From positions 1 through 29,110 of the IMG/VR virus record IMGVR_UViG_3300034374_009298: DNA of 29,110 bases, one strand, 5' to 3'. The position numbers and the translations under genes are program-made. The first letter of the stretch is position 1. Each line of letters starts with the position of its first letter. Below, piece by piece: positions 1 through 29,110 of the stretch. The notes below the pieces were generated by a model. That model was not told the origin of the DNA, made no database searches, and saw nothing but the letters and a program-made list of their open reading frames with translations. This stretch comes from a virus.

Positions 1-69
1 CGGGATACACGTTCCACGGTTCACCGCTGCGGACGGGCCTGGCAGGCGGATCGACAAGGGCACGGTCAC
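1..69 (-). CDS. Partial CDS at window edge, function unknown (N-terminus only)
   Basis: A GTG at 69-67 overlaps the stop codon of the upstream gene as GTGA, the junction style used throughout this operon. A G-rich stretch (GGCGGGGG) lies a few bases upstream as a possible ribosome site. The frame stays open to the window edge for 23 codons and begins MTVPLSIRLPGPSAAVN. The pattern of a short hydrophobic strand, then LPGP and an Asn, is reminiscent of the N-terminus of RusA-type Holliday junction resolvases, but 23 residues cannot prove this. The position behind ssb would suit a replication or recombination function. The rest of the gene lies outside the window. Confidence 0.45.
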   Translation of the reverse strand, partial: MTVPLSIRLPGPSAAVNRGTCIP

Positions 70-377
70 AGCCCCCGCCGCTCGAGCTCGCGGCGCGCCC
101 ATGCGTAGCCGGGGCGCCCGCCCCACAGCAGGAAGGCGACGCTCGCCGGGCTCTCCGGATCCTCGCGCGCCTCGGCCTGCGAATCGACCACCCGGTCGAA
201 GTAGGCGACCATCCGCCGCAGCGTCCGGTAGCTGATGTCGCGCCCCGCTGCGAGGTCGCGAGCTCGCGCGACTCCGACCGGAGTGCCGCCGGGTCGGACG
301 GTGACGAGCCGACGCTCACGACGGAGCTCGAGGCCTCGACGAGCGGCAGCTCGAACAGCGCGGGGCGGGACAGGCAT
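66..377 (-). CDS. Conserved phage protein of unknown function (VGVARARDL / LLWGG type)
   Basis: This 103-residue basic protein begins MPVPPRAVRAAARRG and carries the blocks VGVARARDLAAG, RRMVAYFDR and SVAFLLWGGRPGYAWA. I recognise this layout from small phage proteins, or domains within larger ones, with the order ARRGLELR, GVARARDL, MxxFF, LLWGG. Their biochemical role is not established. The many Arg residues would allow nucleic-acid contact, which is inference. I chose ATG 377 because known relatives begin at MP; a GTG at 392 is also possible. Neither start has a strong ribosome site. It lies 18 bases behind ssb and overlaps the next partial gene as GTGA. Confidence 0.75.
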   Translation of the reverse strand: MPVPPRAVRAAARRGLELRRERRLVTVRPGGTPVGVARARDLAAGRDISYRTLRRMVAYFDRVVDSQAEAREDPESPASVAFLLWGGRPGYAWARRELERRGL

Positions 378-395
378 ACGCCAGCGTAACACGCC

Positions 396-794
396 CTAGA
401 AGGGCGTGTCATCGTCCAGCGGTGCCGGGGCAGGGCTGCGCCTCGGGGGCGTGTCCTCGAAGCGCGTGCCGTCCCTCTGCCCGTTCGAGAGCTGCCGGAC
501 GAAGAGAGCGATGAGCTCGGTCTTGTAGCGCTTGGCGCCCGTGTCCCTGTCGGTCCACGAGCTCGTGCGCATCTTGCCCTCGACGAGCACGCGGTCACCC
601 TTGCGAGCGTCCGAGGCGAGGATCTCGCCCGTGCGTCCGAAGGTGACGCAGCGGAACCACTCGGTGGTCTTCTCCCACTGCCCGGTCTCGCGACTCTTCT
701 GCCGGTCATCGACTGCGACCGAGAACGTCACCGCCCCTCCCCTCTGCTCGGGGTCTGCCCCGAGGCGCCCGACTACCACGACGTGTTGATACAT
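396..794 (-). CDS. ssb: Single-stranded DNA-binding protein
   Basis: This 132-residue protein binds and protects single-stranded DNA during phage replication and recombination. The OB-fold core covers about residues 1-108: MYQHVVVVGRLGADPE, then VTFSVAVDD, then TEWFRCVTFGRTGEI, then GDRVLVEGKMRTSSW. It is followed by a short Pro-rich linker and the acidic tip DDDTPF. That tip is the typical SSB C-terminal peptide used to recruit partner proteins. An open frame continues upstream to 878 but is unlike SSB. ATG 794 has the site ACAGGAG about seven bases upstream and matches the family N-terminus. It is the last replication gene of the operon and is separated from the DUF927 gene by the iteron region, so it may have its own promoter there. 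Confidence 0.95.
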   Translation of the reverse strand: MYQHVVVVGRLGADPEQRGGAVTFSVAVDDRQKSRETGQWEKTTEWFRCVTFGRTGEILASDARKGDRVLVEGKMRTSSWTDRDTGAKRYKTELIALFVRQLSNGQRDGTRFEDTPPRRSPAPAPLDDDTPF

Positions 795-847
795 GCTCGC
801 TCTCCTGTGCCGACCTGGTCGGCCTTGTTGGTGAAGTTGTGCCCGGG

Positions 848-1096
848 GTGTCCCACCTCGGGGACCGACTTGTCCCACCTGCGAACCCGCCTGGAATCGA
901 CTTGTCCCACTTGTCCCAGGTCTGCGGGCATAGGGTGTGTGTGTGTAGAGAACTTCTTCTGGATGGCGGAAACAACGCGAGCCCTCATGAAGATGGGATC
1001 CTACCTAGGACAAGTGGGACAAGTGGGACAAGTGCATAGATAGCGGATCGACAGAGGTCCTCGGGTGGGACACGGGTGGGACAACCTGGGACAAGT
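848..1096. repeat. Inverted clusters of TGGGACA(A) iterons (candidate origin or operator)
   Basis: The roughly 300-base gap between ssb and the DUF927 gene holds ten copies of a short motif with consensus TGGGACAAGT. Four lie in 848-920, read on the minus strand. Six lie in 1004-1096, read on the plus strand: three head-to-tail at a 9-base period (1007-1033) and three spaced 11 bases apart (1065-1096). Segment 900-920 is an inverted repeat of 1004-1024 with one mismatch, around an 83-base spacer that contains a GT tract at 936-946. Unequal periods and no conserved spacers rule out CRISPR. Clustered direct repeats next to initiator-type genes suggest a replication origin. An operator controlling ssb is the alternative. 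Confidence 0.8.
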
Positions 1097-1098
1097 CC

Positions 1099-3096
1099 TC
1101 ATGCGTCACCGAGGCCGGCGGCGTCGAGGGCCTCGTCGGTGAAGCAGACCGCCCTCACCCTCGACCGGTCGAGGCGCACTCGGCACCGCCGCGAGCCCCC
1201 TCGGTCCCTTGCCAGCCATCCCCGCTCGACCCATCGGTCGATGACCCCGGGGTCGAATCCCCGGGCCCGCAGGACGTCGAGGATGACGCGCTCGAGCACG
1301 GCGACCGACCACGAGCTCGCCCGCCCCGAGCCATCGGGCCATGCCCCGAGCCAGCCTCGAGCCGGTGTGATGACCTCGCCGTGTCGGTCGGTCTCGTGCC
1401 TACCGTAGAAGCTCGTGGGGTTGGCTGCGCAGTGCTCGAGGACGGCTCGCAGGGCTTCGAGGGGCCGGTCGGCCTCGCGGGCCCCATCCCTCGCGGCCTG
1501 GATGGCCCGGTCCATCACCCCGGGGCGGGGCGGGTAGCCCACGGCCTCGACCAGGTCGCGCGCCACATCGAGCAGGGCCACGAGCCCCGCGAGCCGAGCA
1601 GCTACCGGGCCTGCATCGACGAGCTCGTCGACGTAGTAGATGAGGCGCAGTGCGTACAACGACTGCACCCTCGGCACGTTGCCGACCAGGTGCTCGAGCA
1701 CGCGGCGCCCGAGGTGACCGTAGCTGTCGAGCACCCCGAGGGTCACCGACCTCGCCTCGGCATCGCTGGACATCGGCGCCCCGGTCAGCGAGAGGCACCG
1801 AGCTCGCGAGCCTGCATCCTCCGTGAAGCTCACCGCCGGCTGCTCACCGGTCGAGAGCATCACCGAGCACCAGGTCGCCGACCTCCGCAGCCCGATGGAC
1901 TGCGCCCCCTCACCGGGGCGCGCGCGCCCCTTGGCTTGACCCTGGGAGTGCTGGTAGAGGAGCGCCGCCACATCGCTCGGATGCCGCGCGTTCTTGCTGT
2001 CGTCGAGGATGAGCGGCAGGTTGCGGAGGAAGCTCGCGAGGCCCTCGGCCCGGGCCCGCGTGGTGTTCCAGCTCTGCAGCACCGCGCCGTCGGTCGGGTC
2101 GCCCCACACCGACGCGGCTACCCGCTGGATGGTCGTCTTCCCCGTGCTCGTCTCGCCCGACCAGTCGACGACCCAGCCCCGAGCGGTGCCGCAGTGCTCG
2201 ACCAGGACGCTCGCGACGCTCGCGTAGACGGCGAGGTGCAGGTCGGGGCTCTCGACGTCCACAGCCTCGAGCCAGGCCTCCCAGGTGCCAGCGGTGCCGA
2301 GCGCGCTCGCGGCCTGCTCCTCACCGCTACCCGGGGCGACCTGCAGCGCGACCTCGCCCTCATCCCCAAACCATTCACAGCCGAGGAGGAACCCATCCCC
2401 AACCCATCCACAGCGCGAGACCACGCGCTCGAGGGGCATCGTCTCGGCATTGTGTTCGAGGGCGTCGAGGAGCCACTGCGACATGGTGGCGGCGTTGCGG
2501 GTGTGGATGCCGCCGGCCTGCGAGGAGACGGCAGAGAGTAGCGCCCGCGCGTCCGCAATGCTCGACATTCTGACGACCCGGTCATGCCACCCGCCCGACC
2601 AGCTCGGCCACGCGAGCCGCGCGTAGTGCTCGGCAGTGTCGACGTCGACGAGGCGCCCGACGGGTATCATCGGCACCTTGCTCACCTGCATGGGCTGCCC
2701 GTCGCTACCGGGACCGAAGATGCCCGAGCGCTGAACGTACCAGCCCGCCGGGGCCTGCCATCCCTCGGGCTCGATGCCGAGGCGCTCGGGGGTGATGACC
2801 GAGACCTCGCCGGTGAGCTGGCGCTTGATGGCGCTCGACAGGATGTCGCACGTCCTCGCCATCCCGCGCACCGCTCGGAGCCGCAGCAGCGCCGCAGCCC
2901 AGTAGGCCGGCTCCTGCCCTGCGAGTCGGCACGCTGCGGGCAGCAGGTCGGCGTCGAGGAGCTGCGAGGCCCTCTCGGCCCGCTCGGTGGCGGTGAGGGT
3001 CTCGACCTCCGCAAGCAGCGCCTCGATATGCGCTCGGGCCCGCTCGGCCTCTTCGTCGGTGACGAGGCGAATACCTAGGTCGTCGGAGATGCTCAT
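1099..3096 (-). CDS. DUF927-type replicative helicase / ATPase
   Basis: This 665-residue protein has a helical N-terminal part (about 1-110) and a DUF927-like P-loop core. Visible motifs are Walker A GETSTGKTT (314-322, preceded by W312), the downstream W-x-T-T block WNTTRARAEG (343-352), Walker B PLILDDS (361-367), the polar strand VMLSTGEQP (412-420) and an Arg-containing SRAR near 430. DUF927 proteins are usually fused or adjacent to phage and plasmid primases and are thought to unwind DNA at the fork. Here the primase is the separate gene immediately upstream, overlapping as ATGA, so the two probably form a split primase-helicase. ATG 3096 has a GGGGG ribosome site. The C-terminal 150 residues contain an Arg-rich, possibly DNA-binding, end. 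Confidence 0.88.
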   Translation of the reverse strand: MSISDDLGIRLVTDEEAERARAHIEALLAEVETLTATERAERASQLLDADLLPAACRLAGQEPAYWAAALLRLRAVRGMARTCDILSSAIKRQLTGEVSVITPERLGIEPEGWQAPAGWYVQRSGIFGPGSDGQPMQVSKVPMIPVGRLVDVDTAEHYARLAWPSWSGGWHDRVVRMSSIADARALLSAVSSQAGGIHTRNAATMSQWLLDALEHNAETMPLERVVSRCGWVGDGFLLGCEWFGDEGEVALQVAPGSGEEQAASALGTAGTWEAWLEAVDVESPDLHLAVYASVASVLVEHCGTARGWVVDWSGETSTGKTTIQRVAASVWGDPTDGAVLQSWNTTRARAEGLASFLRNLPLILDDSKNARHPSDVAALLYQHSQGQAKGRARPGEGAQSIGLRRSATWCSVMLSTGEQPAVSFTEDAGSRARCLSLTGAPMSSDAEARSVTLGVLDSYGHLGRRVLEHLVGNVPRVQSLYALRLIYYVDELVDAGPVAARLAGLVALLDVARDLVEAVGYPPRPGVMDRAIQAARDGAREADRPLEALRAVLEHCAANPTSFYGRHETDRHGEVITPARGWLGAWPDGSGRASSWSVAVLERVILDVLRARGFDPGVIDRWVERGWLARDRGGSRRCRVRLDRSRVRAVCFTDEALDAAGLGDA

Positions 3097-3956
3097 GTCG
3101 CCCCCAGCTCTTCGAGGTGACCACGCCACCCGCACGAGTTTTGATGTTCGCACACGGCTCGGCGAGCTCGGTGCGGGTCGATGTAGTAGTAGCAGCTCGC
3201 CCGCCCGCAGGACGGGCACGGGATGCGGCGTGCTACCTCGCCGCTTGGCCTCGTGATGACCTGCGCCCCGAGGCGCTCGGCCTGGATGCGACGGGCCTCG
3301 GGGTCGGTGCGTAGCCGTCTACGCACCTCACGCTCGACGGCCTCGGGACTGGTCGCCCACTGTCGACGACGAGCTCGGGCTCGCTCGGCTCGCTTGACCT
3401 TGGCGCGCTCGCGCTCGGCGAGGATGTGCGCGTGCTCGTCGCGTAGGTCGAGCACCTCACCGGGCTCGAATCGGGCCTCGTGCGGGCCCCCGGCACCGAT
3501 AGCCGGCAGGAAGTAGGCCCTCGACGGGTCGCAGCACTGCCGGTCAGCCTCCTCGATGCGCGCCTTGTAGAGCTCGCTCCAACCGTCGGAGGGAATGGGC
3601 GCCACGAGCGGCAGGATGACCCTGCACCTCGGCGCCTCGGCGCGGTGTGACCACGTGGTGTGCGCCACCCGCTCGAAGCCGGCCCACTGGTCGAGGGCCT
3701 CGTCGACGGTCGTGCCCCCGTCGTAGTCCAGCACGAGCGCGGTCACCTCGAGCACGTCGGCGAGTCGACGTCGGCCACCTGGTCGAAGTCGCACCGGGGA
3801 CCAGAGCGGACAGGTCGCGAGCCGCTCGGCCTTGCTCCCCTGCATCGGCCGAAAGCGCCGCAGCCCGACGGCGAGGCGGGGCCACTCGATGCGGCGCACC
3901 ACGGGGCGCGGGTCTCGGGCGTGCCGGAACCATGCGGTATCGAGTTCGAGCCTCAT
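3093..3956 (-). CDS. Archaeo-eukaryotic-primase-like protein with C-terminal zinc finger
   Basis: This 287-residue protein probably makes RNA or DNA primers for replication. A strand-rich core (about 25-150) contains LVLDYDG (74-80), whose DxD fits AEP motif I. It also has TTWSH (100-104, fitting the sxH motif), CRVILPLVAPIP (111-122) and DPSRAYFLP (143-151). These form the pattern of primase-like domains found in phages and mobile elements. A very basic, helical linker follows (180-235). The C-terminus holds a zinc-binding site, C247-x2-C250 with C269-x5-C275, beside a GWRGHL tail similar to CHC2/TFIIS-like zinc ribbons. It overlaps genes on both sides as ATGA, between an SF2 helicase and the DUF927 helicase. 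The AEP assignment is by motif spacing, not alignment. Confidence 0.75.
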   Translation of the reverse strand: MRLELDTAWFRHARDPRPVVRRIEWPRLAVGLRRFRPMQGSKAERLATCPLWSPVRLRPGGRRRLADVLEVTALVLDYDGGTTVDEALDQWAGFERVAHTTWSHRAEAPRCRVILPLVAPIPSDGWSELYKARIEEADRQCCDPSRAYFLPAIGAGGPHEARFEPGEVLDLRDEHAHILAERERAKVKRAERARARRRQWATSPEAVEREVRRRLRTDPEARRIQAERLGAQVITRPSGEVARRIPCPSCGRASCYYYIDPHRARRAVCEHQNSCGWRGHLEELGAT

Positions 3957-5611
3957 CGGGCGAGGCTCATCTGCAGGGTCGGCCAGTGCCGGCGAGCGAA
4001 GTGCAACGCGAGCGCGTCGGAGTAGTCGCCCGCCGTCTCGCCTGCGACGACGATGCCGTGCTTCGACACAGCCTCGCGCTGTCGGTCGCTCGGGGCCTGC
4101 TCGCGCCAGTCGGCCTCCCGGTGCACGAGCCCCTTGCACTGGATGAAAAGGCTCCGCCCGTAGCTCTCGGCAATCTCGCGCGATGCCGGTGCCGCCATCA
4201 GGGCGCGCACCTGCGGCGGATCCCATGGCCTGTCTCGGATGACCCGATGCGCCATCCAGTCCCGCCCGTTCGACCTCGTGACCCAGACCTGCCCTCGGGG
4301 TGTGCCCTTCTTCGACCTGCCGAGCTCGACCATGTAGGCCCGGCCTGGATGCACCTCGACCCATCGCACCGGCACGACTTGGAGCTCGGCAATGCGACGC
4401 GCGCCCCCGACCTGCTCGCGAGGCGACCCGGGCCCACCCTCGCCCGGTGTCTGGTCGAGGAGCTCGCCGACGTACTCGAGCCCGTGCGGTGTCTCGCACA
4501 GCGAGAGCACGATGCACTCGCGCTTATTCCCGTGGAGCCTCATCCCGCGACCGATGATCTGCTGCCACGAGACGACGCTCGTGACCCGGCGCGCGACGAC
4601 GACCATGTCGCACCGGGGCAGGTCGGTCCCCTCGGAGAGGGTGTCGACGTTGACCAGGGCATCCAGCTCGCCAGCCTGGAAAGCATCGAGCAGGTGCTCG
4701 CGCTCGGGTGAGCCGCTCGGGTGCTCCTCGCCGATGACCGTGGCGGCCTGCCATCCCATGCGCTGCAGGCGAGCGCAGGTGCGCTTGGCCGTCTTGACGT
4801 CCTTCGAGAACACGAGCACCGCGCGCCCCTTGTAGGGCGACATCTCGAGGGCGGTGTGCCGCACGAGCTCGTCGGTCTGCATCTCGCCGACCTCGCCCTG
4901 CTTGTCCTTGTCCTCCATCGCAAGCGCCGTCTGCGCGCTCCAGACGATGGGCACCTCGACGAGCCGAGGCGGCACGAGGAAGCCCGAGACGAGCGCTTGA
5001 TGCTGGCTGAACCGGAACGCCACCGAATCGCCCCAGGTGCCGGTCAAGTCGCGCCGGTCGGCCCGCTCCGGTGTCGCGGTCAACCCGAGCAGGTGCAGGG
5101 CGCGCCCCTCGGGCATCAGCTCTTGCAGGGCCTGCAGCAGACGGGCCCACTGGCTCTTGCCGTCGCTCGCGTAGTGATGCGCCTCGTCGAGCACGACCAG
5201 CGAAGGAGGCCCGGCCTCGAAGATGCGGCGCAGCCGCGAGCCCTCACCGAGCGGGTCTCGGGCGATGGTCGAGGTCGAGGCGAGCACGAGCCGGGCATCG
5301 TGCTCGTCCTGGTCGGCCTGGACGATGCCGGCCTCGCCGGTGCTGCCGAGCTGCGGCACCGCGCGCCACGTCTTCGCCGGCTGCATGAGGAGCTCGCCCC
5401 GGTGCGCTACCCAGAGCACGCGAGCCAAGCTCGAGCGCTGCAGCGTCGCGGCGACCATGGACAGCGCGGTGAAGGTCTTTCCTGCACCGGTCGCCATCAC
5501 GACGAGGGCGGTGCGGGTGCGCTTGTCCTGCTGCGCCCGGAACCGAGCGCGGACTGCGTCTATCGCCTCCTCCTGATAGGGGCGAAGTATCAAGTCGTGT
5601 GTTAGAGTCAC
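3953..5611 (-). CDS. SF2 DEAH-box DNA helicase (type III restriction/UvsW-like)
   Basis: This 552-residue superfamily 2 helicase hydrolyses ATP to unwind or remodel DNA. Motifs in order are a Q-like LRPYQ (9-13), Walker A MATGAGKT (39-46), Walker B LDEAHH (141-146), motif III LTATPERAD (177-185), a RecA-2 domain with LVFSKDVKTA (266-275), LSEGTDLP (325-332), and motif VI QIIGRGMR (351-358). The 150-residue C-terminal extension ends in a TAGDYSDALALHFARRHW segment like that in other phage helicases. GTG 5611 is preceded by a perfect AGGAGG at good distance, so translation starts independently of the upstream small gene, from which it is separated by a 70-base hairpin-bearing gap. The primase gene overlaps its stop. 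Confidence 0.93.
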   Translation of the reverse strand: MTLTHDLILRPYQEEAIDAVRARFRAQQDKRTRTALVVMATGAGKTFTALSMVAATLQRSSLARVLWVAHRGELLMQPAKTWRAVPQLGSTGEAGIVQADQDEHDARLVLASTSTIARDPLGEGSRLRRIFEAGPPSLVVLDEAHHYASDGKSQWARLLQALQELMPEGRALHLLGLTATPERADRRDLTGTWGDSVAFRFSQHQALVSGFLVPPRLVEVPIVWSAQTALAMEDKDKQGEVGEMQTDELVRHTALEMSPYKGRAVLVFSKDVKTAKRTCARLQRMGWQAATVIGEEHPSGSPEREHLLDAFQAGELDALVNVDTLSEGTDLPRCDMVVVARRVTSVVSWQQIIGRGMRLHGNKRECIVLSLCETPHGLEYVGELLDQTPGEGGPGSPREQVGGARRIAELQVVPVRWVEVHPGRAYMVELGRSKKGTPRGQVWVTRSNGRDWMAHRVIRDRPWDPPQVRALMAAPASREIAESYGRSLFIQCKGLVHREADWREQAPSDRQREAVSKHGIVVAGETAGDYSDALALHFARRHWPTLQMSLAR

Positions 5612-5647
5612 TTCGAGCCTCCTGCGCTCATGTCAGTCCTTCCATCG

Positions 5648-5677
5648 CGCCCCGTCGAGTGTCCGCTCGGCGGGGCG
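5648..5677 (-). terminator. GC-rich hairpin between the 63-aa gene and the helicase gene
   Basis: CGCCCCG (5648-5654) pairs with CGGGGCG (5671-5677). CGAG (5656-5659) pairs with CTCG (5666-5669) inside it, leaving one mismatch and a six-base loop. It lies just past the stop of the 63-aa gene and upstream of the helicase ribosome site, in one of the few non-coding gaps in the early operon. No T-run follows on the minus strand, so it is not a classical intrinsic terminator. It may attenuate transcription or mark an RNA processing point. Confidence 0.4.
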
Positions 5678-5681
5678 TCGT

Positions 5682-5873
5682 CTATCCTACCTGCTCGCGG
5701 AGCCACGCGCGCATCAGCTTGCCCGCGAGCAGCTCGTCGTCGAGGTCCTCCCCGACCGCCATCGCCTCGAAGACGCGGCCTTGCACGACGCGCTGCACCT
5801 CTTCGATCGCGCGGCTCACCTGTCGGGCATCGAGTCCCTCGACGAAGTGCCGAGCATCTTGTCGCCGGCTCAT
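5682..5873 (-). CDS. Small helical protein of unknown function (63 aa)
   Basis: The start ATG overlaps the upstream stop as ATGA, and the product is a 63-residue, probably all-helical, charged protein. It runs MSRRQDARHFVEGLDARQ, then a helix with EEVQRVVQGRVFEAM, an acidic DLDDELLAG turn and a final LMRAWLREQV helix. I do not recognise a family. No membrane segment, cysteine pair or enzyme motif is present. A longer frame runs upstream to 6041, but its translation is low-complexity Arg/Gly shadow sequence, so the internal ATG is preferred. The position in the early operon suggests a replication accessory or host-interaction role (inference). The downstream hairpin may end or modulate this segment. 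Confidence 0.7.
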   Translation of the reverse strand: MSRRQDARHFVEGLDARQVSRAIEEVQRVVQGRVFEAMAVGEDLDDELLAGKLMRAWLREQVG

Positions 5874-6121
5874 GAGTCCCCCACGAGCTCGACGGCCTCG
5901 GCCCGACCGTGCACGCTCTCGAGGGCCTCGATGGTCTGGTCGGCAAGCTCCGAACCAAGCACCACGACGACGAGGCCGCAGCGGTCGCCGTCCTCGGTCG
6001 CGAGCCCGGCCCAGCCGATGGGGCGCTCGCCCTGGATACACAGCAGCAGCGCTTGAGCCGCTCCCTCGCTCATGGCGTCGACCCAGCTCTGCAGAACGTC
6101 TTGGTCGATGTCTCGAAGCAT
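5870..6121 (-). CDS. Acidic small protein of unknown function (83 aa)
   Basis: ATG 6121 follows a clear GAGGGGG ribosome site. The 83-residue product is acidic, with an amphipathic N-terminal helix (MLRDIDQDVLQSWVDAMSEG), then strands LLLCIQGE and IGWAGLATE, a hydrophobic strand GLVVVVLG and a last helix ELADQTIEALESV. The alpha/beta alternation suggests a small compact fold. I do not recognise the family. Its first 52 bases lie inside the end of the upstream winged-helix gene in another frame, and its stop overlaps the next gene as ATGA. Strong third-position G/C supports coding. Function is unknown; an accessory or host-takeover role is only positional inference. Confidence 0.7.
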   Translation of the reverse strand: MLRDIDQDVLQSWVDAMSEGAAQALLLCIQGERPIGWAGLATEDGDRCGLVVVVLGSELADQTIEALESVHGRAEAVELVGDS

Positions 6122-6618
6122 GGTAGCCCCCTCATCGAGCGTAGCAGGTCGCGGCCCTTGTCGGTGATGGTGAGCCTTGACGGGCCCGATCCCCCGATGC
6201 CGGTGCGCTGGTGCTCGATGTCGATGTAGCCTCGCCTGATGAGGGACTGCGCCGCATTCCGCACCCGCCCCCGTCGATAACTTTTGACTTCATTCGTCAC
6301 GACCGGCCCGTCGCCCACCAGCTCGAGGAACATGGTGAGCAGGTCATCGACCTGCCCGGGCAGCCCGTGGTCGACCCACCACAGCCACCGCATGCCCTTG
6401 GCGGTGATGCGCATGTAGCTGTGTCGACGGGGCTTGCTCGGGTCGAGGGTCCACGTGATGAGCTGGTCGCGGAGGAGGCGCGTCCCGAGGCAGTCGATGC
6501 TCGAGAACGTGCGCCCGGTGTCCTCGCGGAGCTCGGCACACGACCACCCTCGACCGTCTCGCAGGGTGTCGAGCACGTCGTACCGCCCCGAGGCCTTGTC
6601 AGGTACCCGCAAGCTCAT
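6070..6618 (-). CDS. Tandem winged-helix DNA-binding protein
   Basis: This 182-residue protein appears to hold two winged-helix units. The first spans about 10-75: YDVLDTLRDGRGWSCAELRE, SIDCLGTRLLRDQLI, then the wing and SYMRITAKGMRWL. The second spans about 85-165: LLTMFLELVGDGPVVTNEV, RGRVRNAAQSLIRRGYIDI, then SRLTITDKGRDLL. Both end in the I-T-x-K-G block typical of MarR/PadR-like wings. It probably regulates early transcription or acts in replication by binding DNA. ATG 6618 overlaps the upstream nuclease stop as ATGA; the frame upstream of it is shadow sequence. The last 17 residues run beyond the fold and overlap the next gene by 52 bases, an unusually long overlap here. Confidence 0.78.
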   Translation of the reverse strand: MSLRVPDKASGRYDVLDTLRDGRGWSCAELREDTGRTFSSIDCLGTRLLRDQLITWTLDPSKPRRHSYMRITAKGMRWLWWVDHGLPGQVDDLLTMFLELVGDGPVVTNEVKSYRRGRVRNAAQSLIRRGYIDIEHQRTGIGGSGPSRLTITDKGRDLLRSMRGLPCFETSTKTFCRAGSTP

Positions 6619-7100
6619 CGACTCACCTTCCACCAGTAGCAGACGAGCGAGAGCCAGGCCTGCAGGTCGAGAGTGACGAGGGCGGCGTACTCGCCATCCC
6701 ATGCCCGCCACTGCGGCGGATGCCCGCCGCTGCTCTTCTGGTGCCAGCCCACGAGCCCGGTCGAGATGGTGTCGATAGCCAGGTCGCCCGCCCTCACCGT
6801 CACGCGCCACGGCTGCCGGTCCACGCGCCAGATGACGACAGGGCTACAGTCCCGCTCCTCCGCATCCGCGCATGCCTGCACCATGGCGGCATGGAGGTCG
6901 ACGCGGTCCTTCCTCCGCTTGCACTCGATGTGCCAGTCGTTCCAGGCCTCGACATCGCCGCACTCGACATCGGCCCCCTCGGCGCCACCGTGGCGGGACT
7001 GCGAGACGCCCCGGCGCCACTCAAGGCCGGTGAGCTCCCCGAGCACCTTGGCGAGCTCGCGCTCGCCTCGGGCTCCCTTGTCGCGCGATGCCCTACCCAC
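6615..7100 (-). CDS. PDDEXK nuclease, Holliday junction resolvase-like
   Basis: This 161-residue protein resembles phage Hjc-like resolvases. The N-terminus SRDKGARGERELAKVL carries the conserved Glu (E13 or E15). A variable loop leads to GADVECGD with D44, then HIECKRRK with E59 and K61, giving the D-ExK metal-binding core. The helix AAMVQACADA follows. Such enzymes cut branched DNA during recombination and packaging, and this one directly follows the ERF annealing protein. GTG 7100 has a GAGGTGG ribosome site and overlaps the ERF stop by eight bases. The C-terminus (about 115-161) is Trp-rich and not recognised. A simple VRR or RecB-like nuclease is the alternative. Confidence 0.85.
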   Translation of the reverse strand: MGRASRDKGARGERELAKVLGELTGLEWRRGVSQSRHGGAEGADVECGDVEAWNDWHIECKRRKDRVDLHAAMVQACADAEERDCSPVVIWRVDRQPWRVTVRAGDLAIDTISTGLVGWHQKSSGGHPPQWRAWDGEYAALVTLDLQAWLSLVCYWWKVSR

Positions 7101-7827
7101 GGGCCACCTCGCCAGTCGGCACCGCCCCGAGCGTCACCCGCAGCCGGGTCTCCTCGACGAGGCGCTTGAGCTTGTCGAGCGGCACGCCCTCGAGCTTGAC
7201 CCGCTTCGCCTCGCACTGGCTCGGCGGCACGTCGGCCAGATCGGCGAACCCGAAGAGCTTCGCCTGCACCCCGGCCCGCTCCTGGTCAGACCCGAACTCG
7301 ACCTCGATGGCGCGGAGCTTGGCGGCCCACGCCCGACGGAGCGCGTCACGGGCGAGGCCCTGCTCGACCGGGGTCATCTCGGGGCGCCGCTGCTGCTTCC
7401 TCGGGGCGAAGTCGAAGTCCTCGCGCCGGGTCTGCTGTGCCGCCCTGCCGTCATCGTCCTCGGCGGCGATGCCGAGGAGCCCGAGCACGGCGTAGCGCCG
7501 CGCGTAGGTGAGCGCCGAGCCGGTGCCCTGGATGCCGCCTTGCCGGTCCACCGGCACCCTGCAATCGGTCTCCATCCACTCGCCCGAGCGATGCACGAGG
7601 CGGGTGACGACGACGACCTGCTCGTCGGTGATGTCCTGCCCTTGGACGATGGCGAGGCCCTTCGAGGCGAGGGCGGGGCGCACGGTGCGCAGGACGTCGG
7701 CGATGTTGGCGTAGGTGTACCGGGCCTTGCCAGCGGTCGCCTTGTGCGCCTTCGAGATGTTCTCGAGCTGCGCCGTAGCGTCAGCGAGGGCCGAGGCGAC
7801 CTCGGCGATGGTGTCACTGGTCCTCAT
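7093..7827 (-). CDS. erf: ERF-family single-strand annealing recombinase
   Basis: This 244-residue protein promotes annealing of complementary single strands in phage recombination. The ERF core is at about 30-130: YTYANIADVLRTVRPALASKGLAIVQG, a strand pair, then GGIQGTGSALTYARRYAVLGLLGIAAEDDDG. The last is the family's signature with the Gly-Ser/Thr-x-x-TYxRRYxL block. The C-terminal half has a DFDFAPR patch and helical, charged segments that may bind SSB or DNA. ATG 7827 has an ACAGGAG ribosome site. It starts 14 bases inside the end of the 68-aa gene and overlaps the resolvase by eight bases, so annealing protein, nuclease and SSB sit in one operon. Confidence 0.95.
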   Translation of the reverse strand: MRTSDTIAEVASALADATAQLENISKAHKATAGKARYTYANIADVLRTVRPALASKGLAIVQGQDITDEQVVVVTRLVHRSGEWMETDCRVPVDRQGGIQGTGSALTYARRYAVLGLLGIAAEDDDGRAAQQTRREDFDFAPRKQQRRPEMTPVEQGLARDALRRAWAAKLRAIEVEFGSDQERAGVQAKLFGFADLADVPPSQCEAKRVKLEGVPLDKLKRLVEETRLRVTLGAVPTGEVARG

Positions 7828-8020
7828 AGTCAGTCTCCTGTTCGGGTGTAGGGCTTTCGTCGATGTGACAGTCGACAGCGTAGGCGGTGAGCTCGTCGAA
7901 GGTGCGCGTCACGAGCCCGACGGGTAGCTGGTTGAGGCCCCCGGCGTTGACGACCTCTACCAGCGCGTCGTAGAGGTCGCCCGCGCGGGCCTTCCACCGG
8001 AGCGCGTCAAGGCGGGTCAT
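7814..8020 (-). CDS. Small acidic-tailed protein of unknown function (68 aa)
   Basis: ATG 8020 overlaps the previous stop as ATGA. A second in-frame ATG at 8032 is less likely. The 68 residues form a probable helix pair (RLDALRWKARAGDLYDALVEVVNAGG, then TRTFDELTAYAV) and an acidic tail, DESPTPEQETDYEDQ. I do not recognise a family. The basic N-terminus and acidic C-terminus recall small phage adaptor or inhibitor proteins in general form only. It precedes the ERF gene with a 14-base overlap, which suggests coupled translation. No cysteine motif or membrane segment is present. Confidence 0.7.
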   Translation of the reverse strand: MTRLDALRWKARAGDLYDALVEVVNAGGLNQLPVGLVTRTFDELTAYAVDCHIDESPTPEQETDYEDQ

Positions 8021-8271
8021 CGCTTCGCGCACCGGCGCGCGTCAGCAAGTGCCCGAAGCGCAAAGGCAACGCGCTCAAGGTCGCCCTGACTCATGCCTTC
8101 GTGCTCGAGCGTCCAGCCTTGCGAGGCATGAACGGGCGCGGGCCGCGTTTGGCGATACAACCGCCCATCGCGCTGCTCGGCGAGGCGGATGAGATAGCCG
8201 TACCAAAAATCTACCCAATAGTCCATCTCATGCCCGGCGTAGTCGCAGGCAATGTTGCTCACTTTGCTCAC
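8017..8271 (-). CDS. Small protein of unknown function (84 aa, aromatic-rich)
   Basis: I place the start at GTG 8271, which overlaps the upstream stop as GTGA and follows a GGGGG ribosome site. The open frame extends to 8430, but the upstream part is Arg-rich shadow sequence of the neighbouring genes. The 84-residue product begins MSKVSNIACDYAGHEMDYW and carries an aromatic segment DYWVDFWYGYLIRLAEQRDG. It ends in two basic helices, GDLERVAFALRALADARR. No family is recognised. It is one of four very small genes at the promoter end of the early operon, the location where phages often keep host-directed or anti-defence proteins (inference). Confidence 0.62.
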   Translation of the reverse strand: MSKVSNIACDYAGHEMDYWVDFWYGYLIRLAEQRDGRLYRQTRPAPVHASQGWTLEHEGMSQGDLERVAFALRALADARRCAKR

Positions 8272-8375
8272 ATCGCCCCCAGCACGGCCCACAAGACGAA
8301 GAAGCCGAAGACGAGACCGATGCCGGTGCAGGCCTCGCCCACGAGCTCGAAGAAGTCGAGGTCGTCGCGGTTCAT
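8268..8375 (-). CDS. 35-aa single-span membrane peptide (early operon)
   Basis: ATG 8375 overlaps the upstream stop as ATGA, and the stop overlaps the next GTG start. The 35-residue product has an acidic N-terminus (MNRDDLDFFELVGEA) and one hydrophobic helix at about 16-34 (CTGIGLVFGFFVLWAVLGA). It would insert in the cytoplasmic membrane, probably N-in because of R3. Its CTGxGxV segment resembles that of the 32-aa membrane peptide near the lysis genes at 10311-10409. A longer frame to 8492 exists but starts with Pro/Arg-rich shadow sequence. Function is unknown; membrane-active inhibitor or superinfection exclusion are guesses only. Confidence 0.6.
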   Translation of the reverse strand: MNRDDLDFFELVGEACTGIGLVFGFFVLWAVLGAM

Positions 8376-8569
8376 GCGGCACCCCCGACGAGGCGAAAGT
8401 AGACCCCGAGGGAGCACTGCGCGAGCCCAAGGCGGCACAGCGCCCGGAGGGACGACAAGTGAGCCGGGCTCGTCGGCCCGTGGAGTGGCCACGCCTGGTT
8501 CGGGTTGTCCAGGTGCGCGTTCCGGAGGATGGCGAGCGCCGTAGCCTGCGAGTAGGTGAGGTCAGTCAT
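8372..8569 (-). CDS. Small protein of unknown function, first gene of early operon (65 aa)
   Basis: ATG 8569 has an ACAGGAG ribosome site and is the first minus-strand start below the control region at 8570-8770, so this is the promoter-proximal early gene. The 65 residues include a helix TDLTYSQATALAILRNAHLD, a Pro/Gly-containing middle and a second helix HLSSLRALCRLGLAQCSLG. The helix, loop, helix layout ending SSLRALCRLGLAQ looks like a truncated winged-helix or HTH unit, as in proteins where L-x-x-L-G-L follows the recognition helix. That reading is tentative. No other family is recognised. Confidence 0.68.
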   Translation of the reverse strand: MTDLTYSQATALAILRNAHLDNPNQAWPLHGPTSPAHLSSLRALCRLGLAQCSLGVYFRLVGGAA

Positions 8570-8769
8570 GTGTCATCTCCTGTCAGTCCGAGGCGATGAG
8601 CGCCTCGACTTCGTCTTACTGCGGCACCACGGCGCAGCGCAAGAACTTGCGCAAAATAGTTGCGACGGCAGCGCGTATCGGCACCTACGACCGGCATAAC
8701 GGCACGACAAAACAACGCGCAAAACAAGCCGTGACAAGCGCAGCGCCCCGGGGCGGATACGGTCTACCT
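8570..8769. promoter_or_regulatory. Divergent control region with palindrome, between early operon and plus-strand gene
   Basis: This 200-base stretch is clearly AT-richer than its surroundings and has no convincing coding frame. It holds the palindrome GCGCAAG-AA-CTTGCGC at 8637-8652. Related TTGCGC/GCGCAA elements recur at 8646-8653, 8716-8724 and just inside the plus gene near 8779. On the minus strand a TATTTT hexamer (8653-8658) lies directly upstream of the palindrome, so a repressor there could block early leftward transcription. On the plus strand GTGACA (8731-8736) and TACGGT (8758-8763) sit before GTG 8770. The promoter calls are weak consensus matches; the palindrome is directly seen. 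Confidence 0.55.
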
Positions 8770-9009
8770 GTGTCCTACTTGCGCGATCTGCTCACCGGCC
8801 TCGCCGTCTCACGCCCCGCCCTCGGCATCGGGCCCGCCCTCGATGACCTGCGAGCCATCGAGCGGCACCAGGTCGAGCTGCGACGCGAGCTCGAAGCCCT
8901 GCGGCACGCTGTCGACCAGTCACCCGACCGAGCCGGCATCCTGCGTCGGTTCCGTTCGCGGATGAACGGCCGAGAGCCTACCCAGGACGCATCGCCCGAT
9001 AGCCCGTAG
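8770..9009 (+). CDS. Only plus-strand gene: 79-aa helical protein of unknown function
   Basis: The frame is open from 8596, but codons before 8770 are AT-rich and not coding-like, while from GTG 8770 on the third positions are mostly G or C. The 79 residues contain a long charged helix, DDLRAIERHQVELRRELEAL, with heptad-like spacing and a basic segment ILRRFRSRMNGR. A dimeric, nucleic-acid-binding protein is possible. No Shine-Dalgarno sequence precedes the start; TACGGT ends six bases before GTG, an arrangement typical of leaderless mRNAs. It faces away from the early operon across the palindrome region and its last 32 bases overlap the metallophosphoesterase gene tail-to-tail. A regulatory role is inference. 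Confidence 0.62.
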   Translation: MSYLRDLLTGLAVSRPALGIGPALDDLRAIERHQVELRRELEALRHAVDQSPDRAGILRRFRSRMNGREPTQDASPDSP

Positions 9010-10318
9010 CCTCGGCGATGGCGTCGACCTGGTCGGCACCGCGCAGCGTCACCCCGTCGTAGACGAGCGCGCCCGAGCGAATCTCGCGCGCCTCGAGGTG
9101 CACCTCGTCGCCATCGCGCCACGCGAGCCCGATGCCCTGCTGCCAGTCCGGGGCGCCCGGGTAGCCCGGCACGGCGCCGTCGGTGCGGCACATACAGCCC
9201 GCGCAGATACCCGTGATGGACCGGCGCCCTGACGCGGTGTCGATGGTCCTGCCGAGACGAGCGACCCGATGAATGTGCCCCATGACGATGTGTGAGGTGC
9301 TGTCTGCTAGCGTCGACGACAGCCGCAGCTTCGTCCCGTGCACGACCTTGACGGCGTCCCACAGCCACCAGCCCGCGCCATACGGGCCCACGTATTCGAC
9401 CCCGAGCTCGGCGAGGGCAAGCAGGTGCGGCACCGACCCGAGCGGGGCCTCGGCACCGACTGCCATCGTGACGCTTGCCTCGTCAAGCTTCTCGGTCAGG
9501 GCGCGCGCGATGCGGGCCTCGTGGTTGCCCTCGACGTACACAATGCGCGACCCGGGCGAGGCCGCGCGCCATTGGGCGAGCTGCCAATGCAGCTCACGGA
9601 GAGCCGGCGTCGTGGTGTCCCGCAGCGCCACGGGTCGCGGGTACTTGGTCGACCATGGCCCGAGGTCGAGCATGTCGCCGAGCAGCACAATGACCTCGGG
9701 GCGGAGTCGTGCGATGACCTGGGTAGCGACATCGAGCGCCCGACGGTCATGCAGCGGGTCGAGGTGGGTCTTGTCCGAGCTCCACCGGTAGCCGTGCTGA
9801 GAGTCCGGCACGATGACCGCGCACGAGCTCGTCGGTGCGGACAAGTCGCGGGGCATCGGCTCGTGCCATGCGCCTAGGGGCTCGACCTGGTCGATGACCT
9901 TGCGCTCGAGGTCAGCCCGCACCTGATGCAGCGGGGTCACCACGACGCGCCCATCGTCGGCCTTCGAGGCCTGGTGCCACACGTTCGCGCGCCATCGAGC
10001 GACGCGCCACGTCCGACGGTCGACCTCGGCGACGTCGAGCAGGTCGTCGAGGGTGCGCACCTCCCTCGACCTCGTCGTCACGCTCCTCGCGTCATCGTCG
10101 CCGCTCACCTCGACCCGGACATCCGAGGCCGGCGGCCCATGCGCGCACACGTACCTCGACAGCGCCTTCGACTGGCGCACCGTCCAGCCCCAACGGGCCC
10201 GAATGCTCTTCCAGCCGAGGCGCCGCTGCGGCCCGTGGTTGAGGCCCGAGCCCCAGATCTCGACCCCGTGCATCCGCCAGTGACGCCGCACCCACTCGTC
10301 GAGGTCCTCGCTACTCAT
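8978..10318 (-). CDS. Calcineurin-like metallophosphoesterase with N-terminal extension
   Basis: This 446-residue protein has a complete metallophosphoesterase core in its C-terminal two thirds. Motifs are PDSQH (171-175, where the usual first Asp-x-His is replaced by DSQH), GDMLD (214-218), EGNHEAR (263-269), VVHG (325-328) and GHIHR (347-351). These residues bind two metals and hydrolyse phosphoesters. About 165 N-terminal residues are basic and Trp-rich (DEWVRRHWRMHGVEIWG, then RLGWKSIRARWGWTVRQSK) and may bind nucleic acid. Phage relatives are often encoded near lysis or replication genes, but their substrates are unknown. It is the last gene of the late run, overlapping the 32-aa gene by eight bases. 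Confidence 0.9.
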   Translation of the reverse strand: MSSEDLDEWVRRHWRMHGVEIWGSGLNHGPQRRLGWKSIRARWGWTVRQSKALSRYVCAHGPPASDVRVEVSGDDDARSVTTRSREVRTLDDLLDVAEVDRRTWRVARWRANVWHQASKADDGRVVVTPLHQVRADLERKVIDQVEPLGAWHEPMPRDLSAPTSSCAVIVPDSQHGYRWSSDKTHLDPLHDRRALDVATQVIARLRPEVIVLLGDMLDLGPWSTKYPRPVALRDTTTPALRELHWQLAQWRAASPGSRIVYVEGNHEARIARALTEKLDEASVTMAVGAEAPLGSVPHLLALAELGVEYVGPYGAGWWLWDAVKVVHGTKLRLSSTLADSTSHIVMGHIHRVARLGRTIDTASGRRSITGICAGCMCRTDGAVPGYPGAPDWQQGIGLAWRDGDEVHLEAREIRSGALVYDGVTLRGADQVDAIAEATGYRAMRPG

Positions 10319-10409
10319 CCGACACCGCGCGCCAGATGAGGAGGGCCGTCATCCACACGACACCGGCGCCCGTACAGACGCCAGCGATGTAGGACGCGAG
10401 CTCGCTCAC
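10311..10409 (-). CDS. 32-aa single-span membrane peptide (lysis region)
   Basis: GTG 10409 overlaps the upstream stop as GTGA, and the TAG stop lies inside the first codons of the metallophosphoesterase gene. The product has a short polar N-terminus, one hydrophobic helix from about residue 5 to 28 (ASYIAGVCTGAGVVWMTALL) and a polar end, RAVSDE. It is too short for most gene callers, but the tight overlaps on both sides support it. Position next to the endolysin suggests a lysis accessory, for example a small holin-like or antiholin-like peptide (inference). It shares a CTGxGxV segment with the 35-aa early membrane peptide. Confidence 0.6.
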   Translation of the reverse strand: MSELASYIAGVCTGAGVVWMTALLIWRAVSDE

Positions 10410-10798
10410 TTGGAGCCCGGGGCCTGCTGCTGCATGAGCGGGACGAGCCCCGCCCCGGCACCGCCCCCGACGGTGAGCCCGCCCCCGAAGATGGCCGCAG
10501 CGAGGAGCCCGAGCACGCGCCAATCGACCGGGTGAGACGAGCTCGAGCTCGGGCTTTGGACGCGTTGCGAGACGCCCTCGACCGTCGCCTCGATACGACC
10601 GAGTCGGCCCTCGAGATGGGGCCACCGGTCTCGCCACCACGTATCCAGGGAGGTCCGGAGCTCGCGGAGGGCGACGGTCAGCTCGGACAGGTCGCGCGTG
10701 AGGGCGGCGAGTTGCTCTCGGTCGCGCTGCGTCGTCGACCGTAGCTCATCGAGCTCGCGCTCGAGCTGGCGGATGCGGCCCTCGAGCTCGGCACTCAT
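10406..10798 (-). CDS. Coiled-coil protein with C-terminal membrane segment, candidate holin (XhlA-like layout)
   Basis: This 130-residue protein starts with a long charged coiled coil (about 2-82). Heptads include MSAELEGRIRQLERELDEL, LTRDLSELTVALRELRTSL and HLEGRLGRIEATVEGVS. A Ser-rich linker follows, then one Gly/Ala-rich hydrophobic helix (about 97-122, VLGLLAAAIFGGGLTVGGGAG). Coiled coil followed by one membrane span is the layout of haemolysin XhlA-type phage membrane proteins and of some holins. It directly follows the endolysin with an ATGA overlap, which supports a lysis function. A spanin-like role is another option, but there is no signal sequence or lipobox. ATG 10798 is preferred over upstream starts because of the overlap. 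Confidence 0.72.
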   Translation of the reverse strand: MSAELEGRIRQLERELDELRSTTQRDREQLAALTRDLSELTVALRELRTSLDTWWRDRWPHLEGRLGRIEATVEGVSQRVQSPSSSSSHPVDWRVLGLLAAAIFGGGLTVGGGAGAGLVPLMQQQAPGSK

Positions 10799-11379
10799 AG
10801 CACCGCCCACCACGCGAGGTAGTAGCGCGGATACGATGCGGCGAGGCGCCTCGACGTCACCTTCGACGCCCAGTTGCCCTCGATGGTGATGATGTGGTCG
10901 CCTTCTACCTCGAGCACGAGGCCGGTGTGCTCATAGATGGTGCGCCCGTCGCGCTCGCTGCAGATGACGAACACCGCCCCCGGCTCGGGCGTGGTGAGCC
11001 ACACGCCCGGGTGCTCGTCCTCGACGCTCACCGCCCATTCGAAGAGCTGCTTGACCCCGACGAGGAAGCGGCCCCAGGGGTGCCCGTCGAGGGCCGGTGC
11101 GAAGGGCTTGGTCCTCGTGAGTCGCCAGTTGGGCAGGGCGAGCCCTCGTCTGACCCACTGCGAGACCGATGCGGCACACCAGTCGGGCCCGACCAGGTCG
11201 CTCCACCAGTAGTCGGCGATGCCTCGGACGAGGTGATGGATCTCGGGCCCGTCATTGGAGCCGGCGGGCTCCTCTTTCGCATGCAGGTCGGACAGAGCGG
11301 CGAGGAGCACGCTAGCCCGGAGCACTGCAGCGCCATCCAGACCCAGCGACGCGAGCACACGGTCGCGGGTGTCACTCAC
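10795..11379 (-). CDS. CHAP/NlpC-P60-like cysteine peptidase, probable endolysin
   Basis: This 194-residue protein resembles cysteine amidase/peptidase lysins. The catalytic Cys is in PDWCAASVSQW (C68, start of a helix). The His is in YEHTGLVLEVEG (H151, start of a strand), and the polar third residue is in IITIEGN (E167 or N169). Between them is a substrate-binding region with PEPGAVFVI (131-139), the usual strand before the His. The product would cut peptidoglycan at the end of infection. It has no signal peptide, so it needs a holin, and candidate membrane proteins flank it on both sides. GTG 11379 has an excellent GGAGGTGA ribosome site and overlaps the upstream stop by eight bases. A virion-associated tail lysin is the alternative. 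Confidence 0.82.
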   Translation of the reverse strand: MSDTRDRVLASLGLDGAAVLRASVLLAALSDLHAKEEPAGSNDGPEIHHLVRGIADYWWSDLVGPDWCAASVSQWVRRGLALPNWRLTRTKPFAPALDGHPWGRFLVGVKQLFEWAVSVEDEHPGVWLTTPEPGAVFVICSERDGRTIYEHTGLVLEVEGDHIITIEGNWASKVTSRRLAASYPRYYLAWWAVL

Positions 11380-11557
11380 CGGTCACCTCCGCAGGTCGCA
11401 CCGAGAAGCCTGGCACGTCGTGCACTTCCTCGCACTGCACCTCGTGGACACCGGACAGGTCGACGATCTCGACCGTCCCGCCCCCGACTAGGACACCGAA
11501 GAGGAAGCCGAAGGCGACGTAGAGCTCGCGCGGTACGGGTCGGGTGTGTGCGTCCAT
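11372..11557 (-). CDS. Small membrane protein upstream of endolysin (61 aa)
   Basis: ATG 11557 has a GGAGG ribosome site; the longer frame upstream is shadow sequence. The 61-residue product has one hydrophobic helix near the N-terminus (about 12-32, LYVAFGFLFGVLVGGGTVEIV) and a mostly acidic, soluble tail with one Cys (VHEVQCEEVHDVPGF). A positively charged N-terminus (R6, R10) ahead of the span predicts the tail outside the cytoplasm (inference). It sits directly before the endolysin, so a holin, pinholin or spanin-type role is possible. The Cys lies in the tail, not at a lipobox. Confidence 0.68.
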   Translation of the reverse strand: MDAHTRPVPRELYVAFGFLFGVLVGGGTVEIVDLSGVHEVQCEEVHDVPGFSVRPAEVTGE

Positions 11558-11558
11558 G

Positions 11559-12020
11559 TCAGTCCTCCAGAGCTTCGACGATGCGCTCGGCAAGTCGGGC
11601 GACGTCTCGGGGCGGAATGGGGATGTCGACGTGCTCGAGCAAGGTCTGCGACGCGAGGGCGATGCGCTCCTCACGAGGCGAGGCGGCGACGAGCACGATG
11701 TCGCCCACCACATCGAGCACCGAAGGACCGAACTGCCGCAGCGCGTGGCGCACGTCCTCCCAGGCCTCGCGCCTCTTCTCGCGGCGCTGCTCGACCAGCT
11801 CTTCGAGCTCCTCGTCGAGGCGGATGACGCGCGCCCGTTCGAATCCGATGTGACGCTCGATGCGGTCGAGCCCGGCCTGGATGGTCGCGATGCTCTCGAG
11901 GTCGAGCTCGGCCATCGTGTCGGCGAGGTCCTCGATGAGCTCGCCCTGCTCATCTTCGAGCTTGCGGACGCCTCGGCGAGCTCGTCGCAGGTCGGCCCGC
12001 GCTCGTGACACGCGCCCCAT
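11559..12020 (-). CDS. Coiled-coil protein of unknown function (153 aa)
   Basis: The 153-residue product is dominated by coiled coil from about 3 to 95, with long runs of E, R and L heptads (RRARRGVRKLEDEQGELIED, then RLDEELEELVEQRREKRRE). A short hydrophobic segment follows (SVLDVVGDIVLVAASP) and the end is acidic and helical. The start ATG shares one base with the upstream TAA (TAATG), which points to reinitiation, because only a weak GAG lies upstream. Position between the tail-tip genes and the lysis cassette would suit a small virion or chaperone protein. I do not recognise the family. Confidence 0.75.
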   Translation of the reverse strand: MGRVSRARADLRRARRGVRKLEDEQGELIEDLADTMAELDLESIATIQAGLDRIERHIGFERARVIRLDEELEELVEQRREKRREAWEDVRHALRQFGPSVLDVVGDIVLVAASPREERIALASQTLLEHVDIPIPPRDVARLAERIVEALED

Positions 12021-12214
12021 TAGACCGGCTCGACAGTGTAGAGGTCGGCACCGCTGCGCACCTGCCAGACCGACCCGGTGCTCGATACTTCGAGGGTCGC
12101 GCCATCCCCTGCGGCGAGCGCGGTGAGCACGGCACCGGCGACGGTCGCGCTGTTGACCGGGTCGATGCTCACGGTCGCGATCTCAAGCCCCGCGGAATCT
12201 CGAATTGTGAACAT
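12020..12214 (-). CDS. Small beta-rich protein of unknown function (64 aa)
   Basis: ATG 12214 overlaps the upstream TAA by one base, and the stop overlaps the next ATG in the same way. The 64 residues read as a small beta sheet: MFTIRDSAGLEIATVSID, ATVAGAVLTALAAGD, ATLEVSSTGSVWQVRSG, then LYTVEPV. Such short beta proteins often occur among phage tail-tip and fibre genes. I do not recognise a family. Base composition is mixed: the first codons resemble the lower-GC upstream gene, the rest resembles the phage. Confidence 0.65.
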   Translation of the reverse strand: MFTIRDSAGLEIATVSIDPVNSATVAGAVLTALAAGDGATLEVSSTGSVWQVRSGADLYTVEPV

Positions 12215-12969
12215 TATTCGCCCTTAATGTGGAAGAGGTGAAGGTATCTGACCTCCATCTGACACGAGCCCAAGTCAAAGGTCACCCCGGTCGCGGCCTG
12301 CGTCACTGCGGAGGTCTTGTTGCCCAGGAAGCTTGACAAACCGACCGCTAGCGCGTCATCCGTCCCAAGGTCCAGAAGCGCGGCTTCTGTCTGCGTGGCG
12401 ACGATAGCCCCAGCTCTCCTTGACATAGCCTTGGCCGCCGAAATCTGTTCGCCTTGCGTTGGCGGCGTATCGCTCCAGCCCGAACCCGTGCTTCCAACGG
12501 TAAACACTGCAGAGATCGCCCGAGCGTCAAACGTGCCAGAGTTCACATAAGTGTATGCGGCTGCACCTGTGATACCAGCCCCGACAAGGCGATCAGTCCC
12601 GGTGGTGTTCCGCAAGCACTGGCAATCGTTGAACTGTGTACTGTCAGCCTTAAAACGCATGATGCGCGCTCCTACCCCGTTTTCGCCCCAGGTCAGGGCG
12701 CCCGTTGGCGTCAGGACCACGTCCAACGAGTCCCGCGAGCCGTCGTAGTCCGGAAAGATCCCGAGCAGGCTGGAGAGATAGATCCAGCTGTTCGCAGTGG
12801 AGCCGACTCCGTAGGCAATCGCCGAAGCGGTCCGCACTGCTCGTCCGTCCTCGTCCCGGACAGTCATCGTCAACGAGGCAAGGTCCGCCAGAGCGCCACC
12901 GGAGCCCGCGAGGTCCAAAGTCAAGGCGCGATAGTCGGCCTTCGCTTGGTTGGCGAGGTAGCGGATCAC
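12214..12969 (-). CDS. Probable tail or host-recognition protein with atypical composition (251 aa)
   Basis: GTG 12969 overlaps the upstream stop as GTGA; the frame extending to 13368 is shadow sequence before that. The 251-residue protein starts with a strand and linker region, then has a Gly/Ser/Thr-rich, probably beta-structured body. Examples are STANSWIYLSSLLGIFPDYD, a two-Cys segment FNDCQCLRNTTGTDR, and FDARAISAVFTVGSTGSG. It ends in an aromatic VRYLHLFHIKGE. Its GC content and third-position G/C are visibly lower than those of neighbours. Location after the tail-tip genes and this composition fit a recently exchanged receptor-binding or fibre protein (inference). No recognised domain. 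Confidence 0.72.
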   Translation of the reverse strand: MIRYLANQAKADYRALTLDLAGSGGALADLASLTMTVRDEDGRAVRTASAIAYGVGSTANSWIYLSSLLGIFPDYDGSRDSLDVVLTPTGALTWGENGVGARIMRFKADSTQFNDCQCLRNTTGTDRLVGAGITGAAAYTYVNSGTFDARAISAVFTVGSTGSGWSDTPPTQGEQISAAKAMSRRAGAIVATQTEAALLDLGTDDALAVGLSSFLGNKTSAVTQAATGVTFDLGSCQMEVRYLHLFHIKGE

Positions 12970-13283
12970 CGGCCAGCCCTCGCGGTGACAGTGGCCGTCG
13001 CCGACCCCGAGGCGACCGAAAGGTAAACCACGTGCCCGCCGAGGTTGCGAGCCGGTGGCGAGGCGCCGGGACAGTTGAGCTCGACCACCGCGCCGGACGC
13101 GAGGGGCAGGGTCTCGGCGCTCGCATTGACGGAGCCGCCGTCCGTGCCGGTCGGATACCAGAGGACGTCCGAGCCGCAGGAGACCGACCAGCGGGTCGCG
13201 TTCGCGGGGAGGGTCACCTGCAGAGTGGTCGTGCCGAGCGTCACATCGGTCGGGGTGTCGAGGGCGGTGATCGTCGATGCCAT
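12966..13283 (-). CDS. Small beta-sandwich structural protein (105 aa)
   Basis: ATG 13283 has a GGAGG ribosome site. The 105-residue protein is nearly all beta strand by pattern: TDVTLGTTTLQVTLPAN, TRWSVSCGSDVLWYP, ETLPLASGAVVELNCPG, then HVVYLSVASGSATATV. The two Cys residues, separated by about 35 positions, might form an Ig-like disulfide outside the cell. It lies between the tail-tip protein and the candidate receptor-binding protein, so it is probably a minor tail component. No family is recognised with certainty. Confidence 0.7.
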   Translation of the reverse strand: MASTITALDTPTDVTLGTTTLQVTLPANATRWSVSCGSDVLWYPTGTDGGSVNASAETLPLASGAVVELNCPGASPPARNLGGHVVYLSVASGSATATVTARAGR

Positions 13284-13313
13284 GGGGCCTCCGGTTGCTG
13301 AAATTGTAACAGG

Positions 13314-14891
13314 TCAGACGGGTCTCGGCGCGAGTAGCAGAGTGACGGACATCGTCGTCGCACCCCATCCGATGGACTGCACCACGGCGACCTGGTCGAC
13401 CAGGTGCAGCTCGGCGTCGGTGAGGGTGACGACGGCACCGGCCTCGAGCGTGGCGTAGCGCGCCGGGTCGAGCTCATAGACGACCTCGCGACGAGGCAGG
13501 GCGTGCACGCTGGCGAGGGTCGTGGCGATGAGCTGCGCCGTCGCCGAGTCGTAGACGATGTCAGACTCGACGCGGAGGGTGCGGAGCTCGCCGTACCGCA
13601 GCGCGCTCGCGCGGAGTGCTCGATGCGAGTCGGCCCCGAGCTCGTCAGGGTCACCCGAGAGCACGACCTCGCGCAGCATGTCGCCTTCACCGCCTCGAGG
13701 CGCGTAGGAGACCGCGACGCGCTGCACCGGCTCCTCGACCGAGTAGCCGACCGGGGAGGCCCGTAGTGCCTGCGGGCCGGCCTCGATGGCGTCGATGGCG
13801 TCGAGCTCGCGAGCGTCGTACCGATACAGGATGGGGCGTAGCCCTCGGGGGCCTCCGACGATGGCCATCGGCACGAGCGGCAGGAGGTTGTCGGCGCACC
13901 AGTCCCACGCGGTCACCTCGGGGTCGTCGACGTAGCCGTCGAGGCGGTAGCGGTTGAGGTAGCGCACCGCGCTCGCCATCGCCCCGAGGTCGACTCGAAG
14001 GGTGGAGCGCCGCAGGATGTAGCGCAGGAGGTCGCCGGCCTGTCGGATGGGGCGCGCATCGTCTTCACCGACGAGGGCCTCGCCATCGTCCCACCGCACC
14101 CAGTACTCGTCACCTTCGACAACCGAGAGCCCGGTGCCGCTGCCGTCGATGATGGTCACCTCGCGCCCGAGTCCGTCGAGGGCGAGCTCGATGGTCTCAT
14201 CGCGCGCCTCGCCCTTGGTCGTGTTGATGATGCGGACGGTCGTGGCGTTGGTGTGGTGCCCGGCGACCAGAAACCGCTTGGCGGCGACATCGACCAGCAG
14301 GGCGGGCGAGCCCGTCGTCGTGCCGGCGGTGCCGTCGGCCTCCTCGTAAATGCCGGGCTTGCCGAAGACGAGCGGGTAGGCCCGGCCCATCATCGCAGGG
14401 TCGGCACCTGGCCACGTCGTGGGCGTCACGCGCGCCGTCGGTTCGATGAGCAGGCTCCGGTCGTCATAGAGTCGGTCTTCGAGCGTGAGGGCGACCGGCT
14501 CGTCTCGCCCGCCGTAGGTCGGCGCCACCGCGCGCCCTGCGAGAACCGGAATGCGCTCCTCATACGTCCGACCAGGTGCCCACAGCGACAGCTCGCCCCG
14601 CGCCCCGGCGAGGTCGTGCCCGGCCTCGACGAGCTTGGCGACATCGACGTCGTCGGGCATCCAGAGCTCGGGGAAGCTCACCGACCTCTGCTCGGAGTCG
14701 ATCGACAGCAGGTCGGAACCGTCGGTGAGGTCGACATCGAGACCCGCCCGAAACTGCAGCGCCCCGTCATCAGATACGACCTCAATACTGCGGCCCGACG
14801 TCCACCGGAAAACCCGCGACGCCCACACGAGCTCGAGCAGGTAGACCCACTCCGACCGGGCCTCGGCACTGGTCAGCGGTTGCGGACTCAC
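13314..14891 (-). CDS. Probable tail-tip / baseplate hub protein (525 aa)
   Basis: This 525-residue protein is encoded directly after the large sialidase-like tail protein, with a GTGA overlap. The N-terminal 190 residues are strand-rich with VFRWTSGRSIEVVSDDG and a segment containing LTLEDRLYDDRSLLIEP. The central part (about 220-370) has VRIINTTKGEARDETIELAL and a helical patch AVRYLNRYRLDGYVDDPEVTAWDW. The C-terminal part holds VRVESDIVYD-like strands and LEAGAVVTLTDAELHL. The repeated pattern of small beta domains, with a helix-plus-Trp block in the middle, resembles hub proteins at the tail tip of siphoviruses. The assignment rests mainly on gene order. Confidence 0.7.
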   Translation of the reverse strand: MSPQPLTSAEARSEWVYLLELVWASRVFRWTSGRSIEVVSDDGALQFRAGLDVDLTDGSDLLSIDSEQRSVSFPELWMPDDVDVAKLVEAGHDLAGARGELSLWAPGRTYEERIPVLAGRAVAPTYGGRDEPVALTLEDRLYDDRSLLIEPTARVTPTTWPGADPAMMGRAYPLVFGKPGIYEEADGTAGTTTGSPALLVDVAAKRFLVAGHHTNATTVRIINTTKGEARDETIELALDGLGREVTIIDGSGTGLSVVEGDEYWVRWDDGEALVGEDDARPIRQAGDLLRYILRRSTLRVDLGAMASAVRYLNRYRLDGYVDDPEVTAWDWCADNLLPLVPMAIVGGPRGLRPILYRYDARELDAIDAIEAGPQALRASPVGYSVEEPVQRVAVSYAPRGGEGDMLREVVLSGDPDELGADSHRALRASALRYGELRTLRVESDIVYDSATAQLIATTLASVHALPRREVVYELDPARYATLEAGAVVTLTDAELHLVDQVAVVQSIGWGATTMSVTLLLAPRPV

Positions 14892-17800
14892 GTGATCTCC
14901 GTCATCTCAATGGTCGCGACCCGGTAGACCTCGTCTTCGTAGTCATCACCGACCACGGACTCCAGGCGAACCGAGCTCGAGGTCACCCGACCGTAGAGGG
15001 CGCCCGCTGCATTGTCCCAGAGGTGGATGACGACCTGGTCGCCCGAGCCCCCCGTCGAGACGGGTAGGCGCGGACAGAACACGACAGGCCCGTCGGCGCC
15101 GTCTAGGGCATCGAGGAGGCCGTCGAGGAGGAGGGGCGCCACATCGGTCGAGGCGGTCGGCGGGGCGCCTGCAGCGTCCGACAGACGCACGTAATCGGGC
15201 GTGTTGCTGCCGCCCCGCGCTGCGGTGACGTCGATGCCTTCGCCGTAGCTGATGCGGTAGCGCCGACGACTCGGGCCTCGTCGACGGGTGCGCATCGTGC
15301 CGTCAGCGTACTCGGACACGTCGACCATGAGCTCGCGCTCGTGACTGTAGCCCCAGTCGTAGTCGTCGAGGGCGACGATGTGACCGATGGCAAGGGTGCC
15401 GATGGTGTAATAGCCTTCTGGCGGGTCGACGGCGGTGCCCCCGTCGTCGATCTCAAAGCGTAGCTTCTGAAACAGCGCATTCTCGCTCGCAAGGGCGACG
15501 GTGACGAGCGCTCTCGAGAACCAGATCTGCCCCGCCGTGCCCGAGGCATCCTCGCCCCCGTCGCAGTCCTCCAGATAGAGGATGGCCCGCTGCTCGGCGA
15601 CTGCGCCGTTGCTCCAGTAACCTGCCGAGTTGCCACTGATGACGCGGACGTCGCCCGACGTCGGGAAGTAGAACCGACACCCCGCGAGCTGGTCTTGCTG
15701 CAGGTAGTAGCCCGAGACGCCCGAGCTCGTCGTGCCGGGCTTGACGGTGCCGCCCACCCTGACGAAGTCGACGGTCTGCGTAAAGTCGACCGTCGCCGCT
15801 GGAACCCACGCCCCGACGTAGACCGAGAGCGTCGCGCTGGGGAAGTTCACGCCGTCGATGTAGAAGCCGATCGCGTAGCCGCCCATGAGCGACCCGAGCG
15901 CGTCACGAGACCACACGAGCTCCATGTCGCCCGGGGTGTTTGTCGACCGCCACGCGACCCGAGGAGAGGGCGAGTGCGAGGGCAGCACTGCGTCGATAGG
16001 GTAGTCGTATGCCGTGTCGATGCCCCAGGTGTCCCCCGAGACTGTCGGCCCGTCGGTCGCGCGCAGTCGCACCTGGTCGGCGACGTAGACCGGCGACCCC
16101 GCCGAGTACGACCTCGGCCGCAGGTCATCGGGGCGGGTGAGGTCGGCCCCGAGGCCGCTGCCGGCGTACTCGTCGTAGGTGATGTGGTGCTCGTAGATGT
16201 TCGCCGTGCCGGCGATGCCGGTGCGCGCCTTGCCGAGCGTCCATCGGTGCGTGCCGACCGTGCCGCCACCGTCCGACAGCCCCGTCGCCTCGTGCAGGAG
16301 AACCCACTTGCGGTCCTCGTCGACGTCGGTGACCTCGCGATACCAGACGACGGCCTGGTCGTCCTGCATGCCGACGAGGATGTCGTAGGCGCCCCCGAGG
16401 CCTGTGGCGCTCGCGAGCTCGCTGATGGCGTTCTGGTCGCGCAGCACAATGCTCGTGGTGCTGACTCTGACCTCGATGACGTAGTCCTCGGAGCCGTCGT
16501 CGTTGCGAATTGCCCAATCAATGGTGCCGGCGCTGACGTCGAGGCGGAGCCTGCAGATGAGACCCTCGGCGACCGTCGGCCCACTTGGGCCGTCCCACTG
16601 ATAGGTGATGAGCTCGGTGAGCCCCGCGCCGATGGCGAGCGCCCCGCTCGAGAGCGCCTCGGTCGGCGTGCCGGTCGTCGCCTTGACGAAGCCGACGTCG
16701 CCGGGCAGGTCGAGGGGAAGGTAGGTCCTCAACCATGAGACCTGCGACGAGCCCGAGACGAGCAGGTCGAGGGCGGGCATCGTCACCGTCGAGTAGCCCC
16801 CGAGGTACATCGCCCCCACCGACCAGTCCTCGTCACCAGGGTCGGCGTCCCAGTTGTGCAGCATGACGGCGCGGCCGCGCTGGTGCACGACCGAGAACTC
16901 TTTCGGGTGCGTCGATGCGTCGTCGATGTTCCACCAGGTGCCGAGGCCGGTGCCGGTGTCCCCCGAGCCGACGGCCTCCCAGCTCGCCCCGTAGTCGGTC
17001 GAGCGGAGCAGGAGCCCTGCCCTACCCCCGACGCCCGTGCGAAAGCTCCGGACCCAGAGGTAGACGACGTCGTCATCGTCGACGGACACCGCGCAGTCGG
17101 TGTCGCCGAGGTAGTAGCTCCCGGCCTGCGAGCCGCCGATGCCGCCCGAGACGAGGGTGGTGAGGCTTGTCTCGCTTGCCGAGGAGATGCTCGAGAACGC
17201 CGACGCGACCCGGGCCACGTAGCCCGCAGCACCGCCCCCCGAGGCGATGGTCGCGGCCTCGGCGTAGCCGACGACGAAGTAGCCGCGCACGTAGGCCAGC
17301 CCCGGCGCGGTCGGGTTGCTGGCGGTGTAGTCCTCGACGAGCTCGAAGCGCGAGCCCCCGTCGTCGCTCGCGTACTGCGAGAGCTGCGCATCGGTGCTCG
17401 TGCGCATGCCGAGGATGAGCAGGTGCTGCTCGCCGCTGGTCGCGACCCGTAGCCGCTGCAGGGTGTAGGTCGCGGTCGAGATGGCGGCAGGCAGTACCCA
17501 GCGCGCGCCCACGGTCCACGTCGCACCGCCGTCGTCCGAGTAGGACATCGAGACCTGTGCCAAGCTCGCCCCGCTGTCGTGCACCACGTAGAAGACTTGC
17601 AGTCGGCCGCTCGGGAGCTTGACCACGCTCGGGTAGGCGTAGCCCTGCCCCGGGTTGCTGGCGACCGTCACCTCGGAGCCCCAGGCCCCCGAGCTCGCGC
17701 TGCGCACCTTGGCGTAGACGTAGCTCACGCCCCCGGCGACCGTGGTGTCGACGTCCGTGTAGACGACCACGACGTCGTCATCGTCCGTCACGACGGCGTG

Positions 17801-18169
17801 AGGGTAGCGCTTGTCGGCGACGAGGGCCGTCGTCCAGCTCACCGCTTCCCAGCCCGTGACGACGATCGGCGAGTCCCAGCCCCGGTAGGTATCGGCGGGG
17901 CTTGTGTCGCGCCTCCACACGTAGCCCGCGCCATCAGGCTCGGGGTATCCGCCCTGCAGCGTCCGCACCTCGAGCGCGGAGTCGGCGACCTGGTCGCCGG
18001 TCGCCTCGAGCACGAGGCTGGTGTCGGCAGTCGACTCGAGCACGGGGCGCCCTGCTCGGGGCCCTGCCTGTGTCGCACCGGTGCCGACCACCGAGCTCGC
18101 GTCGTAGGCGGTGACGAGGCGGTCGGGGATGAGGAAGCCCCGGAGCGCTGTCTTGGTCTTCTCTGCCAT
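14888..18169 (-). CDS. Large tail protein with sialidase-type Asp-box beta-propeller and lectin-like region
   Basis: This 1093-residue protein directly follows the tape measure. About 100-490 shows bladed beta-propeller repeats with BNR/Asp-box motifs: SDDGGATW (211-218), SDDGGSRF (268-275) and STDYGASW (390-397). Acidic strands VTDDDDVVVVYT and VSVDDDDVVYLW lie between them. About 500-740 resembles a concanavalin/LamG-like sandwich (ICRLRLDVSAGTIDWAIRND, then YDILVGMQDDQAVVWYREV). The last third is further beta structure ending in VYRVATIEMTEIT. It probably forms part of the tail tip or side fibre and binds surface glycans. The Arg triad of true sialidases is not evident, so I do not claim catalysis. 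ATG 18169 follows GGGAG, two bases after the tape-measure stop. Confidence 0.78.
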   Translation of the reverse strand: MAEKTKTALRGFLIPDRLVTAYDASSVVGTGATQAGPRAGRPVLESTADTSLVLEATGDQVADSALEVRTLQGGYPEPDGAGYVWRRDTSPADTYRGWDSPIVVTGWEAVSWTTALVADKRYPHAVVTDDDDVVVVYTDVDTTVAGGVSYVYAKVRSASSGAWGSEVTVASNPGQGYAYPSVVKLPSGRLQVFYVVHDSGASLAQVSMSYSDDGGATWTVGARWVLPAAISTATYTLQRLRVATSGEQHLLILGMRTSTDAQLSQYASDDGGSRFELVEDYTASNPTAPGLAYVRGYFVVGYAEAATIASGGGAAGYVARVASAFSSISSASETSLTTLVSGGIGGSQAGSYYLGDTDCAVSVDDDDVVYLWVRSFRTGVGGRAGLLLRSTDYGASWEAVGSGDTGTGLGTWWNIDDASTHPKEFSVVHQRGRAVMLHNWDADPGDEDWSVGAMYLGGYSTVTMPALDLLVSGSSQVSWLRTYLPLDLPGDVGFVKATTGTPTEALSSGALAIGAGLTELITYQWDGPSGPTVAEGLICRLRLDVSAGTIDWAIRNDDGSEDYVIEVRVSTTSIVLRDQNAISELASATGLGGAYDILVGMQDDQAVVWYREVTDVDEDRKWVLLHEATGLSDGGGTVGTHRWTLGKARTGIAGTANIYEHHITYDEYAGSGLGADLTRPDDLRPRSYSAGSPVYVADQVRLRATDGPTVSGDTWGIDTAYDYPIDAVLPSHSPSPRVAWRSTNTPGDMELVWSRDALGSLMGGYAIGFYIDGVNFPSATLSVYVGAWVPAATVDFTQTVDFVRVGGTVKPGTTSSGVSGYYLQQDQLAGCRFYFPTSGDVRVISGNSAGYWSNGAVAEQRAILYLEDCDGGEDASGTAGQIWFSRALVTVALASENALFQKLRFEIDDGGTAVDPPEGYYTIGTLAIGHIVALDDYDWGYSHERELMVDVSEYADGTMRTRRRGPSRRRYRISYGEGIDVTAARGGSNTPDYVRLSDAAGAPPTASTDVAPLLLDGLLDALDGADGPVVFCPRLPVSTGGSGDQVVIHLWDNAAGALYGRVTSSSVRLESVVGDDYEDEVYRVATIEMTEIT

Positions 18170-18171
18170 GT

Positions 18172-20100
18172 CTACAGGCTCCCATAGTCGGCGCGCACCG
18201 CGCGCCTCATCTGACCAGCTCGTCGACCGTCGCGCCGGATGGACCGCAGCGGCCCGGGGCGGTTGGCGGCGTCCCGCGCTTCGTAGGCGAACGACTGCCG
18301 AAGGTGCTTCCACGAGACGACCACGGTGCCGCCCCCTCCCATCGCTGAACGACCGTTCAGTGCGTCCAGAGCGCTCACGCCCCCGAGGGAGTCGACTGCA
18401 CCGGCGGAGAGCACGCCCTCGCCGGGGTGCAGGATGGCCGGGCCACCGGTCGAGGGCATCATGCCGCCCGCAGCGAACGAGGGCGGCCGCTGCCCCGCGA
18501 TTTCGGCGATGGCGACGGCGCCCGCAGCCCCGACGAGCCCCGCATTGACGAAGGAGAGCGGAGGTGGGGCGCTCGCGAGGGCCTGCGTGACCCCGAGCGC
18601 GGTATTGACCACGGCGGTTGCGAGGTTCGCCGCCTTCTGCACGTTGAAGGCTGTTTTCGCGGCCTGCTTCTGCTTCTCGGTGAGGTTGTCGGACTGCAGG
18701 GCAGCGTCGACGTAGAGGCCGGCGAGGTCGCCCACGATGCCGGCGACGGCGGTGAAGCCCGAGACGAATGCGTCGATGTCGCCGAGGGCCTGCTCGGAGA
18801 TGAGGGGCGGGGCGTCGGCGAGGGCGTGCACCGAGTGCAGATAGGAGAGCGTTGCCTCGTTGAGTCGGTCGACGCTGCCGATGACCTCCTCGGGGTCTTC
18901 TCCGAGAGGCTCGAGGCGGATCTGGTCAGCGCTGTCGAGGAAGGTGATGGCGGTCTCGTTGAACTCGCCGAGGGCCTGCGACATGTCGCGGATGCTCGCG
19001 GCCGCTGGCGACGACGAGCTCGTCACGTCCCGCGTTGCGTCGTGCACCTGGTTGAGCGCGTCGACGGTCTCGCGCGCCTTGGTCGAGGCCCGGTCGAAGA
19101 TGTCGCCGACATCCGAGACGATGGGCACCAGCCCGAGGCCCATCGACTCTCGAAGCTCGCGAATGGCCTCGTCGGCGCTCTGCATCTCCTGATACGCGCC
19201 CCGCAGGTCACCCTCGAAGACCTTGGTCAGCACCGGCCCGAGGCTTTTAACGGCCTCGACCGTCAGGAATACGCGCTCTCCTAGCCGCTCCATCGTCGCG
19301 TTGAATGTCTCGCTGATGAACACCGAAGCGAAGGTCAGCCCATCCACAAGCGCATTCAACGCAGGACCAGCAAAGTCGCTCACCCCGTCACCGACCGAGC
19401 GCATGACGGCGTCGAGCTTGGTGAGCGCGGCCTCGTAACTGGCGGCCGCTGCGATGCCCTCGTCGGTGAGCCCTCGCGTGAAGGCGCGCGCCTTGACCTC
19501 GGCAGCCTCGAAGCCCTCAATGGACAGCTCGCCCAACGCGGCCCGCAGCGCCCCGGCGCTCTCGCCCATGAGCTGCTGTGCACGTGCCGCGCGCTCCGTC
19601 TCGTTGGGGATCTCGCCGAGCTGCGTGAGCACGTCTTTGAAGACGTCTTCAGTGCTCCGGAGCTGCCCCGAGGCATCGACGACGGCGACCCCGAGCTCGT
19701 CGAACTTCTGCGCCGCTGTCGCGTTGCCCCGGCTCGCCTCGAAGGCAGCGATCCGCAGCGCCGACAGGCCACCGACGAGGGCCTCGCTCGACTTGCCGGC
19801 GAGCTCGGCAGCCTTGGCGAGCGTCCCGAAGGTGGGCGCCGTCACCCCTGCAGTGTTGGCGAGGTTGTTCAGCTCAAGGCGGGCCTGCAGGGTGTCGTCG
19901 ATGAGCTTGCTCAGCCCCGCACCGCTCACCCCGACAGCGGCCCCGAGACCGACGAGGGCAGTGCCGGCGGCCCGGAGCGAGGCGCGCATCGAGGTCGCGC
20001 TGCGGTCGACCTTCTTGACCCGGCTATCGAGCTTGTCAACGGCGCGATTTAGCTGCCCGAGGTCCGCGCGCCCCTTGATCGTGACTGTACCCTCGGCCAT
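18172..20100 (-). CDS. Tail tape measure protein
   Basis: This 642-residue protein sets tail length and occupies the tube lumen. The N-terminus MAEGTVTIKGRADLGQLNRA with a following helix (RVKKVDRSATSMRASLRAAG) is typical of small tape measures. Hydrophobic Gly/Ala helices lie at about 46-66 (GTALVGLGAAVGVSGAGLSK) and about 520-560 (VNAGLVGAAGAVAIAEIAG). The C-terminal FAAGGMMPSTGGPAILHPGEGVL block is characteristic of the family. At about 1.5 angstroms per residue the tail would be near 95 nm (inference). It follows the tail chaperone pair as expected. A stretch near 19235-19390 has lower GC than the rest, suggesting a mosaic patch. It lacks a visible lysozyme or peptidase domain. Confidence 0.92.
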   Translation of the reverse strand: MAEGTVTIKGRADLGQLNRAVDKLDSRVKKVDRSATSMRASLRAAGTALVGLGAAVGVSGAGLSKLIDDTLQARLELNNLANTAGVTAPTFGTLAKAAELAGKSSEALVGGLSALRIAAFEASRGNATAAQKFDELGVAVVDASGQLRSTEDVFKDVLTQLGEIPNETERAARAQQLMGESAGALRAALGELSIEGFEAAEVKARAFTRGLTDEGIAAAASYEAALTKLDAVMRSVGDGVSDFAGPALNALVDGLTFASVFISETFNATMERLGERVFLTVEAVKSLGPVLTKVFEGDLRGAYQEMQSADEAIRELRESMGLGLVPIVSDVGDIFDRASTKARETVDALNQVHDATRDVTSSSSPAAASIRDMSQALGEFNETAITFLDSADQIRLEPLGEDPEEVIGSVDRLNEATLSYLHSVHALADAPPLISEQALGDIDAFVSGFTAVAGIVGDLAGLYVDAALQSDNLTEKQKQAAKTAFNVQKAANLATAVVNTALGVTQALASAPPPLSFVNAGLVGAAGAVAIAEIAGQRPPSFAAGGMMPSTGGPAILHPGEGVLSAGAVDSLGGVSALDALNGRSAMGGGGTVVVSWKHLRQSFAYEARDAANRPGPLRSIRRDGRRAGQMRRAVRADYGSL

Positions 20101-20102
20101 GT

Positions 20103-20635
20103 CTACACCCCGAAGCGGTCGCGCAGCTCTTGCCGCTTGGCTGCCTGTCGGATTTTATCGAGTTTCTCGCTGTCGGTGTGCGCGATGCGCCAGGTCGCGA
20201 TGGCCCGCACCTGCTCGACCTGGTTGAGCTCGTAGAACCAGCGGGGCTCCTGTCCGTACCACTGCGCCACGCGATGCGCGACGAGGTCGGCCCGACCCCG
20301 CGTCAGGAGTTTCCCATCTCCTCGGCGACCTCCTGCTCGGCGGGGAAGGCCTGCGCCATCAAGCTCTCCCACAACGGCGGCACGAGCTCGGCGAGCTGCG
20401 CCTCGTCGACTCCTGCTTCGAGCCCGGCCTCGTAGAGCGCGCCCCCGAGGTCGTGCAGGTTGCCGACGGCGCGATAGCGCTGGTCGACCTGCGCAGCCGT
20501 CAAGCCAAGCGCCCCCGGATAGAGGAGACCGAGGGCGGCGTAGCTCGCCCGGGTCTGGTTCCGCTGGAAGTAGAGGCAGAGCTCGCGGACGGTCGCGAAG
20601 TCCAGGCGGCGGGGCCGCTGGTCGTCGAGGTTCAT
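20103..20635 (-). CDS. Tail assembly chaperone, -1 frameshift fusion (GpGT-like)
   Basis: A second frame continues where the short chaperone stops. Ribosomes slipping -1 on GGGAAAC (20315-20309) would replace the final NS with LLTRGRADLVAHRVAQWYG and go on to the TAG at 20103. This gives a protein of about 177 residues. The added 68-residue part is helical and basic, with YGQEPRWFYELNQVEQVRAI and a charged C-terminus IRQAAKRQELRDRF. As in lambda G/GT, the fusion product is expected to bind the tape measure and recruit the major tail protein, without entering the virion. The second frame has no convincing start of its own, which supports frameshifting. Confidence 0.85.
20303..20635 (-). CDS. 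Tail assembly chaperone, short form (GpG-like)
   Basis: This 110-residue protein is encoded between the major tail protein and the tape measure, the standard place for the first tail chaperone. It is mainly helical: RLDFATVRELCLYFQRNQTR, ASYAALGLLYPGAL, QVDQRYRAVGNLHDLGGALY and AQLAELVPPLWESLMAQAF. ATG 20635 has an ACAGGAG ribosome site. Most ribosomes should stop at TGA 20303, and a minority should shift at the slippery site 12 bases upstream to make the long form. The proposed job is to coat the tape measure during tail assembly. Family resemblance is through position and the frameshift rather than sequence. Confidence 0.88.
   Translation of the reverse strand: MNLDDQRPRRLDFATVRELCLYFQRNQTRASYAALGLLYPGALGLTAAQVDQRYRAVGNLHDLGGALYEAGLEAGVDEAQLAELVPPLWESLMAQAFPAEQEVAEEMGNS
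20309..20315 (-). promoter_or_regulatory. Programmed -1 ribosomal frameshift site GGGAAAC
   Basis: In the zero frame the sequence reads ATG GGA AAC TCC TGA, so G GGA AAC has the exact X XXY YYZ form. After a one-base slip it reads GGG AAA CTC CTG into the downstream frame. Lambda uses the closely related GGGAAAG at the same gene junction. It lies three codons before the stop of the short chaperone. Downstream GC-rich sequence (GACGCGGGGTCGGGCC) could provide a stimulatory structure, but I did not fold it. Confidence 0.88.
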
Positions 20636-20665
20636 GGTGTCTCCTGTCGTGGCTCATGGCGAGCC

Positions 20666-21160
20666 CTACGGGCCGCCGGTGTAGGTGATGGTGCCGAGGA
20701 TCTCGCAGTTGATGGTGAGGGTGTTTGGCTCGCCCTCGCTAAAGCTCGTGTCGACCAGACGGAGGCCCGTGCACGTCGCGGTGCCATCGACATCGTCGCC
20801 GAAGTCCGTGCCCTCGGTCGTGAACACTGCCGTCGTGTTGAAGTGCTCCACGTTCGTCAGGACCTTGGTCCACGAGCTGAACGCGCCTTCGCCCTTCATC
20901 GCGTCGATGATGCTGCCGTCGGTGCCATCAGTCCAAGCGGTGAAGATGACGTTAAAGCTGATGGTCGGAATCGCGGTGTTGCCCTGGCGGGTGTAGACGC
21001 GCGTTCCTCTGTTGTAGATGTGGATCGCTGCCGTCTGCGTGTCGGTGATGCTCACGGCGTCGGAGTACTGGACCGTGTACTCATTCGCGGTCGGCGTGGT
21101 GCCGTCCTTGATCACGAGTGTTCCGTCGCGTGGGACCTTGGGCACTGCACTTTCAGCCAT
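20666..21160 (-). CDS. Major tail (tube) protein
   Basis: This 164-residue protein should build the tail tube. It is a strand-rich protein: GTLVIKDGTTPTANEYTVQY, SDAVSITDTQTAAIHIYNRG, PTISFNVIFTAWTDG. A helix then follows with SIIDAMKGEGAFSSW, and the end is LVDTSFSEGEPNTLTINCEI. This is the usual tube-protein layout of beta sandwich, one helix, then a final strand with G-E-P-N-T-L. Placement directly before the chaperone pair supports it. ATG 21160 has a GAGGTGA ribosome site and overlaps the upstream gene by eight bases. GC is slightly lower than in neighbouring genes, as often seen in highly expressed structural genes. Confidence 0.88.
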   Translation of the reverse strand: MAESAVPKVPRDGTLVIKDGTTPTANEYTVQYSDAVSITDTQTAAIHIYNRGTRVYTRQGNTAIPTISFNVIFTAWTDGTDGSIIDAMKGEGAFSSWTKVLTNVEHFNTTAVFTTEGTDFGDDVDGTATCTGLRLVDTSFSEGEPNTLTINCEILGTITYTGGP

Positions 21161-21479
21161 TGTTCACCTCGGCGAGAATTGCGGGGGGTAGGGAGTCGGC
21201 GAGCCGCTCGACGGTCGCCTCGGTGACGTCACCGAGCACGCGGTCGACGATGGCCTCGCCTCCCTGGACGAACGCGGTGTAGGGGGTGGAGTTGACCAGG
21301 TCGAAGCCCTCACGGGTGCGGCGCAGCGTCCACCCTCGACGACTGCGGCCCGTGTCGACGGGCCATCGGGCCTCGATGTCGCGCTCGGCATCGGTGCCGG
21401 CCTGATGGAGCTCGGCGGTGACGGTCTCGAGGACATCGGGCCCGGTGCCGAAGTCGATGTCGAGTCGGAGGTCGAGCAT
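21153..21479 (-). CDS. HK97 gp10-like neck / tail completion protein
   Basis: This 108-residue protein carries the family pattern WPVDTGRSRRGWTL (about 39-52), then FDLVNSTPYTAFVQGG (58-73). It is equivalent to the P-V-D-T-G-x-L-x-x-S and N-x-x-x-Y-A-x-x-V-x-x-G blocks of HK97 gp10-like proteins. These sit at the head-tail junction. An N-terminal helix and a C-terminal helix (VTEATVERLADSL) frame the sheet. ATG 21479 shares one base with the upstream stop (TGATG). The order adaptor, terminator-like, gp10-like and tail tube fits a siphovirus neck. Confidence 0.85.
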   Translation of the reverse strand: MLDLRLDIDFGTGPDVLETVTAELHQAGTDAERDIEARWPVDTGRSRRGWTLRRTREGFDLVNSTPYTAFVQGGEAIVDRVLGDVTEATVERLADSLPPAILAEVNNG

Positions 21480-21931
21480 CAGGCCCCCAGCTCGGCGAAC
21501 CGAGAGAAGGTGAAGGTCTGCACCACGACAATCCACTCGGCGCTGCTCGGGTGCCGCTCGGGCCCCGTCGAGCCCTGGTAGGTCGCGCGCCTTGTGTTGA
21601 GGTCGCCCCACGTGCCGGTGAGCGCGACGCGGATGGCGCGAGCTCGAGCAAGGCAGTCGTCGCGGCTCGTCAGCTGGTCGCGAGGGTCGACCCGCCACGC
21701 CGTCTGCACCTCGACCGTGTCGATGACGCGGACGATGCCAGAGAGCCGGGTCGGGTAGCCGTCGTCGACGCTGTCGCTGACCCGGAGAAGGGCGGTGCCC
21801 TTGTGGGCGAGTGAGCTCGGGTCCTGCGTCACGACGTCGATTTGTGCGGTGACGTGAATCCCGGCGATGCTGGCCTCGAGCTGCGTCTGGATGGCCTGCA
21901 GTATGCCCTCGGCGGTAGCAGTGAGCGCCAT
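21479..21931 (-). CDS. Tail terminator-like / minor tail protein
   Basis: This 150-residue protein begins with a helix ATAEGILQAIQTQLEASIAG. Alternating strands follow, such as IVRVIDTVEVQTAWRVDP, then a helix DDCLARARAIRVALTG, and the last strand pair is AEWIVVVQTFTFSRF. This alpha/beta order is the one seen in tail terminator proteins (lambda gpU type), which cap the tail and join it to the head. The start at ATG 21931 shares one base with the upstream stop. Position between adaptor and gp10-like protein is compatible; a head-closure (stopper) protein is the alternative. Confidence 0.7.
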   Translation of the reverse strand: MALTATAEGILQAIQTQLEASIAGIHVTAQIDVVTQDPSSLAHKGTALLRVSDSVDDGYPTRLSGIVRVIDTVEVQTAWRVDPRDQLTSRDDCLARARAIRVALTGTWGDLNTRRATYQGSTGPERHPSSAEWIVVVQTFTFSRFAELGA

Positions 21932-22659
21932 CAGTACCACCAGCGCTTACGACTGGTCAGCATGACGACCGGATGCCCGCCCCGGCGCGCGTCGGTGTCG
22001 TCGATGACCCCGTCCTGGTCGCTGTCGTAGGTGAAGGACACCCGGCCCCACTCCTCGCGATACTGCTCGGCGTAGTAGTCGGCGAGCTCGCGGTAGCGCC
22101 CGTCACCGACCGACTGCGCATCGGCCCGAAAGATGAGCTCGAGCGTCTTCGCCCTGTGCGCATCGAGCAGCGCCCACACGTCGAACACGAGCTCGGGGCG
22201 GTTGCCGAGCTTGATGAGGTCCCTTCTGACGACAGCGTCGGCGGCCTGAATGGTGCCGTCGAGGTCGAGGGTGCCGGCGGTCTCGCGGTCGGCGAGCTCG
22301 GGGTGCAGCTCGGTCACATCGCCCTGCGTCAGTACATGCCGATACGGGCGACGCACTAGGAATGCGGGGCGAGAGAAGACGTGGCTCATGCCGTCGATGA
22401 CGAGCGACCAGACCTCGAGCCAGTCACCCGCGAGCGACTCGGTCGAGGTCGCCGAGGCGGCGAGCGAGTAGGTCGACGGGTTGCCGGCGGTGACGGTCGC
22501 CTCGTCGATGACCTTGCGCGAGCCCGCGTAGAGGCTCACGGTGCCGCTCGTCGCCGTCTTCGTCGCGCCGGTCGCGTCATCGTAGACGGTCAACGACAGC
22601 GTCTGCGTGACGCCCCGTTGAAGCTCGTCCGGATACGGTACCGACGCAATCAGGGTCAT
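21931..22659 (-). CDS. Head-tail adaptor-like protein with N-terminal beta domain and Ca-type loop
   Basis: This 242-residue protein has two parts. Residues 1-105 form a beta sandwich (QTLSLTVYDDATGATKTATS, TVSLYAGSRKVIDEATV, GDWLEVWSLVIDG). Residues 108-242 are helical, like head-tail adaptors (gp6-like): QGDVTELHPELADRE, AADAVVRRDLIKLGNR and YRELADYYAEQYREEWG. At 212-223 DSDQDGVIDDTD matches the 12-residue EF-hand/dockerin calcium loop, with acidic residues at 1, 3, 5, 9 and 12 and Gly at 6. The C-terminus is basic and aromatic (SRKRWWY). The gene begins directly after the upstream stop codon, with a weak ribosome site. The adaptor call rests on order and helix pattern. Confidence 0.72.
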   Translation of the reverse strand: MTLIASVPYPDELQRGVTQTLSLTVYDDATGATKTATSGTVSLYAGSRKVIDEATVTAGNPSTYSLAASATSTESLAGDWLEVWSLVIDGMSHVFSRPAFLVRRPYRHVLTQGDVTELHPELADRETAGTLDLDGTIQAADAVVRRDLIKLGNRPELVFDVWALLDAHRAKTLELIFRADAQSVGDGRYRELADYYAEQYREEWGRVSFTYDSDQDGVIDDTDARRGGHPVVMLTSRKRWWY

Positions 22660-23091
22660 CTATCGCACGTCCATGTAGATGAGGTGGACGTCCACCTCTC
22701 CGGAGTCGAGGTCCGTGGTGCCGGCCCCGTCGCCGAGGTTGGCCCCGGTCGCCGTGAATTTGGCGACAACCGCCATCGAACCCCACACCTCGGTCGATCC
22801 GGCCGCAACGTTTTGCACTCGGCCCGTTGCGCCGAAGAGGTCGTAGCTGACGAAGAGGGCGTTGGGGTCGGCCGTGTCACCGACCTCGATGCCAAGCGCC
22901 GAGATGGAGCCCGCATCCGTCGCGGCGGTGACGTTGTCGATGTAGCAGGCGAGACCGATCGCGCCGGCCGGCAGAGTGACGAGCGAGATGGACTCGGTGA
23001 GCCCCGCAGCGTCGAGCTCGGTGTAGTCAATGCGATAGACCTCGTGGATGAGGCTCTCGCCCATGGCCCGCTTGATGAGCTGTGTCGCCAT
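22660..23091 (-). CDS. Probable head decoration or minor capsid protein (143 aa)
   Basis: This 143-residue protein is strand-rich: LIHEVYRIDYTELDAAGL, SISLVTLPAGAIGLACYIDN, ISALGIEVGDT, NALFVSYDLFGATGRV, SMAVVAKFTATGANL and VDVHLIYMDV. The spacing suggests a beta sandwich. I recall similar proteins from phage structural modules, but not a family with an established role. The site between the major capsid and adaptor genes would suit a capsid decoration protein (inference). ATG 23091 shares one base with the upstream TAA. Composition is slightly lower in GC than neighbours. Confidence 0.68.
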   Translation of the reverse strand: MATQLIKRAMGESLIHEVYRIDYTELDAAGLTESISLVTLPAGAIGLACYIDNVTAATDAGSISALGIEVGDTADPNALFVSYDLFGATGRVQNVAAGSTEVWGSMAVVAKFTATGANLGDGAGTTDLDSGEVDVHLIYMDVR

Positions 23092-23255
23092 TATCGGCTC
23101 CCTTTCTTGTCGTTTCGTTGTGCGACCTCGCGGGCTTTCGCCATCGCCTGGTCATGGGTCATCTTGCGGCCGCCCCGCTCGGACTGCTCCGAGAGGCGAC
23201 CGGCGAGCCGCTCCATCGCGCGCCGTCCCTCGGTCTCGGTGGGTCGGCGGCTCAT
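23091..23255 (-). CDS. 54-aa basic protein of unknown function
   Basis: Reading the minus strand between two larger genes gives ATG 23255 to TAA 23091, a frame of 54 codons. It overlaps the upstream stop as ATGA and the next start as TAATG. That chain is the same as elsewhere in this operon and would be broken without the gene. The product is helical and basic: MSRRPTETEGRRAMERLAGR, then SEQSERGGRKMTHDQAMAKA and a Lys/Arg-rich end, NDKKGSR. No family is recognised. A small capsid-associated or nucleic-acid-binding protein is possible. Confidence 0.7.
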   Translation of the reverse strand: MSRRPTETEGRRAMERLAGRLSEQSERGGRKMTHDQAMAKAREVAQRNDKKGSR

Positions 23256-23980
23256 GCCCTCGACCTCTTCGACCTGGTCGTCTTTGCCGCGCTCGCGGTC
23301 GGGAACTTGCCCGCGCGCATGCCGGCGAGCTTCGCGATGAGCTGCTCAATACGGGTCTGCACGTGCGGCAGGTGTGCGCGGCTCTCGAGGCGCCCGATCT
23401 CGCGCGAGACGAGGTCGGTTGCGCCCTCGAGCACCTCGGGCGGCGGGGCGGTGACGATGCCCTCGCGCACGAGCTCGCGGCGCCACTGCAGCCACCCGAC
23501 ATCGTCGAAGCGGGGCGCCATGCGCCCGATGCCGACGGCGACGTAGCTCGTCCAGGCGTCGACGTAGCGGATGCCTCGGCGCGTCTTGAGCCGGCGAATG
23601 TAGGACGTGCCCCCGGGCCCCTGGTCGGGCTCGATGATGGTCCAGCCCGCGCCCCGGTACTCCCCAAGCGCCCGAGCGAGACCGCCGGCCCGAGCCGAGA
23701 CCCCGTTCACACCGGGCGTGTGGTGAAACTTCTTGAGCCTCGGCACCCACTCCCATCGCACCTCGGGGTCGATGAGGAGGTCGCGCTGCGCCTCGGCGAG
23801 CTCGATGCCCTGCTGCTGACTGTGCAGCGTGGCGAGCTCGAGGAGGTCGATGCACTCCCACGAGCCCGGTGAGCTGATGAAGTGGAACGGCTCGCGGTGT
23901 CCCTCGTCGCTTCCCAGGTCGGGTAGCGTCTCGGTGCGGGTCGTCCTGCTGTCGAATGTCTCGCCTGTGTAGACGGGCAT
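23252..23980 (-). CDS. Unknown protein of head module (242 aa)
   Basis: ATG 23980 has a strong AGGAGG site, consistent with high expression after the capsid gene. The 242-residue protein has an N-terminal stretch with LPDLGSDEGHREPFHFISSP, a charged helix LELATLHSQQQGIELAEAQR, and a middle with IIEPDQGPGGTSYIRRLKTR. It continues with WTSYVAVGIGRMAPRF and two C-terminal helices, ending in a Lys/Arg-rich tail AAKTTRSKRSRA. I do not recognise a family. Position between major capsid and decoration-like protein suggests a virion or assembly component. The basic tail could contact DNA or the capsid interior (inference). Confidence 0.75.
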   Translation of the reverse strand: MPVYTGETFDSRTTRTETLPDLGSDEGHREPFHFISSPGSWECIDLLELATLHSQQQGIELAEAQRDLLIDPEVRWEWVPRLKKFHHTPGVNGVSARAGGLARALGEYRGAGWTIIEPDQGPGGTSYIRRLKTRRGIRYVDAWTSYVAVGIGRMAPRFDDVGWLQWRRELVREGIVTAPPPEVLEGATDLVSREIGRLESRAHLPHVQTRIEQLIAKLAGMRAGKFPTASAAKTTRSKRSRA

Positions 23981-24010
23981 GGTGGGGGCCTCCTGTGTCG
24001 TGTAGATGCT

Positions 24011-24063
24011 GCCCGCTCGGCCCGGGCCCGCCCAGGAGACGCGACGGTCTCGGGCGAGCGGGC
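24011..24063 (-). terminator. Large hairpin downstream of the major capsid gene
   Basis: GCCCGCTCG (24011-24019) is the exact inverted repeat of CGAGCGGGC (24055-24063). Inside it GAGAC (24036-24040) pairs with GTCTC (24047-24051) around a six-base loop. It fills most of the 98-base gap after the capsid stop codon. Without a T-run it is unlikely to be a full intrinsic terminator. A partial terminator or an mRNA-stabilising structure that raises capsid protein output is more likely (inference). Confidence 0.5.
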
Positions 24064-24078
24064 GAGCAAGCCGAGCAG

Positions 24079-24987
24079 CTAGGCGTCGGTGACGATACCG
24101 ACGATGCGAGCCTGCTCGATGATGCCGATGCCGAGGTAGCTCGATCCCACGATTTCCGTGGTTGAGGCCGAACTGTCACGCTGGAATTCTACAATGAATT
24201 CGTCGGCGCGGATGACCTGCGAGCCGATGACCTCCTCGACGACTCCGATGCGGTAGCCGACAGCACCGGCGCCCATCATCGCCCCGTGGCGGTTGCCGCC
24301 GGCGCTGTTCACCTTCGAGGACTTGAAGATCGACACCCCGAGCAGCTCACCGGCCAGCCCCTGGCCCTTGGCCTCGAGCATCGCCTGAGTCGCGGGCATG
24401 TACTGGATAGCACCGCCCTCGGCGCGCAGAGACTCGGTCAGGTCGGCGATCTGGCGAGGATGAAGCAGCGCGGTCAGCGGGGTCGGGACCGAGGACAGCT
24501 CGAGCTGGTAGATAGCATCGAAGAAGTCGCTCACGCTCATGTCGACGCCCGAGGAGCCGACGTCAGTGGCGGCGTCGTCGATGGCGTCAGCGAGGAGCTG
24601 CATCCAGCCCTGCTCGTACTCGCCGACCATGGAGGCGGCGAGCCGGCGGGGGTTGATGGCCCCATTTCCGGTGAGGACTGCGAGGTCGCTGATGTCGCGA
24701 CGGATGACCATCCGAGCAACCGCCACGCTCGCCGAGGCATCGGTCAGCGCGGTCGAGCTCTCATCGCTCGCCTCGGAAGAAGCAGCCGCGAACGCATCGT
24801 AGCCGTCGAGGCCGGCGAACCGCTCCGACAGGGTGTCGGTCAGGGCGCCGTTGACGCTGCCGAGGAAGGTCACGACACCGGAGGTCCGGAGCGAGGCCTG
24901 GTCGGCGAGGAGGACGCGCAGGTTAGCGGCGAGAGAAGAGGCGAGCCGAAGGTCGGTCTCGAGGTTGCTCTGGAGGATCGCAGTCAT
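24079..24987 (-). CDS. Major capsid protein (HK97-fold, by context)
   Basis: The 302-residue product sits after the scaffold-like gene and before the head completion genes. Features include an N-terminal helix (ILQSNLETDLRLASSLAANL), the block VARMVIRRDISDLAVLTG, and a long helix MVGEYEQGWMQLLADAIDDA. A P-domain-like stretch follows, PTPLTALLHPRQIADLTES, and the end is strand-rich, QVIRADEFIVEFQRDSSAST then GIGIIEQARIVGIVTD. This pattern fits HK97-fold capsid proteins of phages with a separate scaffold. ATG 24987 is chosen over the upstream start at 25059 because the first 24 codons are not protein-like. A 92-base leader precedes it, one of the larger gaps in the late genes and a candidate place for a promoter. 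Confidence 0.85.
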   Translation of the reverse strand: MTAILQSNLETDLRLASSLAANLRVLLADQASLRTSGVVTFLGSVNGALTDTLSERFAGLDGYDAFAAASSEASDESSTALTDASASVAVARMVIRRDISDLAVLTGNGAINPRRLAASMVGEYEQGWMQLLADAIDDAATDVGSSGVDMSVSDFFDAIYQLELSSVPTPLTALLHPRQIADLTESLRAEGGAIQYMPATQAMLEAKGQGLAGELLGVSIFKSSKVNSAGGNRHGAMMGAGAVGYRIGVVEEVIGSQVIRADEFIVEFQRDSSASTTEIVGSSYLGIGIIEQARIVGIVTDA

Positions 24988-25079
24988 GGGATAGACCTCA
25001 ATGCGAAGGGGGTGAATCGTCACTCGCCTACGCTGGGTTACGCCCACGACTCGCGGCACTGTCTATGTCATAGCAGGAA

Positions 25080-25652
25080 TCAACTGAAAGCACCAGCGGC
25101 GATAGCCTCTCTCAATGCCTCCAGCGGCATCGAGGCGACGTCCTGCGGCGAGTAGCGGGCCGGAGGGGCGGCCTGCGAGGGCACCGCCCCAGCGTTACTT
25201 GGGGGTGCCGCAGGAGGCGCAGCGGCGACGGCCTGCTCGGGGGCCGGTGTCACCTCGACAGCCTCGGCCGGTGCCGACGTGTCGAAGAGGCGAGCGACGT
25301 GCCGGTCTTCCTTCGCCCCGCTCGAGAGCCAGGTCGCGAAGTCGGGCGCCCCGTCGCCGAGCTTCGAGTAGCGCCAGCGCACGAGCTCCTGGTCATCGGC
25401 GTCGACGATGCCGGCCCGCATCAGGTCGGCCGAGGTCGAGGCCTCTGACCTGAAGGCATCGAACTCGGCGCGCGTCGCTTCCAGTGCCGACTCGGCCTCG
25501 GCGGCCCGCTTGGCGAGCTTGTCGAGCCCGTCGGCCTTCTCGCTGACCTCGGCGAGCTGCGCCTCGAGCTCGCGGATCTTTGCGTTTTTGGTGTTGATGC
25601 GGTCGCGCGGTACGACGTCGGCGACCTCTTCGCTGCAGTGCGGGCACTTCAT
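25080..25652 (-). CDS. Scaffold-like coiled-coil protein
   Basis: This 190-residue protein has the layout of phage scaffolds. It begins MKCPHCSEEVADVVPRDRIN, with a single CxxC pair and no second pair. A coiled coil follows (about 20-72: NAKIRELEAQLAEVSEKADG, AAEAESALEATRAEFDAF), then a compact LVRWRYSKLGDGAPDFATW region. A Pro/Ala-rich linker (about 125-165) leads to a final short helix MPLEALREAIAAGAF. Scaffolds line the prohead and leave before DNA packaging. Location between portal and major capsid is exactly where one is expected. ATG 25652 has an ACAGGAG ribosome site. No protease motif is visible. Confidence 0.82.
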   Translation of the reverse strand: MKCPHCSEEVADVVPRDRINTKNAKIRELEAQLAEVSEKADGLDKLAKRAAEAESALEATRAEFDAFRSEASTSADLMRAGIVDADDQELVRWRYSKLGDGAPDFATWLSSGAKEDRHVARLFDTSAPAEAVEVTPAPEQAVAAAPPAAPPSNAGAVPSQAAPPARYSPQDVASMPLEALREAIAAGAFS

Positions 25653-25665
25653 GGGGTTCTCCTGT

Positions 25666-27069
25666 CTAGATGGTGCCGAACTCGACGCGGTCGCGCCGAA
25701 TCTGGCCGAGCCGAGCTCGGGCCTGGTCCTCGGTGATGCCCTCGAGCTCGGCGAGGAGCTGCACCTTCGACGCTAGCTCGATCTCAAATAGCATCTTGAA
25801 TTCGTTGATGCGGGTGCGCCGCTCGTCGACTGACAAGGGAAGCCCCTGGTAGCGCACCGAGTAGCCACTCTCCGGCAGGGGCGCGTCTCCGCTGTACGTG
25901 TTGTGTAGCGCTGCGATGACCTCGAGCAGCTCGACATCGGCCCGAGCGAACTGCGGCTCATACTTGACCTGTGCGCGGCGCTTGCCCTCGTTCACGATGT
26001 GAATCGCGTAGCCCGAGCGCGCGTCGCCGTGGCTTCGCTGAATGTCAGCCGGCGTCATGTCGAAGTCCATCGCCAGCGTCGCCGAGTAGTGGCTGATGGC
26101 CTGCCCGACTGCCACCGGATCGCCACCCGGGGCGAACTGCCCCAAGGTGACCGGGGCGTCGGGGTTGCTCGCCTCCATCAGCAGCAGCGAGGCAGGGTCG
26201 GTAGCTATGAAGGTCGCATGCTCGTCGCTGCGCGCATCGGCGGCGAGCCCGGCCGGGCGCGCGTTGACCCCGTAGCGCTGCGGATGCGAGCAGTCGAACA
26301 CGATGTGCGACCAGAACGTCCAGAGCACCGACACTTTAAGCGACCCTTCGACGAGCTCTTTGCCCTGGTAGGAATCGAAGAGGGCGCCGCTGTCGAGGGC
26401 GTGCGTCATCACGTAGGGCAGCACCGGCGAGCCGTCGTCGCGCCGGTACGGGTAGGCCTCGCCACTGTAGTCGGACCCGAGGAACATCGAGGTGAGGTCG
26501 CGCTTTCCGTCGCCGCTCTCGATGCGATAGACCCCGACACCGCCCTCGACCGACAGCACATCGCGCGTCAGGATCTTCTGCCCATCGAGCTCGCGGTGCC
26601 GATACTCGATGACGGTGTGAGGGACCGAGGGGGTGTTCGGGGAGCTCGAGGCCTCGACGGTGTCGACGGGCACCAGGCGGACGAGCAGCGCCCCGTCTTC
26701 CCAGGACACCCGACGCAGCGCCTCGCGCTGCCCGATGACGAGCCGCTGTAGCTGCGGCCCCTGCGTCCAGACACCGGCGCCCCGGCAGAGCTCGCGCATC
26801 CGCTCGGCGGCGACCGGGTCATCGTGCTCGATGATGGGCTCGCGGTCGTAGAGGATCGACAACTGCGAGACGACGCTGCGGAACACATTCTTCGTCAGGT
26901 CGGGTCGGCCCCATGCGGCCATCTGCTCGGGGGCGACGTACTGCGACATCGTCTCGACCAGGTCGGCCTCCCACACGCCATCGAGGAGGCGGCGACGGCG
27001 CGCGCTCTCCTGCATGCGAGAGCGCTCGTGCATGTCAATCGTGAGCGGTAGTCCGTAGTGGGAGGGCAT
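25666..27069 (-). CDS. Portal protein
   Basis: This 467-residue protein probably forms the dodecameric DNA gate at one capsid vertex and receives the terminase. It starts MPSHYGLPLTIDMHERSRMQ. Clues are the N-terminal KNVFRSVVSQLSILYDREPI, strands REALRRVSWEDGALLVRLVP, the clip-like IEYRHRELDGQKIL, and a stem helix with VEGSLKVSVLWTFWSHIVFD. A further block is HYSATLAMDFDMTPADIQRS, and the C-terminus ends in ERRTRINEFKMLFEIELASK. ATG 27069 has a GAGG site five bases upstream. The open frame to 27408 is antisense to nothing useful and overlaps the terminase, so it is rejected. The call depends on order after terminase and on general portal pattern. Confidence 0.82.
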   Translation of the reverse strand: MPSHYGLPLTIDMHERSRMQESARRRRLLDGVWEADLVETMSQYVAPEQMAAWGRPDLTKNVFRSVVSQLSILYDREPIIEHDDPVAAERMRELCRGAGVWTQGPQLQRLVIGQREALRRVSWEDGALLVRLVPVDTVEASSSPNTPSVPHTVIEYRHRELDGQKILTRDVLSVEGGVGVYRIESGDGKRDLTSMFLGSDYSGEAYPYRRDDGSPVLPYVMTHALDSGALFDSYQGKELVEGSLKVSVLWTFWSHIVFDCSHPQRYGVNARPAGLAADARSDEHATFIATDPASLLLMEASNPDAPVTLGQFAPGGDPVAVGQAISHYSATLAMDFDMTPADIQRSHGDARSGYAIHIVNEGKRRAQVKYEPQFARADVELLEVIAALHNTYSGDAPLPESGYSVRYQGLPLSVDERRTRINEFKMLFEIELASKVQLLAELEGITEDQARARLGQIRRDRVEFGTI

Positions 27070-27082
27070 CGTCACCTCGAGG

Positions 27083-28435
27083 TCAGAATCGGAGTCCAGC
27101 GTAGAAGGGGCGGTCGCCGAGGATGCCCAGCACGCCATACCGTAACGCGTCAGCAGCGTGGGACAGGTCGCCATCCTCGCCCGTCTTGCCGCCCTTCCAG
27201 TGCCGCAGCGTGCGCAGGGTCGACTCACAACGCGGGTGCACGAAGAGCTCGCGCCGCTTGAAGGCCCCGTTGACCACGCGATGGCCCCACGACCTGTCTT
27301 TCGTCGCGGCCACGAACCGGAACGGCGCGGTCCGGCGCTTGAGCTGGCGAGCGACCTCGGCGGTGAGCATGTCGTTGACGCGCCAGTTTCCTCGGCGGTT
27401 GGTATCACCTACGGCGACCTTGACGTCAGCGGGGCGGATAGCGTGACGGCGCAGCATGTCCACGATGCCCGCCGCGTGTTGCACCTCGCTGTCGCCGTCC
27501 TCGCTCACGTGCTCGTCGAGCACCCACACGTGACGCCCGGCCTGCGGTGCCCACGACAGCCCGCGCGACTCGCCACCGCCCCACACGATGAGGAGCGCGA
27601 CGGTGTTCGAGCCGACTTCGCCATGGTCGATGGCGAGCGCCACCTCGACCGACGTGCCGGCCCCGATGGCCGCCGGGTCGACGTTCGACTCGCCGAAGCC
27701 CGCGAAGAAGCGGTCGAGGGTGACGCCATCCCATGCGCCCTCGATGCGCTGCTCGTACTCCCACGGCGAGGCCTCCATCGTCTCGAGCCAGCTCGTGACC
27801 TGCTCGTCGGTGTACCAGGGGCAGTTCGCCGAGCTGAACTCGGCGACGTACTGTCGCCACGGCGAGCCCTGCGCCTCGACGAGCTCGCGCAACCAGTCGA
27901 CCGGGCGCCCGACCGGCGTCATCGTCAACCAGCAGCGCCCTCGGCGGCTCATCAGGCGGGCTAGGGTCTCCATCAGGATGTGGCTCGGGGGCGGCTCGTC
28001 GAGCAGCGCCCAATCGAGCTCGTCGCCAGCGTGCGCCGTCGGATGGTCCTCGTAGCTGCGGAGCTGGATGAGCGACCCGTTGCGCAGCCTGATGGTGGGC
28101 TGGTTCCACCCTCTGCCCGGGGTGTAGTAGCTCGAGCGGTGCAGATGGGGCCCGAGGAACTCGGACAGGTAGCGACCGACGACGTCCTGCACCTGTCGGC
28201 GAGTCGGCCCGACGAACCGCCCCCGGCTCTCGGGGTGCTCGACGGCGAACCGAGCCGCCTTGTAGGTGCCGTGGCGCGTCTTCCCGACCCGGTTGGCCGC
28301 CCTGACCAGCACGAGCCTGTCGTGGTCGTTGGCGACGAAGTCAGCGAGGGCGGGGCTCGGTCGGAAGGTCAGCATGGGATGGACCGATGCGACCTCGGCG
28401 AGCTTCGACGCGGCGACGGCGGCGGACAGTTTCAC
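27083..28435 (-). CDS. terL: Terminase large subunit
   Basis: This 450-residue protein packages DNA into proheads. The ATPase has Walker A RAANRVGKT (45-53), Walker B DWALLDEPPP (141-150) and coupling motif LTMTP (170-174). The nuclease domain has acidic sites in ALAIDHGEVGSN (D270), AVGDTNRRGN (D344) and DGDLSHAADALRYGV (D423 and D429), which should bind the metals for cutting concatemers. GTG 28435 overlaps the small terminase stop as GTGA; the long upstream frame to 29053 is shadow sequence of the small terminase and is not used. The deviant P-loop with N-R-V-G-K-T is common in phage terminases. Confidence 0.95.
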   Translation of the reverse strand: MKLSAAVAASKLAEVASVHPMLTFRPSPALADFVANDHDRLVLVRAANRVGKTRHGTYKAARFAVEHPESRGRFVGPTRRQVQDVVGRYLSEFLGPHLHRSSYYTPGRGWNQPTIRLRNGSLIQLRSYEDHPTAHAGDELDWALLDEPPPSHILMETLARLMSRRGRCWLTMTPVGRPVDWLRELVEAQGSPWRQYVAEFSSANCPWYTDEQVTSWLETMEASPWEYEQRIEGAWDGVTLDRFFAGFGESNVDPAAIGAGTSVEVALAIDHGEVGSNTVALLIVWGGGESRGLSWAPQAGRHVWVLDEHVSEDGDSEVQHAAGIVDMLRRHAIRPADVKVAVGDTNRRGNWRVNDMLTAEVARQLKRRTAPFRFVAATKDRSWGHRVVNGAFKRRELFVHPRCESTLRTLRHWKGGKTGEDGDLSHAADALRYGVLGILGDRPFYAGLRF

Positions 28436-28857
28436 CCGCTCGCCTCGTTCAGCCGTCGCGAGGCCTCCTCGACGATGCGGGGCCCGAGCTGCACGACCAG
28501 GTCGACGACATCGCCCTCGTCCATGTCGGCGATGTCCTTCGTCCGGTCGGCCGGTCGGAGCTGGGAGAGCTCGAGCAGCTTCTCGCAGATGCGGACCCGA
28601 GCGTTCGCGGGTGTGGCCGGGTCGGTCGCCATCTTGGCGAGCTGGTGAAGGGCCACGGCCCCGAGGGCGCGCATGCGATGGCTCGCGTACTCTTCGACCC
28701 GGCGCGTCACCTCCTCGAGCTCGGCAGCGAAGTCGGGACGGGTGCGCCACTTGCCGACCGTGGCGCGCGTGGTGCCGAGGGTCGCGGCGACGTCGGCGTG
28801 CGTCGCCCCGTTCGCGAGCAGCGCGATGGCGGTGCGCTGCTCCTCGGTGAGCGGCAT
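28432..28857 (-). CDS. terS: Terminase small subunit
   Basis: This 141-residue protein recognises the packaging site on phage DNA. An N-terminal helix-turn-helix (about 5-45) is visible as EEQRTAIALLANGATHADVA, then ATLGTTRATVGKWRTRPDF. Helical oligomerisation segments follow (LEEVTRRVEEYASHRMRALG, VRICEKLLELSQLRP), and the end is acidic then basic (MDEGDVVDLVVQLGPRIVEEA). The start at ATG 28857 shares one base with the upstream stop (TGATG); codons up to 28875 are in frame but overlap the upstream gene. It directly precedes the large subunit, which confirms the call. Confidence 0.9.
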   Translation of the reverse strand: MPLTEEQRTAIALLANGATHADVAATLGTTRATVGKWRTRPDFAAELEEVTRRVEEYASHRMRALGAVALHQLAKMATDPATPANARVRICEKLLELSQLRPADRTKDIADMDEGDVVDLVVQLGPRIVEEASRRLNEASG

Positions 28858-29060
28858 CAGAAGCCGGCGTCCCATGCGACCCCCGTGTCGCCGGTCGGCT
28901 GGTCGGAGGCGGGGCGCTCGAAGCCCTCGACTGCGGCGCGGAGGATGGCGGCAGCCACGCCCGAGACGCTGCTGCCTGTGCGCTTGGCCTCGGCCTCGAG
29001 CCCTGCTCGGGTGTGCGGGGTGATGCGGGTCGTGACGACGGCGCTGCGCTCAACGGGCAT
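28857..29060 (-). CDS. Ribbon-helix-helix (Arc/CopG-like) DNA-binding protein
   Basis: This 67-residue protein has a beta ribbon (SAVVTTRITPHT) followed by two helices (AGLEAEAKRTGSSVSGVAAA, then ILRAAVEGF), the RHH fold. RHH dimers insert the ribbon into the major groove of operators. The residues on the ribbon (T, R at alternate positions) are suitable. ATG 29060 has AGGAGG upstream and shares its leader with the 242-aa head gene at 23980. Placement just before terminase suggests control of late genes or a packaging accessory (inference). The C-terminus is flexible and polar (RPASDQPTGDTGV). Confidence 0.78.
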   Translation of the reverse strand: MPVERSAVVTTRITPHTRAGLEAEAKRTGSSVSGVAAAILRAAVEGFERPASDQPTGDTGVAWDAGF

Positions 29061-29110
29061 GGTGGGGCCTCCTGGGGTCGTGACCGTTACCGGCTCGGAC
29101 GTGTGATGCG

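Follow-up and report, generated by a model that had tools for sequence, protein, structure and literature searches.

An inverted array of TGGGACA iterons behind a DUF927 helicase gene as the probable PICI/SaPI-type replication origin of a tailed phage

The viral DNA analysed here, referred to as the window, is a stretch of 29,110 nucleotides (IMG/VR record IMGVR_UViG_3300034374_009298) whose main genes all lie on the minus strand. In order of transcription, these include an SF2 helicase (3953-5611), a separately encoded primase-like protein bearing a zinc ribbon (3093-3905; PHROG DNA primase, 9.7e-11), a DUF927 helicase of the SaPI Rep/Cch family (1099-3099), a non-coding array of short repeats (848-1096) and, beyond the array, ssb (396-794, with the Shine-Dalgarno sequence AGGAGAG). 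The likely start of the DUF927 gene is the ATG at 3099, its reading frame being open to 3219. Both neighbours of the array are those named in a preliminary description of this DNA (Pfam SSB, 1.2e-24; Pfam DUF927, 8.2e-32, the latter protein also matching PHROG primase/helicase and PDB entries 8tch and 5dgk). Since genes for a tape-measure protein and the small subunit of the terminase (TerS) are also present on the contig, together with weak matches to the terminase large subunit (TerL) and head proteins, the replicon is a phage and not a PICI satellite. Elsewhere in the window, the palindrome CGAGCTCG occurs in 52 copies (from 83 to 28723) where dinucleotide shuffles predict 3.9; the sites are evenly spread and fall in all three frames, a pattern likened to a HIP1-like highly iterated palindrome, and the relatives discussed below (L003, L028 and L196) have none.

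The array begins approximately 6 nt past the DUF927 stop codon (1099-1101) and consists of nine exact copies of the heptamer TGGGACA and one single-mismatch site, arranged in two opposed clusters. The left cluster, on the minus strand, contains an outer copy (849-855), a second copy (871-877) and an inner tandem doublet with a 9-bp period (903-909 and 912-918), all exact. The right cluster, on the plus strand, contains an inner set with a 9-bp period, in which the degenerate TAGGACA (1006-1012) is followed by exact copies at 1015-1021 and 1024-1030, and an outer set of three exact copies (1066-1072, 1077-1083 and 1087-1093), the last being the closest to the DUF927 stop codon, at about 6 nt. 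The preliminary description had counted ten iterons, four in one orientation and six in the other; the orientations hold, with the tenth copy being the degenerate one. Of the two right-hand triplets that it described, the 9-base period is correct, while the triplet given an 11-base period has real spacings of 11 and 10. Its 21-base inverted repeat with one mismatch is also present as described, with arms at 900-920 and 1004-1024 around an 83-base spacer (921-1003) carrying a GT tract at approximately 935-946, and a 22-bp version of the repeat was found as well.

The repetition is far from that expected for the composition of the DNA. The count of nine TGGGACA copies in 249 bp compares with a maximum of two when the whole window was shuffled 200 times with its dinucleotides preserved, and no 7-mer of any kind exceeded four copies in 500 shuffles of 848-1096. 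The spacer is a candidate melting region: its GC content (922-1003) is 54% as against 69% for the window, and no more than 0.5% of windows of comparable size fall below it, so that its A+T-richness is mild, being relative and not absolute. The same tendency is seen more widely: in all ten arrays with a central gap of 70-130 bp, the spacer has a lower GC content than its locus (mean difference 0.18). In several spacers (L196, L089, L003 and the window), a similar element, TAGGGTAT/AGGGTATA, lies near one iteron doublet; the version in the window is ATAGGGTGTGTG (930-945), and the element is possibly one for melting or loading. As a single strand the array folds strongly, and because this follows from the inverted repeats it is given no weight. 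No Rfam or tRNA features were found.

Among viral contigs there are few close relatives of the window helicase, and all three readable ones have an array. These relatives (L003, L028 and L196, the last a partial contig) were picked by their helicase, blind to the motif. In L196 (51% helicase identity) and L028/L197 (58%), TGGGACA arrays lie directly behind the helicase gene, with inverted TGGGACA doublets flanking 90-98 bp. The third, L003 (52% identity), keeps the order DUF927, array, ssb without any TGGGACA: its array, roughly 1 kb beyond the helicase stop, is made of 13 copies of GCCCGAC/GTCGGGC in opposed tandem doublets around a 107-bp spacer. A single-protein search had yielded only L003, which lacks TGGGACA, and non-conservation was considered on that basis; it was dropped when the GTCGGGC array was found farther downstream. 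The conservation of the array in relatives with the same genes, put forward in the preliminary description as a check, is thus borne out for position and architecture in L003, L028 and L196, and the constancy of the layout while the iteron letters differ in L003 argues against chance. The window and all three relatives share the primase and the helicase, the primase-like protein being retained along with the helicase at 36-57% identity (tblastn). On the contig of L028 (G008), the DUF927 gene is divided between the two contig ends (start at L203, end at L204), which suggests that the contig is circularly permuted.

The relatives also bear on two regulatory explanations. The preliminary description had offered, as one reading, an operator bound by the tandem winged-helix protein encoded at 6070-6618 (here 6070-6621), which would control ssb or the replication operon. 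Inverted clusters would suit a dimer, and this protein has a weak match to a PHROG transcription regulator (7.5e-5), but no convincing homologue of it was found in the three array-bearing relatives (best tblastn E-value 0.07, L196 being partial), a scan of 700-1300 for sigma-70-like promoters, the one promoter type covered, found none, and ten sites across 249 bp are large for an operator; we regard this reading as highly improbable. Alternatively, the array may be a cis-regulatory element of ssb, perhaps with autoregulation through the DUF927 protein. Some 55 bp separate the end of the array from the downstream ssb start, and the L003 array likewise lies just before ssb; in L196 and L028, however, the gene past the array is not ssb, so it is adjacency to the helicase that is kept and adjacency to ssb that is not. 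As a sole explanation this is very unlikely, although ssb regulation could coexist with an origin function.

Beyond the close relatives, the 18-mer TGGGACAAGTGGGACAAG was found in 35 viral and 46 genome stretches. Some of these matches are collagen-like GTSGTSG coding repeats (the L014-L018 class and L026), which were set aside as artefacts. They lend a little colour to the notion that the repeats are due to chance or to coding low complexity, but the array of the window is intergenic, inverted and far beyond shuffled expectation, and L003 has the same architecture with a changed sequence; the shuffles and relatives refute this explanation, and its probability is practically negligible. With the coding repeats removed, many of the matches are two-cluster arrays near the 3' side of helicase genes, the helicases being of the DUF927, VapE, DUF5906, AAA_25 and D5_N types, in phages and prophages from several phyla. 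TGGGACA itself recurs with unrelated initiator families whose hosts span several phyla.

So that the survey would not be circular, VapE and DUF927 helicases were next collected irrespective of the motif, and an array was called where one 7-mer occurred at least five times within 400 bp after the stop codon. Arrays were called downstream of 29 of 73 VapE loci, compared with 0/219 gene windows and 0/133 farther-downstream windows, and of 11 of 18 DUF927 loci, compared with 1/54 gene windows and 0/28 farther-downstream windows; as the profile seeds for both families were TGGGACA-positive loci, these exact fractions are not to be generalised. About 60% of VapE loci and 7/18 DUF927 loci fall below the threshold of five exact copies, reflecting either degenerate iterons or true absence. 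The search for arrays near DUF927 genes in other phages, which had been suggested at the outset, found them close behind DUF927- and VapE-type helicases. Seven named records with DUF927 proteins (six phages plus the SaPI-like PT1028) were also read directly, and in each of them repeats occupy the gap that follows the gene. The repeats are strong in THSA-485A, FP_Epona, phiRg507T2_3, PT1028 and P12620-1, and weaker, with four exact copies, in AC844P1 and Jekyll. Many unrelated tailed phages share this layout.

The idea of TGGGACA as a universal iteron was rejected, since it is rare in the motif-blind set and iterons vary by lineage, with TGGAACA, GTGACAA, CGGCAAC, GGGAACA, GGTTACA and others found at the same place. 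A GGN(1-2)ACA theme is seen in 14 of 28 distinct iterons, some of the 28 being shifted versions of one another, against 0.13 expected from shuffles. Some TGGGACA triplets (L005-L011, L022 and L039) have no known initiator beside them. The phage contigs of L005-L011 carry a TGGGACAAG triplet, in several cases just upstream of a TerS-like gene and frequently accompanied by a single inverted copy at a distance of 50-70 bp; a search of four of these contigs found no gene of the DUF927, AAA_25 or DUF5906 type. The L022 array (G012) is not beside an initiator, and its contig has a DUF5906-like match at a distance of approximately 5 kb.

The DUF927 helicase of the window is homologous to structurally characterised initiators, matching SaPIbov1 Rep (8tch; profile 7.5e-58, fold 2.4e-22) and SCCmec Cch (5dgk; profile 5.9e-34, fold 2.1e-21). 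AlphaFold2 models its C-terminus (1102-1356) as a strand-helix-helix-strand-strand winged helix with a core pLDDT of about 90, and this is the predicted iteron-binding domain. The best Foldseek match of the domain is the TcpK-oriT complex (probability 1.00, TM 0.62, but E-value 0.04), and it also resembles SaPIbov1 Rep with high probability and a weak E-value of 0.06. The helicase's own C-terminal winged helix is a better candidate for the reader of the iterons than the 6070-6618 protein.

Covariation between iterons and initiators points the same way. The measurement was made on VapE helicases and not on DUF927 ones such as that of the window; among the VapE proteins, iteron similarity follows C-terminal identity after correction for ATPase identity with a modest partial r of 0.21 (p 0.0002, by a Mantel-type test, a kind that can be too liberal), while the reverse correlation, of the ATPase corrected for the C-terminus, is -0.05. 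Of all 60-column windows along the VapE proteins, the last has the highest correlation (0.153, p 0.004). We take this covariation as supportive, not decisive. Within DUF927, the pairs L181/L186 and L185/L187 have near-identical C-termini (40 residues) whose differences fall mostly at the wing hairpin and close to it, and their iterons are GGTTACA and GGGAACA, respectively, hinting that the wing may set iteron specificity.

A further possibility is that the repeats are not helicase-binding iterons but start sites for priming by the phage primase, or a partition or packaging site. For priming there is a precedent in SCCmec, where the CCPol-MP primase prefers start sites within the Cch2 iterons (PMC7581432), and for packaging there are the TGGGACA triplets upstream of TerS-like genes in some marine phages. 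However, iteron sequence follows the helicase C-terminus in VapE phages, and array position in the window and its relatives is tied to the helicase gene and not to the terminase, leaving little room for this explanation, which we consider most improbable.

An origin was among the readings of the preliminary description, and it is upheld by an array that is conserved with the helicase, lies immediately 3' of an initiator of the SaPI-Rep/Cch family and matches the published PICI origin. Positions 848-1096 are very probably a PICI/SaPI-type replication origin in a tailed phage, bound by the phage's own DUF927 initiator. In the mechanism that we propose, the DUF927 protein would bind the TGGGACA iterons through its C-terminal winged-helix domain and form two opposed rings, one per inverted cluster. 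The rings would open the A+T-rich spacer, thread the single strands and turn into the replicative helicase, with the separate primase-like protein (3093-3905) priming and SSB coating the strands, so that replication would presumably start bidirectionally.

This class of design is already known; the newer points, as far as our incomplete coverage of the literature goes, are its breadth in phages and the covariation of initiator and iteron. Within that same coverage, nothing was found on the motif or on phage origins with such a layout. Joining these points, one may tentatively suggest, as a reading that we hold somewhat less probable than its negation, that the rep-iteron origin is widespread in ordinary tailed phages (with DUF927, VapE, D5_N, DUF5906 and AAA_25 initiators) and that short iterons of the GGN(1-2)ACA theme and the initiator's C-terminal winged helix are linked by a readable code. 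If this is true, the sharing of TGGGACA among unrelated initiator families could let phages and satellites recognise one another's origins or compete for them. The probable origin in the window places a design described as exclusive to PICIs in tailed phages, with a bearing on the exchange of replication modules with satellites. The covariation of iteron and C-terminus makes initiator specificity directly testable, and origins in phages known from sequence alone can be sought by a simple rule: where a helicase gene is of the DUF927 or VapE type, the DNA that directly follows it is inspected for iterons in an inverted array.

Several known systems share parts of this arrangement. Iteron plasmid origins (RepA/Rep_3, with DnaA boxes) also have short direct-repeat arrays beside an A+T-rich region, but the initiator of the window is itself an AAA+ helicase, and no DnaA-box-like match was found near the array, the single near-match in the window (at 10349) being no more than chance. 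The alpha protein of the satellite phage P4 is a fused primase-helicase with a winged-helix domain that binds short iterons at two separated sites, ori and crr. Short iterons and a winged helix, here a predicted one, are common to P4 and the window, whereas primase and helicase are fused in P4 and separate here; P4 alpha and its ori are mentioned in PMC6092414. SCCmec Cch belongs to the same DUF927 helicase family (5dgk), DUF927 having been placed in Cch, which is related to SaPIbov1 Rep (PMC7581432). For Cch2, of a different helicase family, a DNA-binding domain at the C-terminus has been shown, as have iterons downstream of the cch2 gene (PMC7581432), but its site consists of three AAGTG direct repeats in place of two inverted heptamer sets, and SCC elements are not phages.

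The closest likeness is to the PICI/SaPI origins, which have the layout for which the preliminary description knew of no named system. In PICIs, the ori directly follows the 3' end of rep and has an AT-rich region flanked by two sets of iterons, and a plasmid can be sustained by the PICI rep-ori (PMC6092414). The C-terminal domain of SaPI Rep acts on iterons downstream of its own gene, apparently as two hexamers (PMC7581432). As in SaPIbov1 and EcCICFT073 (PMC6092414), the site in the window is immediately 3' of the initiator gene, two opposed iteron sets (here four and six) surround an A+T-richer spacer, and a primase gene accompanies a helicase gene whose product is homologous to SaPIbov1 Rep (8tch). 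The SaPI-like PT1028 has the same anatomy, with the iteron AGTTCCC where the window has TGGGACA. The difference is in the replicon, which is here a phage with its own particle genes and not a helper-dependent satellite; the element itself has every testable structural feature of the PICI/SaPI origin type.
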